Shown here: in pieces, positions 1 through 64,000 of the stretch | Position numbering within the stretch: position 1 is the stretch's first letter | Layout of the letters: the number at the start of each line of letters is the position of its first letter | Assembly (NCBI GenBank): GCA_025454835.1 | Contig: JALONQ010000008.1 | Coordinates: forward strand, 1-64,000 | Length of the DNA: 64,000 bases | From: Bacteroidota bacterium | GTDB lineage: Bacteria > Bacteroidota > Ignavibacteria > UBA10030 | Direction: 5' to 3' | Made by a program: the position numbers and the translations under genes | The notes under the pieces: model-generated | Seen by the model: only the letters and a program-made list of their open reading frames with translations | Databases searched by the model: none | Told to the model about the DNA's origin: nothing

Positions 1-144
1 ACGATGAGGGACGCGCTCAGCGTGCCGCAGCTTCGTTCAAACGCACCCAACTCAACTCGAAGTTGGTAATCGACCATTTTTCAGCATCCTGCTAGAAGCA
101 GAGGCAAGGAGAAAGACGGGACAAAGTGCGCGGCTCCTCGCAAC

Positions 145-166
145 ACCCACGGCTTCAGCCGTGGGT
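145..166. repeat. REP-like perfect hairpin
   Basis: A perfect 10-bp inverted repeat, ACCCACGGCT then AGCCGTGGGT, with two bases between the arms. It lies in the 262-bp non-coding stretch before the first gene, and no T-run follows, so it is not a simple terminator. The CCCACGGCTTCAGCCGTGGG core resembles dispersed REP-type palindromes often seen near IS200/IS605 or RAYT elements (from memory). No transposase is visible here. The rest of bases 1-232 shows no gene. Confidence 0.6.
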
Positions 167-233
167 TAGGCCTCACCACCACCCCCTTCCCCAGCTTCAC
201 CCTTCTGTGTTCTTTCGCATTTTCACCGCACCT

Positions 234-260
234 TTGTACTCCATTCCTGCATCGTATAAT
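234..260 (+). promoter_or_regulatory. Putative sigma-70 promoter of the sensor kinase
   Basis: A consensus TATAAT at 255-260 is preceded by TTGTAC at 234-239 with a 15-bp spacer. The ATG used for the kinase lies only two bases after the -10 box. The transcript would therefore be leaderless, or translation would begin at a later codon such as the ATG at 317. Confidence 0.45.
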
Positions 261-262
261 AG

Positions 263-2320
263 ATGAGCCACACCCCGCCCATATCCCCTCCGGTGCGTTC
301 GCTTCCCCCGCCGGGGATGCTCATTCTTGGTATCGTCGCCGTTGGCGCACTCATCGTCGGGTCTGCGGCGTATGAGGTCACCAGCAGTCGCGACGACCTG
401 ATGCACGTCCTCGAAGAGCGGTCGCTCTCCATCGCCGAAGCCATTGATATCAGCGCCGCCAATGCCGTCATATCAAATGCGGAAGTCGAAGACCTGCTCG
501 TTCAGCGGCTCTACGCCACGGGACGTTCGGTCTATCTTCTCGACAGTCTTGGGCTCCTCAACGCTTCGTTTCTGCGCTCCATCGCGGGCCGCGACAACGT
601 CGACCGGATAAACCTGTTCGACCGCACGGGCCGCCGCGTCCTGTCCAGTCACGTTCCGGAACCGGGCCATACGCCCCCCGCCGGGCCCATGTTCGCCGAT
701 CCTCTGCTGCGCCCGCTCCTTCGCGGCTCCGTCGATTCGCTCGTCGTCGGCCTCAAGCCGGCCCGGCAACGCGAAGGGATGCGGTTCGCCCTCGGTATCC
801 GGCGTGCGCAGAGCCGCGGCGCCATCGTCCTGTCCCTCGACGCCGCCACCTTGCTTGATTTCCGTCGGCGCATCGGATTCGGCTCGCTGATCCAGAACAT
901 CGGCGACAACCAGGGGATCGCGTACATCGCCTTCCAGGACGATGAAGGCATCTTCGCCGCCAGCCGCGACGTCACGTCGCTCTCTTCTTTCGATTCCGAT
1001 ACGTCCCTCCCATCCATTCTGACATCCCGCACCACACAGACACGTGTCATCGAGGGCGACAGCACGCGGACCTTCGAGGTGTTGAAACCGTTCGAGGTCG
1101 ACGGCACTTCGATGGGCGTGCTCCGGGTGGGGGTGGCGATGGACGAGTTCGAGGCGCTGGACGATCGAATGGTCCGGCGGGCCTGGATGGTCTCCGTCAT
1201 CGTTCTGCTGCTGTCCGGGCTCTCGATCGGTGTCGTGCTGTCCGCCCAGCGATACCGGCTCGTCACGTCGGCATACGACCGCATCCAGACGTACCTGGGC
1301 ACCGTTGTGTCCGCCATGCCGGATGCGTTGATCACGGCGGACGCCAGCGGCATCGTTACTGTCGCCAACAAGCGCGCGGAGGAACTGCTCTCGTTCGCGG
1401 GCGGGCCGCTCGTGGGACGTGCGCTCGGCGGCATCGCCGGTGGGATCCTGGCACCGCTGCAGGAGTCCCTCACCGACCGCCGGACGTTGCGTGAATCGGA
1501 GTTCGGGATCCAGATACCGAACGGCGCCACTGTTGTCCTGTCCGCTTCGACGTCCTTTACGTTCGCGGCAGACGGCCGGGTCGAGACATTCACGGCGCTC
1601 CTCAGGGACGTAACGCGCACCCGTGCCATGGAACGCTCGTTGGCCCAGCGTGAGCGCACCATGATCGCCGGCGAGCTTGCGTCGACCGTTGCGCACGAGA
1701 TCCGGAATCCGTTGAACGCCATCGCCATGATCGCACAGCGATTCGACCGGACCTTTACGCCGAGGGCGCGCGTGAAGGAATTCCGCGAGATCGTGGGCAC
1801 GCTCAAGAAGGAAACACGGCGCGTCAATGCCATCGTGGAGGAATTTCTCCGCACCACCCGCCCCCGCCGCTCTCCGATGCGTTCCGCCGATCCTGCCGAG
1901 ATGGTCCGCGCAGTGGCGCGGCTGTCGGAATCGCAAGCCGCCATGAAGGGCGTGTCGATCGGTGTGGATGTGCCGAATGGGCTGCAGGTCGACGCAGACG
2001 CAGACCGGCTCGAACAGGCACTGCTCAACCTCGTCCGCAACGCCGTGGAGGCAGCGCCGGATCGCGGCCGGGTGACTCTCCGCGCTGGGACTCAGGACGG
2101 ACGTGTGTTCATCGCGGTATCCGACAACGGTCCCGGAATACCGGGGGATCTGCGTGAAAAAGTGTTCCGGCCCTACTTCACGACAAAAGCCGGAGGAACC
2201 GGCCTTGGACTCTCGATCGTCCAGCAGACGGTGGAGGAACACGGGGGGACGATCCGGATCGAGTCGGGCGCCCACGGAGGCGTGAGCCTCATCATCGAGT
2301 TGCCGATGAAGACCCTATGA
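263..2320 (+). CDS. Two-component sensor histidine kinase with PAS domain
   Basis: 685-residue membrane histidine kinase. A first membrane helix lies at about residues 19-40. An extracytoplasmic sensor region of about 270 residues follows, then a second helix near 310-335, a PAS domain starting near 343, HisKA and a C-terminal HATPase. The H-box reads VAHEIRNPLNA with the phospho-acceptor at His478. The N box (NLVRNAVEAA, about 589), G1 (DNGPGIP) and G2 (GTGLGLSIV, about 646) are intact, so it should be active. The ligand is unknown. An NtrC-type regulator follows after 232 bp on the same strand, the usual arrangement for a sigma-54 two-component pair. The start is uncertain because a -10 box lies only two bases upstream; Met19 is the alternative. 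Confidence 0.9.
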   Translation: MSHTPPISPPVRSLPPPGMLILGIVAVGALIVGSAAYEVTSSRDDLMHVLEERSLSIAEAIDISAANAVISNAEVEDLLVQRLYATGRSVYLLDSLGLLNASFLRSIAGRDNVDRINLFDRTGRRVLSSHVPEPGHTPPAGPMFADPLLRPLLRGSVDSLVVGLKPARQREGMRFALGIRRAQSRGAIVLSLDAATLLDFRRRIGFGSLIQNIGDNQGIAYIAFQDDEGIFAASRDVTSLSSFDSDTSLPSILTSRTTQTRVIEGDSTRTFEVLKPFEVDGTSMGVLRVGVAMDEFEALDDRMVRRAWMVSVIVLLLSGLSIGVVLSAQRYRLVTSAYDRIQTYLGTVVSAMPDALITADASGIVTVANKRAEELLSFAGGPLVGRALGGIAGGILAPLQESLTDRRTLRESEFGIQIPNGATVVLSASTSFTFAADGRVETFTALLRDVTRTRAMERSLAQRERTMIAGELASTVAHEIRNPLNAIAMIAQRFDRTFTPRARVKEFREIVGTLKKETRRVNAIVEEFLRTTRPRRSPMRSADPAEMVRAVARLSESQAAMKGVSIGVDVPNGLQVDADADRLEQALLNLVRNAVEAAPDRGRVTLRAGTQDGRVFIAVSDNGPGIPGDLREKVFRPYFTTKAGGTGLGLSIVQQTVEEHGGTIRIESGAHGGVSLIIELPMKTL

Positions 2321-2500
2321 AACAGAATGTCACACAAAGATCGCAAGGGGTGCAGAGACCGCAGAGCCAGGGGCCCAGCCGGAGGCCAATCACAAACGCC
2401 GCGAAGCGGCCAACTCATCACACGGTTGTTGAACTCAATTCGCTGTCTCATAGTTATATCGTTTATCGCTTCGCGACAAAGTAATGGGCCTTCGGCTCTC

Positions 2501-2546
2501 AGCGACCTTTGCTTTCTCTGCGTGCTCTGCGTGAAACTCTTTTCCC
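2501..2546 (+). repeat. CGCAAAG-family degenerate repeat (reads as TTTGCG/CTCTGCGTG)
   Basis: A run of degenerate words such as CCTTTGCTTTCTCTGCGTGC followed by CTCTGCGTGAAA, just before the response regulator ATG. The same word family recurs at 3919-4038, 4571-4621, 7729-7791, 10411-10470 and 51868-51990. The short frame that can be read through 2327-2551 is composed of this repeat and is not treated as a gene. Confidence 0.7.
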
Positions 2547-2552
2547 ACTGAC

Positions 2553-3911
2553 ATGACCTCCAACCTCACCATTCTTGTCGTCGACGACGAATCCGCCCAG
2601 CGCGAGATGCTCGCCGGACACCTGAAGGACCTCGGCTACAAGGTTCACATGGCCTCCTCCGCTGCCGAGGCGCTCGCAAAGCTCGACAGGGATACGATCG
2701 ACCTCGTTCTTACCGATCATCGGATGCCGGGCGCGACCGGGCTCGACCTGCTCCGCGACCTGAAGAAAAGAAATCCGGACACGTCGGTCGTCGTCATGAC
2801 CGCGTACGGTACGGTGGATGGGGCCGTGGCAGCCATCAAAGGGGGCGCCGATGACTACCTGCAGAAACCGATCGATTTTGACGCGCTTGAATTGCTGATA
2901 CGGCGCGTGCGCGCGAACAGACGATTGGTATCGGAGAACCGGCGGCTGAGGCAAGAGCTGAAAGAGCGGACGTCTCTGCCGGGCATCGTCGGGGAATCGC
3001 AGGCGTTGCAGGATGTGCTCTCCGTCGCGGGCCGCGTGGCCGATTCGGACGCCTCGGTCCTGATCCGGGGCGAAAGCGGCACGGGCAAAGAACTCGTTGC
3101 GCGGATGATCCATGATGCAAGCGCCCGCGCTGCCGGGCCGTTCATTGCGGTCAACTGTGCGGCGCTCAACGAGAACTTGCTCGAAAGCGAGCTGTTCGGC
3201 CATGAGAAGGGGGCATTCACCGGGGCCGACCGTCAACGCAAAGGACGCTTCGAGGCGGCGGACGGCGGAACGATCTTTCTGGACGAGATCGGGGATGTCG
3301 CCGCGGCGACGCAAGTGAAACTGCTTCGGGTACTGCAGGTGAGGACCATTGACCGGGTCGGCGGACACACGCCCATTCCCGTCGATGTGCGCATCCTGGC
3401 CGCCACGAATCGGGACCTCGAGGTGGCGATTCGCGGCGGGTCGTTCAGGGAGGACCTGTACTATCGCCTGAACGTCGTGTCGATCGAGATCCCTCCGCTC
3501 CGGAACCGGCGCCAGGACATTCCGGCGCTCATCGATCACTTCATCCGAAAGTTCTGCGGCAAACGCAAGAAGCCTCTGCAGGTCTCACGGGAGGCGATGG
3601 ACCGGCTGACGGCGCACGATTTTCCGGGGAACATCCGCGAGCTGGAGAACATTGTTCAGCGCGCGTGCGTCCTCACCCGTTCGGACCTCATCACGACAGA
3701 AGACCTTCCGCTGACCCTTCAACCGGGAACAAGCGAGCGTGAGGTGCCGACGAAGCCACGGACGTTGAAGGATCACCTGGAGCGTGTCGAGAGGGAACTG
3801 ATCCTCCGAACGCTGGACGAACACGGGGGGAACCAGAGTAAGGCGGCGAAAGCGCTGGGGATCTCGGAAAGCAATCTGCGATTCCGGCTCGCGAAGCTCC
3901 GGAACAAATGA
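2553..3911 (+). CDS. Sigma-54-dependent response regulator (NtrC family)
   Basis: 452 residues with the full NtrC architecture: receiver (about 1-120), sigma-54 AAA+ activator (about 145-370) and a Fis-type helix-turn-helix at the C-terminus. The receiver has the acidic pair at 11-12 and the phospho-acceptor Asp55 in LVLTDHRMPG. The ATPase has Walker A GESGTGKE (about 173), the sigma-54 contact loop GAFTGA (about 221) and Walker B with DEIGD. The HTH reads GNQSKAAKALGISESNLRF. It is expected to be phosphorylated by the upstream kinase and to activate sigma-54 promoters; the targets cannot be told from this window. Confidence 0.93.
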   Translation: MTSNLTILVVDDESAQREMLAGHLKDLGYKVHMASSAAEALAKLDRDTIDLVLTDHRMPGATGLDLLRDLKKRNPDTSVVVMTAYGTVDGAVAAIKGGADDYLQKPIDFDALELLIRRVRANRRLVSENRRLRQELKERTSLPGIVGESQALQDVLSVAGRVADSDASVLIRGESGTGKELVARMIHDASARAAGPFIAVNCAALNENLLESELFGHEKGAFTGADRQRKGRFEAADGGTIFLDEIGDVAAATQVKLLRVLQVRTIDRVGGHTPIPVDVRILAATNRDLEVAIRGGSFREDLYYRLNVVSIEIPPLRNRRQDIPALIDHFIRKFCGKRKKPLQVSREAMDRLTAHDFPGNIRELENIVQRACVLTRSDLITTEDLPLTLQPGTSEREVPTKPRTLKDHLERVERELILRTLDEHGGNQSKAAKALGISESNLRFRLAKLRNK

Positions 3912-3918
3912 GAAAGAA

Positions 3919-4038
3919 AAGCGACCACGCAAAGGCGCCAAGGCCGCGGAGGACGCAGAGGCTTGTGTGATATGTGGAAGATAAGCGACCACGCAAAGAC
4001 GCTAAGGCCGCGGAGGACGCAGAGGCTTGTGTGATATG
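3919..4038. repeat. Two 56-bp direct repeats of the CGCAAAG family
   Basis: Copy A (3919-3974) and copy B (3983-4038) differ at only two positions in 56 bp. Both begin AAGCGACCACGCAAAG and end GCTTGTGTGATATG, and they are separated by eight bases. They lie upstream of the GxxExxY gene. Their reverse complement matches the word pattern of the repeat downstream of that gene at 4571-4621, so the gene sits between inverted arms. Confidence 0.85.
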
Positions 4039-4139
4039 CAAAGGTCGCAACGTGCGCCAAGAAAGATGTAGGTGGGGTTGAGTTTATGTGTTCGGCTCGT
4101 TACATTTGCCGTTGACATTTCACGCTGAGGGGGTTTCTT

Positions 4140-4517
4140 GTGACAGAAAATCAGATCTCGCGAGAGGTCCTGGAAGCCGCACTGACTGTTCACCGGCGGC
4201 TCGGACCCGGACTCTTGGAATCCGCCTATGAATCGACTCTCATCTTCGAACTCGAAAAACGGGAACTTTCCTGCTCACGCCAAGTGGCCATTCCACTGAC
4301 GTATGATTCGGTTGAGATCGCGGTGGGATTTCGAGCGGACGTCATTGTGAACCGACTCGTGGTTCTCGAATTGAAATCTGTGGAAGCACTCAATTCTCTC
4401 CACAAAAAGCAACTTCTCACCTATCTCCGATTGTCTGGGCTCCGTCTCGGCCTCTTGATCAACTTCAATTCCGTCCTTCTCAAGGATGGTTTCGTCCGCG
4501 TCGTCAATGGATTATAA
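4140..4517 (+). CDS. GxxExxY family protein (PD-(D/E)XK nuclease-like)
   Basis: 125 residues starting at a GTG with a strong GAGGGGG ribosome binding site six bases upstream. The signature GLLESAY (G-x-x-E-x-x-Y) occurs near residue 25. A D...E-x-K arrangement (RADVIVN then LELKS) fits the PD-(D/E)XK nuclease-like fold assigned to this family. The biological role is not established. The gene is more AT-rich than its neighbours. It is flanked by CGCAAAG-type repeats in opposite orientations, an association I recall for this family elsewhere, which suggests a mobile or repeat-associated unit. Family assignment is confident; activity is inference. Confidence 0.85.
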   Translation: MTENQISREVLEAALTVHRRLGPGLLESAYESTLIFELEKRELSCSRQVAIPLTYDSVEIAVGFRADVIVNRLVVLELKSVEALNSLHKKQLLTYLRLSGLRLGLLINFNSVLLKDGFVRVVNGL

Positions 4518-4570
4518 TGTAACTTCGAGCGATTCCTGCTAGCATTGTTTCATTCTCCTATTCAAATCTC

Positions 4571-4621
4571 TCCTTTGCGATCCTTGCTTTCTTTGCGTGC
4601 TTTGCGTGAAATTCCTTTTCT
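4571..4621 (+). repeat. CGCAAAG-family repeat, inverted relative to 3919-4038
   Basis: Reads CCTTTGCGATCCTTGC followed by TTTGCGTGCTTTGCGTGAAA. In reverse complement it follows the same pattern as the direct repeats upstream of the GxxExxY gene, giving that gene imperfect inverted flanks. Confidence 0.75.
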
Positions 4622-4664
4622 CTACGGTCGCCACATCTGGCGAGTTCTCCGCCACGAATGGCGG

Positions 4665-4760
4665 TTTCCGCATCCCTACTCCAATACTCCATTTCTCCAT
4701 CCCTCCCGCTAACCCCTTATCCCTTCACCCATTACCCAATACCCACTCACCAACTTCTTT
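4665..4760. repeat. C-rich word-like low-complexity tract
   Basis: Part of a 324-bp gap without a convincing gene. The tract is built of degenerate seven- to nine-base words such as ACCCATTACCCAATACCC. The same words, in the opposite orientation, occur inside a reading frame at 7996-8098. No promoter stands out here. Confidence 0.6.
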
Positions 4761-4841
4761 CATGGCACGCCTCTTGAGTGAATACCTCCAGAATTCACGC
4801 AACACACACCGCATCAATCACCTGCTCCACTGGAGGACATC

Positions 4842-5228
4842 ATGAAACGCATCACATCACTCACCAGTCTGTTGCTCCTGGCCGGGCTCGCGCTCGTCCT
4901 GACGAGCTCCGAGGCCCAGGCCCAGACGGCCCCCAAGGGCAAGCCTGCGGACCGCGGATTCATCGACGCCAACGGCGACGGCATCAACGACCGGGCGCTC
5001 GACGCCGACAACGACGGCGTGCCCAACGGTAAGGACCCCGACTTCGTCCGACCGATGGACGGCTCCGGCCGCAAGTACATGCGCGGAGCTGGCAAGGCGC
5101 AGAACGGATCCGGCCGAGGCAAGGGCATCGGGCCGCAAGATGGCTCGGGTCAGTGCACCGGCACGGGAGTCTGCGACGGCACCGGCCCCAAGGGTGCACG
5201 CGCCGGTAAGGGCAAAGGCAACGGCTGA
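4842..5228 (+). CDS. Secreted EF-hand/glycine-rich small protein
   Basis: 128 residues with a clear signal peptide (MKRITSLTSLLLLAGLALVL, cleavage probably after AQA). A Ca-binding-loop-like segment follows near 41-65, containing DANGDGINDRALDADNDG, of the dockerin/thrombospondin-3 type. The C-terminal half is rich in Gly, Lys and Ser with repeated GSG and GKG. GGAGG lies five bases before the ATG. It is first in a three-gene cluster with a related EF-hand protein and a beta-barrel-like protein. It probably acts in the periplasm or at the cell surface; no enzymatic function can be assigned. Confidence 0.8.
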   Translation: MKRITSLTSLLLLAGLALVLTSSEAQAQTAPKGKPADRGFIDANGDGINDRALDADNDGVPNGKDPDFVRPMDGSGRKYMRGAGKAQNGSGRGKGIGPQDGSGQCTGTGVCDGTGPKGARAGKGKGNG

Positions 5229-5284
5229 ACAGTTCTCGGGGGCGGGGCTTCGGCCCTGCCCCTGTGTTCTCAAAAGGAATGACC

Positions 5285-5641
5285 ATGAATCGATCCTCTT
5301 CCCTCCTCCTCCTCTCAACGCTCCTGCTTGCCGGCTCGTCGCTCGCCAGCGCGCAGGATTCCACGTCGCGGAGAGGTCCCCGAAACAACCAGGTGGAGAT
5401 GAAACGCAGCGGCGAAGCGAAGTTCGTCGACGAAAACGGCGACGGTATCGACGACGGCCTTCAACGGCGGGCGCGTCAGCAGTCGGCGGGCGTTCGAAGC
5501 GGCCAGCGTGCACAGTTCATCGACGCCGACGGCGACGGCATCTGCGACCAGCGCTCGGGTGTGATCGGCATTCGATTCCGCGGCGGCAAGGGTGCGACCA
5601 CAACGGGCGGCAAAGGCAAGGGCCAGGGAAGAGGACAATAA
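5285..5641 (+). CDS. Second secreted EF-hand/glycine-rich small protein
   Basis: 118 residues. The ATG at 5285 is preferred over one at 5279 because an AAAAGGA site lies about seven bases upstream. A signal peptide (MNRSSSLLLLSTLLLAGSSL) is followed by two DxDGDGIxD-type loops, FVDENGDGIDD and FIDADGDGICD. The tail is Gly/Lys/Thr-rich (GGKGKGQGRGQ). It resembles the protein encoded just upstream in signal peptide, EF-hand motif and basic glycine tail, so the two are probably paralogues. The next gene starts one base after its stop. Confidence 0.8.
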   Translation: MNRSSSLLLLSTLLLAGSSLASAQDSTSRRGPRNNQVEMKRSGEAKFVDENGDGIDDGLQRRARQQSAGVRSGQRAQFIDADGDGICDQRSGVIGIRFRGGKGATTTGGKGKGQGRGQ

Positions 5642-5642
5642 C

Positions 5643-6773
5643 ATGCGACGTTCCATGCGATTGCGGTCCATCACCATTGCCGCGCTTCTGACCACAGCAC
5701 TCTTCACCTCCGGCCGGGCACAGTTCCTCCTCGAAACGGGCCTGCGCACGACGCATGACGACAATATCAGCAACAGCGGACTCGGACTGCAGGACGTGGT
5801 GACGGAAATGTTTCTCAACGCCGGGTATGAACCTGCGATCTCGTCGGGCACGCTCCAGTTTCACTATATGGGCGCGTTCGACTACTTCCGAAGTTCTACC
5901 GATCGGTCGTTCGCGCAACATCTCGTCGGCGGCGTGTGGACACGCGATTTTGACGACGAGACCGGAATGCTGAACCTCGGCCTCTCGTACACGCGACGAG
6001 ATCATCGCACCGAGTTGTCGTTCGCAGACTATTCCCTGCTCTCCTTCTACTCCAACGTCCGGTGGGCCCTCGGGGATGACACGAATGCGAAACTCGGATA
6101 TCGTTTGCGCGGTTTGGCGTACACGGAAATGGCCGACTTGAACAACACCGAGCATTCGGTCTTTGGACAGCTCTCCCATCAATTTCCGACCCTGACGACG
6201 GTGTTCGCCGAGATGTCCATCGGCAGAAAGTCGTACACCAACGCCGTCACGACCACCACCGGAGGAATGCGGGGATTGTCGTCAGACCCTTCTACGACCA
6301 TCGCGGGCGCCGGAATCCGTGTGTCGCAGCCCGTGTTCGCTGCGACGGGCATGCATATCGGATGGCGCACGCAGTCGATCCTTTCTGCCGACCAGCGGTA
6401 TTTCGCCGACGGCTACCTTGTTTCAGACGACGAGATCTTCGACAGCCGATACGGCTATGAGGGGAGCGCTTACTACGGGGGGATGACGCAGATTCTCTGG
6501 GGGATGACGCAACTGAGTCTCGACATCGCCAGTGAACGGAAAGGATATCTGAATCGGCCGGTGGAAGATTGGGACGGGAATGTAGGGACGGCCATCCGGA
6601 GCGATCTGCGGACAGTTCTGTCGCTCGGGCTTGAAACTCCCCTCGCCCGGGACGGCTTTCTATCGAACCTGACGCTCTCCACCGGCGTGGACGTGATCCG
6701 GAATGCCTCGAACGATGTCCGGTATGACTACCGGAATACGGTGTTCAGCGTACAGTTGAGCTATGGGTGGTGA
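5643..6773 (+). CDS. Putative outer-membrane beta-barrel protein
   Basis: 376 residues starting at the ATG immediately after the EF-hand gene, with GAAGAGGA upstream as ribosome binding site. A signal peptide (MRRSMRLRSITIAALLTTAL) is followed by a Tyr/Thr/Ser/Gly-rich sequence with alternating hydrophobic and polar residues. The protein ends in an aromatic residue (VQLSYGW), as expected for an outer-membrane barrel with a C-terminal recognition signal. No known family is recognised. The tight arrangement with the two EF-hand proteins suggests they act together at the surface. Confidence 0.7.
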   Translation: MRRSMRLRSITIAALLTTALFTSGRAQFLLETGLRTTHDDNISNSGLGLQDVVTEMFLNAGYEPAISSGTLQFHYMGAFDYFRSSTDRSFAQHLVGGVWTRDFDDETGMLNLGLSYTRRDHRTELSFADYSLLSFYSNVRWALGDDTNAKLGYRLRGLAYTEMADLNNTEHSVFGQLSHQFPTLTTVFAEMSIGRKSYTNAVTTTTGGMRGLSSDPSTTIAGAGIRVSQPVFAATGMHIGWRTQSILSADQRYFADGYLVSDDEIFDSRYGYEGSAYYGGMTQILWGMTQLSLDIASERKGYLNRPVEDWDGNVGTAIRSDLRTVLSLGLETPLARDGFLSNLTLSTGVDVIRNASNDVRYDYRNTVFSVQLSYGW

Positions 6774-6786
6774 CGACGCAAGGAGT

Positions 6787-7815
6787 TTAATACTTCACCC
6801 CATCACATACGACCTCTGTTGACCCCGCCCCTGGCTTCAACTTCGCCTTCCGGAATCCCACCGACGGCACCACCCGCTCGTTCACCACAACGCCTTCTGC
6901 CGACATGATCCGCATGACCGGACGTCGGTAGATCCACTCCCTGTTCTCCAACGTCGGTGATTCGGCCGTCAGGATCGTCGTTCCTGACGGAGCCAGCACT
7001 GCATCCACGACAAGTTGACCTTGTCGAACGCGATACTCCCAACGACGTTGCCCCTTCGCCACATCAACTTCCATCACAGACATTTTCGTCCGACCAAGGA
7101 ACGTCCCGCCATCGGCCGAGAACTGTCCCGTCGAGAATCCGCCTTCCAGTCTCCGGTCCTGTGCACCGTTGACCAGCCACAATGCTTCATCGTTTGCTCT
7201 GATTCCGCTGCGAACTCCCGCCGCTACCAATATCCCGTCCGGCGCGATCACGATGCCCGTCGCCTGGATCCCCTCCAGCAGGCGTTCGCGCACCACATCA
7301 CCCGTCGCATTCAACACCACCAAACGACAATTGGCCGCGGAGGGTTCGGAGATCAGGAGCGCCAACGTTGCGTCGTGCACCGCGTGACGAATGACCCGTT
7401 CGTACTCAGGATTTGGGACCGGGGAAAGGGGGACGCGCCGGGCTAATCCTCCGTCGGGTCCGAAGAACTCGACGACGTTGTCGAAGCTGTGGATGAGTGC
7501 CACCGTGCCGTCTTCGAACACCGCCGGGGCCGGGGCCGCGATGTCGAACGGTATTTCGCGCAGGATCTCTGTGCGCAAGGTCCCTTGCGCGTCCATCACC
7601 CGGAACCGCCACGTAGAAGTCTCCCCCGCGCGTTGGGCCGGCTGGGCGGGCTTCTCGATCGTCACACGGTAGGTGGAGCGGTAGGATTCCTGACCAGTCA
7701 TCACGGACATGGCCAGAAGCAAGAGATAACCGCAAAGGCGCAAAGACGCTACGCCACGTTTGTTTCCTTTGCGTCTCTGCGTCTTTGCGGTGAGATCTTT
7801 CATTCGAGTCATCAT
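6787..7815 (-). CDS. Secreted protein, function unknown, with repeat-derived N-terminus
   Basis: 342 residues. The ATG at 7813-7815 overlaps the stop of the upstream gene (ATGA), suggesting translational coupling and fixing the start. The first about 40 residues act as a signal peptide: a basic segment (KTQRRKGNKR) then LCGYLLLLAMSV. These residues are encoded by a palindromic CGCAAAG repeat. The rest is beta-rich, with segments such as LALLISEPSAANCRLVVLN and APDGILVAAG that suggest a propeller-like fold. No active-site motif was recognised. It follows the T9SS cargo gene and may be co-expressed with it. Confidence 0.7.
   Translation of the reverse strand: MMTRMKDLTAKTQRRKGNKRGVASLRLCGYLLLLAMSVMTGQESYRSTYRVTIEKPAQPAQRAGETSTWRFRVMDAQGTLRTEILREIPFDIAAPAPAVFEDGTVALIHSFDNVVEFFGPDGGLARRVPLSPVPNPEYERVIRHAVHDATLALLISEPSAANCRLVVLNATGDVVRERLLEGIQATGIVIAPDGILVAAGVRSGIRANDEALWLVNGAQDRRLEGGFSTGQFSADGGTFLGRTKMSVMEVDVAKGQRRWEYRVRQGQLVVDAVLAPSGTTILTAESPTLENREWIYRRPVMRIMSAEGVVVNERVVPSVGFRKAKLKPGAGSTEVVCDGVKY
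7729..7791. repeat. Palindromic CGCAAAG unit inside a coding region
   Basis: Left arm 7729-7749 (ACCGCAAAGGCGCAAAG...) and right arm 7771-7791 (...GCGTCTTTGCGGT) pair over 21 bp with two mismatches around a 21-bp centre. The unit encodes part of the signal peptide of the minus-strand gene 6787-7815. It is the cleanest palindromic example of the CGCAAAG family in the window. Confidence 0.85.
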
Positions 7816-10277
7816 TTCAGAAGCACCATCGGCTTCACGTGCACCCGCCCTCCCGTCACCAGCCGCGCGAAATACTGCCCGCTCGTGAACCCGGCGGCAT
7901 TCCAGGACACCGCGTGCGCGCCCGGTCCCTTCTCTTCATCTACCAGAACCGACACTTCGCGGCCGAGAAGATCGTAGATGCGGAGGGACACGTGAATCGG
8001 GGAGTTGGGTAATGGTGAATAGGTATCGGGATCCGTTGTCCCCGCTACCCGATACCCATTCCCCGTTTCCCGATTCCCACTTCCCGACACCCAATACCTC
8101 ACCACCGTCTCGCTATTGAACGGATTCGGATAATTCTGCATCAGCTCGGTGACCTCCGGCCGAACTCCTTCCCCCCCCTCCTTCACTCCTTCTTCAACTC
8201 CCGTGGTTATGCCCATGAACTGCAACGCTTTGTCGATCATCGTCTGCCGCACGAGCGTGGAGGTCATGCTCTCGAGCGGGAACGCCACATACACGAGCCG
8301 CCCCGTGTTCGCCGATGCGCCGAACGTCCCGACGTATCCGATCCCGGCTTTCCGGAAGGTCGCCGCATCGCGCTGAACATTATAGTTGAGCAAGGCCACC
8401 GCTCCACCCGCCGGCTCGATATCGTCCGGAAAATCCTCCGGGAACACCTGCCCGAACGTCCACGTGTAACCCTGGAACGGCGTGCCGCTCACGCCGCTGG
8501 CAGTGGCCTGCGCCGTGTTGCCGTCGAAGACGAAGCTCGCCTTCAGATAGTTCGTGTAGAACGCCAGGTCGCCCGGCTCGGTGAGCGAATGTGTGCGCGC
8601 GAGGTCCCACCCCACCTCCGACCCGCTCACGAACAGCGCTCCGCCGCTCTCGAGATACTGGGCCACCCGCTGTTGCTCGGCCGACGTGAACGTGTGGTCC
8701 ACCGTCGATTCGTCGCCCAACAGCCAATGCACGTAGTGTCGTCCGGAAAGCGAGATCGTTCCGTCGGCCACTGTCTCGTTCGCCGCCGTCCCGATCGCGA
8801 TCGGTCCGCGAATGGCCTGCATCGACGAGAGGGCCAGCGCGTGCGTCGCCTGCGTCCACGAGCCGCCGCCGGTCCACCGATCGAACCCGTCCACGATCAG
8901 CGCTGTGCGACCCGGGTTGACCGCCCCATAGAACGTCGGCGTTCCACCATAGGTGTCGCTCGGGGCGCTCTCGTTGTGCGCCGCGGCCGTATCGACAGCC
9001 GTCACGCGGAACGCGAACCGGGGCAGACCGCCGGCCGGAACGCTCAAACCCGGCGGCACGCCGAAGCGGAACTGTCGCGCGTTCACCGTCAACAGTGACT
9101 CGCCGGCGGCGAGGGTCCATGTTCCGCCATACTGATGCGAGACACGATAGCCGAGCACGTCGGCGTCGGGGCTTCCGTGCCACGCGATGTCGATGCTGTC
9201 GCCCGCGGGCATCACCCATTGCAACGTCGGGGCGGACGGAGGCGTCAGGTCGCTCTTCGTGACGAAGATCGGCACATGCGTGTCGTGACGGTTGCCGCGC
9301 GTGTCGTAAGAGAAGAGATGCAGCAGGTACCAGGCTTCGGGCAGGACGTCGACATTGAGCGACGACGGATCGACGCGGCGCGTTTCGTTCACCGTCTGCG
9401 CGCCGCCGCCGTTCGTAAGAATGTACACGTGACGTCCGGTGTTGGACTGCGCTTCGTCGAACGCATTGCCCACGTCGGCGTTGACGGGCATCCGGTCGAA
9501 CTTGTAGCGCAGCGCGCCCCCCGCCGCCTCCAGCACGGTCGTCTGCGTGTCGGCCGAAAGAATGCGAAACCCGACGGCGTACGTGCCGTTGTTCGTGCGC
9601 GTGCCCCCCAGCGCTTCGGGGCTGTTCCGCTCGTCCACTTTGACGCGAACGCTGATCGCACCCTGAAGCGCGCCGAACAACATCGTCGCGCCCGTGACGG
9701 CGCTCCGGACCTGAAGCGTCGACAGGTCGATGACCGGAGACCACAGGTCCTCGAACGGCGTCAGTCCTCCTCCCGCTCGAAGGTTGTTGATCTCGGCCCC
9801 GTTGCCCATCTCGGTCGCCACGATCTCGCGCTCGGTCAGGTGCACGTGCCCCTGTCCGGAGATGATGGCGCCGAGCACGGTCTGTCCCACAACGACCGGC
9901 ATGCCGACGGTGAGCCCGGGGTTCGGCTCCATGTGGAGATACGTAATATGCTTCCATCCACCGGGCACCGGAGTGCGGACGCGCAGATACGCGTTCGACC
10001 CGGAGACGGATGAAGGCGAGTACGAATCAACGACGCCGTCGAGGACGGGATAGATGGGATTTCCGTCCGGCTCGCCGATATCGACGGCGTTGTGGAAGTG
10101 GTTGGACGAGAGCGTGTTACGGAATTCGGCGAACGTGCCGTTGATGTAGTGCGATCGATCGAAGGGCGGATTGGGCCACTGGTAGCGGACCGTGTCCGTT
10201 TGGACCGCCAGCGAAATGAGAAGAAGGGCGACATGCATAGCTGAAACATACCCAGAGAAACGGCGAAATGCACTCAT
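7812..10277 (-). CDS. M23-like secreted protein with type IX secretion sorting domain
   Basis: 821 residues from the ATG at 10277, chosen because it gives a signal peptide with an Arg-Arg n-region; an earlier GTG at 10352 and a later ATG at 10238 are alternatives. An M23/LytM-like domain near 30-200 carries HFHNAVDIG (H-x3-D) and GHVHLTE (H-x-H), the expected zinc ligands. Beta-sandwich/FN3-like segments follow. A Rossmann-like region contains YLESGGALFVSGSEVGWDL. The C-terminus is a T9SS sorting domain: NYPNPFN, then RIYDLLGREV and SGQYFARLVTGG, ending MVLLK. The protein is likely exported through the outer membrane and anchored or released at the surface. Two repeat-derived insertions lie in the linker and sorting domain. 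Confidence 0.85.
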   Translation of the reverse strand: MSAFRRFSGYVSAMHVALLLISLAVQTDTVRYQWPNPPFDRSHYINGTFAEFRNTLSSNHFHNAVDIGEPDGNPIYPVLDGVVDSYSPSSVSGSNAYLRVRTPVPGGWKHITYLHMEPNPGLTVGMPVVVGQTVLGAIISGQGHVHLTEREIVATEMGNGAEINNLRAGGGLTPFEDLWSPVIDLSTLQVRSAVTGATMLFGALQGAISVRVKVDERNSPEALGGTRTNNGTYAVGFRILSADTQTTVLEAAGGALRYKFDRMPVNADVGNAFDEAQSNTGRHVYILTNGGGAQTVNETRRVDPSSLNVDVLPEAWYLLHLFSYDTRGNRHDTHVPIFVTKSDLTPPSAPTLQWVMPAGDSIDIAWHGSPDADVLGYRVSHQYGGTWTLAAGESLLTVNARQFRFGVPPGLSVPAGGLPRFAFRVTAVDTAAAHNESAPSDTYGGTPTFYGAVNPGRTALIVDGFDRWTGGGSWTQATHALALSSMQAIRGPIAIGTAANETVADGTISLSGRHYVHWLLGDESTVDHTFTSAEQQRVAQYLESGGALFVSGSEVGWDLARTHSLTEPGDLAFYTNYLKASFVFDGNTAQATASGVSGTPFQGYTWTFGQVFPEDFPDDIEPAGGAVALLNYNVQRDAATFRKAGIGYVGTFGASANTGRLVYVAFPLESMTSTLVRQTMIDKALQFMGITTGVEEGVKEGGEGVRPEVTELMQNYPNPFNSETVVRYWVSGSGNRETGNGYRVAGTTDPDTYSPLPNSPIHVSLRIYDLLGREVSVLVDEEKGPGAHAVSWNAAGFTSGQYFARLVTGGRVHVKPMVLLK
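7996..8098. repeat. Palindromic C-rich word-like insertion within the T9SS domain
   Basis: Degenerate words of the GGGTAATGGTGAATAGG / CCCGATACCCATTCCC type. An exact 9-bp inverted repeat is at its core: GGTATCGGG (8022-8030) and CCCGATACC (8048-8056). In the minus-strand protein it adds about 35 residues (beginning SGSGNRETGNGY) between YWV and SLRIYDLLGREV, where sorting domains normally have a short turn. Confidence 0.7.
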
Positions 10278-10410
10278 TTGAGCCGCTTTGGGGCGATGGA
10301 AATCACGAAGGAATTTGGCAACTTTGGTGGATGACCGCTCGGAATGGTTCACGCCTCGGCCGCGGTGCTCGTGGCGAGAAGGTGACGTCGAGTACTCAGA
10401 GCCATTGACA

Positions 10411-10470
10411 GATTCACGCTTTGCGTTTGTTGCCGTCGTTGCGTCATTGCGTGATACTCTTACCTAATGC
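10411..10470 (+). repeat. CGCAAAG-family degenerate repeat
   Basis: Reads CACGCTTTGCGTTTGTTGCC followed by GTTGCGTCATTGCGTGATAC, the word pattern of the family seen at 4571-4621. It lies between the divergent genes 7812-10277 and 10507-11550. The remainder of this 229-bp gap shows no other clear feature. Confidence 0.55.
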
Positions 10471-10506
10471 GTCTTCCCGTAACCGACGAGTCCGTTTGAG
10501 AGCTCC

Positions 10507-11550
10507 GTGCGCCAAGCCTTCATCCTCCTCCTCATCTCGTTCGCTCTCGCTTCCGGTCAGGATCGTTCGGACCTTCGCATCGCGCCGTCGCATCCGGTCC
10601 GGGGCGATTCGCTCACCTTTCTCTATCGCCCCGCCTCCGAATTCGCTCCCGCTCGAGGCGAGTCGGTCGTCGTCGAGATCCTCGCCGCCGGCGCCACTCC
10701 GCGCGTGTACGACGTGACGCTCGCGAGGTCGGCCGGAGCGTATGAAGCATCGTGGACCTCGCCGTCCGACGCCGAAGCGCTCGTTGTGCGCGTGGCCGTC
10801 GGCGAGCGAATCGACGACCGTCGGGGCGAGGGCTGGGCGGTAGCTCTGCGCGCGACGAACGGCGACGCGATTCCAGGCGCACATGCGTGGCTTTCCCGTG
10901 CGGGCTCCCCCGGAGGTCTTCACGGTTTCCGCGCGAGCATCATGGGTTCCACACCGCTCTTCGATCTGTCCGCGGACCGTGGCGAGATACCGGGCAATTC
11001 CGAGTGGCAGGCGGCGGTCGCCGAGCGGGATCCGCACGTCCGCTGGAGCGAACTCTCATCGTATCTCGAGCGTCATCTGTTCCCGGCGGACGAAGCCAGT
11101 GTCCAGGTGCTGGTCCGTTCGGCCATCGCCGCGAAGGAATGGGACGCGGCCGACGAGTTGATCCACCGCCAAGCGCGGAAGGAACCGCTGTGGCTCATCT
11201 CGCTCGCCGAAGGCATGATGAACGCGAACGTGATGCTTGACCGCGCGTCGGTATTGGCGAAGGAATCGGTGAACGCCGCACGCAATTGGGATCCGGCGCG
11301 CAAACCAGCGCTGCTGTCGCTGCGCGAGTTCCGCAACCAGCGCGCGTCGGAGGTACCGCTGGCCCTGCGCACGTATGCGCGGTCGCTGGTGAAGCTGGGC
11401 TATCCGGCGCTCGCTGAAAAGGTGTACGCCGAGGCGTTCGAACTGCTCGACGGTCGGGACCCCGACGTGAGAAGCGAGTACGTGGCCGTCCTGCGATCGC
11501 TGGAGAAACAATCAAAGGCCGAGGAGATTGAGCGGACCTTCGCTCGCTGA
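10507..11550 (+). CDS. Secreted protein, shorter paralogue lacking a thioredoxin domain
   Basis: 347 residues from a GTG start with signal peptide (MRQAFILLLISFALASGQ). The mature N-terminus, containing LRIAPSHPVRGDSLTFLYRP, parallels LNLAPAKPTAGSTLTLTYNP of the next gene, indicating a shared Ig-like domain. A helical, TPR-like region follows (KLGYPALAEKVYAEAFELL). Unlike its neighbour it stops before any thioredoxin domain. Probably periplasmic; function unknown. Tandem duplication followed by loss or gain of the redox domain is the simplest reading. Confidence 0.7.
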   Translation: MRQAFILLLISFALASGQDRSDLRIAPSHPVRGDSLTFLYRPASEFAPARGESVVVEILAAGATPRVYDVTLARSAGAYEASWTSPSDAEALVVRVAVGERIDDRRGEGWAVALRATNGDAIPGAHAWLSRAGSPGGLHGFRASIMGSTPLFDLSADRGEIPGNSEWQAAVAERDPHVRWSELSSYLERHLFPADEASVQVLVRSAIAAKEWDAADELIHRQARKEPLWLISLAEGMMNANVMLDRASVLAKESVNAARNWDPARKPALLSLREFRNQRASEVPLALRTYARSLVKLGYPALAEKVYAEAFELLDGRDPDVRSEYVAVLRSLEKQSKAEEIERTFAR

Positions 11551-11710
11551 ACCTGCGCGCGCTGTTGGTTTTGCTTCGATCCCCTCGTTTGAGGAAAGGT
11601 GTTTCACGCTACGCGTGATTTGTGAGGTGTGGTCGTACCTGCTCGAAAGTTCTTCATTGAAGTTTGGCGTCTGCTTGTTTGGCATCTGGAACGTTTCTCA
11701 TGGAGGTCTT

Positions 11711-13588
11711 ATGCGCATCGTTCTCTCTCTCATCCTCATCCTCACCTCCTCTCTCTCCGCCCAAGAGGTCCTCAACCTCGCTCCCGCCAAGCCCACGGCT
11801 GGAAGCACTCTCACGTTGACCTACAACCCGGCCGTCAAGGGGGCGGCGCTCACGGCGCCGAAGGCCCTGAGCGCGCAGCTGCTCGGCGTCGCCAAGGACG
11901 CGATGCCGGTCATGGTCGAGGTCTCGATGACGAAGAACGGCAAGGCCTTCGTCGGCACGACGACAGTCGGCGACAACATCAGCATCTACTACCTCCAGCT
12001 CGTCGACGGCGACAAGACGGACAACAACGACGAGAAGCTCTGGACGGTCCTCGTCCATGGCGCCGACGGCCATCCCGTCGCAGGAGGGCTCCTCAGCCGC
12101 GGCCAGTCGCATCTCTCCGGCCGGGCGCTGATGCTCAAGTTCGAACGCGACGCCAAGAAGGCCGTTGCCGACCTGGGCGAAGAAGTGCGACTGTATCCCG
12201 ATGCCGTCGCATCGCGCACGTTGCTGTGGTTCGCCGAGATGCAGGCGACGCCGGGCGAACAGACGACGAACCACGTGAAGCAGGAGCTCGAGGGCGTCTA
12301 CGAAAGAGCCAAGGAGAACGAAAAAGATGTCCTACTCCTTCTCCGCACGTTCGAGATGACCGGACAGCCCGAGCGCGCCAAGGCGATCCGCGAAGAGTGG
12401 AAGGCCCGCGAGCCCAAGGGGCTGATCGCCGGGAACGACCGCTGGCAAGAGGTGTTCCGCGAGCGTGACGCCGCAAAGCGTTTCGACCTGTTCGAGAAGG
12501 CCGAGACGGACTTCCCGCCGAAGGAGACCGAACGCAGCATGCGCGACCAGCAATACGTCAACTTCGCCATGGCCGCGAACGAAATGGCGAAGGCAATGGC
12601 GCGCCTGAAGGCAATGGAGAAGCCGGCCCCGGACCTGTACAATTCACTCGCCTGGAAGTACATCGAGCACGGTGAACGCCTTGAGGAGGCCACCGACTGG
12701 GCGAAGACCGGCGTCGAACTCGCACGCAAGAGGGACGATGCCGGCAAGCCGCCCTACTACACGGAGAAGCAATGGTCCTCGATGTGGACCAACCGGCTCG
12801 GCATGATCCTCGACACGTACGGATTCGGCCTGGACCAGCTTGGCAAAAAGGACGAAGCTCTCGCGGCGTACACAGAAGCGTTCACGCTCCTGCAGGGCCT
12901 CGACGGCGACGTCAACGCCCGCTATCTCACGGCGCTGGTCGGCGCGAAGCGCTACGAAGAGGCGATGACGGTCGCCGATCAATGCGTACAGAAGGGCAAG
13001 TCGGACGACAAGCTCATGGCGCAATACAAAGCGGCCTACGTCGGCCTCAAGGGATCGGAGAAGGGCTTCGAGCAGCACATTCGTGGCGCCGAGGAGACCG
13101 CGCGCACGAATGCGATGTCGAAGGTCACGGAGTCGATGATCGACAAGCCGGCCCCCGACTTCTCCCTCGTCGGCATGGACGGGAAGAAGGTGACGCTGTC
13201 GAAGCTGAAGGGCAAGGTGGTGGTCGTGGACTTCTGGGCGACCTGGTGTGGCCCCTGCATCCAGTCGTTCCCCCATCTACAGAAGGTCTACGAGAAGTAT
13301 CGGAAGAACCCGAACGTCGTGATCCTGGCCGTCAATACGTGGGAGAATGAGAAGGGGGAGGCGCGCGAGAAGACGGTGCGGAAGTTCATCGCCGACAAAC
13401 AGTATACGTTCCCCGTCCTGTTCGATGAAGACAATGCGACGGTCGCGGCCTACGGCGTCGAGGGGATCCCGACGAAGTTCATCGTCGACAAGAAGGGACG
13501 CATCCGCTTCAAAGACGTCGGCTTCGGGGGCGGGTCGGAGATGATGGACAAGATGGAAGTGCAGTTTGGGATTCTGTTGAAGAACTGA
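11711..13588 (+). CDS. Secreted TlpA/thioredoxin-like protein with Ig-like and helical domains
   Basis: 625 residues from an ATG preceded by GGAGG. A signal peptide ending in SLSAQE is followed by an Ig-like domain (about 20-110), a long helical TPR-like region (about 150-470) and a C-terminal TlpA/ResA-like thioredoxin domain starting at PAPDFSLVGMDGKKVTLSKL. The active site is FWATWCGPC with Cys513 and Cys516, and the cis-proline segment is EGIPTKFIV. It is expected to act as a periplasmic thiol-disulfide reductase, perhaps with the helical region binding a client. The gene upstream is a shorter paralogue. Confidence 0.85.
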   Translation: MRIVLSLILILTSSLSAQEVLNLAPAKPTAGSTLTLTYNPAVKGAALTAPKALSAQLLGVAKDAMPVMVEVSMTKNGKAFVGTTTVGDNISIYYLQLVDGDKTDNNDEKLWTVLVHGADGHPVAGGLLSRGQSHLSGRALMLKFERDAKKAVADLGEEVRLYPDAVASRTLLWFAEMQATPGEQTTNHVKQELEGVYERAKENEKDVLLLLRTFEMTGQPERAKAIREEWKAREPKGLIAGNDRWQEVFRERDAAKRFDLFEKAETDFPPKETERSMRDQQYVNFAMAANEMAKAMARLKAMEKPAPDLYNSLAWKYIEHGERLEEATDWAKTGVELARKRDDAGKPPYYTEKQWSSMWTNRLGMILDTYGFGLDQLGKKDEALAAYTEAFTLLQGLDGDVNARYLTALVGAKRYEEAMTVADQCVQKGKSDDKLMAQYKAAYVGLKGSEKGFEQHIRGAEETARTNAMSKVTESMIDKPAPDFSLVGMDGKKVTLSKLKGKVVVVDFWATWCGPCIQSFPHLQKVYEKYRKNPNVVILAVNTWENEKGEAREKTVRKFIADKQYTFPVLFDEDNATVAAYGVEGIPTKFIVDKKGRIRFKDVGFGGGSEMMDKMEVQFGILLKN

Positions 13589-13742
13589 GGAATTGTCGAA
13601 TGTCGATTTGAGATTGTCGATTAGCAGAAGGCGAGAAAGCTCGTCGAATACCTCAGATGGTCACACCCCGCCCGATTCCACCGGTACTCGGTCCCGTCGG
13701 ATATTCGACAATCGGAGATCGACAATCACATTGACCTAATTT
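13589..13742. repeat. Word-like ATTGTCGA/TCGACAAT repeat between convergent genes
   Basis: Starts with ATTGTCGAATGTCGATT and GATTGTCGATT and ends with ATTCGACAATCGG and ATCGACAATC. The two ends are inverted relative to each other, so the whole 150-bp gap can fold as a long imperfect hairpin. It separates a plus-strand from a minus-strand gene and may serve as a bidirectional terminator. Confidence 0.6.
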
Positions 13743-15152
13743 CTACAGACTCACGCTCAGCACCGCCACCGGCACCGGCCTCACGAACGGCCGCTCGGGC
13801 GTCGGCTTCATCTGTTGTCCCAGCGCGAGATTCTCCGGCATCAGCCGAAGGTCCCATGAACTGGACGTCGGATGCGTTTCGCCGCCGAACCTCCCGCCGA
13901 TGAAGTAGCCGAGCCAGGTCGTGCCGGTCACGATCCAGAGCGCCGCCTTCGCTTCCGGCTCAGCCCCGATGATGACCCCCAATCCCAACAGCGCGCCGCC
14001 GTACATCAGCAAGCGGGTGCGTTTGACTGTCCCGAGCGAGCGCATGCGACCTTCATTCAGGTTCACGCCGAGCAGGAAGCCTGAGACGCCGCCGGCGGAC
14101 AGCACCAGTCCCAAGGTCGAGGCGTCCTCGATCTCGAGCGACGTCGAGAGCGAGATCAGCGTCAGGTACCAGGGCGTCATGAATTCGTCGGCGAGGAGCG
14201 CGTCGGCCCAGCTCATCTGCCGCCGTTGGAATCCGAACAGCGGCGAAGACCAAAGGTAGGAGCTGAGACTGAACGCCAGCGCCGTGCCGGTGATCGCCTC
14301 CGTGCTCGGATCTTCTCCCGCCGCGAGGAGCGTCGCGCCGAAGCCCCAGACGATGGCATGCCGCTCGGCGGACATGCGCAGGTAGGCGACCGTCGGATCG
14401 ACATCCGGTGAACTAATATATCGGTACGACGCAATGGCATGACCGATGCCTCCGAGACTCGTCAGCGCAAAGGTGCCCTTCACCGACGTTTCGAATTCAT
14501 CCCACCCCGACGAACCGGAGAAGAGGAGGAGCCCGGCGAGGTACCCCTGCACAAGCCCGGTCAGGTGCCCGTATTTTGCCGCTTCGACGTTGGCCGGCGT
14601 TACGTTCATGTTGTCGGAAATGGCCGACAGGGCGAAATAGCTGGCACCCGTGACAAGCCAGAACATCGCTCCTGATTCAGTCAGAATGCTCGCCGTCGTT
14701 CCATGGATCGTGGAGAAGGCGGTCTGGTCATAGGTGAACGTGCTGCGAAGGTCTTCGATGGCCTCTTCGGTCATTTCGCCTCCGCGTTTCATCACCGCGG
14801 TGATGGCGCTGTCGAGCCGCGCCTGGAAGAGGGCGAAGCGCACCCGGTCCATCGGCCATCGCGAACGCATCGACGTCCCGTTGATCGTGCGATACACCTC
14901 GATCGTCACGCTCGTATCGGCCTCGAAAGCGAGCAGACGGTCGAACTCGCCGACCTCAGGCTTCCAGATCGCAGCGTACGGCGATGCCGCCTTGATCTCG
15001 AGGACCGTGCCCTTCGTGTCGAATGATGCTTGGCGTTCCTGGCTCAGGGCAGGGGTGATGAAACTGAGAAACAGGAGAAAGGTGAACGCTTGCCCGCCGC
15101 AGCCGCGGCAAAGGCGGGGAGAAACGTGGGGGAACGGTTTCTGAGGAAGCAT
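13743..15152 (-). CDS. Multi-spanning membrane protein, function unknown
   Basis: 469 residues. The ATG at 15152 is chosen because GGAGG lies just upstream; an earlier in-frame start at 15197 has no such site. A hydrophobic leader (FTFLLFLSFITPALSQ) precedes about 100 soluble residues. Many Gly/Ala/Leu-rich hydrophobic helices then follow from about 150 onward, for example LMYGGALLGLGVIIG and IVTGTTWLGYFIGG. The C-terminal about 50 residues are soluble. No family or catalytic motif was recognised. Confidence 0.65.
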   Translation of the reverse strand: MLPQKPFPHVSPRLCRGCGGQAFTFLLFLSFITPALSQERQASFDTKGTVLEIKAASPYAAIWKPEVGEFDRLLAFEADTSVTIEVYRTINGTSMRSRWPMDRVRFALFQARLDSAITAVMKRGGEMTEEAIEDLRSTFTYDQTAFSTIHGTTASILTESGAMFWLVTGASYFALSAISDNMNVTPANVEAAKYGHLTGLVQGYLAGLLLFSGSSGWDEFETSVKGTFALTSLGGIGHAIASYRYISSPDVDPTVAYLRMSAERHAIVWGFGATLLAAGEDPSTEAITGTALAFSLSSYLWSSPLFGFQRRQMSWADALLADEFMTPWYLTLISLSTSLEIEDASTLGLVLSAGGVSGFLLGVNLNEGRMRSLGTVKRTRLLMYGGALLGLGVIIGAEPEAKAALWIVTGTTWLGYFIGGRFGGETHPTSSSWDLRLMPENLALGQQMKPTPERPFVRPVPVAVLSVSL

Positions 15153-15412
15153 GGCGCCTCCGTAGGGTCGTCCCAATTTGCGATTCCGCCGATCCAATTG
15201 CGAGTAACGGATATCGGGCTCCCCAGGAAGGCCGCCGCAGATAGAGCAAAGTCCGGGTTTCTTGCCCCTCCGTCTGGATTTCGCTAATTTGCTACGTCTT
15301 CCGGGCTTGGGAAGGGACCAGGCCTGTCAACGCACGATGGAGACCATGAAGCGTTTATGCCTCATGCGCTCGTTTGTGCATGTTGTCTCCCCTTCTTTGA
15401 TAGGGTGCCGAG

Positions 15413-15790
15413 ATGCGATCGACCGGTATTCGGAAGCTCTACTACTCCATCAGCGAGGTCAGCAAGATCACTTCGCTGGAGCAGTACGTCCTGCGGTATT
15501 GGGAGACGGAGTTCGACCAGCTGAAGCCGGCCAAGAACCGGGCGGGCAATCGCATCTACACGAACAAGGACATCAAGCTCATCCTTCACATCAAGACGCT
15601 CCTGCGCGATGAGAAGTACACGATCGAAGGCGCGAAGAAGGTGCTTGAGAGCTACGAGCCCGAGCCCGACGACGGCCAGCTGCCGCTGCTGACGTTCGAG
15701 CAGAAGAAGAAGATCCAAGACGACGAGATCAAGGTGGAAATGGCGGAGGTGAAGCAGTTTTTGGAAGAATTGTTGGAGAAGATGAAGTAG
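15413..15790 (+). CDS. MerR family transcriptional regulator
   Basis: 125 residues. The N-terminal MerR winged helix-turn-helix reads YYSISEVSKITSLEQYVLRYW then NRAGNRIYTNKDI, with a helical hairpin and an acidic linker (YEPEPDDG). A C-terminal coiled segment is rich in Lys and Glu. It lacks a Cys- or ligand-binding effector domain, like the short MerR proteins common in the Bacteroidota/Chlorobi group. The target is unknown. It stands alone, convergent with ettA across a terminator. Confidence 0.85.
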   Translation: MRSTGIRKLYYSISEVSKITSLEQYVLRYWETEFDQLKPAKNRAGNRIYTNKDIKLILHIKTLLRDEKYTIEGAKKVLESYEPEPDDGQLPLLTFEQKKKIQDDEIKVEMAEVKQFLEELLEKMK

Positions 15791-15851
15791 TTGGCTGAAA
15801 CGGCAACTTCGAAACGGCAAACTGTAAGAAAACAGAAACCTGACAAACAGC

Positions 15852-15917
15852 AAAGGGCAATTCTCGGGATGAGCCTGACTGTGCGCTCTTCTCTGCGAAT
15901 TGCCCTTTCGGTTTTTT
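15852..15917. terminator. Bidirectional terminator between merR-like gene and ettA
   Basis: AAAGGGCAATTC (15852-15863) pairs perfectly with GAATTGCCCTTT (15897-15908), and a T6 run follows at 15912-15917. The surrounding 15790-15960 also consists of degenerate AAACGGCAAAC / TTTGTCGTTTG words that extend the inverted symmetry. The plus-strand T-run makes it a good terminator for the MerR-like gene; on the minus strand an A/T-rich tract is present upstream of the ettA stop. Confidence 0.7.
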
Positions 15918-15969
15918 ACATCTTGGGGTTTTCTTGCCTTTTGTTCTTTGTCGTTTGATGTTTCCGCTG

Positions 15970-17640
15970 CTAGCGGCTCATTCGCTTGTACTTCATCCGG
16001 TGCGGCTGTTCTTCCGTGATCCCCAGCCGCTTCTTCTTGTCCTCCTCGTACTCCGTGTAGTTGCCCTCGAAGAAGCGCACCGTACTGTCTCCTTCGAACG
16101 AGAGAATGTGCGTCGCCACCCGGTCGAGGAACCACCGGTCGTGCGAGATGACCACGGCACAGCCCGCGAAGTTCAGCAACGCCTCTTCGAGCGCCCGCAA
16201 GGTGTTGACGTCGAGATCGTTCGTCGGTTCGTCGAGCAAGAGCACGTTGGCCCCGTCCTTGAGCACTTTCGCCAGGTGTACGCGGTTCCGTTCGCCGCCC
16301 GACAGGACGCCCGTGGGCTTCTGCTGGTCGGTGCCGCTGAAGTTGAACCGCGACACATAGGCGCGTGAGTTCATCTCGCGTGTCCCGAGCTTGAGCAGTT
16401 CCTCCCCGCCCGAGATCTCCTGCCAGATCGTCTTGTCCGGATCGAGCGGCCGGGATTGGTCCACGTAGCCCAGTTTCACCGTGCTCCCCACTGTGATCTC
16501 GCCAGCATCGGGCTTCTCCTGGCCGGTGATCATGCGAAAGAGCGTCGTCTTCCCGGCGCCGTTGGGTCCGATCACGCCGACGATGCCGCCGCGCGGGAGC
16601 GCGAAGTTCATCTCCTCATACAACAGGTTTTCGCCGTAGGCCTTCGAGATCGCCTTCGTCTCGATGACGACGTCCCCCAGGCGCGGGCCGGGCGGGATGT
16701 AGATCTCGATCTCTTCTTCCTTCTCTTTCGCCTGCGCGTTCAGCATCTCCTCGTAGGCCGCAATGCGGGCCTTAGACTTGGCGTGACGTCCGCGCGGATT
16801 CATGCGGACCCATTCGAGCTCGCGGTCCAGCACACGCTGACGTTTCGAAGCCTGCTTCTCCTCCACCTCCAGACGCGCTTTCTTCTGCTCGAGCCACGAC
16901 GAGTAGTTGCCCTGGAACGGAATCCCTTCTCCCCGGTCCAGTTCGAGGATCCATCCGGCCACATTGTCCAGGAAGTATCGGTCGTGCGTAACGGCGATGA
17001 CCGTGCCCTCATACCGGCCCAGATGGTGCTCCAGCCAGGCCACGGATTCGGCGTCCAAATGGTTGGTCGGTTCGTCCAACAGGAGCACGTCGGGTTTCTG
17101 CAACAGCAGACGGCAGAGCGCCACGCGCCGCCGCTCGCCGCCCGAAATGACCTTCACCGGCGTTTCAGAGGGCGGACATCGGAGGGCATCCATTGCCTGC
17201 TCAAGGCGGCTGTCCAGGTCCCAGGCGTTCAGGTGGTCGATCTTCTCCTGCAGTTTCGACTGTTTCTCGAGCAGGGCGTCGTAATCGGCGTCGGGCTGGC
17301 CGAGCGCTTCGTTCACCGCCTCATACTGCTTGACAAGGTCGACGATCGGCTGAACGCCCTCTTCGACGATCTGCCGAACGGTCTTGGCCGGGTCAAGCTC
17401 GGGCTCCTGCGAAAGGTAGCCGAACGTGATCCCCTTGTTCGACTGGATCTCTCCAAGAAAGTCTTTGTCGACCCCGGCAATGATCCGCAGAAGCGTGCTC
17501 TTGCCGGCGCCGTTGAGGCCGAGGACGCCGATCTTGGCGCCGTAGAAGAACGAGAGGTAGATGTCCTTCAGCACCTGCTTGTTCGGCTTGTGGACCTTGC
17601 CCACGCCGATCATGGAGAAGATGATCTTGTTGTCGGTCAT
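15970..17640 (-). CDS. ettA: Energy-dependent translational throttle protein EttA (ABC-F ATPase)
   Basis: 556 residues, typical for EttA. Two ABC ATPase domains are present: Walker A GLNGAGKS and GPNGAGKT, signature motifs ISGGERRRVAL and LSGGERNRVHL, and Walker B LLLDEPTNHLD and LLLDEPTNDLD. The inter-domain linker is Lys/Arg-rich (KKARLEVEEKQASKRQR), and there is an EttA-type arm and toe. There are no membrane segments. The protein binds the ribosomal E site and gates the first elongation step according to ATP/ADP ratio (family knowledge). Monocistronic as far as visible. Confidence 0.95.
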   Translation of the reverse strand: MTDNKIIFSMIGVGKVHKPNKQVLKDIYLSFFYGAKIGVLGLNGAGKSTLLRIIAGVDKDFLGEIQSNKGITFGYLSQEPELDPAKTVRQIVEEGVQPIVDLVKQYEAVNEALGQPDADYDALLEKQSKLQEKIDHLNAWDLDSRLEQAMDALRCPPSETPVKVISGGERRRVALCRLLLQKPDVLLLDEPTNHLDAESVAWLEHHLGRYEGTVIAVTHDRYFLDNVAGWILELDRGEGIPFQGNYSSWLEQKKARLEVEEKQASKRQRVLDRELEWVRMNPRGRHAKSKARIAAYEEMLNAQAKEKEEEIEIYIPPGPRLGDVVIETKAISKAYGENLLYEEMNFALPRGGIVGVIGPNGAGKTTLFRMITGQEKPDAGEITVGSTVKLGYVDQSRPLDPDKTIWQEISGGEELLKLGTREMNSRAYVSRFNFSGTDQQKPTGVLSGGERNRVHLAKVLKDGANVLLLDEPTNDLDVNTLRALEEALLNFAGCAVVISHDRWFLDRVATHILSFEGDSTVRFFEGNYTEYEEDKKKRLGITEEQPHRMKYKRMSR

Positions 17641-17801
17641 TGATTCTTGCGAGTGGTTCTTAGAGACCCGTCGGTTCTAACGATCGTGATCTGATGAGCT
17701 TCGGATGAAAAGTTGATGTCGCTGCGCGACGTAGTATTGAGCCTCCGGCTGGCAACTGGGCCACTAATATACGAAATTGTCCGACCTCGCTTGAGAGAAG
17801 A

Positions 17802-19361
17802 ATGAGCCGAACCGGACACAAACGACCTTTGGATGACGCGGATCCTGGCCACACCCTCCCTGTGAGGAGGACGATCACCGCGAGGCTTGCGATCCTGACG
17901 GCGTCCGTCGCTCTGTCGTTGCTGGTGGTCCCGGCCGAGACCCCGGCCCAGCCCCGCGCCGGGCAGCGCCAGCCGATCCGTGCCGCGTCGCCTCTTCTCT
18001 ACTACGAAGCGAATCCGTCGCAGGTCATCGAAACCTTCGCCCTCATGCGCGAGGCGAACTCCGGCAGTTCGGCCGCAATGCATGAGCTTGGCTACCGCTA
18101 CCTCCTGGGACGCGGCATCGCCGCCGACACCGCCAAGGCCGCCGAGTGGATCCTGAGGGCCGCCGAGAGGGGCATGGCGCTGGCCGAGCATAATGCGGGC
18201 ATCCTCTACACCCACGCCCTGGGCGTGGCCTGGAATCCTTTCGAGGCTTTTCAGTGGTTCCGGAAAGCCGCCGAAAAGGACCAACCCGCCGCCCTGTACA
18301 TCTACGGACTTCTCCACACCGACGGCCTGCTCATCAAGCCCAACTGGGGGCGCGCCTGGTCGCTCGTGGCCGAGGCCGCATCGAAAGGCTATGAGCCCGC
18401 CAGGGAGATGCTGGTCGAGTTCCGGCGCCTCGGCATCGACACCCTGCGTCTGAATGCACGCGCTCTCGCCGACACCACTCGCGGGCTCTTCTATCTGCAG
18501 TTCGGTCAGGCGAGTAATCCCACCGTCTCCGACACCATGCTCGCCCGCGAACTGGCGCGCGAAGTCCCTGAGACCGGCGACGCCGGGATGACGGCGTCCC
18601 CCCGACAGGGATCGGATGCTTCGGAGCTCGATTGGATCGTACAGCTGGGCGAACGCGGGGTGCCCGAAGCGCACGTCGTGCTCGGACGCATCTACGAAAA
18701 GGGGATCGGCGTCACCAAGGACCTGGTGCGGGCCGCCGCGCATTACCAGCGCGCCAATCGGCTTGATTCGCCGCGCGCCCCGGCCTTGCTGGCTGAGATC
18801 TCGCATTCCGACGCCTTCGTCCGTGAACTGACTGAGCGGACGCTCAGCGACGATCGCGACGCGCGCTACGTGTGGGCCTCTCTGGCTGCGAACGGATTCG
18901 ACGAGCGGATCGGCATTCCGCAAGCGAAGAAGATGCTCGAGGAGAATATCGCCAGTTCGCCGCCGCATGGCAACTCACTGCTCGAGCTTGGGATGTGGTA
19001 CGCCACCGGACGACACGTGAAGCAAGACCCGGCATTGGCCGTCGCCCTTTGGGAGAAAGCAGATCGTGCGGGCGTGAGGGAGGGAAAGACGCGAACGTTG
19101 CTCGCGCTCTTGGCGCTCGATCGCGGAGCGGCAAGCACATCGGTACCGTTCATCCGGTCGGAAGCCGACAGCGGATCCGTGCTCGCTCAGGCTGCGTTGG
19201 CGTTCTGCCTCGAGCAGGGGATCGGCATGCCCGCCAGTCAGCCGGAAGCGGCCTCCATGTACCGCAAAGCCGCCCAGCGCGGAAGTCAGATGGCCTACCT
19301 GAACCTGCGGCGCATGTATGACGCGGTAAGGCCAAGCGCCGAAGAATTCAGGATTGAGTAA
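17802..19361 (+). CDS. Secreted Sel1-repeat (SLR) protein
   Basis: 519 residues with GAGAGAAG before the ATG. A signal anchor near 26-46 (LAILTASVALSLLVV) is followed by Sel1-like repeats of about 36 residues. Examples are AMHELGYRYLLGRGIAADTA, AEHNAGILYTHALGVAWNPF and EAHVVLGRIYEKGIGVTKD. Such repeats form alpha-solenoids that scaffold other proteins. No enzymatic domain is attached. Its neighbours give no functional clue. The 160-bp gap before it holds no obvious feature beyond a possible promoter. Confidence 0.85.
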   Translation: MSRTGHKRPLDDADPGHTLPVRRTITARLAILTASVALSLLVVPAETPAQPRAGQRQPIRAASPLLYYEANPSQVIETFALMREANSGSSAAMHELGYRYLLGRGIAADTAKAAEWILRAAERGMALAEHNAGILYTHALGVAWNPFEAFQWFRKAAEKDQPAALYIYGLLHTDGLLIKPNWGRAWSLVAEAASKGYEPAREMLVEFRRLGIDTLRLNARALADTTRGLFYLQFGQASNPTVSDTMLARELAREVPETGDAGMTASPRQGSDASELDWIVQLGERGVPEAHVVLGRIYEKGIGVTKDLVRAAAHYQRANRLDSPRAPALLAEISHSDAFVRELTERTLSDDRDARYVWASLAANGFDERIGIPQAKKMLEENIASSPPHGNSLLELGMWYATGRHVKQDPALAVALWEKADRAGVREGKTRTLLALLALDRGAASTSVPFIRSEADSGSVLAQAALAFCLEQGIGMPASQPEAASMYRKAAQRGSQMAYLNLRRMYDAVRPSAEEFRIE

Positions 19362-19522
19362 GCATAGTCATTCAGTCTGAGGTCGAAGAAGGTATGCCGT
19401 AAGCAGGTACACACAGGCTATGGGCAGGCAGAGTTCGTATGACAAGAATTCGAGGTCTTTTCCTAAGGATATCTGCCTGACCGGGCCAGCCAGTGCCTGC
19501 CAACTGCCTCCTTCCTTGGTTC

Positions 19523-20053
19523 TCACCAACCCTTTACTCGCCTCAGCTCCGTCACATGGGCGCAATGGTGCCTTCCGTGCCAAGCGTAGAGTTGCAGCAG
19601 CCGGTCGACGTCCATCGGGCCGTTCTCGGGATGCTGTACGCGCCTCTCGAAATCCGCTGACGTGAACGATTCGAGCATCATCGCCCACCGTGCGTGCAGC
19701 GCTTCGATGATCGATATCGACAGGTCGATCGGCGCCGTTCGTGAGTCGATGAGTTCACTCCACCGCTTCTCGTTGTACGGCTTCACAGTGGGATTGTCTT
19801 CCGTGACCGCCAGCCTGAAACGGATGTAGGCATTCATGTGGCTGTCGGCCAGGTGATGCACCACCTGCCGTACCGTCCAGCCGCCGTCGCGGTATGGCGT
19901 ATCAAGCTGGATCTCAGTCAGGCCGGCGACGGCTTGCGCCAGCCGTTCGGGCGCTTCTTCGATCTGCCGGATGAGGGCGGTCCGCTCGTCCTGGCTGATC
20001 GTGTCTTTCGGCGCGAACTTGCCGACGGGGTAGCGGGGATCGAGTGTGGACAT
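19523..20053 (-). CDS. DinB/YfiT family metal-binding protein
   Basis: 176 residues of the YfiT/BstA-like branch of the DinB four-helix-bundle superfamily. The His triad is visible: VHHLADSHMNAY near the first third and YAWHGRHHCAHV near the C-terminus. The N-terminal DPRYPVGKF is typical of YfiT proteins. Family members are metal-dependent thiol S-transferases or hydrolases; the substrate here is unknown. The gap 19362-19522 before its stop shows no gene. Confidence 0.85.
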   Translation of the reverse strand: MSTLDPRYPVGKFAPKDTISQDERTALIRQIEEAPERLAQAVAGLTEIQLDTPYRDGGWTVRQVVHHLADSHMNAYIRFRLAVTEDNPTVKPYNEKRWSELIDSRTAPIDLSISIIEALHARWAMMLESFTSADFERRVQHPENGPMDVDRLLQLYAWHGRHHCAHVTELRRVKGW

Positions 20054-20059
20054 GGCGAA

Positions 20060-20225
20060 GACCCTTATCGGTGAATAGAGAATGGTAAATCGTCAATCGG
20101 AAAGCGAGGTCCTGTGGAACCCCTTGCATGCTCCAGCTCTTGACTCCTGTGTCCGACTGCCGTCCTCCGCTCCTCCTTGCTCCCCGCTCCCAACTCCTAA
20201 CTCCTGCCTCCCGCCTCCTCCTCCA
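20060..20225. repeat. Word-like repeats: GGTGAATAGAGAATGG and CTCCTAACTCCTGCCTCC tracts
   Basis: Upstream of the DinB-like gene a purine-rich tract (GGTGAATAGAGAATGGTAAA, then TCGTCAATCGG) is followed by a pyrimidine-rich one at about 20130-20225 (CTCCCAACTCCTAACTCCTG). The second runs a short way into the 3' end of the ABC exporter gene, encoding EELEEEAGG. Similar words occur at 24540-24580 and, inverted, at 8156-8203. Confidence 0.5.
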
Positions 20226-21978
20226 ATTCCTCCCCGATCTGCTGCCGCCACATGGCGTAGTATAGCCCCTTCTGGGTGACGAGCCCGTCGTGCGTGCCGG
20301 ACTCGACGATCGTTCCGCGCTCGAGCACGTGGATGATGTCCGCGTGCATGACCGTCGAAAGCCGGTGTGCGATCATGACCGTGATACTCTCGCGCCGCTC
20401 GGAGACCGACCGGATCGTCTCGGCGATGTTCTCCTCGGTCAACGAGTCGAGCGCCGACGTCGCTTCGTCGAACACGATCAGGTCGGGCGACCGCAGCAAC
20501 GCCCGCGCGATCGAGAGCCGCTGCTTCTCGCCTCCCGAGACCTTCACGCCGGCTTCGCCGATGACCGTGTCGACCCCCTTGTCAGCCCGCGACAGCAGGT
20601 CCTGGCATGCCGCCTGGTCGAGCACGCGGCGAACCTCCTCGTCTGTGGCGTCGGGCTTCACGAACCGCAGGTTCTCGGCGATCGTACCCGAGAACAATTG
20701 CGTGTCCTGCGTGACGAAACCGACGCGTGATCGCACCGCTTCGAGGTCCACCTCGGCCTGCGGAATGCCGTTGTAGAGGATCTGTCCTTCCGCCGGACGG
20801 TACAGCCCGACCAGCAGCTTCACGAGCGTCGTCTTCCCCGCGCCCGATGGTCCGACGAACGCCACGGAGCCGCCCCGCTCCGCCTTGAACGAAACGCCCT
20901 TCAGCGCGTGCCGGCGTCCCGAACGATGCGTGAACGAGACCCTGTCGAACTCGAGCGTGTTGATGCGGCCCAGCGCCGCAGGGCTGGCGGGACGCTCTTC
21001 GGGTGTGCGGGCCAGCAGCTCGGCGAACTTCTGGAGCGAGATCTCCGCCTCACGGTACACGTTGATGATCGACCCCAGCTCCTGCAGCGGACCGAAGATG
21101 AAGAACGAGTAGATCCAGAGCGAGAAGAACTGCCCGATCGTGATGTCCTGCCGGAAGATGAGGTAGAGCATCAGGCCCAGAATGCTCGTGCGCAGGAAGT
21201 TGACCGAGGTGCCCTGGAGGAAGCTGATGCTCCTGATGTATCGCACCTTCTTCAGCTCGAGCTTGAGGATCTTGTCCGTCGTGGCGTTGAGCCGGTCGAT
21301 CTCCTGACCCGCCAGGCCCAGACTCTTCACCAACTCGATGTTCCGGAGTGATTCGGTCGTCGAACCGGCCAGCGCCGTCGTCTCCGCCACGATCGACCTC
21401 TGAACCGTCTTCACCTTGCGGCTCAGCACCGATGAAAGCCATCCAAGCAGCGGAACGGTGGCGAAGTAGACCGGCGCGATGAGCCAGTGGACGCTGATGG
21501 CGTAGACGAGCACGAACAGAATACCGACGAGCGTCGTGAACAGGACGCTGATCGACGCGGAGATGAGGCGTTCGACGTCGGTCCGGACCTTCTGCAGGAT
21601 GCCCAGCGTTTCCCCGCTCCGCTGGTCCTCAAACACTTGGTACGGAAGCTCCAGCGAATGCCGCAGGCCGTCCTGGTAGATGCGCGCCCCGATCCGTTGG
21701 GTAATGACGTTGATGTAGTAGTCCTGGAAGTTCTTCGCAACGCGCGAGATGAACGCCACGGCGACGGCGGCCAACAGGAGCATCGAGACGCCGCGCAAGA
21801 ATTGGGCATACGTGTATGAATCGTACTTCGTCGCGTACTCGTCGATGATGTACCGGAAGATGAGCGGGTCGAGGAGGGAGAAGACCTGGTTGATCGTCGC
21901 AAGGGCGAGCGCCAGGGTCACGAGCTTCCAGACCCTGCGCAGATAGCCGGCCAGCAGCCGGAAGGGCTGGGCGATCAT
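20197..21978 (-). CDS. ABC exporter, fused permease and ATPase (MsbA/LmrA type)
   Basis: 593 residues forming a half-transporter expected to dimerise. Six transmembrane helices lie in the first about 320 residues. The nucleotide-binding domain has Walker A GPSGAGKT, Q-loop FVTQDTQLFSG, signature VSGGEKQRLSIARALL, Walker B LIVFDEATSALD and switch His in IAHRLSTV. Family members export lipids, drugs or peptides; the substrate cannot be read from the sequence. The start codon directly follows the stop of the M1 aminopeptidase gene, so the two are probably co-transcribed. The last residues (EELEEEAGGRS) are repeat-derived. Confidence 0.92.
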   Translation of the reverse strand: MIAQPFRLLAGYLRRVWKLVTLALALATINQVFSLLDPLIFRYIIDEYATKYDSYTYAQFLRGVSMLLLAAVAVAFISRVAKNFQDYYINVITQRIGARIYQDGLRHSLELPYQVFEDQRSGETLGILQKVRTDVERLISASISVLFTTLVGILFVLVYAISVHWLIAPVYFATVPLLGWLSSVLSRKVKTVQRSIVAETTALAGSTTESLRNIELVKSLGLAGQEIDRLNATTDKILKLELKKVRYIRSISFLQGTSVNFLRTSILGLMLYLIFRQDITIGQFFSLWIYSFFIFGPLQELGSIINVYREAEISLQKFAELLARTPEERPASPAALGRINTLEFDRVSFTHRSGRRHALKGVSFKAERGGSVAFVGPSGAGKTTLVKLLVGLYRPAEGQILYNGIPQAEVDLEAVRSRVGFVTQDTQLFSGTIAENLRFVKPDATDEEVRRVLDQAACQDLLSRADKGVDTVIGEAGVKVSGGEKQRLSIARALLRSPDLIVFDEATSALDSLTEENIAETIRSVSERRESITVMIAHRLSTVMHADIIHVLERGTIVESGTHDGLVTQKGLYYAMWRQQIGEELEEEAGGRS

Positions 21979-23643
21979 CTATTTCACCCGCTCATCGATG
22001 TAGGATCGGCGCACCTCGGACGCGACGTAGAAGTGGGTCTCATCCACCGAGACGTCGCGAGGCTCCACACCAGGGATCGCGAGCGATTGCCAGGTGGTCG
22101 TTGCCATCACCCGCTGGCTCTTGCCGCCGAAATGGATCACCGCAGGCATGCGGAAGGCGCTCGTCGTGCCGGTCCATCGATATTGCAACCGCACGTCGCT
22201 TCCCTTCTTCGTCACGCCCACGCTCAGCTTCGGAACGCCGGTCAACTTGAAGTAGTGTTCGTAGAACGCCGCGTGGTTCTCGCCGCTCACCGAATCGACG
22301 AACGCGAAGATCTGGTCGCCCGTCACGGCCGAAAGCCGGAACCGTTCCTGCAGGCCGCGGAGGATGCGGAACCAGAGCGTGTCGTCGTTGATGACGTGAC
22401 GCAGCGTGTTGAGCACCAACTGTCCCTTGTCGTACATGTCGCCCGAGCCTTCATGCTGGACGCCGTGCGTGCCGATGATCGGCCGGTCATTCCTCACGTT
22501 CGGCTTCTTGCCGTTCACATACTCCATCGCCATCTCCTTTCCCCACCGTCCCTCGACATAGACCGCTTCGGCGTAGGCCCCGAACGATTCGTGGATCCAC
22601 ATATCGGCCACGTCGGTCGAGGTCACGTTGTTCCCCCACCATTCGTGCGCCGACTCGTGCAGGATGATGAAGTCGAACAGCACCCCCGCGGGCGACGAGG
22701 CCCGGCCGCGATAGCCGTTGAGATACTGGTTGCCGTATGCCACGGCCGTCTGATGCTCCATGCCGAGGTGCGGCGATTCGATGAGCTTGAAGCCGTCGCG
22801 CCGGAAGGGATACGGACCGAACGCCTTCTCGAAGATCTCCATCATGGGCTTGACCTCGGCGAACTGGCGCTTGGCTGCCTCAAGATTCTGCGGCATGACG
22901 TAGTAATCCAGCGTCAGCGGATCGGCCGCGCCGTAAGTCTCTCTCCAGTGCGCGAACTTCCCGATGTTGACGGTCACATTGTAGTTGTTGATCGGGTATG
23001 AGATGGACCAGTCGAACTTCGTCCAGCCTTCGGGGAGGGTCGTCGTCGAGCGAAGGCGGCCGTTCGAGACGTTCTGCAAACCCGGCGGCACCGCAACGCT
23101 CAACAACATGCTGTCGGGCTCGTCCTCCTGATGGTCCTTGTTCGGCCACCAGAGGCTGGCACCGGTCCCCTGGCACGTCACCGCCACCCACGGGTTGCCG
23201 GAGGAGTCCCTCGTCCACGTGAACCCGCCGTCCCACGGGGGCCTGATCGCCACCTGCGGCCGTCCGCCGTACTCGATGCGGAGCGAGTAGGTCCGGCCGG
23301 GCTCGATCGGCTTCGGCAGACGGATGAACATCGCGCCGAACTCTCGGGTCACGGGCAGAGCTTCCTTGCCTCCGTCGAGCGTGATGCGGCCGACCGGCAT
23401 GTTGGCGAAGAGGTCCACCTGGATGATCCGCGAAGGCGAAACGCCGGTGAACACGACGGTGTTCGAACCCCGCACGCTGCTGTCGGCCGGGTCGACACGG
23501 ACGTCGAGGTGATAGTACCGGACGTCGTACGAGGTGCGTTCAGGACGCAGGCCGCCGCGGAGCGAATCGGCTCGCGTGAACGCCGCCTGTTGGGCGAACG
23601 CCGACGCCACGAGGAATACGGAGAGAATGACGACGGTCTTCAT
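21979..23643 (-). CDS. Secreted M1 family zinc aminopeptidase
   Basis: 554 residues with signal peptide MKTVVILSVFLVASAFAQQ. The N-terminal beta-domain is followed by the thermolysin-like catalytic domain. The zinc motif HESAH (HExxH) is followed 18 residues later by the third ligand, Glu, in MWIHESFGAYAEA. The substrate-binding motif is GMEHQ in place of the classical GAMEN, as in many secreted Bacteroidota-type M1 enzymes. It removes N-terminal residues from peptides in the periplasm or outside the cell. It lacks the large C-terminal helical domain of PepN. Tandem with the ABC exporter. Confidence 0.9.
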   Translation of the reverse strand: MKTVVILSVFLVASAFAQQAAFTRADSLRGGLRPERTSYDVRYYHLDVRVDPADSSVRGSNTVVFTGVSPSRIIQVDLFANMPVGRITLDGGKEALPVTREFGAMFIRLPKPIEPGRTYSLRIEYGGRPQVAIRPPWDGGFTWTRDSSGNPWVAVTCQGTGASLWWPNKDHQEDEPDSMLLSVAVPPGLQNVSNGRLRSTTTLPEGWTKFDWSISYPINNYNVTVNIGKFAHWRETYGAADPLTLDYYVMPQNLEAAKRQFAEVKPMMEIFEKAFGPYPFRRDGFKLIESPHLGMEHQTAVAYGNQYLNGYRGRASSPAGVLFDFIILHESAHEWWGNNVTSTDVADMWIHESFGAYAEAVYVEGRWGKEMAMEYVNGKKPNVRNDRPIIGTHGVQHEGSGDMYDKGQLVLNTLRHVINDDTLWFRILRGLQERFRLSAVTGDQIFAFVDSVSGENHAAFYEHYFKLTGVPKLSVGVTKKGSDVRLQYRWTGTTSAFRMPAVIHFGGKSQRVMATTTWQSLAIPGVEPRDVSVDETHFYVASEVRRSYIDERVK

Positions 23644-23727
23644 GGGCTCATGCTCGCAATTGAGGGAGGGAGGAAACTCGCAGATACGTAGGAGAGAAAC
23701 AAGGCGCTGAAGCGGTTCACGGAGCGA

Positions 23728-24351
23728 TCAGCCGGTGATCTCGACGGCGCTGCCCATCATCTCCGCACCCTCGATCCGACGCACCATGAGATCGGCGACG
23801 TCGCCACGCGAAACGCGGGGAAACGCCGATACCGCCAGCGCCGTCCCGACGCGGTATCGACCTGTGGGCGGAGCGTTCGTCAGGATGACGGGGAGGGCGA
23901 CGAACCACTCAAGACCGCTGGCCCGCAACAACGCCTCCGCACGCTCCTTGTCCTCCATTCTCCTCCGGATCATCGTCCACAACATTGCGGCGTAGAAACC
24001 CCGACGCGAAGCGCCCGTGCCGAACGCCGAGACGAACAACAGCCGCCGGACCCCCGCCTCCTTCATGGCCGTGAGCAGGACCTCCATGACGTCGCCCGAG
24101 ACCGTCAGCCGAGCGTCGGATCCCCGCTTCGGACCGATCGCGTGCACGACCACGTCTGCTCCGACGAGAGCCTTCCGCGCGTCCGTCGCTCTCAGGGGAT
24201 CTGCGATGATGATCGTGTGCCGGTCGTGCTCGGCCATCACCGATGGCGTCGAACGATGGACGGCCACCACCTCGTGACCGGCCTCGAGCGCTCTTGCGAC
24301 AACCCGCCGGCCCGTCTCACCGCTTGCGCCAAAGACCACCACGCGTTTCAT
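23728..24351 (-). CDS. NAD(P)-binding Rossmann-fold protein (atypical SDR, NmrA/NAD-dependent epimerase-like)
   Basis: 207 residues from the ATG at 24351, preceded by GGAG. The dinucleotide-binding glycine motif is at the N-terminus (VVVFGASGETGRRVV). Later come the VVVHAIGPKRG and RRLLFVSAFGTGASR strands typical of atypical short-chain dehydrogenases of the NAD(P)H-binding type. The canonical YxxxK is not clear, so the protein may sense or bind the cofactor or act as a quinone/flavin reductase relative. The substrate is unknown. Confidence 0.82.
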   Translation of the reverse strand: MKRVVVFGASGETGRRVVARALEAGHEVVAVHRSTPSVMAEHDRHTIIIADPLRATDARKALVGADVVVHAIGPKRGSDARLTVSGDVMEVLLTAMKEAGVRRLLFVSAFGTGASRRGFYAAMLWTMIRRRMEDKERAEALLRASGLEWFVALPVILTNAPPTGRYRVGTALAVSAFPRVSRGDVADLMVRRIEGAEMMGSAVEITG

Positions 24352-24420
24352 CCTCAAACTCCTTTACCCCATCTCAAGGTTATCGATCTCTCCGACGAAG
24401 AATCTCTCGCTGAAGTCCTC

Positions 24421-24444
24421 TGCCCCGGATTGAGATCCGGGGCA
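24421..24444. repeat. Perfect 10-bp stem hairpin
   Basis: TGCCCCGGAT and ATCCGGGGCA enclose the loop TGAG. No T-run follows on either side. It lies in the 208-bp gap between the NAD(P)-binding protein gene and the small membrane protein gene and resembles a REP-type palindrome. Confidence 0.6.
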
Positions 24445-24565
24445 GGAAGAAAGAGAATTTGAATGCTGCATTCGCAGCAGTTGTATTGGGCCTCCGGCCC
24501 CTTCGGGCTCCCTTCCAACTTCTTTGTTGCACATGCCTGCCCTCTAACCGAACTCCTCCACTCCT

Positions 24566-24925
24566 TCACTCCTGCTTCTGGCTTTCCGCCTTGTGTTCTG
24601 ATCCGCATCCGCACCTCCGGTCCCATTCTGCCTTGAACCGCTCGCGCTCTTCGGGCGCCATCGAGGCCAGTTTCTCCTCGAACTTGTGCTTCCACTGGTC
24701 GCGGCTCGACGGATGCTGATACGCCCGCCACCGTCCGACGCCGCGCAGCAGGATCTGCGTCAGCAACAACAACGCGACTCCCTGCCAGTACGTGAGCGGC
24801 GGCGCGCCGGACACGTCGGGCACGACCGCATTCCACAGCACCATCACCACCCCGCCGAGCGCGAGGATCGTCACGACCGTCATGGCCACCACGGCCGCGG
24901 CCTTCTTCAGCCACCACGCTTTCAT
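24566..24925 (-). CDS. Small two-helix membrane protein next to ECF sigma factor
   Basis: 119 residues. Hydrophobic helices lie at about 8-33 (AAAVVAMTVVTILALGGVVMVLW) and 46-64 (YWQGVALLLLTQILL). A charged cytoplasmic tail follows (FEEKLASMAPEERERFKAEW) with a Cys pair in RRCGCGSEH. It begins nine bases after the ECF sigma factor gene on the same strand, the position where a regulatory partner is usually encoded. There is no ZAS HxxxCxxC motif, so an anti-sigma role is only a possibility. Confidence 0.65.
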   Translation of the reverse strand: MKAWWLKKAAAVVAMTVVTILALGGVVMVLWNAVVPDVSGAPPLTYWQGVALLLLTQILLRGVGRWRAYQHPSSRDQWKHKFEEKLASMAPEERERFKAEWDRRCGCGSEHKAESQKQE

Positions 24926-24934
24926 ATCGTGCTC

Positions 24935-25513
24935 CTACAGTTGGTCCAGTTCATGATACAACTCCTGCAATCGGTCGCGGAGATGCAGCACCGCGTACCG
25001 TTTGCGCGACAGCAGGGTGTTCATCGGTACGCCCGTGATCTCCGCCATCTCCTTGAAGCTCTTCCCCTCCAGCTCATGCCACACGAAGACCTGCCGCTGG
25101 TCCTCGGGGATCTCGTCGAGGGCGTCGGCGAGTTCCTTCCAGACCAACGAGCGCGCATACGCCCGGCCGGGGTCTTGCTTCGGGTCGAAGAGGATCTCTT
25201 CGAGGTTGAGCGGCGCATCCGCGTCGCGCGAGGTCGCCGTCAACCGCTCGGGACGCTTGCGCCGGTACCAATCGATGATCCGGTTGCGGGCCACGCGGAA
25301 CAGCCACGCCGTCACCTGCTCGATGGGCTCCGTGACGCTGTACGACGAGACGAGCTGCATGAGCACATCCTGCAGAATGTCCTCCGCATCCTCGTCGTTG
25401 CCGACACGGCGGCGAATGAAGTCCGACAGGCGCTGTCGCTCCTGCCGGACCGCCTTCGTCAGCACGGCGTCTCGTTGTCCTTCGGCGGTCATAGTGATGA
25501 TGGCGGCGTCCAT
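24935..25513 (-). CDS. ECF-type RNA polymerase sigma factor
   Basis: About 192 residues from the ATG at 25513 (ATG at 25492 is also possible; neither has a good Shine-Dalgarno). Region 2 contains DAEDILQDVLMQLV and TAWLFRVARNRIIDWYRRKR. Region 4 contains IPEDQRQVFVWHELEGKSF and EMAEITGVPMNTLLSRKRYA. It has sigma-2 and sigma-4 only, as in extracytoplasmic function sigma factors. A small membrane protein follows at once and may regulate it. The target promoters are unknown. Confidence 0.88.
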   Translation of the reverse strand: MDAAIITMTAEGQRDAVLTKAVRQERQRLSDFIRRRVGNDEDAEDILQDVLMQLVSSYSVTEPIEQVTAWLFRVARNRIIDWYRRKRPERLTATSRDADAPLNLEEILFDPKQDPGRAYARSLVWKELADALDEIPEDQRQVFVWHELEGKSFKEMAEITGVPMNTLLSRKRYAVLHLRDRLQELYHELDQL

Positions 25514-25698
25514 GCCCCATGCAGACGGGACAGGAAGCGGGATATTGTGTGAGAAGACGCTCTTGGTCCCTGGTGCTTGAAATTGAAGATTGGAGCTTGG
25601 CGCTTCTTCAAGTGCCAAGAATGAAGTCAGCGCCACAAAACGCAGGTCCCGCCAGACGCACGCCCGGCGGGACCACGAGAACGCATGGCCACCGCTGT

Positions 25699-26253
25699 TT
25701 ACTTGGCGTCGGGCAGTTTCTCCAGCTTGGCCAGGTCGATCGAACCGAGCACCTCTTTCAACAGCGCCGCATCGTTCGAATGTCGGATCTCGACTTCGAC
25801 GAGGAACCGATTCGCAACGCCGAAGCTCGTGGTCATCGACTTGTCGTCGCTCGTCCGCCCTTTTTCAATGCCGCGGTATTTCTCGAGCACGATGACCGTC
25901 TTCTCGTAGCCGTCGTCCGATTCGCTCTCGAACTCCTGCATGCCGGAGAACATCATCAAAGCATACGGCATGCCTACCATGTCCTGGATCTTGACGCTCA
26001 TCCTCACTTGCGGCGGCGGTTCTTCGCCTTCCTTCAGGTCCTCTTTGATCGGCTGCGAATACTCCACGGAGGCCTCCGATGTCGACATGCCCATCGACGA
26101 TTGCGTCCGCCCTTCGGGTTTCTCGCGCTCAAAACCCTTGAAGACTTTCGTCGGAAGACATTCCTGAAGCTTCTTGTAGTGGATGGTCTTGATCTGCGCC
26201 TCGGCGGCGACGACGCCGACGAGCGCCAGCAGGGCCAACGTGAACGTTCTCAT
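25699..26253 (-). CDS. Secreted protein of unknown function
   Basis: 184 residues with signal peptide MRTFTLALLALVGVVAAEAQ. The mature part is soluble and acidic, starting IKTIHYKKLQECLPTKVF. It contains KIQDMVGMPYALMMFSGM and a beta-rich segment ending EVLGSIDLAKLEKLPDA. No catalytic motif is apparent. It is located between the ECF sigma gene and a MarR regulator, both on the same strand, and could be a stress or envelope protein. Confidence 0.7.
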   Translation of the reverse strand: MRTFTLALLALVGVVAAEAQIKTIHYKKLQECLPTKVFKGFEREKPEGRTQSSMGMSTSEASVEYSQPIKEDLKEGEEPPPQVRMSVKIQDMVGMPYALMMFSGMQEFESESDDGYEKTVIVLEKYRGIEKGRTSDDKSMTTSFGVANRFLVEVEIRHSNDAALLKEVLGSIDLAKLEKLPDAK

Positions 26254-26317
26254 GATCGATGTTCTCCGATGCGCCGCGAACGAGGATGCCTCTCGCCGGG
26301 GACGCGGATGGTACGGG

Positions 26318-26773
26318 TCAGTGTTTGACCCACTCTTTCATAGCATCGCGAAGCTTCGACATCGCCAGAAGGACCCCGTCGGTCGTCCCTGAGGGGAGCA
26401 GACGGACGATGTCCTCGTGCGTGCGAACGTACGTGTCTTCGAGCCGCTTCTGTACGGCACGCCCCTGCTCGGTCAGGGAGATGTCCATGACGCGGCGGTC
26501 GCGCGCGCTGGTGGCACGGTGCACGAGCCGCTTCTCTTCGAGCACATCGATGATGCGCGTCAAGCGGCTCGGAGAGAGTCCGAGGAGGTCGGCCAGTTCA
26601 TTCACCGACAAGGTGCTGTCGGCGCGGAACGCACGAAAGAGCTTGAACTCGGCCACCGTCAACTCCAGCGAGGCGGCGATGCGCTCACGCTTTTCCTGGC
26701 AGTGTTCGAGGAGCTCGAACGTCAGGTCGGCCATTTGTTCGGCTTGACGACGCTTGTCGGCTGATGCGGGCAT
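26318..26773 (-). CDS. MarR family transcriptional regulator
   Basis: 151 residues from the ATG at 26773; an upstream TTG at 26797 is less likely. The winged helix-turn-helix reads STLSVNELADLLGLSPSRLT then RIIDVLEEKRLVHRATSARD, with the typical DRR wing (ARDRRVMDISLTEQG). Dimerisation helices lie at both ends. The ligand and target are unknown. It faces the divergently transcribed metallophosphoesterase gene across about 290 bp. Confidence 0.88.
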   Translation of the reverse strand: MPASADKRRQAEQMADLTFELLEHCQEKRERIAASLELTVAEFKLFRAFRADSTLSVNELADLLGLSPSRLTRIIDVLEEKRLVHRATSARDRRVMDISLTEQGRAVQKRLEDTYVRTHEDIVRLLPSGTTDGVLLAMSKLRDAMKEWVKH

Positions 26774-27063
26774 AGAGTGGCTTCGGTGGGCGCTCAAACG
26801 TAGCGCATTTCGTCCAGACGGTCAAGAGCCGGTCCCCATCAAAGAGGACATAAACGAAAGAAAGCCAGAAGCTTGACGGAGGCGCATCGCGACAAGCAAG
26901 TAGCCGTTTGACGGAACAGGTGTGTGTCGCCGCGCCGACATTCGAGAAGAGGATCGCTGCTGACCGGGCCTCCGTTTCTCTCTTCGAAGGCGGGTCTGCT
27001 TTGGAGTTCCGGGTCAACGAGAATTCCCATACATTCTGTGCGAACGATCGACCTTCGAGCCAC

Positions 27064-28263
27064 ATGAACGCTGCTATCTTCTTCACTGTCTTCGTTCTCA
27101 TCCTCGCCGGCGGGTACGGCTACGTGGGGCTGCGGCTCATACAGCCCATGCATTTGCCGTTGGCCTGGAACCTGGTTGCTTGGGCCGCGCTTGTCGCACT
27201 GCTCCTCATCCCCGCCTCGGGCATGTTCATCTCCTTCAGCCGTATCGAACGCTGGTGGTCGCTCGCGGCGGCATGGATGGCCTACGTCAGCTTGGGCCTC
27301 TTCTCCTTCATCTTCACGCTGACGGTCCTTAAAGACCTCGGTGTTCTTGGCTACGAGGCGTGGGAAAAGGCACGCACGCTGGCAGGTGCGACCGGCGTAA
27401 CCGACATCGTCTCCGACCCCGAGCGCCGAAGGATGCTCGTCCGCGGATTGCACCTCTCTCTGCTCGGCGTGGCGGGAGGACTGACCGGGTACAGCGTATT
27501 CGAGGCGCGCCGGCGGCCGAAGATCGTCGAGGTCGATATCCCGCTCTCACGTCTTCCCGCTTCCTTTGACGGATTCCGCATCGTCCAGATCACCGACATC
27601 CATGCGGGACTGACGGTGATGAAGCCGTTCGTCGAGACGGTCGTGGAGATGACCAATGAATTGAAGGGCGATCTCGTCGCCTTCACGGGCGACCTGGTGG
27701 ACGGCACCGTCGCCCATTTGCGCGAGGATGTACTCCCGATGTCGAAGCTGTCGGCCCCCTACGGTCGGTTCTTTGTCACGGGCAATCACGAGTACTACTC
27801 TGGCGCCGAGGCGTGGGTCGAAGAAGCCAAGCGCCTCGGGTTCGACGTGCTCATGAATGAGCACCGCGTCATCCACCGGAACGGCGACCGCATCGTGCTG
27901 GCCGGTGTCACGGACATCAGCGCCGGCAACTTTGTGCCGCGCCATCGTTCGGACCCCGCGGCCGCGCTGGCTGAGGCGCCCGAGGGACCCGTGCGGATCC
28001 TGCTCGCCCACCAACCCCGAAGCCTTGAGGCCGCTCGCGCGGCCGGCGTCGACCTGATGATCTCCGGACATACGCACGGCGGACAGTTCTTTCCGTGGAA
28101 CCTGGTCGCGGGCGTCGGACAGCCGCTGCTCAAAGGCTTGAAGCTGTTCGGCTCCACGTGGCTCTACGTAAGCGAAGGGACCGGCTACTGGGGACCTCCA
28201 CTCCGGCTCGGCACACGGTCCGAGATCACCGTCATCACCCTGCGTCGGTCCGACCATGCCTGA
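27064..28263 (+). CDS. Membrane-anchored metallophosphoesterase (YkuE/YaeI-like)
   Basis: 399 residues from the ATG at 27064; an in-frame GC-rich extension upstream is not supported. About four transmembrane helices lie in the first 120 residues. A calcineurin-type phosphoesterase domain follows from about 170. Motifs are QITDIHAGL (D-x-H), FTGDLVDG (G-D-x-x-D), TGNHEYYSG (G-N-H-E) and ISGHTHGGQFFPW (G-H-x-H), so the dinuclear metal site is complete. Relatives hydrolyse phosphodiesters or lipid-linked diphosphates such as UDP-diacylglucosamine. Its stop overlaps the next gene by eight bases. Confidence 0.9.
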   Translation: MNAAIFFTVFVLILAGGYGYVGLRLIQPMHLPLAWNLVAWAALVALLLIPASGMFISFSRIERWWSLAAAWMAYVSLGLFSFIFTLTVLKDLGVLGYEAWEKARTLAGATGVTDIVSDPERRRMLVRGLHLSLLGVAGGLTGYSVFEARRRPKIVEVDIPLSRLPASFDGFRIVQITDIHAGLTVMKPFVETVVEMTNELKGDLVAFTGDLVDGTVAHLREDVLPMSKLSAPYGRFFVTGNHEYYSGAEAWVEEAKRLGFDVLMNEHRVIHRNGDRIVLAGVTDISAGNFVPRHRSDPAAALAEAPEGPVRILLAHQPRSLEAARAAGVDLMISGHTHGGQFFPWNLVAGVGQPLLKGLKLFGSTWLYVSEGTGYWGPPLRLGTRSEITVITLRRSDHA

Positions 28264-30070
28264 CCCCGGAGAGACGACAAGAGGGGCCGCCTTCACGCGC
28301 TTGGCCGCGCGTGAGTCGTCGGTGCTCTTCTGGTCCCTCGTCCTCCTCGGCATCGCTCTTTCCCTCTTGATCGTACCCGGCGTCTTTATTATCGACGAAC
28401 CGAACTACCTTGCCACTGTCGTCGGGGTGCGGGAAGGGTCCTGGCGGGTCCCTTCCACGGCAGGTCTCCCACCCAGCCGCGAGCTGACCGCGTTCGACCC
28501 GGAAAACCAGTCGCGCACCGTCACGTCGACACCGGTGACATCGCTCGCGCCGCCGCTCTACGCCCTGCTGGCCCTTCCCTTCTCCTGGTTCGGTTGGACG
28601 TCGCTGTTCCTTCTCAGCGTGCTCGCCTTCGTCGTCACCGCCTGGTGTGTCTATGCGCTCGTGCGAGAGCACGGAGGCTCCATGCCCGGCGCTGTGATCG
28701 CGACTGTGTTGTTCACGCTCGGTGGCTTCTCGATCGAGTACGCGCTGGGGATGTGGCCGCACATGCTCTCGATCTCCCTGACGACGAGCGCCTTGCTTTG
28801 GACGACGCGGAGCTGGCATCGCCCGATGCCGGCGGCCGTCATCGCCGGGCTGCTCGCAGCAACGGCGGTCGGCGTGCGGGAACAGAACATCGTCATCGCC
28901 GGAGGGCTCGGAGCATCGATGCTCATGTTCGCGCGCCCCCGGTGGAGAGCGATGACGTTCTATGCGGCGGGCTTGGCGCTTCCGCTGCTGCTCATTTCGG
29001 CCATCAATCTCGAGCGCCTCGGATCGTTCCATCCCCTTCCGAAGCTCGGCTCGTATGCATCCGAAACAAGGTCCGCGGCCGAACCTGCGGCGGCACCCGT
29101 GGGAGGGCCGGCGGCCGTGTTGTGGGCCAAGGTGGTCGACTTCCGGGGGCATCCTCCGTTCACCGACCCGCTGAAAGAACGACTCTTCCGCAACGATCCT
29201 GCGACGGGAGTTCCCATCGTCGGCGGGGGCGTCGTCAAGAAGGCGCTGCTGCAATCCGCCCCATGGATCGCGCTGGCGCTGGTCATGTTGCTCGCCGGTT
29301 GGCGCTCGAATGCCGGAGCCGCGGCGCTGCCCGCACCGCTGCTGGGCACCTCACTGTGGATCGTCGTGCCGGTATTTGGCGTGATCGCGGCGGCGGGCTT
29401 CGGACGTTCCGACGGGCTTGCGTACAACCAACGCTATCTGCTCGAGCTCGTTCCTGTCTTCGCCGTCGTGGCCGGACTGGCGTCGGACCGTCGAACGGCT
29501 TTGGCGCCCTTCTTCGCCGGAGCGGTGGTGTCGGCCGCCGGTGCTGTTGCATTGCTGGCGATGACCGACGTTCCCGAGCGATACCGTCTGATCGCTCTAG
29601 TACCGCTCGTGATAGCGGCGTTGTGCGTTCTGGCAGGCCTCTTGCGTCCGCGGAGGATCTCCGAAGTGCTCCTCCCGGCTGTCATTGGCATCGCGCTCGG
29701 CTGGTCGGTGCTCATTCATCTGACGGATGACGTTCGTGCATCGCGCGAACGTCGAACCGCTCACGACGACGTTCTGCGTGCGATCGATCCCCACATCCCG
29801 GAAGGAGCAGCCCTCTTCACATACTGGGGAGGGCGAGACGCCCTCGGTCCGCTCATGCTGACCAAGGACGCACTGTTGATCGACGCCTGGGCCGACCAGG
29901 GGGCCGATGCCGTGCGATTGCGCAACGCGCTGCATGCGCGCGGACAGCGCGTCTTCGTCCGTGTCGACGGCTTTCCGTTGCCGCTCCTGTCCGAACTATC
30001 GCAGGGTTGCGATACGCTGAGACTTCGCGACGCCTTCCCGCAGTTGATCGAGATCCTCCCTCCATCGTGA
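28256..30070 (+). CDS. Polytopic membrane protein, GT-C glycosyltransferase-like
   Basis: 604 residues with roughly 10-12 hydrophobic segments from about residue 28 onward and a soluble C-terminal region after about 490. An acidic pair in the first external loop (VFIIDEPNYLATVVG) resembles the catalytic loop of GT-C type glycosyltransferases that use polyprenyl-phosphate sugars, but overall similarity is too weak to name a substrate. Translationally coupled to the metallophosphoesterase gene, which suggests a shared role in envelope lipid or glycan metabolism. Confidence 0.65.
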   Translation: MPDPGETTRGAAFTRLAARESSVLFWSLVLLGIALSLLIVPGVFIIDEPNYLATVVGVREGSWRVPSTAGLPPSRELTAFDPENQSRTVTSTPVTSLAPPLYALLALPFSWFGWTSLFLLSVLAFVVTAWCVYALVREHGGSMPGAVIATVLFTLGGFSIEYALGMWPHMLSISLTTSALLWTTRSWHRPMPAAVIAGLLAATAVGVREQNIVIAGGLGASMLMFARPRWRAMTFYAAGLALPLLLISAINLERLGSFHPLPKLGSYASETRSAAEPAAAPVGGPAAVLWAKVVDFRGHPPFTDPLKERLFRNDPATGVPIVGGGVVKKALLQSAPWIALALVMLLAGWRSNAGAAALPAPLLGTSLWIVVPVFGVIAAAGFGRSDGLAYNQRYLLELVPVFAVVAGLASDRRTALAPFFAGAVVSAAGAVALLAMTDVPERYRLIALVPLVIAALCVLAGLLRPRRISEVLLPAVIGIALGWSVLIHLTDDVRASRERRTAHDDVLRAIDPHIPEGAALFTYWGGRDALGPLMLTKDALLIDAWADQGADAVRLRNALHARGQRVFVRVDGFPLPLLSELSQGCDTLRLRDAFPQLIEILPPS

Positions 30071-30330
30071 TCCGCAGCATTGTGTTGCCGGGACGCAACG
30101 CCATCTGTCTCAGAATTGGGAATCTTCGTCAGACGCCGGTCGCGCATTGCATTTCCTCCTTTCTTCACCGTACTTGTCGGGTGCGTCTGCGGCGCGTCGG
30201 ATGGAAAATCTTCGGCCTTGCGCTCTGACGAGGCATCGTCGCATTTCCTTCCGGTGGCCCCTGCGGTCGAAGACCGCGCCCGATCGATCACGAACTCCAC
30301 TGATCACTTGACGGTTCAAAGGACCTTCCC

Positions 30331-32880
<2,550 letters not shown>

Positions 32881-32915
32881 CGGTTGCTCCGCGTCGAACT
32901 GTTCCGTATCTTTTC

Positions 32916-32946
32916 ATCACCCCGGCCGAGGTCGGGGTGATTTTTT
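32916..32946 (+). terminator. Rho-independent terminator of hppA
   Basis: ATCACCCCG (32916-32924) pairs perfectly with CGGGGTGAT (32933-32941), followed by a T6 run at 32941-32946. It lies 36 bases after the hppA stop. Confidence 0.9.
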
Positions 32947-33014
32947 CGGGCGTGCCGTTCGACTCCGCTCACGGCACTTCCTCCGGTCATGCTCGGGGCA
33001 AAGGATCGGGTGAT

Positions 33015-33031
33015 TTCGGGACGTGGCGCAG
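33015..33031 (+). repeat. 17-bp copy of the 5' end of tRNA-Pro
   Basis: TTCGGGACGTGGCGCAG is identical to 33151-33167, which covers the first 15 bases of the tRNA-Pro gene plus two upstream bases. The match then breaks off into unrelated hairpins. A CCCGGTAGC at 33099-33107, also part of the tRNA D-arm, may be a second remnant. Confidence 0.7.
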
Positions 33032-33034
33032 TGC

Positions 33035-33126
33035 CGTTCCGTCCCGCAACGACGGGACGGAACGTGCATCCTCGTCCCGCTCAAAGAGCGGGACGGGACC
33101 CGGTAGCAAGCACACTGCGTGCGCTA
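33035..33126. other. Three consecutive hairpins upstream of tRNA-Pro
   Basis: First stem: CGTTCCGTCCCG (33035-33046) with CGGGACGGAACG (33053-33064), 12 bp perfect. Second: CGTCCCGCTC (33073-33082) with GAGCGGGACG (33086-33095), 10 bp perfect with loop AAA. Third: GGTAGC..GCAC with GTGCGCTACC, closing near 33126. None is followed by a T-run. This non-coding region of over 900 bp between hppA and the next gene holds only RNA-like and repeat features. Confidence 0.7.
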
Positions 33127-33152
33127 CCGATCGTTGGAGTCAGATGTAGATT

Positions 33153-33226
33153 CGGGACGTGGCGCAGCCCGGTAGCGCACTTGCTTGGGGTGCAAGGGGT
33201 CGCGGGTTCAAATCCCGCCGTCCCGA
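33153..33226 (+). tRNA. tRNA-Pro(GGG)
   Basis: Complete cloverleaf. The acceptor stem is CGGGACG with CGTCCCG and discriminator A226. The anticodon stem CTTGC/GCAAG encloses TTGGGGT, giving anticodon GGG. The T-arm is GCGGG-TTCAAAT-CCCGC. The 3' CCA is not encoded. Length 74 nt. A tandem hairpin array follows eight bases after the discriminator. Confidence 0.95.
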
Positions 33227-33234
33227 CTTCGAAT

Positions 33235-33510
33235 TTGACTGAACTTAGCGAGCGTCAGCGAAGCTAAGTTCATTGTCAAATTCAGAATCCCGCCGCTGTT
33301 TGGCGGGATCTGCGTTTCTATGATAGGCTTGACTGAACTGAGCGAGCGTCAGCGAAGCTAAGTTCATTGTCGAATTCAGAATCCCGCCGCTGTTTGGCGG
33401 GATCTGCGTTTCTATGATAGGCTTGACTGAACTGAGCGAACGAAGTGATACTAAGTTCGATGCCGAATTGAGAACCCCGACGTTTTTGGTCGGGGTCTGC
33501 TGTTTGTTGG
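33235..33510 (+). repeat. 94-bp tandem repeat, three copies, each with a terminator-like hairpin
   Basis: Copies start at TTGAC at 33235, 33329 and 33423, an exact 94-bp period. Copies 1 and 2 are nearly identical; copy 3 is diverged and ends near 33510. Each copy contains an upstream inverted repeat (GAACTTAGC..GCTAAGTTC in copy 1) and a strong hairpin: ATCCCGCC/GGCGGGAT at 33287-33309 and 33381-33403, and ACCCCGAC/GTCGGGGT at 33474-33496. Two stem positions differ in copy 3 and both partners changed with them. Confidence 0.9.
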
Positions 33511-33515
33511 GGTGT

Positions 33516-33542
33516 CCCGCCCTTCGACAAACTCAGGGCGGG
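33516..33542. repeat. CCCGCCCTTCGACAAACTCAGGGCGGG palindrome family
   Basis: CCCGCCCT (33516-33523) pairs with AGGGCGGG (33535-33542) around TCGACAAACTC. This is a variant of the dispersed CTTCGACAAGCTCAGG palindrome seen in many environmental genomes (from memory); on the other strand it reads LSLSKG. A further CCGCCCA/TGGGCGG stem lies at 33559-33586. Confidence 0.6.
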
Positions 33543-33649
33543 ATCCTGAATTCGGCATCCGCCCACGGAGAAACATTCATGGGCGGAATTCGGACAGGGC
33601 TTCGCGCCCGCCTGACCGGGCTCGTACGAACCCAGTCGGGCAGGGATTT

Positions 33650-33930
33650 CCGCCTCGTCACGCCAAGGGCGTGGTTGGATGTTGCTGCGAAACATCGATC
33701 CACTTCTCACTGAGAGCGAAGGCGGGCCGTCCCGACGGAACACATCGAAAGTGAGAAGGCCCCTAGGCAGGAGTGTCGCCTCGGCAAGGCCGCAGAGGGG
33801 CGAACGGGCCACTTGATGGTAAAACTCTCCGGCGACGACAACCCGGTATCGCGCGAGTACGGCTGGAGATGGCTCCCGAGTCACGAAGACCCGATCACAT
33901 TCGACGGTCTGAGCCGCACCTGTGCGAATC
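33650..33930 (+). ncRNA. Structured RNA, candidate HEARO/omega-RNA-like element without a nuclease gene
   Basis: Many nested helices are visible. A cloverleaf at 33650-33725 has outer stem CCGCCT/AGGCGG and hairpins 33660-33672, 33678-33696 and 33705-33715. After GTGA (33751-33754) come GGCCC/GGGCC (33758-33762 with 33806-33810), AGGC/GCCT, CGGC/GCCG, and TCTCC/GGAGA (33826-33830 with 33865-33869). These are followed by GGCTC/GAGCC (33871-33875 with 33911-33915), enclosing AGACCCGA with TCG..GGTCT, and lastly CGCAC/GTGCG. The segment CCACTTGATGG (33809-33819) resembles the TTGATGG stretch I recall from IscB omega-RNA scaffolds, and HEARO elements typically sit after ATGA or GTGA. No IscB-like gene is in the window. 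Structure is well supported; class and ends are tentative. Confidence 0.55.
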
Positions 33931-33978
33931 ACCTACAGCAAAGGGCGTGCTGGCAGAGGAGTAATTCGTGCACCCACC

Positions 33979-34007
33979 TTGCATACGTGGAAACGCACGC
34001 TTACATT
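33979..34007 (+). promoter_or_regulatory. Putative sigma-70 promoter
   Basis: TTGCAT (33979-33984), a 17-bp spacer and TACATT (34002-34007). The region is AT-richer than its surroundings. It would start a transcript near 34014 that reads the small membrane protein gene and the pilin-like gene, and separates them from the structured RNA upstream. Confidence 0.4.
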
Positions 34008-34082
34008 TCCGAAGAAAACTTTCCCGCCTTGGTAAGAATCCTTAAAGTCGACGTCGAAGAAAAGAAGCAGCGACGTCTTATC

Positions 34083-34433
34083 ATGTTCATCCTCTCCATC
34101 GCTCTGGTCGGTGGCGCCTGGGTGGGGTATGACTACTATGACACGGTCTCAACGGAGCTCCTCCCCGAAGATGTGATGCAGATGGACGGCGTCATCGCTC
34201 GGTGGAAGCGGGACGGTTTTGTTCGGGAGTTTGACGTCAGGGCGGCCGTGCTCATCGTCGACCCGGACCGCTGGAACGATCGCAAGCGGGTCGAGAAGAT
34301 GAACATCGTCACACAACTGGCGCGCTATTGCGCGGAGAAGAACCGGACACCGGCCTTCCTCCTGCGCGTGCAGCCCGCGGTCGATGGTCCGCTGTTGGCA
34401 GAGATGGGTACGCGCGGCCTGCGAGTGCCCTGA
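34083..34433 (+). CDS. Small membrane-anchored protein of unknown function
   Basis: 116 residues from the ATG at 34083; no Shine-Dalgarno is visible, and GTG at 33987 or TTG at 34029 would add about 18-32 residues including EEKKQRRLI. One N-terminal membrane helix (MFILSIALVGGAWVGYDYYD) is followed by a soluble domain containing RAAVLIVDPDRWNDRKR and CAEKNRTPAFLLRVQP. It is 12 bases upstream of the pilin-like gene. No known family is recognised. Confidence 0.55.
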   Translation: MFILSIALVGGAWVGYDYYDTVSTELLPEDVMQMDGVIARWKRDGFVREFDVRAAVLIVDPDRWNDRKRVEKMNIVTQLARYCAEKNRTPAFLLRVQPAVDGPLLAEMGTRGLRVP

Positions 34434-34445
34434 CCGAGAACCGCC

Positions 34446-34835
34446 ATGGGACAGCAACAACTCCTCCTCATCGTGCTCGGTGTCCTGATCGTCGGTATGG
34501 CCATATATGGCGGCCTCCGGGTGATGGATAATATTAATGAGTCGAGCGACCGAGACCAGCTCATCGGCCAGATGCAATACGTCATCGCCGAAGCTCGCAA
34601 GTTTGCGGCCAAGCCGACGTATCTCGGCGGCGGCGACGGCACCCTGACGCAATTCACCGCACCGCAGGGTATCGCGATCACGAACCGGTTCCGCATCTAC
34701 GCCAGTCCAACGGAAGCCGCGCTCACGCTCATCGGATTCGGGACGGTCACCGGAAACGACCGAGAGAATCCCGTGAATGTCGTGATGACGTTCACGCTCA
34801 ACGACGGACAGATCCAGACCGAGACCATCAACTGA
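34446..34835 (+). CDS. Pilin-like (type II/IV pseudopilin-like) small protein
   Basis: 129 residues. The start is MGQQQLLLIVLGVLIVGMAI, a hydrophobic helix directly at the N-terminus, followed by NINESSDRDQLIGQMQYVIAEARKFAAKP, a pilin-type continuation of the long helix. The Gly-rich and beta-strand C-terminal half contains YLGGGDGTLTQF. There is no classic prepilin peptidase site (G-F/M-x-x-x-E), so processing is uncertain. Proteins with this MGQQQLLLIVLG start recur in Ignavibacteria-type genomes (from memory). Confidence 0.65.
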   Translation: MGQQQLLLIVLGVLIVGMAIYGGLRVMDNINESSDRDQLIGQMQYVIAEARKFAAKPTYLGGGDGTLTQFTAPQGIAITNRFRIYASPTEAALTLIGFGTVTGNDRENPVNVVMTFTLNDGQIQTETIN

Positions 34836-34984
34836 TTGGCTCCGGAACTTGAAACTCAGCGCCCGGGCAGCCTCGCTCCCGGGCGCTCCCATTTTGCTCC
34901 GGCGTGAGGCAGGCGGGCAAGGCGACTTGTCCCGCGGCCGCCGAAAGCGTACGTTGCATCAGCCGTCAAGACCACACCCCCCCC

Positions 34985-35374
34985 ATGACCGACACCAAAG
35001 CCCGACGCCGTATCGTCCTCGTGGGTGACCGCGTTCTCATCTCGCCCGACAAGGACGCTGAGAAGTCCGCCCATGGCCTCTACCTCCCTCCCGGAGTTCG
35101 GGAAAAGGAGAAGATCCAAAGTGGCATGGTCGTCAAGGTGGGACCCGGCTACGCGATCCCCAACCCGCAATTCATGGACCAAGAGTCGTGGTCGACCGCC
35201 CCGAACGATCCCGTGAAATACCTCCCGCTGCAGGCCGAGGAGGGTGATTACGCGCTGTTCCTGCGGGACTCGGCGATCGAAGTGGAATATGAGGGGCAGA
35301 AGTACCTCATCGTTTCGCACAGCCACATCTTGATGCTCATCCGACCGAACGTGCTCGACGGTATCGCATCGTGA
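34985..35374 (+). CDS. GroES-like (Cpn10 family) protein
   Basis: 129 residues, longer than the about 95 of GroES. The N-terminal RRRIVLVGDRVLISPDKDAE and C-terminal DYALFLRDSAIEVEYEGQKY plus YLIVSHSHILMLI match the Cpn10 beta-barrel. The middle, with YAIPNPQFMDQESW, replaces the mobile loop that contacts GroEL. No groEL gene is adjacent, so it is a divergent family member and not the main co-chaperonin. The next gene's GTG overlaps its stop. Confidence 0.8.
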   Translation: MTDTKARRRIVLVGDRVLISPDKDAEKSAHGLYLPPGVREKEKIQSGMVVKVGPGYAIPNPQFMDQESWSTAPNDPVKYLPLQAEEGDYALFLRDSAIEVEYEGQKYLIVSHSHILMLIRPNVLDGIAS

Positions 35375-35640
35375 CTGAACCAGGGCGGGACCTGAGGCTG
35401 TTCTCCGAGGACCACCTCCTTGCGCAACTGGAGACGGCGCCATTTCAGAACGGCTATTTCGTCGTGGAATTCTACGCCGACGACGGCGGCCGCCCAAGCC
35501 GGAAACCAACTGGACGGGTCGAGGTGTTCTACCTCTATCCCTCCGGCGGCACCCTGCGGGACAAGGATCTCAACCTGCTTTGGTACGACTCATCCTTCGA
35601 CACGTACCGGGGGTTCCGTCCCCCGGAGCGACAACGTTGA
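35371..35640 (+). CDS. Conserved hypothetical protein (89 aa)
   Basis: Starts at a GTG overlapping the stop of the GroES-like gene (GTGA), so translation is probably coupled. It is soluble, with aromatic beta-strands such as NGYFVVEFYADDGG, RVEVFYLYPSGG and LLWYDSSFDTYRGF. No family is recognised. The gene spacing argues that it is real and works with its neighbours. Confidence 0.6.
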   Translation: MTEPGRDLRLFSEDHLLAQLETAPFQNGYFVVEFYADDGGRPSRKPTGRVEVFYLYPSGGTLRDKDLNLLWYDSSFDTYRGFRPPERQR

Positions 35641-35681
35641 ACGACCGATCATCACGAGCATCCACTCACCAGGAGAGAGGC

Positions 35682-36101
35682 ATGTACGACATTCTTATCA
35701 AGCAGATGCGCGACGAAGTGACGCGGCTGGGCGCGCAGGAACTCAAGACCCCCCAGGACGTCGACGCCACCGTTCCGATGTCGAAGGGAACGATGCTCGT
35801 CGTCATCAATTCGACGTGCGGATGCGCCGGCGGCACGGCCCGTCCGGCGCTGGCCAAGGCGCTTCAGCACTCCGTCAAGCCGGGCCAGCTCACGACCGTC
35901 TTCGCCAGCACGGACCGCGAGGCGACCGCCCGGCTTCGCCAGATCATCGGCCCGGAGATCCCTCCGTCGTCCCCTGCCTTCGCTCTCTTCCGCGACGGCA
36001 AGATGGTCGAAATGGTCCATCGCTACCAGATCGAGGGGCATACCGTCGATCAAGTAACGAAGACGCTCACCGAAGCCTTCGAGCGCCATTGCACGAACTG
36101 A
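35682..36101 (+). CDS. BrxA/BrxB-type bacilliredoxin (YphP/YqiW family)
   Basis: 139 residues from the ATG at 35682 with AGGAGAGAGG upstream. Thioredoxin-like fold with the CGC active site in INSTCGCAGGTARPAL, characteristic of this family. Its length and ending (KTLTEAFERHC) also fit. Family members remove bacillithiol or other thiols from proteins after oxidative stress. It follows the GroES-like gene and the 89-aa gene on the same strand; a protein-quality or redox role for the group is inference. Confidence 0.9.
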   Translation: MYDILIKQMRDEVTRLGAQELKTPQDVDATVPMSKGTMLVVINSTCGCAGGTARPALAKALQHSVKPGQLTTVFASTDREATARLRQIIGPEIPPSSPAFALFRDGKMVEMVHRYQIEGHTVDQVTKTLTEAFERHCTN

Positions 36102-36226
36102 AATCATGAGCGGCTGAACGCACGAAGGGCTCCGCGATGAATGAAGGGAAGCTGTGCAACGACCGTGGATCTCACCAGGTCCCGCCGTTGCAGCCCTCGC
36201 CTGGGAGGCAACGGGTCGACCGGCGA

Positions 36227-36883
36227 TCAGTTGTTTCTGGCCCCTTGCTTGATCCAGCGAGCCAGGAGTTGAATGTCAGCCTCGTTCAACGGCCCACTCC
36301 CCTGCGGCATGCGGTTTCCGAAACCGGCCGTGCCGCGGAGCTTCTTCACAATGATGCTGCCTTCGCCGTCGTACGGCGTGACGACTGGGCCGTGATTGCT
36401 CGTCCCGGCCATCAGGCTCCCATGCGGTGTGACGAAGAGGTTGTTCGTACCGCCGTGACAACCCGCGCAACCGTTCGACGTGAACAACGGAACGACCTGC
36501 CCGCTGTACGAAACGCGGGCTTCGGCCACCGGCAGCACCCGGAACGCCAGAGTGTTGCTCGTCTGTCCACCTACGGTCACGCTCACCGAGCCCGTCGTTG
36601 ACCCGGCTGGAACTTCCACGACGATGCGCGTCGATGACCACGAAACGACGACCGTACTCGTACGTCCTCCGATACTGACAGCGCTTGCCCCCGGCGCATC
36701 GCCCAATCCACTGCCGACGAGAAGGACCGTGTCGCTCACCGCGGCTGAATCGGGAAAGACGCCCGAGATCACGGCCGGGGATCCCGTCCCGCCGGTACCA
36801 TCGGGGGGTACCTCCGTGCCTGCATCACGACAGGATATCGTCGCAGCGGTGAGGAAGATGATCGCTACAGTACGCATGCGCAT
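36227..36883 (-). CDS. Lipoprotein with IPT/TIG domain and single c-type haem motif
   Basis: 218 residues. The signal ends at a lipobox-like TISC, so it is probably lipid-anchored. An IPT/TIG Ig-like domain (about 35-120) starts PAVISGVFPDSAAVSDTVLL and contains VSIGGRTSTVVVSWS. The C-terminal region has one haem-c attachment site, NGCAGCHGG, with RMPQGSGPL as a candidate axial Met ligand, like cytochrome domains of the planctomycete-type or DUF1588-like group. Probably an extracytoplasmic electron carrier or redox sensor. Confidence 0.8.
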   Translation of the reverse strand: MRMRTVAIIFLTAATISCRDAGTEVPPDGTGGTGSPAVISGVFPDSAAVSDTVLLVGSGLGDAPGASAVSIGGRTSTVVVSWSSTRIVVEVPAGSTTGSVSVTVGGQTSNTLAFRVLPVAEARVSYSGQVVPLFTSNGCAGCHGGTNNLFVTPHGSLMAGTSNHGPVVTPYDGEGSIIVKKLRGTAGFGNRMPQGSGPLNEADIQLLARWIKQGARNN

Positions 36884-37015
36884 CCCTTTGCTCGGTTCTT
36901 TGGAAAGTAGCCGTTTCGCGGCATGGATGCAAAATTGAATCCGGAGGGGGCTGTTTGTATATTTTCATCTGAAACGCAGCGCGCATCCACATCCACTCCA
37001 GCCCCGCCACTCCTC

Positions 37016-37708
37016 ATGCGGATAGACCTGAAGCAGCTCAGCTCCACGCTTCAGCATGTGGCTCTGCCACCGCGGACTCCGGGGCGCTCGCTCCCGCCGT
37101 TGCTAGTGCTGTTGCATGGCCGCGGAGCCGATGAACACGACCTCATCCCCATTACGCACTACCTCGATCCTCGGTTCTTCCTGATCTCCGCCCGTGCGCC
37201 GCTGAAGTTCGCCTACGGAGGCCAGACGTGGTTCGACATCAATGATCAGGGCACGATCGACCTTGGCGACTTCCGGAAGAGCTACGATGATCTCGCCGTC
37301 TTCATCGATGATGCCCGTGGACACTATCCGGTCGCCCAGGGACCGGTCTACCTTTTTGGGTTCAGCATGGGAGCGATGATGGCGCTCGCCTACACGCTCG
37401 CCGCACCGAACAGTGTCCGCGCCGTGGCAGCCCACAGCGGCTATCTGCCGACGGAGGTCCATGTCCCCTACCGCTGGAATGACATCGGCAACATCGCCAT
37501 CTTCCAAGCGCACGGCACGAACGATCCGGTGGTTTCGGTCGACCTGGCCCGCCGTTCCCGCGACCTGCTCTCACGCTCACCGGCGACGTACCGATTCGTC
37601 GAGTATCCGATCCAGCATCAGATCAGCGAGCAATCGATCGCCGACATCAACCAGTTCTATCGTGACCTGCTGGGGCCGCTTTCACACGGGTCTTCCCCCG
37701 GCCGGTGA
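37016..37708 (+). CDS. Alpha/beta hydrolase (phospholipase/carboxylesterase family)
   Basis: 230 residues from the ATG at 37016. The oxyanion segment LLHGRGADEHDLIPI and the nucleophile elbow FGFSMGAMMALA (GxSxG) are clear. Later AHGTNDPVVSVDLAR carries the catalytic Asp and IQHQISEQS the His. There is no signal peptide, so it is cytoplasmic. Family members hydrolyse carboxylic or thioesters of medium-chain acyl groups. The preceding 130 bp, divergent from the haem lipoprotein, contains an AT-rich stretch that may hold promoters for both. Confidence 0.88.
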   Translation: MRIDLKQLSSTLQHVALPPRTPGRSLPPLLVLLHGRGADEHDLIPITHYLDPRFFLISARAPLKFAYGGQTWFDINDQGTIDLGDFRKSYDDLAVFIDDARGHYPVAQGPVYLFGFSMGAMMALAYTLAAPNSVRAVAAHSGYLPTEVHVPYRWNDIGNIAIFQAHGTNDPVVSVDLARRSRDLLSRSPATYRFVEYPIQHQISEQSIADINQFYRDLLGPLSHGSSPGR

Positions 37709-37723
37709 CCTTTGGAGACACTC

Positions 37724-38887
37724 ATGGCCCGACGGTGGTTGTGGCTGTTGCTGTGCGGACCTTCCGCACTCGCTCAGGTGGCACCGAACGACTCCGTCGG
37801 CTCGCTCTTTCACGCGGCCCTGCAGGATGCCCGAAGACACTTCGCGCCCGACCGGCGCATTGCCGTCTTCGACCTGACCTGGTCTCGCACGAACGCGTCG
37901 GTCGTTGTGCGCGGCGAAGTGGACCGACAAGACGCCAAAGACTCTGCGCTGGCGCTGGCGCGCCTGTACTTCCAGTCTGAGCCGGTCGACAGCATCATCG
38001 CTCTGCCCCATGCGTCGCTGGGTGAGAAGACCTACGGCATCGTCGTTCTGAGCGCCGGAAACGTCCGCTCAAAACCGGGAGAACCCGAAGAGCTGGCCAC
38101 ACAGGTCACGATGGGCCAGGTCGTGAGGGTCCTGAAGAAGGGCCCAGGCTACTACTACGTCCAATCGCACGACGGCTATCTCGGCTGGCTGGACGGCGAC
38201 GCGTTTCACCAGGTCGATCGGGCCGGCGTTGACGATTGGGCCTCGGCCAAGAAGTGCATCCTCACGACCTACTTCGAAGTGGTCCGTGAGCGGCCGACGT
38301 CGTCATCCGACCCGGTGTGCGATGCGATCATCGGCAACATCTTCAGGGCCGGGCCGCGTAAGCGTGGATGGACGGAAGTGACGCTCGCCGACGGACGTCG
38401 CGGCTACCTTCCTTCCACGAGTGTGCAGGATCATGAAACGTGGAAACAGACGCGGCATTTGACGGCCCCGAACGTCGAACGCACCGCCCGAATGTTCATC
38501 GGCGTCCCGTATCTTTGGGGGGGCACCTCGTCGAAAGGCATGGACTGCTCGGGTTTCACGAAGACCGTTTTCCGCCTCAACGGGCTGGAACTCAATCGAG
38601 ATGCGAGTCAGCAGGTGCTGAACGGGCAGGACATCGATTCGGGACCCGAGTTTCAGAACCTGGCGAAAGGTGATCTGCTCTTCTTCGGACGCAAGGCTGA
38701 GAACGGCCGCCCGGAGAGGATCACGCATGTCGCGATCTACCTCGGCGAACGCCGGTTCATCCACAGCAGCGGACGGATCCGGCTTGCCAGCTTCGACCCG
38801 GCGTCGCCGGAGTACGATGAGTTCAATCTAAAGCGATTCGTCAGGGCACGGCGCGTCATCCCCGGCACGACGATCCCGGAACGCTAA
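37724..38887 (+). CDS. Secreted NlpC/P60 peptidase with SH3-like domains
   Basis: 387 residues from the ATG at 37724, preceded by GGAGA; a TTG at 37712 is less likely. The short leader MARRWLWLLLCGPSALAQ is followed by bacterial SH3-like regions (IVVLSAGNVRSKPGEPEEL and GYLGWLDGDAFHQVD). An NlpC/P60 domain follows with catalytic Cys in GMDCSGFTKTVF, His in ITHVAIYLG and the third polar residue in RFIHSSGRIR. It is likely to cleave peptide stems of peptidoglycan or muropeptides in the periplasm. Confidence 0.9.
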   Translation: MARRWLWLLLCGPSALAQVAPNDSVGSLFHAALQDARRHFAPDRRIAVFDLTWSRTNASVVVRGEVDRQDAKDSALALARLYFQSEPVDSIIALPHASLGEKTYGIVVLSAGNVRSKPGEPEELATQVTMGQVVRVLKKGPGYYYVQSHDGYLGWLDGDAFHQVDRAGVDDWASAKKCILTTYFEVVRERPTSSSDPVCDAIIGNIFRAGPRKRGWTEVTLADGRRGYLPSTSVQDHETWKQTRHLTAPNVERTARMFIGVPYLWGGTSSKGMDCSGFTKTVFRLNGLELNRDASQQVLNGQDIDSGPEFQNLAKGDLLFFGRKAENGRPERITHVAIYLGERRFIHSSGRIRLASFDPASPEYDEFNLKRFVRARRVIPGTTIPER

Positions 38888-38898
38888 GCGAGGCAGGA

Positions 38899-39318
38899 AT
38901 GAACACCCCGAGCTACCACCGTCTCATCTGGTTGACGCTGATCTACGCCCTACTCGTCAGCGGGTTGCCCGTGCTCCAGAGCGCGGCCTTTGCGCCCTCC
39001 GGTTGGACTGAGAGCAGGATCGTCCTGGCGATCTTCCTCGTGGGTCCGCTTCTCGCCGCATGGCTTGTGCATAGGGGCCTGGTCCGCCCGGGCTCGATCC
39101 TCTTGCTGGGCTTCATGTCCTCCTGCGTCGTCATCAACGGTCTCCTCTTGCAGCAGGTCCATCCCCCTGAGTTTGCCTCGGGCCAGTGGGTCGCGGTCCT
39201 TCGCATTTGGGTCCTTCTCCTGATGGCCCTCAATGTCGTGCTGGCATGGACGGCCTTCCGGGTCCTCCGCGACTATCATCGTACCTCAAGGACGCATGAT
39301 GGACCGCCGGCCGCCTGA
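38899..39318 (+). CDS. Four-helix small membrane protein, unknown
   Basis: 139 residues with four hydrophobic segments. They lie at about 9-28, 42-60 (LAIFLVGPLLAAWLV), 71-87 (ILLLGFMSSCVVINGLL) and 100-122 (VLRIWVLLLMALNVVLAWT). The tail is short and charged. It starts 11 bases after the NlpC/P60 gene and overlaps the TfoX-C gene. No family is recognised. Confidence 0.7.
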   Translation: MNTPSYHRLIWLTLIYALLVSGLPVLQSAAFAPSGWTESRIVLAIFLVGPLLAAWLVHRGLVRPGSILLLGFMSSCVVINGLLLQQVHPPEFASGQWVAVLRIWVLLLMALNVVLAWTAFRVLRDYHRTSRTHDGPPAA

Positions 39319-39613
39319 ATCGCACCTGCCGCGACGGCGCAGGCCGCATCGAGAGGTCGCCCCGCTCGGCCGAGAGCTCAATCTTGGTCCGGTATCGGGC
39401 GGATGGCTGGCCGAGATCGGCGTCCGGACGCTGGCCGATGTCGAGCGCCTGGGATCGGTCGAGATCTGCAGGATCCTCCGGCATCATGGCTATCCTGCAA
39501 GCCTCAACCTGGCGTACGCACTCGAAGGCGCGGTTCTCGGACTTCACTGGACGAAGCTGCCCCCGGCGATCAAGGCAGAATTGCGCCGGGCCCTGAAGGC
39601 CGTGCGACGATGA
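39299..39613 (+). CDS. TfoX C-terminal domain protein
   Basis: 104 residues from the ATG at 39299, with AAGGA six bases upstream. The domain reads LNLGPVSGGWLAEIGVRTLA then EICRILRHHGYPASLNLAYALEGAVLGLHW, a helix-hairpin-helix-like fold. The regulatory N-terminal half of TfoX/Sxy is missing. Overlap with the tag gene (ATGA) indicates co-translation. Confidence 0.82.
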   Translation: MDRRPPESHLPRRRRPHREVAPLGRELNLGPVSGGWLAEIGVRTLADVERLGSVEICRILRHHGYPASLNLAYALEGAVLGLHWTKLPPAIKAELRRALKAVRR

Positions 39614-40194
39614 ATCGCCGCGTACGGTGCGATTGGTGCGGAGATGACCCGATCTACGTGAAGTATCACGACCGCGAATGGGGACGGCCCGTGCGGGACG
39701 ATCGGAGCTTGTTCGAGTTCCTGCTGCTGGAAAGCGCTCAGGCCGGACTCAGCTGGATCACGATCCTTCGCAAACGCGATGCCTATCGGAAGGCCTATCA
39801 CCATTTCGACCCCGAACGGATCGCGCGCTATTCCCGTCGCGATGTGGAACGACTGATGTCGAATGCAGGGATCGTGCGGAACCGTGCCAAGATCGAGGCG
39901 TCCATTGACAACGCCCGTGCCTATCTTGCGGTGCGTGATGAGTTCGGCAGCGGACGGGCGTATCTATGGTCCTTCGTCGGCTCGAAGCCGCTGGTGAACC
40001 GATTCCGCCGCCTCAAGGACCTGCCCGCCTTCTCTCCCGAAGCCGAACGGATGAGCAAGGACCTCAAAGCACGCGGATTTCGGTTCGTAGGTCCGACGAT
40101 CTGCTACGCATTCATGCAGGCGACCGGTATGGTCAACGACCACCTCATCGGCTGCTACCGTCACCCTGATCAACGGCGCCCGAACCGGCGATGA
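39610..40194 (+). CDS. tag: DNA-3-methyladenine glycosylase I
   Basis: 194 residues. The N-terminal zinc-binding Cys/His residues occur in VRCDWCGDDPIYVKYHDREWG, and the C-terminal His/Cys ligands in DHLIGCYRH. The catalytic core includes LFEFLLLESAQAGLSWITIL, SNAGIVRNRAKIEA and RFVGPTICYAFMQATGMVND. It excises N3-methyladenine from alkylated DNA, opening base-excision repair. Overlaps both neighbours by four bases. Confidence 0.95.
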   Translation: MNRRVRCDWCGDDPIYVKYHDREWGRPVRDDRSLFEFLLLESAQAGLSWITILRKRDAYRKAYHHFDPERIARYSRRDVERLMSNAGIVRNRAKIEASIDNARAYLAVRDEFGSGRAYLWSFVGSKPLVNRFRRLKDLPAFSPEAERMSKDLKARGFRFVGPTICYAFMQATGMVNDHLIGCYRHPDQRRPNRR

Positions 40195-40493
40195 AAAAGG
40201 GGCAAACGCGACGGACGGCAGCGATACGGGAATTGCGAACGATCCCCGGCGTCGGGCCGAGCATCGCCGAGGATCTGATCGAGCTCGGCAACTGGTCGGT
40301 CGCCAGCCTTCGGGGCTCCGATCCGGAGGAGCTCTACCGGCGCCGATGCGCCCAACAGGGAACGAAGGTCGATCGCTGCCTTCTGTACGTCTTTCGATGC
40401 GCCGTCTACTTCGCCGAGACGCCTCGGCCAATGCCCGAGCTGCTGTTGTGGTGGAATTGGAAGGACCCACAGGGTCCTGGACGACGCGGCTGA
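40191..40493 (+). CDS. Helix-hairpin-helix protein (Cdd1/pathogenicity-locus family)
   Basis: 100 residues, ATGA overlap with tag. A helix-hairpin-helix occurs at the N-terminus (LRTIPGVGPSIAEDLIELG), followed by DPEELYRRRCAQQGTKVDRC and LYVFRCAVYFAETPRP, the hallmark of the Cdd1 family. Such proteins probably bind DNA. Clustering with tag and the TfoX-C protein suggests a role in DNA repair or recombination (inference). Confidence 0.85.
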   Translation: MKKGQTRRTAAIRELRTIPGVGPSIAEDLIELGNWSVASLRGSDPEELYRRRCAQQGTKVDRCLLYVFRCAVYFAETPRPMPELLLWWNWKDPQGPGRRG

Positions 40494-40508
40494 CACTTGC
40501 AACCGACG

Positions 40509-41126
40509 ATGATGATCATCGCTTTGCTCAAAGGCATAGCCATCGGATTCTCCCTGGCCGCTCCAGTCGGTCCGATCGGGGTCCTCTGCATCCGCCGAAC
40601 CTTGGCGGAGGGACGGCGCTCCGCTTTATCGACCATGCTGGGCGCTGCGACAGCCGACATGGTCTATGGCCTTGTGGCGGCCTTTGGCGTGACGCTCGTC
40701 TCGGAGTTCGTCGCTCAGCACACGTTCTGGTTCCGTCTGATCGGAGGCGCGGTCATGATCATCCTCGGTGTGCGCACGTACCGGGCCCATATTCCCCCCG
40801 CTCCTCCTCGCCTCTCGTTCAACGAGCACGCCGGCAACTTCGTCTCCACCTTCTTCCTCACCCTCACCAATCCTCTCACGCTCTTCGCATTCGCCGCGGT
40901 CTTCGCCGGAGTCGGCACGGTTGAGGAACTGTCGGCGACCAAGACAGCCGCGTTGCTCGTCGGCGGCGTCTTCATTGGTTCACTGGCTTGGTTCGGTACT
41001 CTCACGACTCTGACCTACATCTTCCGCAATTTCCTTCGCACGAAGGGACTCGACCTCGTCAACCGAATCACCGGGTGGTTGATCGTTATCTTCGGCACTG
41101 CCGCGATCGTCAGCGGGCTTTTCTGA
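40509..41126 (+). CDS. LysE family exporter
   Basis: 205 residues from the ATG at 40509. About six helices. The family signature FSLAAPVGPIGVLCIRRTLA lies at the N-terminus, then FFLTLTNPLTLFAFAAVFAG and a C-terminal helix (ITGWLIVIFGTAAIVSGLF). LysE/RhtB exporters remove amino acids or related metabolites; the substrate is unknown. Last gene of the plus-strand run before a 306-bp regulatory gap. Confidence 0.9.
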   Translation: MMIIALLKGIAIGFSLAAPVGPIGVLCIRRTLAEGRRSALSTMLGAATADMVYGLVAAFGVTLVSEFVAQHTFWFRLIGGAVMIILGVRTYRAHIPPAPPRLSFNEHAGNFVSTFFLTLTNPLTLFAFAAVFAGVGTVEELSATKTAALLVGGVFIGSLAWFGTLTTLTYIFRNFLRTKGLDLVNRITGWLIVIFGTAAIVSGLF

Positions 41127-41204
41127 TCGCCCCCTTCCTCTCCGCTGTTGAAATACTGTACACCCGTAGGATGGTGAGAACTTCAGCACAAGCCTCACTT
41201 CCTG

Positions 41205-41249
41205 AGTATCAGGTTTGGTCTCATCCCGGAATGATAGACAACTGATACT
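41205..41249. promoter_or_regulatory. Inverted repeat upstream of the hydrogenase operon
   Basis: AGTATCAG (41205-41212) and CTGATACT (41242-41249) are exact inverted 8-mers, 29 bp apart, and the first lies within its own small palindrome CCTGAGTATCAGG. They lie about 185-230 bp before the hydrogenase beta start, in the 306-bp gap 41127-41432. They could be an operator or a stem. No clear -35/-10 pair is seen. Confidence 0.35.
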
Positions 41250-41432
41250 GCACGGTCAGGAATTTTCCTACGCGCACTTCCCCGTTCTCCCACCTCTGCA
41301 AAACAACACCCTCTTTCTGCTTGAAAGCTCGGGTTCGACAGCAGCTACTTCGGCACGGAGGTTGAGTCCGGGGCTCGAAGCCGGCCGCTGTTGGAAACCG
41401 GTGCGCTATTCCCTCCTTTGGAAAAGGACCGC

Positions 41433-42599
41433 ATGGTCACGATCCAGCGAAACGACCTCCAGACGCTATTCGACGCGCTCGAACGCCGCGGCTATCGCAT
41501 TATCAGTCCGACGGTACGCGACGAGGCGATCATTCTCGACACCGTTCATTCTGCCGACGACCTTCCGAAGGGTAGGGGCGAAGAACAGTCTGCCGCCCGC
41601 TACCGATTGAATCGGCGTGAGGATGACGCTCTCTTCGGCTACGCCGTGGGACCACACGCTTGGAAGCAGTTCCTCTATCCTCCGGTGCAGACGCTCTTGC
41701 AGGCGCGCCGTGAAGGAACCTCACGCTCATCGGGGGAGCCGGGTTTCGCGTTGCTGAATCCCGAAGGCGCCGACGAGGAACCCGCGATGGCGTTCGTCGG
41801 CGTCCGACCCTGCGACCTTGCCGCCATCCGACGGCTCGACGCCGTCTTCCTGCAGGGTCCATTCCAGGAACCCGGCTACGCCCGCCGCCGGAGTCGGGCC
41901 TTGGTTGTCGTTGCCCAGTGCACGGCGCCCTCGGGTACCTGCTTCTGTGCGTCGATGAACACCGGACCTTCCGCTCCGGACGGATTCGACATTGCACTGA
42001 CCGAGGTGTTGTCGACCGGACCGACGGTGTATCTTGCCGAGAGCGGCTCGGAACGCGGTGCCGAGATCCTGCGCGACGTCACCTGCCGGCCCTCAACGTC
42101 CGAAGAAATCAGCGCGGCGGCGCGTGCCATCGAATCGGCTGCCGGCCGGATGGGCCGCCATGTCGATCTCGACGGCCTTTCCGAGACGCTCCGCCGGTCG
42201 ATCGAGCATGTCCGGTGGCAACAGACCGCACAGCGCTGTCTGTCGTGCGCCAACTGCACGATGGTGTGCCCCACGTGCTTCTGCTCGACCGTTGAGGACA
42301 CGACCGACCTGACCGCGACGATCGCCGAGCGCCGACGGAGGTGGGATTCCTGCTTCACGCTCGACTATTCCTACATCCATGGAGGCAGCGTTCGGCCTTC
42401 TGGAATGTCGCGCTACCGACAGTGGATCATGCACAAGATGTCGACATGGGTCGACCAGTACGGCACGTACGGTTGCACCGGCTGCGGTCGCTGCATCACC
42501 TGGTGCCCTGTCGGCATTGATATCACGCAAGAGGTCGCTGCCGTGCAACACCCGTCGATCGAATCCGTCACCCCTCCCCGGGAGAATGTCCATGGATGA
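41433..42599 (+). CDS. hydB: Group 3b [NiFe]-hydrogenase (sulfhydrogenase) beta subunit, 4Fe-4S protein
   Basis: 388 residues from the ATG at 41433 with AAGGA upstream. Contains the [15 protein letters not shown] motif typical of this family and HdrA-type relatives. Two ferredoxin-like cluster motifs are near the C-terminus: [14 protein letters not shown] and [14 protein letters not shown]. It relays electrons between the NiFe heterodimer and the flavoprotein gamma subunit. First gene of a six-gene operon ordered beta, cNMP-domain protein, gamma, delta, alpha, protease. A short downstream overlap links it to the next gene. Confidence 0.9.
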
Positions 42600-43053
42600 T
42601 CTCACACGCATACTCAAAGGCCTGCCGTTCTTCGAAGGATTCGCGGACGAACATCTGGCGCTGCTCGTCGGCTGTGCGCGAAATGAGCGGGCAACCGCCG
42701 GCTCGTTCCTCTTCCGTGAAGGGCAGGATGCGACGACCTTCTACCTCATTCGTGAAGGCAGCGTGTCACTCAACATCCATGCGCCCGGCCAGGGGCCTCT
42801 GATCGTGCAGACGGTCTCGGAGAATGAGCCGCTCGGCTGGTCCTGGCTCTTCCCGCCGTACACCTGGCACTTCGACGCCCGGGTCGAACAAGATGCCAGG
42901 ATGGTGGTCTTCGACGGCCTGTGCCTGCGCACGAAATGCGACAAGGACCCGGTGTTCGGATACGAACTCATCAAGCGATTCTCCCGCATCATGACCCAGC
43001 GGATCGAAGCGCTCAGCTTTCAGCTGATGGACGTCTATGGCGAACGCTCCTGA
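42592..43053 (+). CDS. Cyclic-nucleotide-binding-domain protein within the hydrogenase operon
   Basis: 153 residues from the ATG at 42592 with GGGAG upstream; overlaps hydB and hydG. A single cNMP-binding beta-roll ([51 protein letters not shown]) is followed by a C-helix ([18 protein letters not shown]). No DNA-binding helix-turn-helix is present, so it is not a CRP/FNR transcription factor. The phosphate-binding cassette is degenerate (no clear GE...RxA). Its position between beta and gamma subunits suggests a structural or regulatory role in the complex. Confidence 0.85.
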
Positions 43054-43912
43054 CCTCATGGCGGAATCGGCGGTTCTTGCCGAAGCGCCCGACCCGATGC
43101 GGCCCCGGCTCTTCCGCATCGCCAAATTCACGCACAACACGCACGACACGTTCACGGTCGCCCTCGAGGACCTCGAGACCGGCGCGGGGATCGGCTTTCG
43201 TCCCGGCCAGTTCAACATGGTCTACCTCTACGGTGTCGGCGAGATCCCGATCTCCATCAGCGGCGATCCTCAGGACCGCAGCGTGGTCATCCACACGACA
43301 CGGGCCGTCGGGACCGTCACGAAGGCGATGCGCTCCATGCGCAAAGGGGACACCCTGGGCCTCCGGGGGCCGTATGGCGTTCCTTGGCCCGTCGACCGCG
43401 CTCGCGGACGCGACGTCGTCATCGTCGCCGGCGGCATCGGACTGGCGCCGTTGCGTCCCGTCCTCTACCACTGCCTCGCGCATCGGAACGAGATGAACAA
43501 GCTGGTGCTGCTGTACGGCACTCGAAGTCCCGTGGATATCTTGTACCGGGAGGAGCTGGAATCGTGGCGCGCGCGCTTCGACCTCGACGTCTATGTGAGC
43601 GTCGATCGCGGGATGGAAGGATGGCATGGAAACGTCGGGTTTGTATCGACGCTCATCGCCAAAGCCCCGTTTGACGCGGGCAACACGACCGCCTATCTAT
43701 GCGGGCCGGAGGTCATGATGCGGGTCTGTGCGACCGAGCTGATAAAGCGAGGCGTGCCGGACCACGAGCTGTTCGTCTCCATGGAGCGGAACATGAAGTG
43801 CGGCATCGGCTTCTGCGGCCACTGCCAGCTCGGACCGGTCTTCATTTGCAAGGACGGACCGGTGTTTCCGTATCCACGGATGCGAAACCTCCTCTCCCCC
43901 TGGGAGCTCTGA
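43037..43912 (+). CDS. hydG: Group 3b hydrogenase gamma subunit, FAD/NAD(P)-binding with 2Fe-2S
   Basis: 291 residues. An FAD-binding beta-barrel ([20 protein letters not shown]) and NAD(P)-binding domain ([19 protein letters not shown], ending [10 protein letters not shown]) precede a C-terminal 2Fe-2S motif, [17 protein letters not shown]. It transfers electrons between NADP(H) and the iron-sulfur chain of the beta and delta subunits, and resembles the beta subunit of dihydroorotate dehydrogenase. Translation overlaps the cNMP-domain gene. Confidence 0.92.
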
Positions 43913-43913
43913 C

Positions 43914-44682
43914 ATGCCTCGACAACGCAAGCCCAAACTCGCCGTCTGGAAATTCGCCTCGTGCGACGGATGCCAGCTCAGCCTTCTCGATTGTGAGGAA
44001 GAATTGCTGGCCGTCGTCGGCGAGGTCGAGATCGCGTACTTCTTGGAAGCGTCCCGCGCGGTCATCAAGGGCCCGTACGACATATCGCTCGTCGAGGGAT
44101 CCATTACGACGCCGCACGACGAGGAACGCATCCACCAGGTCCGGCGCATGTCGAAGACCGTGGTGACCATTGGGGCGTGCGCGACGGCCGGCGGCATACA
44201 GGCTCTCAGGAACTTCACGAACGTCCGTGATTACATTCCTCTGGTCTATGCCACGCCGGCGTTCATCCATACGTTGAACAAGTCGACGCCCATCGCCGAT
44301 CACATCTTCGTCGACCTCGAGCTTCGGGGATGTCCCATCAACAAACACCAGCTCGTCGAGCTCCTCAGCGCCATCCTGAACGGCCGCAAGCCCAATCTGC
44401 CGCAGCACAGCGTCTGCATCGAGTGCAAGCAGCGGGGAAACGTCTGCGTGATGGTCTCGCAGGGCCTCCCCTGCCTCGGGCCGGTAACGCAAACCGGATG
44501 CGATGCGCTCTGCCCGGAATTCCTTCGCGGCTGCTTTGGGTGCTTCGGTCCGAAAGAGATGCCGAACATGGCTTCGCTGGCCTCGCACTGGCTCAAGGAA
44601 GGCATGGCCAAGCCGGAACTCGTGCGTCGATTTCGGGGATTCAACGCATACGCCGAGCCGTTCAGAAAGGAAAGCGAAGCTC

Positions 44683-44693
<11 letters not shown>
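43914..44693 (+). CDS. hydD: Group 3b hydrogenase delta (small) subunit
   Basis: 259 residues. The proximal 4Fe-4S cluster ligands begin with [16 protein letters not shown] and continue in [10 protein letters not shown]. Further Cys occur in [31 protein letters not shown] and GCFGCFG, giving enough ligands for three clusters. There is no Tat signal, which agrees with a cytoplasmic group 3 enzyme. It connects the NiFe site in the alpha subunit with the beta/gamma pair. Overlaps the alpha gene by 11 bases. Confidence 0.93.
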
Positions 44694-46106
<1,413 letters not shown>

Positions 46107-46110
<4 letters not shown>

Positions 46111-46589
46111 GCCACGGCGTACTCGTGATCGGCATCGGCAATGAGTTCAGGGGCGACGACGCGATCGGCTTGCTGGCCGTGCGCGACGTTGAGGCCCTGC
46201 ATGTGCCGGGCGTTCGTGTCGTCGAATCGCGCGGCGACGGTGCGCGGGTCATGCGCATGTGGAAAGGCATGGCGACCGTGCTGCTCATCGATGCCGTCCA
46301 TTCGGGTTCGCCCCCCGGCACACTGCACCGGCTCGATGCCAGCCACCATCCGATCCCCGCGCGCTTTCTTTGCACTTCTTCTCATCAATTCGGTGTGGCC
46401 GAGGCCGTCGAGACGGCCCGCGCCCTGGGCGAGCTGCCGGAACGCGTCATCGTCTTCGGCGTCGAGGTCGAACACTGCGTGGCCGGAACACCCCCGGCCC
46501 TCTATGCCGTCGTGCGCGATGCCTTGCTGAACGCCATCCACGCCGAGTTGGTCAGCCTCGATCCATCCGCAACGGCGCTGTATCGCTGA
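46107..46589 (+). CDS. Hydrogenase maturation endopeptidase
   Basis: 160 residues, ATGA overlap with hydA. HyaD/HybD-type peptidase: the first metal ligand lies in [15 protein letters not shown] (Glu or Asp), the second in LLIDAVHSG, and the third, His, in [12 protein letters not shown]. It cleaves the C-terminal peptide of the large subunit after nickel insertion. It is the last gene of the hydrogenase operon; hyp maturation genes are not in this window. Confidence 0.92.
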
Positions 46590-46663
46590 ACCCAGGTACA
46601 CAAGCCGGCCTCTTCAGGAGCGCGTCGTTCCCGAAGAGGCCGTGTCGTGTACTGCCGGAACGG

Positions 46664-47848
46664 TCAGAAGGTGTTCCGGTGCCGTTTGCCGTCGATGGCG
46701 GCGAGGATGAACTCGGGGTCGGCTGGCTTGACCAAGACGTGATCGACGCCCGTCCGCAGCGCCGCGAGGAGCATGTCGCGGTCGGTGATCCGAACGATGA
46801 AGAAGAACGGCACAACCGATGTCGCCGGCACGGCGTGAACGCGGCGGTACAGCTCGAACCCGTCCACCGCCGACGAAGCATACTTCGCCTCGGCCAAGAT
46901 GGCCGCCGGGATCGTGTGCTGCAGGACCTGGAACGCTTCCTCGGGCTTGCCGGCGAGTGAGATATCGTAACCCCGTGGGCGGAAGGTCTTGGCGACAGCG
47001 ATGCTGTGGTTCTTGTCCTCGTCGACGATAAGGATCGTCGGCTTGCTGCTGTGCTCCTTCCGGAGCTGCTGTACGCGCATCTCGGCCTGCTGGTTCTCGC
47101 CCGGGGAGATGCCGTATTTCTCGCGCATCGATTCGAGGACCCGCCGTTCAGTTTCCGTCACGATCCCGTCCATCCAAGCGAGCCACAGGGCCTCGACATA
47201 GGCGTCGACGCGAACTTCTTTGGAGATCCGCTCGTGGTCCGCGTCCGAGATCTGGAACAGCGTCCGCACTTCAGAGAGATGCGCGGTCTCTTTTTCGTTC
47301 AGCTTGCCGTCGAACCAATACTGCTTCAGCAACTCGCGATAGAAGATCAGGCTGCCCGCAACGGACCCGGTCGAGTCCGTGGCCGCGGCGGATGTCGTCG
47401 AACCCGCGGCTCGGAAGGCCTTCGAGGTATTGGTCTTCTCCTCGGTCATCAGCTGATCGATCCGATCGGAGAAGGCTTGCGCATAGTAGTTCGTGGGGTC
47501 GATCTTGTAGACCTCCGCCAACTGCGCCAGAGCTCCCCGATAATCTCGCTTGGCCAGATGCTGCTCCGCCTGCGCCAGGAATTTCGGGATCACCTCCATC
47601 CGCTGCTCGAGCGAGAGCTCGGCGGCCGCCTCCTTCGCCTTCAACGCCTCCTGCGTCTTCTGCTGATAGACCTTGACCCGCTCGTAGAACTGCCGCACGT
47701 TGGTGTTCTTCGGGTCGATCTGCAGCGCCTTTTCGATCTCCAGCAACGCCTCTTCGAACCGACGTTTGCGCGTCAACTCGTCGGCGGCTCGCATATGTCG
47801 CGCGATCGCTTCTCGACGTGGATCAGGGGCTTCAGGTTTGCGGAACAT
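46664..47848 (-). CDS. TPR/TerB-like protein with a pseudo-receiver domain
   Basis: 394 residues. N-terminal TPR helices (AADELTRKRRFEEALLEIEKAL, then FLAQAEQHLAKRDYRGALAQ) span about 10-135. A helical TerB-like segment follows at about 160-260 (WLAWMDGIVTETERRVLESM). The C-terminal receiver domain starts PTILIVDEDKNHSIAVAKTF. In the receiver the acidic pair and the Lys (HVLVKPADPE) are kept, but the phospho-acceptor strand reads AILAEAKYASS with no Asp, so phosphorylation is not expected. It follows the amidase gene by six bases. Confidence 0.75.
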   Translation of the reverse strand: MFRKPEAPDPRREAIARHMRAADELTRKRRFEEALLEIEKALQIDPKNTNVRQFYERVKVYQQKTQEALKAKEAAAELSLEQRMEVIPKFLAQAEQHLAKRDYRGALAQLAEVYKIDPTNYYAQAFSDRIDQLMTEEKTNTSKAFRAAGSTTSAAATDSTGSVAGSLIFYRELLKQYWFDGKLNEKETAHLSEVRTLFQISDADHERISKEVRVDAYVEALWLAWMDGIVTETERRVLESMREKYGISPGENQQAEMRVQQLRKEHSSKPTILIVDEDKNHSIAVAKTFRPRGYDISLAGKPEEAFQVLQHTIPAAILAEAKYASSAVDGFELYRRVHAVPATSVVPFFFIVRITDRDMLLAALRTGVDHVLVKPADPEFILAAIDGKRHRNTF

Positions 47849-47854
47849 GACGGA

Positions 47855-49537
47855 TCAGTCTCCCTGGAAGCGCGCCGGATGCTTCCGATGATGCTGCGTC
47901 GCCTCTTGGTACGCGCTGGCTGCGGCAAGCAAGCGGCCCTCGTCGAACAGTTGGCCGATGAACGAGATGCTGACGGGCGTGCCGTCATCGGTGAAGCCCA
48001 TGGGAACCACGGCGCACGGATGTCCAGTCAGGTTGGTCATGAGCAACTGGTCTCCGCCGAATGACGGCGTCACGACAACGTCCACCCACCGGAACATCGT
48101 GGCCATCTTTTCGATGACGATGGTGCGAACGCGATTGGCCTGCAGATACTCGACGGCCGGTATGAAGCGCGCCGAACGGAACACGTTCGGCCATGCGTTC
48201 TTGATCTGTCGGACGAGGAGGTCGTCGCGGTTCGATCGCGTCAGATCGTCGAAGGCGGCCGCCGCTTCGGCTGAAAGGATGTGACTCAGGTCGTTCACAG
48301 ACGGGTCGGAGGGAAATTCCACCGGCACAAGTTCGGCACCCAGCGAGCGAAGCACCACCAACATAGAATCGGTCAGGTTCTTGTGGCGCTTCACGCTGTC
48401 AAAGGCGCTCTTGTAGAAGCCGAGGCGGATCGAGCGCAACGGCAACGACGCGTCGAACCGGAACGGAACGTCGCGGACGGTCGTCGGGTCGAGTGGGTCG
48501 TACCCCTGAATGGCCCGGAAGACGAAGGCACAGTCCTCGGCGCTCCTGGCGATCGGCCCGATCTTGTCCATGCTCCATGACAACGCCATCGCCCCCGCCC
48601 GGCTCACGCGGCCGAAGGTCGGACGCAAGCCGCTCGTGCCGCATCGGTCGGAAGGCGACACGATCGAGCCCCAGGTCTCCGACCCGATCGCAAAGGGGAC
48701 GAGGCCAGCCGCCGTCGCCGCCGCAGAACCGGCGGAGGAGCCGCTCGAACCCTGCGTCGTGTCCCACGGATTTCGGGTCATCCCGCCGAACCAGACGTCG
48801 CCCCACGCCAGTTCGCCGAGCGTCAACTTCGCCACCAGGACCGCTCCGGCCTCTTCCAACTTTCGGATGACCGTTGCCGTCTCGTCCAAGTGCTGAGCCT
48901 GATAGGGCACCGAGCCCCACGTCGTTGGATAGTCCTTCTGCGCCAGCAGATCCTTCGCCCCGTACGGAATGCCGTGCAGAGAGCCCCGGTCGATGCCCCG
49001 GGCCAGCTCGGCATCGGCGCGCGCCGCCTGCGCCAACGCCAGTGAATCGGTCAGCGTCACCACGCACTGCAACTCTGGGCCGTACCGGCGCAACCGTTCC
49101 AAGAACACCTTCGTCAGCTCGGTCGACGTGATCTTCCGAGCATGGATCATGGCCGATAGCTCCGCGACGGAAGCGAACGCCAATCGCTCGAGCCGGTCCG
49201 GCCGATCGGGGACACCGACGGGGGTCGGCCGGAAGGTCGACGGCCCCGACGGAAGCACGAATCCTGCCGGGAGCGGATTGAAGACAAGGGCGGGCGACAC
49301 GGAATTCGGCAACGGCACGTCTCGCATGCGTTCATAGGAACGCGTGTACTCCGCAAGATCCTCGGTCATCGAGTCCCGCTCGGCCGTCGTGAACGCGAGG
49401 CCCGTCAGTCGCTCCGCGCCGCGCGTATCGACGTCGGGAGTGAGCCCTCCGACGAACACGCCGACGCCATACGCGACGAGACAGAGCAGGGCGGGAATGA
49501 GAATGCGGACAACGAATCGTGGCATGGAAGTGGACAT
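47855..49537 (-). CDS. Amidase signature enzyme, membrane-anchored or secreted
   Basis: 560 residues. A signal or anchor helix (RILIPALLCLVAYGVGVFVG) lies at the N-terminus. The amidase core shows catalytic Lys in GIPYGAKDLLAQKDY and the Ser-rich loop GSSGSSAGSAAATAAG with cis-Ser and nucleophile Ser, followed by GSETWGSIVSPSDRCG. The acylated substrate is unknown; the family includes amidases acting on small amides and aspartyl/glutamyl groups. In tandem with the lipoprotein gene upstream (three-base gap). Confidence 0.88.
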   Translation of the reverse strand: MSTSMPRFVVRILIPALLCLVAYGVGVFVGGLTPDVDTRGAERLTGLAFTTAERDSMTEDLAEYTRSYERMRDVPLPNSVSPALVFNPLPAGFVLPSGPSTFRPTPVGVPDRPDRLERLAFASVAELSAMIHARKITSTELTKVFLERLRRYGPELQCVVTLTDSLALAQAARADAELARGIDRGSLHGIPYGAKDLLAQKDYPTTWGSVPYQAQHLDETATVIRKLEEAGAVLVAKLTLGELAWGDVWFGGMTRNPWDTTQGSSGSSAGSAAATAAGLVPFAIGSETWGSIVSPSDRCGTSGLRPTFGRVSRAGAMALSWSMDKIGPIARSAEDCAFVFRAIQGYDPLDPTTVRDVPFRFDASLPLRSIRLGFYKSAFDSVKRHKNLTDSMLVVLRSLGAELVPVEFPSDPSVNDLSHILSAEAAAAFDDLTRSNRDDLLVRQIKNAWPNVFRSARFIPAVEYLQANRVRTIVIEKMATMFRWVDVVVTPSFGGDQLLMTNLTGHPCAVVPMGFTDDGTPVSISFIGQLFDEGRLLAAASAYQEATQHHRKHPARFQGD

Positions 49538-49540
49538 GGA

Positions 49541-50305
49541 TCACGCGGGTTGGCGGTACAGATCGAAGACGACCACGACGACGGTTCCGAGAGGCGTCTC
49601 GAGCTTCTTCGTGGAAACTGGCTGAAGAATGCCGTTGCCGTCGAAGACCATGCGAGTCATTGAGGCTGCGGCTCCGTCGATCTCCGTGAAGCCCTTGGCG
49701 GACGCCGGCAGATTGCCCGCTACGATCATCGGCATGCGACCGTCGGCTCGCGCGGACCGGATCGATCCCACGCACGCGGCCTGATCCGGAGCCGAAGCTT
49801 TGGGCGGAAGCTGGGCGCTCACGATCAGCAGGTCGCGCACTCCCCCGTCGATGACGGCATGGAGACTGCCTTCGTTGACGGCCGAACGGACTCCTTTATA
49901 GCCCTCGTTCGCGTTTGAGCGGATCGGATACGCCGACAGCACCGCGTTGCCGACCTGACGTCCAGAGAACTCCGCCGTTTCGCCAAAGGCATGGCGCCAA
50001 TCGGCCAGCTTGGCCAGTTCATTCACGAGGTCCACGCGCGTTGCCACGCCCGGATAGCGTGAAAGGTTCTGAAGAGCCAGGACCTCGATCTGCTCCGCTT
50101 TGAGCTGCTGCCACAGGCGCTGGATGTCGGGCCGTTCGATGCGCTTGTTGAGGTTCGTCAGGTTCAGCGAAGCGACGATGAGCCGGAGCTCCGGCTTGGG
50201 GGGGGCGATCTCTGTCTGCGTCGCCTTCGGTGTCGTCACGCAGCCAGACGACCACAGCATCGCGAATGCAACAACCGCGAGGACGGCTCGGATCGTTCGG
50301 CGCAT
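49541..50305 (-). CDS. Endonuclease/exonuclease/phosphatase-fold lipoprotein, probably inactive
   Basis: 254 residues from the ATG at 50305, GGGAGG upstream. The signal ends in the lipobox SSGC. The fold is recognisable from IVASLNLTNLNKRIERPDI and EVLALQNLSRYPG, but key catalytic residues are altered. The metal-binding Glu of the usual LQE motif is Asn (LQN), the GDFN motif is replaced by AGNLPAS, and no terminal SDH is present. It is probably a non-catalytic ligand-binding protein. Its start overlaps the stop of the SRPBCC gene. Confidence 0.65.
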   Translation of the reverse strand: MRRTIRAVLAVVAFAMLWSSGCVTTPKATQTEIAPPKPELRLIVASLNLTNLNKRIERPDIQRLWQQLKAEQIEVLALQNLSRYPGVATRVDLVNELAKLADWRHAFGETAEFSGRQVGNAVLSAYPIRSNANEGYKGVRSAVNEGSLHAVIDGGVRDLLIVSAQLPPKASAPDQAACVGSIRSARADGRMPMIVAGNLPASAKGFTEIDGAAASMTRMVFDGNGILQPVSTKKLETPLGTVVVVVFDLYRQPA

Positions 50306-50706
50306 CACACTCGCCTCCCAGCCAGGTGAACGCGAAGGGGCCCGAACACGAATTCTTCCCACCCTTGTTTGTGGCTGGCTGACTCCTTCACATTTGGAAG
50401 CCCGGTGTGGCGGATCCGAACGGTCGTTCGCTTCGTCGTACCCGTAAGGTCGATGCGAACGATGGACGCTTGCGTCTCTTTCGACCACGTGCTGACCGAC
50501 CACGTCATCGCCAGTCGCTTGCCTTCCTCGTAGGCCAGTACCCGGCCCGTAGCCCAGCCGTCGAACCACGAGAACGTGCCGCCGATGCGCTTGGGCACGC
50601 GGCCGGCCTGGCCTGACCAGGCACGCAAGCGCCGGGCGTCGGTCAACGACCGGAACACTTCGGCTGGCGACGCATCAACGACGGTCCGAACGGAGTACTG
50701 GGGCAT
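50305..50706 (-). CDS. SRPBCC (AHSA1-like) domain protein
   Basis: 133 residues from the ATG at 50706, AAAGGA site upstream. START/Bet v1-like helix-grip fold: YSVRTVVDASPAEVFRSLTD at the N-terminus, GGTFSWFDGWATGRVLAYEE in the middle, and the long C-terminal helix (SASHKQGWEEFVFGPLRVHL). Such domains bind hydrophobic ligands or act on client proteins. It overlaps the nuclease-fold lipoprotein gene (TGATG), so the two are translationally coupled. Confidence 0.8.
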   Translation of the reverse strand: MPQYSVRTVVDASPAEVFRSLTDARRLRAWSGQAGRVPKRIGGTFSWFDGWATGRVLAYEEGKRLAMTWSVSTWSKETQASIVRIDLTGTTKRTTVRIRHTGLPNVKESASHKQGWEEFVFGPLRVHLAGRRV

Positions 50707-50784
50707 CCAACGTCCTTTCAAAATCCATGATCATTGAATGTACCATCCCTTGGGGGGAGAGGCAACGGAGCCCGACGACGATGC

Positions 50785-51849
50785 TTAGTCCCACCGACCG
50801 GGGATCGCCGTCCCGCACGACGAGCAGGCGCCGCTCTGGATCTTGACCGAACGGACGGCGAAGCCCGAGCGTTGGACCAGTGTCGTCTGACACGAGTGGC
50901 AGCGGGTGTCTTCCCAGGTCCCCACCCGGCCTGGGATGTTGCCGGCGTAGACATAGCGCAAGCCGGCTTTCACGCCCGCTTCGGCCGCGCGAACGAGCGT
51001 TGCGGGACGCGTCGACCCGGCGGTCTTGACCCGATAGTCATCGTGGTAGGCGGTCACGTGCCAGGGGATATCGACGGAGACCGATGCAATGAATTCCGCG
51101 ATCGCATGCACCTCCGCGTCGGAGTCGTTGGCGCCCGGCACCAGCAATGTCACGATCTCGACCCAAAGTCCGCGCCGGTGCACATCGCGGATCGTGTCGA
51201 GGACCGCCGAAAGCGTGCCGCCGAGGCGCGCATATTCCTTCTGCGTGAATCCTTTGAGGTCGATCTTGTAGAGGTCGAGATGGGGCTGGAGGAGATCGAG
51301 TACTTCGGGCGTGGCGTTGCCGTTCGACACGTACGACGTGGCCAATCCATGGCGCCGGGCTTCTGTGAAGACCTCCACCGCCCATTCAGACGTGATGAGC
51401 GGTTCATTGTACGTGCTCGTCACCACGCGCGCCCCGATCCTCAGCGCCGTCCGGACGATCTCTTCCGGCGAGATCAGATCCATCTCGGTGCCGGCGGACG
51501 GGTCGCGCAACGACTGCGAGGTGAACCAGTTCTGACAATACGGACAATGATAATCGCACCCGAGCATGCCGAAGGAGAGCGCGATCGAGCCGGGATACGC
51601 ATGGAAGAATGGCTTCTTCTCGATCGGGTCGGCCTGCAGGCCCGCGACATAGCCCCACGGTACGCGTAGCGACGTACCGTCGTGGAACCGCACCTTACAG
51701 ATGCCTTCTTTGCCGGGAGCGATCTTGCAGCGATGTCCGCACGCGACACAGCGGAGCCATCCGTTGTCCATCGCCTGGACGAGCGTGCCCGGCGCCGTGT
51801 ATCGTGCGAGCGCCGAGGCCAGGGGGGATGTGGAAGCGTTGGGCTTCAT
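50785..51849 (-). CDS. AmmeMemoRadiSam system radical SAM enzyme
   Basis: 354 residues. Cys pairs near the N-terminus (LRCVACGHRCKIAPGKEGIC) and at the C-terminus (CHSCQTTLVQRSG and CSSCG) are probably zinc ligands. The radical SAM cluster is CDYHCPYC near residue 98, followed by TSTYNEPLITSEWAVEVF typical of the PflA-related subgroup. In other genomes it works with AMMECR1 and Memo proteins; neither is visible here. The substrate of this system is unknown. A CGCAAAG-type repeat lies upstream. Confidence 0.88.
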   Translation of the reverse strand: MKPNASTSPLASALARYTAPGTLVQAMDNGWLRCVACGHRCKIAPGKEGICKVRFHDGTSLRVPWGYVAGLQADPIEKKPFFHAYPGSIALSFGMLGCDYHCPYCQNWFTSQSLRDPSAGTEMDLISPEEIVRTALRIGARVVTSTYNEPLITSEWAVEVFTEARRHGLATSYVSNGNATPEVLDLLQPHLDLYKIDLKGFTQKEYARLGGTLSAVLDTIRDVHRRGLWVEIVTLLVPGANDSDAEVHAIAEFIASVSVDIPWHVTAYHDDYRVKTAGSTRPATLVRAAEAGVKAGLRYVYAGNIPGRVGTWEDTRCHSCQTTLVQRSGFAVRSVKIQSGACSSCGTAIPGRWD

Positions 51850-51867
51850 AGCTCACCTTCGTGGAGG

Positions 51868-51990
51868 TGTTCACCACAAAGAACCCAAAGGGCACGGAGC
51901 GCAGGGGCTTGACAAGCATCCGTACCGCTTCTGCGCATTCGCATTTCCTATCGTGGCCTTTGCGATCTCTGTGCTCTCTGTGGCTGATGG
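51868..51990. repeat. Inverted CGCAAAG-family repeat between nfo and the radical SAM gene
   Basis: Left arm at 51868-51905 (TTCACCACAAAGAACCCAAA, then GGGCACGGAG) and right arm at 51952-51990 (GGCCTTTGCGATCTCTGTGC, then TCTCTGTGGC), in opposite orientation. The right arm overlaps the end of the nfo gene and encodes its last residues. Confidence 0.7.
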
Positions 51991-52871
51991 CCACCGCGTG
52001 AGGCGATCAGCCCTCGCAGCACCGCCAGGTTTTCGATGTCCTCATGCAGGTCCTCGCCTTTCGGCGTCTCGAGGACCTTCGGAGTGTCGATGAACCGCGG
52101 GTCGTTCATCAGGCAACGGAACGGCACGAGTCCCATGACGCCCTTGCCGATATGCTCGTGCCGGTCGACGCGCGAACCGAGCATCTTCTTCGAGTCGTTC
52201 ACATGGAACGCCGCCAGCCGGTCGAGGCCGACGATCTCATCGAACGCCTGCAACGTCTCTTCGTATCCTGCTTCTGTCGAGATGTCGTAGCCGGCCGCAA
52301 ACACGTGGCACGTGTCGAGGCATACGGCCATCCGCGCGGGTGCTTGGACGCGATCGATGATAGCCCGCAGTTCCTCGAACCGATGACCGATCGAGCTTCC
52401 CTGCCCTGCCGTCGTCTCGAGCACGGTCTTCGTCCGGCATGCGCTCGTCCGGTCATGAACGATGTTGAGCGATTCGGCAATGCGTTCGATGCCGGCCTCG
52501 ACGCCCGCCCCCATATGCGCGCCCGGATGAAGGTTGATCAATGGAATATCGAGACGTTCGCAGCGCTCGAGCTCATCCTGCAGGGCGGCGCGGGATCGTT
52601 TCAGCGTATCGGGGTCGACCGCGGCCAGGTTGATGAGGTAGGACGTGTGGACGACGACCGGACCGAGATTTGCATCCGATACCGCGGCTTTGTAGGTTGC
52701 CACGTCCTCGTCGGTCAGCGGCTTGCCGTTCCACTGGTTGTTGTTCTTCACGAACAACTGCAAGGCGGTGCAACCTGCCCGCAAGGCCCGTTCGACGGCC
52801 GTGTGCAGGCCGCCGGCGATCGACATGTGCGCCCCGATCCGTGTCGCCGAAGGTGTGGGTGACGATGTCAT
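51948..52871 (-). CDS. nfo: Endonuclease IV (AP endonuclease)
   Basis: 307 residues from the ATG at 52871. The TIM-barrel metal ligands are in place: GAHMSIAGGLH, LINLHPGAHMG, LETTAGQGSSIG, CLDTCHVFAAGYD, FHVNDSKKMLGS and HEHIGKGVMG. It cleaves the phosphodiester backbone at abasic sites, downstream of glycosylases such as Tag. The last 14 residues (GHQPQRAQRSQRPR) are not part of the fold and come from a CGCAAAG-family repeat. Divergent from anmK. Confidence 0.95.
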   Translation of the reverse strand: MTSSPTPSATRIGAHMSIAGGLHTAVERALRAGCTALQLFVKNNNQWNGKPLTDEDVATYKAAVSDANLGPVVVHTSYLINLAAVDPDTLKRSRAALQDELERCERLDIPLINLHPGAHMGAGVEAGIERIAESLNIVHDRTSACRTKTVLETTAGQGSSIGHRFEELRAIIDRVQAPARMAVCLDTCHVFAAGYDISTEAGYEETLQAFDEIVGLDRLAAFHVNDSKKMLGSRVDRHEHIGKGVMGLVPFRCLMNDPRFIDTPKVLETPKGEDLHEDIENLAVLRGLIASRGGHQPQRAQRSQRPR

Positions 52872-52891
52872 CACGCCCAATGTACTCAATC

Positions 52892-54079
52892 ATGAGCCAA
52901 CGAACATCTGAACCGTTGCGCTGGTCGGGACCGCCGCCCCGATTGGTCGCCGGCGTCCTCTCGGGAACCTCCGCCGACGGAGTTACGGCCTGTCTGGTTG
53001 AGATCGCGGAGCGCCACGGCCGCACCCGCATCCGCGAGATCGCCACGCTTCAGCGACCCTATCCGGCCGGTCTCCGCGCGTTCATTCTCCGGCATTCCCT
53101 CCCCGGCACCGGCTCTGTCGATATCATCTCGAGGTTGCATATGGCGCTCGGCGTCTGTTTCGCCGACGCCGTTCGAGCCCTTGCCCGACGTGCCGGTGTG
53201 CCGCTCTCTTCGATCGACCTTGTCGGTTCGCATGGACAAACGGTCCAACACATGCCCGACGCAGAACCGCTCTTCGGTCTCACGTCTCGCAGCACGTTGC
53301 AGATCGGCGACCCGTCGGTCGTTGCGCAGCGCACGGGCATTGTGACGGTGGGAGACTTCCGAACGGCCGACATGGCGGTCGGCGGACAGGGGGCGCCGTT
53401 GGTGCCATATCTTGACGCCATGCTGTTCCGGCATTCGCGACGAAAGCGCATCCTTCTGAATCTTGGCGGGATCGCCAACATCACCGTCCTCCCTCGGGCC
53501 GGATCCCGGGAGGCCGTACGGGCGTTCGATACCGGTCCTGCCAACATGGTCATCGACGCGCTTGCAGAGCGTCTCTTTGGCGAGCCGTTCGACCGCCACG
53601 GACATCACGCGCGCCGCGGCATGATCATCCTGCCGCTGATGGACTGGGCACGGCGGCATCCGTACTTTCGGCGGCCTCCGCCGAAATCGACAGGGCGCGA
53701 ACTGTTCGGCGCGGCGTTCGTCGACGAATTGCTGCGCCGGGGCCGACGCCACGACCCGCACGACCTGATCGCCACAGCCACAGAGATCACGGCCTGGTCG
53801 GTCGTCGACCAGGTCCGGCGGTACGTGCGTGGACCGATCGACGAGATGCTCGTGAGCGGTGGAGGAGCGCACAACCGGCATGTAATGAGGCGGCTCGCCG
53901 ATCTCGCCGAGCCGGTCGACGTGAGAACCGTCGACGATGTCGGCGTTTCCGTCGACAGCAAAGAGGCGATCCTGTTCGCCTTGCTCGCTCGGGCCGCGGT
54001 CCTCGGACGTCCGGCGAACCTCCCCACCGTCACGGGAGCGTCGCGTTCTGTCATCCTGGGCAAGATATGCATACCTTGA
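52892..54079 (+). CDS. anmK: Anhydro-N-acetylmuramic acid kinase
   Basis: 395 residues from the ATG at 52892 (52880 is also possible). The nucleotide-binding start LVAGVLSGTSADGV is the family signature. Further motifs are GSHGQTVQHMP, LNLGGIANITVLP, FDTGPANMVIDALA and LVSGGGAHNRHVM. It phosphorylates and opens 1,6-anhydro-MurNAc during peptidoglycan recycling, giving MurNAc-6-phosphate. The neighbouring MFS gene starts 25 bases after its stop. No murQ is visible here. Confidence 0.94.
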   Translation: MSQRTSEPLRWSGPPPRLVAGVLSGTSADGVTACLVEIAERHGRTRIREIATLQRPYPAGLRAFILRHSLPGTGSVDIISRLHMALGVCFADAVRALARRAGVPLSSIDLVGSHGQTVQHMPDAEPLFGLTSRSTLQIGDPSVVAQRTGIVTVGDFRTADMAVGGQGAPLVPYLDAMLFRHSRRKRILLNLGGIANITVLPRAGSREAVRAFDTGPANMVIDALAERLFGEPFDRHGHHARRGMIILPLMDWARRHPYFRRPPPKSTGRELFGAAFVDELLRRGRRHDPHDLIATATEITAWSVVDQVRRYVRGPIDEMLVSGGGAHNRHVMRRLADLAEPVDVRTVDDVGVSVDSKEAILFALLARAAVLGRPANLPTVTGASRSVILGKICIP

Positions 54080-54103
54080 TGGAGTTCCCTCCCCACATTC
54101 CCC

Positions 54104-55312
54104 GTGCGTAAAGAGAAGCTGGTCATTCTGCTGACGGTCTTCGTGACCGTCATCGGGTTCAGCATCGTGATCCCGGTCCTGCCGTTCTACGTGACGGAGT
54201 TCGGCGCAAGTCCGGCGACCATCACGTTCATGTTCGCGTCGTTCTCGCTCGTGTCGTTCCTCAGCTCTCCGTTCCTGGGGGACCTGTCCGACCGTATCGG
54301 ACGGCGGCCGGTGCTCATCGGTGCGATCGTTACCACGGCGGTGGGCTGGGTGGTGTTTGCCGGGGCGAATTCCGTGCCGCTGCTGTTCCTCGGCCGCATG
54401 ATCGACGGCGCGGGGGCCGGAAGCCTCTCCATTACGCAGAGCTATCTGGTCGACCTCTCGAAGGACGAAAAGGAGCGCGCCCATAATCTCGGCTTGGTCG
54501 GCGCCGCGTTCGGCGTCGGATTCATGGTCGGCCCGATGCTCGGCGGCGTGTTGAGCACGGTCTCGCATTCGTTCCCGTTCTGGTTTGCCGGAGGCCTCGC
54601 CGCGCTGAACGGGGTCTTCGCGTATTTCTTTCTGCCCGAGTCGTTGAAGCAGTTCCGTACGGACGGGCGCGTGAACGTGAATCCCGCCCGGCCGCTCCTC
54701 CGGGCCATCCGCGATACGAACCTCCGGCCGTTGTACATCTCGTGGGTCATGTTCTCCCTGGCCTTCGTGACGTCGCAATCTGTGTTCGCCCTCTACGTCA
54801 GCCGCTTGTTCAGCCTTGGCTCGTTCGAGACGGGCCTCGCCTTCACCTCGATGGGACTCATCGTCGCCCTCAATCAGGCCTTCCTCCTCAAGCATTTCTG
54901 GATGCGCCGATTCACCGAGCGAGGGTTGGAGATGCTGATGCTCTGGTTCCTGTTCTTCGCCATGATCATCTTCACGATCCCGGCCTGGTGGGCGTTCGCC
55001 ATGGCCGCCGTCCTGATCGCGACCGGCCAGTCGGTCTTGCGCGTCGTGCTCACCAGCCAGGTCGCCGGCGCCGCCGACCCGACGATGAAGGGACAAACGT
55101 TGGGTATCCTTGCCTCGCTCATGTCGGCCAGCATGGCGGTCGGGCCGATGGTCTCAGGACCGCTGTTCGAGGTCCACGAGACGCTCCCGTACTATACGGC
55201 CGCGGGCTACATTGCGGTGGCCCTCATTGCGGCGCGATGGTTCGCGAAGGCCCATCCCTCCCTCCGCGCAGCACCTGCGAACATTATCGAACCACCTCCC
55301 TTGGAAACTTAG
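54104..55312 (+). CDS. MFS transporter (drug/tetracycline-efflux-like)
   Basis: 402 residues from a GTG start, 12 hydrophobic segments. Motif A is GDLSDRIGRRPVLI between helices 2 and 3; motif C-like GAAFGVGFMVGPMLGGVLS in helix 5 marks an antiporter. The N-terminus IGFSIVIPVLPFYVTEFG is typical of TetA/BmrA-type proteins. The substrate is unknown. Followed by a terminator about 140 bp downstream. Confidence 0.9.
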   Translation: MRKEKLVILLTVFVTVIGFSIVIPVLPFYVTEFGASPATITFMFASFSLVSFLSSPFLGDLSDRIGRRPVLIGAIVTTAVGWVVFAGANSVPLLFLGRMIDGAGAGSLSITQSYLVDLSKDEKERAHNLGLVGAAFGVGFMVGPMLGGVLSTVSHSFPFWFAGGLAALNGVFAYFFLPESLKQFRTDGRVNVNPARPLLRAIRDTNLRPLYISWVMFSLAFVTSQSVFALYVSRLFSLGSFETGLAFTSMGLIVALNQAFLLKHFWMRRFTERGLEMLMLWFLFFAMIIFTIPAWWAFAMAAVLIATGQSVLRVVLTSQVAGAADPTMKGQTLGILASLMSASMAVGPMVSGPLFEVHETLPYYTAAGYIAVALIAARWFAKAHPSLRAAPANIIEPPPLET

Positions 55313-55453
55313 ACGTGTGACCACGAGGGTAGATGGATCACGTTCAAGGGTTCCGACATGAGACGATCGGAGGGTGTGCCGTTCGCAGCCTGTTGCGTTC
55401 TTTCGTCGCGCCCCCACCCTCCTTCTCGACCTTCACCAGGCGCGTACACATCA

Positions 55454-55489
55454 AGGCCCCGTCGGATGATCTCCGGCGGGGCCTGTTTG
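55454..55489. terminator. Terminator hairpin between convergent genes
   Basis: AGGCCCCG (55454-55461) pairs with CGGGGCCT (55477-55484), followed by GTTTG on the plus strand. It sits between the MFS gene and the convergent TPR gene. The T-run is short, so efficiency is uncertain. Confidence 0.7.
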
Positions 55490-55553
55490 ATTGAGGGAAT
55501 GTGACGACGTGTGACTTGTGGCTTCTCTGCGGAAAGCGCTTCTGAGAGGGCCT

Positions 55554-56351
55554 CTACTCGTTCTCGATCTTCTTCATCAGGTCGGCAGCTTCCTTCCGGA
55601 ACTGATCGTCGTCCTCATCCTCCTTCGCCAAACCCGGGATCACCTTGAGATGGTCCCGCGCCTTGGCGAATTCCTCCAGCTCGACGTACGTCCTGGCCGC
55701 GTCGAGCCGGTACATGATGAAGCCGGGCCGAAGCGCGATCGCCTGCTCGTAGTGCTTCGCCGCTTCTTCGTAGCTGGCCCAACTCAGGCCGAGCGGCCAT
55801 CGGACCACGCGCGGTCGTTCGGCGACCTTCGCGTGCGTGCGGGCCAGAATGTAGTAGGCCGTGGCGTTCTTCGGGTCGAGCGCGATCGCTTTTTCGATGT
55901 CGGCCTTGACCTGCTTCACGAGGTCGAGTGATTCCCAGATGCCGCGGAACAGCGCCACCCGTCCGTTCGCGATGGCACGGCGGGTGTATCCTGCCGAGCC
56001 GTTCGGTTCGCCCGCGATGGCTTTGTTGGCATATTCCAGCGACTTCTCATAGTGCTTCAACTGAGCCGATTTTTCTGCATCGGTGCCTGACGGCAGGTGC
56101 TCGCCGATATCGATGTGTGTCCGACTGAGCAGGATGAGCAGTTCCACGTTGTCCGGCGCAAGAGCGTAAGCCTGTTCGAATCGCGCGAGGGCACCGGCAT
56201 TGTCGAACTTCTGTGTCGCCAGGGCGTTGCCTTCGGCGATCAACGCCGCCACCTTGTCGGCGGCTGCGGCCGGATTCGGCTGCGCTTCGACCGTGGCAAG
56301 GCCGATGGATATGACGAGGGCAACGGCCAGCGAACGCTGCACAGTGGTCAT
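55554..56351 (-). CDS. Secreted TPR-repeat protein
   Basis: 265 residues with a signal peptide (SLAVALVISIGLATVEAQ). TPR-like units include ALARFEQAYALAPDNVELLI, LEYANKAIAGEPNGSAGYTR, DIEKAIALDPKNATAYYIL and HYEQAIALRPGFIMYRLDAA. The inner TPR set is like that of the RMD-type family. No catalytic residues. Probably a periplasmic scaffold. Lies 82 bases downstream of the DUF151-UVR gene on the same strand. Confidence 0.82.
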   Translation of the reverse strand: MTTVQRSLAVALVISIGLATVEAQPNPAAAADKVAALIAEGNALATQKFDNAGALARFEQAYALAPDNVELLILLSRTHIDIGEHLPSGTDAEKSAQLKHYEKSLEYANKAIAGEPNGSAGYTRRAIANGRVALFRGIWESLDLVKQVKADIEKAIALDPKNATAYYILARTHAKVAERPRVVRWPLGLSWASYEEAAKHYEQAIALRPGFIMYRLDAARTYVELEEFAKARDHLKVIPGLAKEDEDDDQFRKEAADLMKKIENE

Positions 56352-56433
56352 GATGGGATCCTGTGGGGGGATGAGAGGTGAACGATGGATCGAAGGCGTC
56401 CCGAGAGGACAGCGGGCGCCCGCACGACCCGGG

Positions 56434-57045
56434 TCAGGAATTGAGGGCTTTCAGGCGTTTGATCTCATCGCGAAGCTTGACAGCTTTTTCATATTCTTCC
56501 TTCGCGACTGCCTCGGCGAGGTCCTTCTCGAGCTGTTCGAGCCGGCTTGCGGACGGGGTCGGCGGAATGGCCGGGCTGCTCTTGGTAGGTTCCGTCGCCT
56601 GATCCCCTTGCGGCTCGGCGTCGGCGTCCTCATTGTCCGGCACGAATGACGCTTCGTCCATCACGCGGTCGGCCACGAAGATCGGAACGCCGTACCGCAC
56701 GGCGAGCGCGATCGCATCACTCGGGCGAGAGTCGATCTCCTTCGTGTCAACCGTCAGGCGCGCAAAGAAGGTCCCCTCGCGCAGCTCGTTGATCGTGACA
56801 TCGTTCAGCGAGCCGCCGAGCGTGTCGATGATCGTCTTCATGAGGTCGTGCGTCAACGGACGTGGCGGCCGGATGCCTTCCATCTCAAGTGCGATCGACT
56901 GCGCCTCGAATGCGCCGATGATGATCGGCAGACGGCGGGGGCCGTGCATCTCCTTCAGGATCAGCGCGTACGCGCCTCCGCTCGAAGGACTGGTGTGCAG
57001 CCCGAGAATATCGACCTGAATGCGTTCCACGCCGCTGTCGCTCAC
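56434..57045 (-). CDS. DUF151 (bifunctional nuclease-like) protein with C-terminal UVR motif
   Basis: 203 residues from a GTG that overlaps the etfA stop (GTGA). An N-terminal DUF151/BFN domain contains ILGLHTSPSSGGAYALILKE, RLPIIIGAFEAQSIALEME and EIDSRPSDAIALAVRYGVPI. An acidic linker and a C-terminal UvrB/UvrC-type UVR helix pair follow (LEKDLAEAVAKEEYEKAVKL). DUF151 proteins occur widely and some have been reported to have nuclease activity; the role here is unknown. Linked to the ETF genes. Confidence 0.88.
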   Translation of the reverse strand: MSDSGVERIQVDILGLHTSPSSGGAYALILKEMHGPRRLPIIIGAFEAQSIALEMEGIRPPRPLTHDLMKTIIDTLGGSLNDVTINELREGTFFARLTVDTKEIDSRPSDAIALAVRYGVPIFVADRVMDEASFVPDNEDADAEPQGDQATEPTKSSPAIPPTPSASRLEQLEKDLAEAVAKEEYEKAVKLRDEIKRLKALNS

Positions 57046-58019
57046 GCCCCTCCCGTCAGTTTCTTGACCTCGGCCGCCAGGGCCGGCACGACCTCGAACG
57101 CGTCGCCCACGATGCCGTAGTCGGCCACCTGGAAGATCGGCGCGTCCTTGTCCTTATTGATGGCGACAATATACTTTGACGAGGACATTCCCGCAAGGTG
57201 CTGGATCGCCCCCGACACCGCCACGGCAACATAGAGCGTCGGCGAAACGGTCTTGCCCGTCTGGCCGACCTGTTCCGCATGCGGACGCCAGCCGGCATCG
57301 ACGACCGCGCGCGACGCACCGACCGCGCCGTGGAGTGCCGCAGCCAGCTCTTCGATCATCTTGAAGTTCTCAGGGGCTTTGAGTCCCCGGCCGCCGCTCA
57401 CGACGATGTCGGCCTCGGCGACGTCGAGTTTGCCGGAGCCCATCTGCACGTCGGTCACGCGGACCGCCGTGTCTGCATCTGTGAACGCCACGGCCTGCGT
57501 CTGTACCGGAGCCGCGCCGCCCGAGGAGGCTCCTGACGTGAAGACGTTCGGACGGAGCGTGTAGATCTGGACGGGCGTCGTGATGCGGATGTCCGTCAAC
57601 GCCTTTCCGGCATAGACGGGACGCGTCGCGATGATCGCGCCCCCGTCGAGCCGCAGGGCCGTGCAATCGGCCGCGAGACCGGCCTGCAACCGGACGGCGA
57701 CACGTGGAGCGAGGTCCTTGCCGAGCGAGGTGGCCGAGAGGATCACGGCGTTCGCTCCGACCGCAACGGCGACCTCCGCCGTGGCTTTGGTCCATGCGGT
57801 CGTCGAATACGCCGCCACTTGGGGAGCATCCACGGTCAGCGCGCGATGGGCGCCGTAGCCGCCGGTCTCAGCCGCCGCTCCCGAGCCGGACGGACCGACG
57901 ACAAGGGCGATGACCTCACCGCTGGTCTGGTCTGCCAAGGTTCGGGCTGCTCGCACCGCCTCCGCGCTGGATTTCCGGAGCTTTCCGTCTCGCTGTTCTG
58001 CCAGAACGAGGATCTTCAT
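57042..58019 (-). CDS. etfA: Electron transfer flavoprotein alpha subunit
   Basis: 325 residues from the ATG at 58019. The N-terminal half has an adenine-nucleotide-like fold, and the C-terminal FAD domain shows [63 protein letters not shown] and [20 protein letters not shown]. It forms a heterodimer with EtfB, carrying electrons from acyl-CoA or other dehydrogenases to the quinone pool. Gene order etfB-etfA-DUF151 on the minus strand. Confidence 0.95.
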
Positions 58020-58048
58020 GGTCGGGTCGTTGAGAGTATCGTATGGCG

Positions 58049-58795
58049 TCAGATGACCTTCGCTTCTTCGTGGAGGAGCCGCACCAGCTCGGGCACAGCG
58101 GTCGCGTCGGTGCCGACGATCTTGCCGGCGGCTTTGGCCGCGGGCTTCTTCATGCCGACAACCTGCACTCGGGCCGGAACGGTCGCCGCCGGACGCTCCT
58201 CGATCGGCTTGCTCTTCGCCCCCATGATGCCTTTGAGCGACGGATACCGCGGCTCGTTGAGCCCTTTCTGCGCCGTGATGACGCAGGGCAACGATGCTTT
58301 GACGGTCTCTTTGCCGCCTTCGATCTCGCGCTCGGCCGTGACCGACGACCCATCGATGGCGAGCCCGACCACGACCGTCACGGAGGGCAGGCCAAGCAGT
58401 TCGGCAACCATTCCGCCCACCGCCGCGTCGTCGCCGTCGACCGATTGTTTGCCGAACAGCACGAGGTCGGGCGATTGCTCTTTGATGTAGCCTGCCAGAG
58501 CGGAGGCGATGCCGAACGAATCGCGGTCGTCGTCGGTTTTTAGCAGGACCGCCTTGTCGGCACCCATGGCGAGCGCTTTCCGGAGGGTCTCCTTGTGCGC
58601 GTCGGAGCCGACGGACACGGCAACGACCTCTCCGCCGTTCTTTTCCTTGAGACGGAGGCATTCTTCGACGGCGAACTCGTCATACGGATTAATGACGAAG
58701 TTCACGCCGTTCTTGTCGATGGACGTCCCGCCGGCCGCCACGTTGATCTTCGCGGCGGTGTCGGGCACGTGATTGACGCAGGCGATAAGCTTCAT
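58049..58795 (-). CDS. etfB: Electron transfer flavoprotein beta subunit
   Basis: 248 residues from the ATG at 58795. Family sequence MKLIACVNHVPDTAAKINV, NPYDEFAVEECLRLKEKNGG, the signature DLVLFGKQSVDGDDAAVG and the C-terminal EELVRLLHEE-type tail (VPELVRLLHEEAKVI). It binds AMP and docks with EtfA. The etfA gene begins 29 bases after its stop. Confidence 0.95.
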   Translation of the reverse strand: MKLIACVNHVPDTAAKINVAAGGTSIDKNGVNFVINPYDEFAVEECLRLKEKNGGEVVAVSVGSDAHKETLRKALAMGADKAVLLKTDDDRDSFGIASALAGYIKEQSPDLVLFGKQSVDGDDAAVGGMVAELLGLPSVTVVVGLAIDGSSVTAEREIEGGKETVKASLPCVITAQKGLNEPRYPSLKGIMGAKSKPIEERPAATVPARVQVVGMKKPAAKAAGKIVGTDATAVPELVRLLHEEAKVI

Positions 58796-58881
58796 GCCGA
58801 TACTCGGAGTAGTTCGACGATCGAAATGGAACGATCCACCATGCAACAGGAGGGACAAAATACGAAATCAATGAAGATGCA

Positions 58882-59379
58882 TCAACTCGCGTTGCCGAAA
58901 TAGAGTTCCTTCGTACCGACGGGTATTCCCAGAAGTCGGAGATACAGAAAAAGCTCGGCTTTGTGATTGAGGTGATGCTCCATGCAGAGGACAATCAGCT
59001 GCCACCGCGGGATTTCGCGCCCGAATTGCGGTGCGAACACCTCCGATTCCAGGTCCTTCTCGGAGAGGGATTCAAGCACCGTACGCAGGGTTTGGAACGA
59101 TCGTCGCATGACCCGCGTGGCGACCGCCGCGCTGACGGACGGCGTCTCATGGTTCTTGGTCAGGATCTCCTGCAACGAACCGAACATCCATTTCCCCGCG
59201 GCGATGCCGTTGGCATACTCCGCAAGCGCACCGGCGGCGTGGATCATCTGTTGGCCGCAGGTCAGCATTCCCTCTCGCGGAGCCCAAGCGAGCTTGTCCG
59301 CGGGAACGAGCGCGAACAGGCTCTCGCTGGCGGCAGCCATGCGTTCCAACGAAACCAGATACTGCTGTCGTGAGATCAT
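58882..59379 (-). CDS. DinB family protein
   Basis: 165 residues from the ATG at 59379, overlapping the upstream gene by four bases (ATGA). The four-helix bundle shows His residues in CGQQMIHAAGALAEYANG near the first third and MEHHLNHKAELFLYLRLLG at the C-terminus. The pattern fits the DinB metal-binding superfamily. Substrate unknown. Coupled to the threonine-dehydratase-like gene. Confidence 0.85.
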   Translation of the reverse strand: MISRQQYLVSLERMAAASESLFALVPADKLAWAPREGMLTCGQQMIHAAGALAEYANGIAAGKWMFGSLQEILTKNHETPSVSAAVATRVMRRSFQTLRTVLESLSEKDLESEVFAPQFGREIPRWQLIVLCMEHHLNHKAELFLYLRLLGIPVGTKELYFGNAS

Positions 59380-60329
59380 GCGTTGAGGAGTGTTGAGATG
59401 AATGAGGGTTCGACATTGCCTCCGCTGATGAAGGCGCAGATGCGCTTGCCTTCGAGGCCGAGCTTTCGATGGAAGACGGCGGCCGGGGCCACGGCGCCCG
59501 TAGGCTCGGCGAGGACCTTCAGCCGGAGCAGGAGGAATCGCATCGTTTCCATGACCTCTTCGTCGGTCACGGTGACGATATCGTCGACGTAGCGGAGCAT
59601 GATCTCGAAGTTTCGCTTCCCCACGGCCTGCGTGCGCATGCCGTCGGCGATCGTCTTGGGCGGGTCGATCTTCACGATCTGCTTGGTGCGGAAGGACCGT
59701 TGCGCGTCGTTGGCCGGTTCCGTCTCGACGCCGACGACCTTGATACCGGGGCAGAGATGTTTGGCAGCCACGGCGGTCCCGCCGATGAGTCCGCCTCCGC
59801 CGATCGGCACGACAACGGCGTCCAGGTCTCTTAGGTCCTCGGCCACCTCGACCATGGCGGTTCCCTGGCCGGCGATGATGAGGTCGTCGTCGAAGGGTGG
59901 GACGAGCGTGGCGCCCGTCTTCTGGACGATCTCGTTGGCCACGCGGGCCCGGTCGTCGGAAGAATCCTGGCAGAAGACGACCTCGGCTCCGTAGCCGCGT
60001 GTGGCGTCGACCTTGACCGCCGGGGAGTTGCCGGGCATGACAATGGTGGCCTTGGCGCCGAGCAGCCGGGCCGCCAGCGCCGTGCCCTGCGCGTGATTGC
60101 CGCTGGAGTGGGCGACGATCCCCATCGCCCGCACCTCCGGGGGCAGCGTCGCGATCTTGTTGTAGGCACCGCGGATCTTGAAGGCGCCGACCCGTTGGAG
60201 GTTCTCCGCCTTGAGATAGAGCGAGTTTCCGGACCGTTCGTCGAGCGCTGCGGCGTGGAGCAGGGGCGTGCGGTGCACGACCGGCCGCACGCGCTCGGAT
60301 GCCGCCCGGATGTCGTCGAGGGTGATCAT
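59376..60329 (-). CDS. Threonine ammonia-lyase/serine racemase-like PLP enzyme
   Basis: 317 residues from the ATG at 60329. The PLP Lys lies in LQRVGAFKIRGAYNK. The pyridoxal-phosphate glycine loop is VPIGGGGLIGGTAVAAK, and the Asn in SSGNHAQGTALAARL positions the cofactor. There is no C-terminal ACT regulatory domain, so it belongs with catabolic TdcB or serine racemase types and not the allosteric IlvA. It deaminates threonine or serine to the 2-oxo acid. Divergent from the histidine operon. Confidence 0.9.
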   Translation of the reverse strand: MITLDDIRAASERVRPVVHRTPLLHAAALDERSGNSLYLKAENLQRVGAFKIRGAYNKIATLPPEVRAMGIVAHSSGNHAQGTALAARLLGAKATIVMPGNSPAVKVDATRGYGAEVVFCQDSSDDRARVANEIVQKTGATLVPPFDDDLIIAGQGTAMVEVAEDLRDLDAVVVPIGGGGLIGGTAVAAKHLCPGIKVVGVETEPANDAQRSFRTKQIVKIDPPKTIADGMRTQAVGKRNFEIMLRYVDDIVTVTDEEVMETMRFLLLRLKVLAEPTGAVAPAAVFHRKLGLEGKRICAFISGGNVEPSFISTLLNA

Positions 60330-60372
60330 GGCTGAGAACGTACCCAAATTGGCCCCCGGACACAAGCGGGGC

Positions 60373-60401
60373 TTGACATTGGGGGTTCTTCGTCGTATAC
60401 T
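60373..60401 (+). promoter_or_regulatory. Sigma-70 promoter of the his operon
   Basis: TTGACA (60373-60378), a 17-bp spacer, and TATACT (60396-60401). This is the best promoter in the window. The expected transcription start is near 60408, leaving only about nine bases before the ATG at 60417. Confidence 0.8.
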
Positions 60402-60415
60402 TTACTTAGGTAAAG
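60400..60415. promoter_or_regulatory. Putative operator overlapping the his promoter
   Basis: CTTTACTTAGGTAAAG is a 16-bp near-perfect palindrome that overlaps the last base pairs of the -10 box and the transcription start. A related site lies at 60745-60760. Its location would allow the TrpR/YerC-like protein encoded next to repress its own operon. Confidence 0.6.
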
Positions 60416-60416
60416 C

Positions 60417-60701
60417 ATGAAGAGACCCGCTCCTCGCGACATCGACGCCCTGTACGGGGCCGTCCTGACGCTCGACTCCATCGACGATTGCCGCCGGTTC
60501 TTCCGCGACCTCTTGACGGAGAACGAGATCGCCGAATTCGCCGAGCGCTGGAAGGCCGCGCGGATGCTTCATGCCGGCGCGTCCTATGCCGAGATCGCCC
60601 GCGCCACCGGCCTCTCGTCGCGCACCATCGCCCGCGTCGGACGATGGCTCAAGCAGGGCCGGGGCGGCTACGCCCTGCTCCTGAAACGGCTCAACCCCTG
60701 A
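60417..60701 (+). CDS. TrpR-like transcriptional regulator (YerC/YecD family)
   Basis: 94 residues. The family fold shows in LDSIDDCRRFFRDLLTENEI, FAERWKAARMLHAGASYAEI and the DNA-reading helix ARATGLSSRTIARVGRWLKQ. YerC-type proteins are the histidine-biosynthesis repressors (HisR) of Firmicutes by comparative genomics (from memory). Here the gene is first in a his operon with operators overlapping its promoter and before hisG, which supports the same role. Ribosome binding signal is weak and the leader very short. Confidence 0.85.
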   Translation: MKRPAPRDIDALYGAVLTLDSIDDCRRFFRDLLTENEIAEFAERWKAARMLHAGASYAEIARATGLSSRTIARVGRWLKQGRGGYALLLKRLNP

Positions 60702-60744
60702 TGTTCACCCGTCCCCCTGTCGCGCCCGTTCGCGCGCCGGAGGA

Positions 60745-60760
60745 CTTTATCCAAGTAAAG
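60745..60760. promoter_or_regulatory. Second putative operator, before hisG
   Basis: CTTTATCCAAGTAAAG; its reverse complement CTTTACTTGGATAAAG matches the first operator at 14 of 16 positions. It ends five bases before the hisG ATG, in the 64-bp gap between the regulator gene and hisG. Confidence 0.6.
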
Positions 60761-60765
60761 AATCT

Positions 60766-61641
60766 ATGCTGGCCACCAACGGCAGACTCAAGCTCGCCCT
60801 TCAACGCTCCGGACGCCTCACCGACGAGTCCGTCCAGCTCCTTCGATCCTGCGGGCTCGCGTTCGAGCATTCCCGGCAGTCGCTGTCGTCCCCCTGCTCC
60901 AACTTCGACCTCGATATCCTCGCCATCCGCGACGACGATATCCCCGAGTTCGTCCAGGACGGCGTTGCGCACCTCGGCATCGTCGGACAGAACATCCTCA
61001 GCGAGAAACAGGCGCGCACGCGCGCGCTCCTGCCCCTTGGCTTCGGCTACTGCCGTCTCATGGTCTCGGTGCCGGAGCGTTCCCGCATCCGGTCCGTCCG
61101 AGACCTCGCCGGACTCCGTATCGGCACCACCTACCCCGCCACGCTCCGCGCCTTTCTCAAGAAGCAAAAGGTGGCGGCGAAGATCGTCAAGCTGAGCGGA
61201 TCGGTCGAGCTCTCGCCCGCACTCAACGTCGCCGACGCCATCTGCGATATCGTCTCCACAGGCTCCACGGCCCGCATGAACGGACTGCGGCCACTGCTGA
61301 CCGTGATGGAGTCGCAGGCCGTGCTCGTCGCTCATCCGCAGAGCCTCAGCGACAAACGCAGCGGCCAGCTCATCGAGCGCCTGCTCATCCGCGTCCGGGC
61401 CGTGCTCGAAGCGCGTGGCAAACGCTACCTCATGATGAACGCTCCCGCCGACGCTCTGCCGAAGCTTCAGAAGGTCATCCCCAGCCTGAAGAGCCCCACC
61501 GTTGTGCCGCTGGCCGTCTCGGGCATGGTCGCCGTCCACTCCGTCGTCGCCGAGGACGTCTTCTGGGACGTGATGGAGCGTCTCAAAGCCGCCGGCGCCA
61601 CTGATATTGTCGTCGTTCCCATCGAAACCATCGTCCGATGA
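60766..61641 (+). CDS. hisG: ATP phosphoribosyltransferase, long form
   Basis: 291 residues, catalytic part about 1-205 and a C-terminal regulatory domain after about 215, so it is the long HisG that needs no HisZ. Motifs: GRLKLALQRSGRLTDESVQL at the N-terminus, PRPP-binding VADAICDIVSTGSTARMNGL and C-terminal VVPLAVSGMVAVHSVV. It catalyses the first step, joining ATP and PRPP, and is usually feedback-inhibited by histidine through its C-terminal domain. Second gene of the operon; overlaps hisD by four bases. Confidence 0.95.
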   Translation: MLATNGRLKLALQRSGRLTDESVQLLRSCGLAFEHSRQSLSSPCSNFDLDILAIRDDDIPEFVQDGVAHLGIVGQNILSEKQARTRALLPLGFGYCRLMVSVPERSRIRSVRDLAGLRIGTTYPATLRAFLKKQKVAAKIVKLSGSVELSPALNVADAICDIVSTGSTARMNGLRPLLTVMESQAVLVAHPQSLSDKRSGQLIERLLIRVRAVLEARGKRYLMMNAPADALPKLQKVIPSLKSPTVVPLAVSGMVAVHSVVAEDVFWDVMERLKAAGATDIVVVPIETIVR

Positions 61642-62924
61642 AGATCTACATCCATTCCGCGCTGACGGACGACCAGCGCCGCGTGCTCGTCCGACGTCCC
61701 GACCGGGAGATCCCGTCGCTCGATGCGACGGTCGTGGAGCTCTGCCGCGATGTCCGCTCCAACGGCGACGAGGCGCTTCGACGTCTGACCTCCCGGTTCG
61801 ACGGCGTCGACGTCGACCGCGTTCGATTGACCACCGAAGAGATCGTCGAGGGGGCTTCCACGGTTCCCCCGGATGTTCGCGAGGCGATCGCGGCGGCGGC
61901 CCGGAACATCAGCGCCTTCCACGCTCCGCAGGGCTTCACGACCGTCAACGTCGAAGCGGGCCCGGGCATTCGCTGTTGGCGCGAGGTCCGTCCGATCCGC
62001 GCCGTGGGACTCTACGTTCCCGCCGGCTCGGCACCTCTCCCGTCGACCGCGTTGATGCTCGGCATTCCGGCGACCCTGGCCGGATGCGACCGCATAGCGC
62101 TCTGTTCTCCGCCGCGAAGGAACGGCACGGTCGACCCGACGGTGCTGGCCGCGGCCCAGCACCTCGGCATCACGGAGATCTACCGGTGCGGCGGCGTCCA
62201 AGCCATCGCCGCGCTCGCGTACGGTACAGCATCCGTTCCAAAGGTGGACAAGGTCTTCGGACCGGGGAACGCCTATGTCAGCGCCGCCAAGCGCCTCGTC
62301 GCCTCCGACCCGGACGGTTGTGCCATCGACCTGATCGCGGGGCCGTCGGAACTACTCATCATCGCCGATGCCTCGGCCGATCCGCAACGCGTGGCCGCCG
62401 ATCTGCTGTCGCAAGCGGAACACGATCCCGCATCGCCCATCGTCCTTATCACGACCGAGGCGGCGCTCGCCGAACGAGTGTCGGCCCTCCTGCCATCGAT
62501 GGCAAGGCTGACCCCGCGGTCGTCGATCGTCGAACGGAGCCTGCGGCATGCGTTCGCCCTCGTCACCGAGACGCTCGATGCCGCCGTCGCGTTCTCGAAC
62601 GTCTACGCCCCCGAGCATCTCATCATCGACACGGCCGATCCGATGGCGCTCGTGCCCTCGGTCCGAAATGCCGGATCGGTCTTTCTCGGTCCATGGTCCC
62701 CCGTGACGGCCGGCGACTACGCGTCGGGCACCAACCACACGCTTCCGACCGGAGGTGAGGCCGCCCGAATGTCGGGACTCTCCGTCGAATCGTTCCAGAC
62801 CGTCGTCAGCTTCCAGGCCCTGACCGCCGACGGACTGTCACGGCTGCGTCCGACGCTCAAGGCGCTCGGAACGGCCGAAGGATTGCCAGCACACGTCGCT
62901 GCCGTGGAGGCGCGGTTCCTATGA
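61638..62924 (+). CDS. hisD: Histidinol dehydrogenase
   Basis: 428 residues, close to the usual 430. Motifs include REVRPIRAVGLYVPAGSAPL, DKVFGPGNAYVSAAKRLV, DLIAGPSELLIIADASADPQ, LLSQAEHDPASPIVLIT and NVYAPEHLIIDTADP. It oxidises histidinol to histidine in two NAD-dependent steps using a zinc site. Its ATG overlaps the hisG stop and its stop overlaps hisC (both ATGA). Confidence 0.96.
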   Translation: MKIYIHSALTDDQRRVLVRRPDREIPSLDATVVELCRDVRSNGDEALRRLTSRFDGVDVDRVRLTTEEIVEGASTVPPDVREAIAAAARNISAFHAPQGFTTVNVEAGPGIRCWREVRPIRAVGLYVPAGSAPLPSTALMLGIPATLAGCDRIALCSPPRRNGTVDPTVLAAAQHLGITEIYRCGGVQAIAALAYGTASVPKVDKVFGPGNAYVSAAKRLVASDPDGCAIDLIAGPSELLIIADASADPQRVAADLLSQAEHDPASPIVLITTEAALAERVSALLPSMARLTPRSSIVERSLRHAFALVTETLDAAVAFSNVYAPEHLIIDTADPMALVPSVRNAGSVFLGPWSPVTAGDYASGTNHTLPTGGEAARMSGLSVESFQTVVSFQALTADGLSRLRPTLKALGTAEGLPAHVAAVEARFL

Positions 62925-63979
62925 ACCTCGATTCGCTCGTGCGCCCCAACATTCGCTCGCTCGCGCCGTACCGCAGCGCTCGGCAGGACCACCTCGAAGG
63001 CGTGCTCCTCGACGCCAACGAGAACTCACTCGGGAGTGTGCTCCCGTTGGCCGGGGTCGCGCTCAACCGATATCCCGACCCGTTCCAACGCAAGCTGCGG
63101 AACGCGCTGGCCGAGCGCGAGGGCCGCGCGGCCGACGAGATCTTCGTCGGCGTCGGCTCCGACGAGGCCATCGACCTTCTTCTGCGCGTCTATTGCGAGC
63201 CGGGGACCGACCATGTGCTCATCCCCGAGCCGACCTACGGCATGTACCGCGTCGCTGCGTCGATCCAGAACGCCGTCATCGATCGCGTGCTCCTGACCGA
63301 CGACTTTCACCTTGATCGTGCGGCGATCACCGAGGCCCTGCGACCCGACACGAAACTGATCTTCGTGTGCTCGCCCAACAACCCTACGGGCAACCGTCTT
63401 CGCACCGACGACCTGCTCTGGCTGTGCCGCCAAGCGCCGGGCTTGGTCGTCGTCGACGAGGCCTACGTGGAGTTCTCCGAAGCGGCGTCCATGGCGATGC
63501 ACATCCCCTCCGTCGAGAACCTCGTCGTCCTGCGTACGTTGTCGAAGGCTTGGGGATTGGCCGGGATCCGGCTCGGCTACGCCATCGCCCATCCGGCCGT
63601 GGTCCGGTCTCTTCTCAAGGTCAAGTCGCCGTACAATGTCAACGCGCTGACGGCCCGGGCGGCCCTCGAAGGTCTGAGGGCTGCCGACAAGGCCGCCGCA
63701 ATGGTCCGTCGTCTGCGCGAGGAGCGCGAACGATTGCGCGCTTCGCTCGTCGCTTCACCGCTCGTGGTCGACGTACTCCCGTCCGACGCCAATTTTCTGG
63801 CCGTTCGCTTTCACGACCCCACGGTCGTCCGCGAGGCGCTGGCCAATGCAGGGATCATCGTTCGGGACCGTACGCAGGAGCCGAAGCTGCGCGGATGTTT
63901 GCGGATCACCGTCGGCGCGCCCGACGAGAACAACGCTCTGCTCGATGTTATCAGCCGCCTGGCAGAGCAACGGCCCTAG
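62921..63979 (+). CDS. hisC: Histidinol-phosphate aminotransferase
   Basis: 352 residues. Class II PLP aminotransferase: N-terminal LAPYRSARQDH and LLDANENSLG, cofactor contacts in CSPNNPTGNRL and VVDEAYVEFSE, and the Schiff-base Lys in RTLSKAWGLAGIRLGYAIAH. It converts imidazole-acetol phosphate to histidinol phosphate with glutamate. Last complete gene of the window; the remaining 21 bases hold nothing recognisable. Confidence 0.95.
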   Translation: MNLDSLVRPNIRSLAPYRSARQDHLEGVLLDANENSLGSVLPLAGVALNRYPDPFQRKLRNALAEREGRAADEIFVGVGSDEAIDLLLRVYCEPGTDHVLIPEPTYGMYRVAASIQNAVIDRVLLTDDFHLDRAAITEALRPDTKLIFVCSPNNPTGNRLRTDDLLWLCRQAPGLVVVDEAYVEFSEAASMAMHIPSVENLVVLRTLSKAWGLAGIRLGYAIAHPAVVRSLLKVKSPYNVNALTARAALEGLRAADKAAAMVRRLREERERLRASLVASPLVVDVLPSDANFLAVRFHDPTVVREALANAGIIVRDRTQEPKLRGCLRITVGAPDENNALLDVISRLAEQRP

Positions 63980-64000
63980 GTCACCCGAGGGATCCACATC

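Follow-up and report, generated by a model that had tools for sequence, protein, structure and literature searches.

A small GxxExxY nuclease gene inside inverted heptamer arrays: a candidate REPIN/RAYT-like pair

The GxxExxY gene in the window, the whole 64,000-nucleotide stretch of DNA that we analyzed, is best explained as a member of a widespread group of small elements, each a lone GxxExxY gene inside inverted arrays. At the ends of these elements, each inverted array comprises about four heptamers at a spacing of 8 to 12 bp. By comparing sequences, we show that the gene lies inside type-matched inverted arrays, that gene-less palindromes with the same arrays populate gene-carrying genomes, and that in one genome (G408) these palindromes share the end of a gene-bearing element. 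From these patterns, we infer that the nuclease moves the repeats. The GxxExxY nuclease and its own arrays would then form a REPIN/RAYT-like pair, in which the nuclease recognizes, cuts, and drives the copying of its own array type, a reading to which we assign a probability of roughly 60%.

Under this model, the nuclease would recognize its array type, either as direct sites or as a folded hairpin, and cut at or near it, after which repair or replication restart would copy the array-bounded DNA to other intergenic places, mostly the 3' ends of genes. Every nuclease copy would be tied to its own repeat type, and the gene-less palindromes would be non-autonomous derivatives, the status proposed for REPINs in relation to RAYTs. 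Since we know of no PD-(D/E)XK enzyme that joins strands by itself, host functions would probably have to do so. GxxExxY genes are annotated in very many genomes without a role, and a cognate repeat would give their proteins a testable substrate and function.

The window locus and its predicted nuclease

The features of the locus, and of a related unit downstream, are as follows.

3919 to 3974, forward strand: first copy of the left array (56-bp register), CACGCAAAG-g-CGCCAAG-gc-CGCGGAG-ga-CGCAGAG
3983 to 4038, forward strand: second copy of the left array, CACGCAAAG-a-CGCTAAG-gc-CGCGGAG-ga-CGCAGAG, the best inverted match to the right array
4046 to 4065, forward strand: weak third half-site, CGCAACGTGCGCCAAGAAAG, 80% complementary to 4587 to 4606
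4140 to 4517, forward strand: GxxExxY gene, 125 aa, predicted PD-(D/E)XK nuclease fold (profile scores, predicted structure, and residue conservation)
4573 to 4610, reverse strand: right array of reversed heptamers, CTTTGCG..CTTTGCG..CTTTGCG, opposite to the left arrays
7729 to 7791, no strand assigned: gene-less palindrome of the same heptamer kind with a hairpin fold, a putative non-autonomous derivative

A preliminary description of this locus had reported two almost identical 56-bp repeats upstream of the gene, a reversed repeat downstream, and a gene that is AT-richer than its surroundings, and all three observations were confirmed. The left arrays start 7 bases past the stop codon of a sigma-54 response regulator gene (2553 to 3911), and each consists of four heptamers (CGCAAAG/CGCCAAG/CGCGGAG/CGCAGAG and similar). 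The two copies are identical at 54 of 56 positions (59 of 64 in a 64-bp register), and the right array is shorter and lies in the opposite orientation. The gene, which starts with GTG, has a GC content of 51.3% versus 62.8% for the whole window, a value as low as that of 1.2% of equal-sized windows. An Rfam search of the window matched only a tRNA.

The inverted match between the left and right arrays had a score of 25; among 611 control positions sharing this geometry, 15 scored as high. By itself, this match is modestly unusual, and chance and composition, in the form of common heptamers in intergenic DNA, could produce one like it, as those 15 positions illustrate. Since the match is modest in the window alone, the case rests on comparison across loci and genomes.

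The window protein scored 134.1 bits against TIGR04256 (GxxExxY; curated cutoff, 35) and 133 bits against PF13366 (PDDEXK_3; cutoff, 22), its sole Pfam match. Its predicted structure (pLDDT, 93.3) has a PD-(D/E)XK nuclease, or restriction-endonuclease-like, fold that appears to resemble Cas4, RecB, and lambda exonuclease. The best PDB match of the model was SSO0001 (4ic1_G; Z, 9.4; rmsd, 4.2 over 102 residues), which we take to be a Cas4 protein, and a sequence search against solved structures gave nothing significant. In an alignment of 19 correctly oriented GxxExxY sequences, H18, G22-P23-G24, E27, D67, K79, Q91, and Y95 were invariant and E77 was nearly so. The conserved H, D, ExK, and QxxxY, presumably the RecB/Cas4 motif set, add to the likeness in fold to Cas4/RecB-type nucleases, and fold and active-site residues agree with the PD-(D/E)XK-like motifs first ascribed to the family. 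In contrast to Cas4, which has the conserved cysteines of an iron-sulfur cluster, the GxxExxY protein is 125 aa long, is bounded by repeat arrays, and lacks these cysteines, none being invariant among the 19 aligned sequences. With PADLOC Cas4 models, the window protein had an E value of 0.046, and the protein of another GxxExxY element, L094, had one of 0.0013.

GxxExxY was found in 6 of 72,556 plasmid records and in none of 50,697 phage records, a near-absence that would fit a partnership based in the chromosome better than an infectious element. Decay is common: stop codons lie inside 6 of 75 GxxExxY reading frames (L102, L125, L141, L147, L153, and L159). Elsewhere in the window, two adjacent small secreted-looking proteins (4842 to 5228 and 5264 to 5641) carry D-x-[ND]-G-D-G repeats; the first of these matched no family in a Pfam search.

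Arrays beside GxxExxY genes and in genomes with and without them

The window's own genome has nine GxxExxY places, all above the family cutoff and two with an internal stop codon. The arrays beside these copies are inverted and belong to CACAGAG, CGCAGAG, CGCAAAG, CGCCAAG, CACAAAG, and GCAGCG kinds. When the six copies with readable flanks were compared (three were omitted, two of those at contig ends), left sides matched their own right sides with a mean of 35.0, versus 19.0 for those of others (exact permutation P = 1/720). Since each copy has its own array type on both sides, the arrays are not one family that lies nearby by chance; the genome holds several distinct GxxExxY genes, each with its cognate repeat type. 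The earlier proposal of dispersed CGCAAAG units consequently stood only in part: the idea of dispersed repeats held, whereas that of a single CGCAAAG family did not, as the array type differs with each gene copy (CGCAAAG, CACAGAG, CGCCAAG, CACGAATT, and others).

The preliminary description had suggested surveying homologues for flanking repeats, and most proved to carry inverted arrays. The survey drew on 80 named loci from a species-genome scan, which include Cyanobacteria, Acidobacteria, Planctomycetes, Verrucomicrobia, Chloroflexi, Proteobacteria, and one archaeal bin, and on 39 whole-genome loci; 17 of these 119 were dropped for short flanks. When a match score of 26 or more between the 200-bp flanks on either side was required, inverted arrays were present at 81 of 102 loci from about 15 phyla, these loci being best-scoring matches rather than a random sample, compared with 2 of 102 stretches located 400 to 600 bp out. 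The other 21 loci were below this threshold, which was reached by 12.3% of mismatched flank pairs. Heptamers at 8- to 12-bp spacing numbered 316 near GxxExxY genes versus 24 in the far flanks, and over the 102 loci their orientation was toward the gene at 77, away from it at 11, and neither at 14. Protein identity also correlated with repeat type (Mantel r = 0.34; across phyla, 0.31; P = 0.0005), in a comparison that omitted 5 of 80 loci and took phylum labels from record titles. Given that proteins and arrays are linked, part of this covariation may be plain co-inheritance. One contig in the set (L104) has a Flavobacterium-type hemW site despite its Rhizobium sp. Q54 label and was probably binned incorrectly.

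We also compared 296 genomes of the same phylum, in 151 of which a GxxExxY gene was found. The pattern CRCARAGNCRCARAG had 956 matches in the gene-bearing genomes and 53 in the 145 gene-free ones, where the reversed pattern gave a similar 37. The repeats are, then, far from equally common in genomes without the gene, a second comparison that had been suggested at the outset, and their number there is near background. Neither this comparison nor the survey of homologues refuted the initial suggestion that the protein acts on, or moves with, the repeat, and together they support it. At least three CRCARAGNCRCARAG matches were present in 63 of 151 genomes with the gene versus 2 of 145 without it (within-taxonomic-family permutation, P = 0.0005). 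For a second type, CACRRATTNCACRRATT (CACRRATT), the corresponding counts were 32 of 151 and 3 of 145; all of these genome counts were transcribed by hand before the statistics. Three or more CACRRATT matches occurred in 13 of 23 genomes with a second protein clade (a list drawn by hand, with E values up to 2.8e-32) and in 19 of 128 without that clade, and the coupling of CACRRATT to this clade is not exclusive. Repeats were also seen without a GxxExxY gene, namely CRCARAGNCRCARAG in G156 and G024 and CACRRATT in G205, G149, and G109. In other phyla, CRCARAGNCRCARAG was detected in 33 of 35 gene-bearing genomes, with up to 277 matches; this count covered gene-positive genomes alone, the presence/absence contrast being confined to one phylum.

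The far-flank, mismatched-pair, and reversed-pattern controls thus fail to reproduce the signal that common heptamers would have to generate. Chance and composition are refuted by the flank and presence/absence surveys, and we give them almost no credence.

Gene-less palindromes and turnover at shared sites

The palindrome at 7729 to 7791 folded as single-stranded DNA with an energy of -20.3 kcal/mol (z, -6.0), and none of 200 shuffles folded as well, indicating that the dispersed unit mentioned in the preliminary description is real and forms a compact palindrome. The z scores of three gene-less palindromes folded as single-stranded DNA were -6.0, -13.1, and -12.8. Within 120 bp, an opposite array accompanied 11 of 15 gene-distal matches in the window's own genome (control, 5 of 80), whereas, by an identical strict criterion, one accompanied only 4 of 26 first-listed gene-distal matches of 30 other genomes (control, 1 of 156). 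The first residues (LTAKTQRRKG..SLRLCGY) of the reverse-strand window ORF at 6787 to 7815 are the translated palindrome, which may supply the start region of this ORF, or else the annotated start may be misplaced.

The relationship between gene-less units and gene-bearing elements was clearest in G408, an acidobacterial genome. The 5' end of its GxxExxY element, L094, recurs in all 20 gene-less palindromes retrieved, with 83 to 92% identity over 52 to 68 bp and a mean score of 76, compared with a best score of 37 against the GxxExxY flanks of other genomes; the match to the 3' end of L094 was weaker. Stem pairing among these copies was kept through two-sided (compensatory) changes (10 cells; 0 of 500 shuffles). 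Since the 20 copies were picked for a pattern match on both arms, the invariance of the middle helix partly reflects selection. In 26 genomes of other phyla (4 of 30 were dropped), gene-distal arrays matched GxxExxY ends from the same genome more closely than ends from different genomes (33.0 versus 24.8; P = 0.0002). The claim that gene-less units are derivatives is therefore directly visible in G408 and statistically supported in these 26 genomes. The G408 copies (L386 to L405) are accompanied by more short inverted stretches outside them (TTTCAAAACC.., TCAACC..), suggesting nested palindrome layers.

The folding of these palindromes bears on a different reading, in which GxxExxY is a host or selfish guard that cuts or trims hairpin palindromes or spares DNA with its own array. 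The arrays would then be its substrate or self-mark, and replication slippage and recombination, not the enzyme, would disperse them. The Cas4/RecB/lambda-exonuclease-like predicted fold, the strong single-stranded folds, the compensatory changes that keep the stem in G408, and the rarity of the gene on plasmids and its absence from phages are all consistent with such a role. By itself, however, a guard leaves unexplained why gene-less copies bear the end of a gene-bearing element and why genomes lacking the gene have almost no repeats, and we regard this reading as unlikely.

Movement of the pairs proposed here was assessed at shared sites in a Flavobacterium-like genus, so called because named Flavobacterium contigs have the same hemW site. 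Among 30 species in which we read the spacer that separates map from a methyltransferase gene, it was empty (2 to 28 bp) in ten, held a GxxExxY gene of the G170 kind in ten (one shortened), held a 37 to 41% identical GxxExxY gene with other arrays in eight, had lost the gene in one, and contained other DNA in one. Genes of the G170 kind (70 to 87% identical) carry CACAAAG/CGCAGAG-kind heptamer arrays, and the 37 to 41% identical kind carries CACGAATT/CACAGATT-type arrays. At the site of loss (L193 in G364), where the methyltransferase protein is 100% identical to that of G170, a left-array scar and a different palindrome, CCTGCAAGG..CCTTGTAGG, remain. The hemW spacer holds GxxExxY elements, several kinds of gene-less palindrome, or short spacers, depending on the species; in two of them it contains a GIY-YIG gene accompanied by palindromes of its own. 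A comparison of two sister genomes shows a CACGAATT palindrome nested inside a CACAGATT palindrome.

Species pairs in this genus with 85 to 92% identity differed in the presence, absence, and nesting of arrays; they yielded no nucleotide-clean empty site or exact junction. Different species have insertions at several sites in common, so gene-bearing copies have apparently seldom moved in recent times. For the window genome, the relatives were too distant to reveal empty sites at the nucleotide level, the best kinase match having 41% identity.

The elements lie at gene 3' ends and at times provide the stop codon TAA of TTTAACC, a placement that would also fit operators, terminators, or mRNA-stability hairpins, with the two-sided similarity reflecting regulation only. 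We consider this very improbable, as a genome can have dozens to hundreds of copies that lack the gene, which points to dispersal; single sites that are occupied in some species and empty in others, together with nested elements, also argue against regulation alone.

Known systems and other possible nuclease-repeat pairs

The proposed nuclease-array pair resembles REPIN/RAYT systems in several respects: a nuclease gene is bounded by inverted repeats (here at 81 of 102 loci), gene-less, hairpin-capable inverted doublets are dispersed in intergenic DNA, and a genome holds several distinct nuclease copies, each with its own repeat, such that repeat and protein types correlate. The two differ in that the nuclease here is predicted to be PD-(D/E)XK, with the window protein matching PF13366 only, whereas RAYTs are HUH/Y1 enzymes (PF01797). 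They differ also in the repeat, which here consists of about four heptamers with an 8- to 12-bp period rather than a short tagged palindrome; REP palindromes are short and GTAG/CGTC-tagged. Since the defining enzyme differs, we do not count the GxxExxY system as a REPIN/RAYT member. According to PMC3116915, RAYTs occur in a genome as distinct, single copies, each associated with REPs of its own, which is the arrangement that we see for GxxExxY with another enzyme. Our sequence comparisons suggest a partnership that spreads repeats and relies on an enzyme other than the known one.

RAYTs could themselves be the drivers: the arrays would then be REPs that RAYT-type Y1 transposases mobilize in trans, and GxxExxY would be cargo or would have settled in them later. 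The dispersal of REPs by RAYTs is already well established as a concept (PMC3116915, PMC8266576), and PF01797 genes were present in 19 of the 20 repeat-rich genomes examined. Nevertheless, a heptamer pair occurred in either flank at 0 of 20 Y1 loci from repeat-rich genomes, and 7 of the 20 were flanked by other inverted repeats, some of them classical REP-like palindromes. Moreover, G202 is repeat-rich without any Y1 match, and array type follows the GxxExxY copy. We consider RAYT-driven movement very unlikely and, given the lack of heptamer arrays at the 20 Y1 loci, rejected it as the simplest reading. REPIN/RAYT and GxxExxY systems can occupy one genome while using different repeats: Y1 genes with classical REP-like palindromes were found in genomes that also carry heptamer arrays (L408, L411, L413, L419 to L421, and L423).

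Relative to MITEs and insertion sequences, the likeness is that the end of a gene-bearing element recurs in copies without the gene (in one genome, G408). The difference is that the GxxExxY element lacks a DDE transposase and that no target-site duplication of fixed length was found at 78 loci, where element boundaries are uncertain. STRR repeats of cyanobacteria also consist of heptamer units, a likeness at the level of description.

In the open-access literature, which formed the scope of our search, the array 15-mers were printed nowhere. Among the matches listed there, other array and GIY-YIG repeat strings matched in a PCR paper and nowhere else, one mention of GxxExxY was unrelated to repeats, and no title or abstract tied GxxExxY/PF13366 or GIY-YIG to such repeats.

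More speculatively, the lone ~125-aa PD-(D/E)XK nuclease may be the mobilizing enzyme of pan-bacterial, REPIN-like heptamer-array elements, invented independently of the HUH/Y1 RAYTs, with GIY-YIG pairs as a third such invention; this broader proposal is tentative. If true, much unexplained short palindromic intergenic DNA in bacteria would belong to nuclease-repeat pairs. A cognate repeat for GxxExxY would in any case extend the REPIN/RAYT idea from one nuclease superfamily to others. It would also account for many of the repeats dispersed between genes, a large class in which some are read as protein N termini (TAKTQRRKG..SLRLCG), and would offer a small nuclease that may recognize a heptamer series.

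Small GIY-YIG genes (65 to 112 aa) in the same genomes were flanked by palindromes of their own kind at 16 of 23 loci versus 2 of 23 far controls, and these genes and their palindromes are possibly a third nuclease-repeat pair.

L426 to L454: GIY-YIG loci, e.g., L432, L443, and L451 (G222, G174, and G344), with palindrome kinds TGTCATTTCGACGAAGGAGAAATC, CTGAGCGAAGTCGAAG, and GATGCTGAAACGAGTTCAGCAT

GIY-YIG genes also form tandem arrays, with five units ~365 bp apart in G170 (C1:135236-136894; L440) and six units ~358 bp apart in G330 (C24:34487-36489). Each unit of the G170 array carries the apparent 3' end of a tRNA gene.
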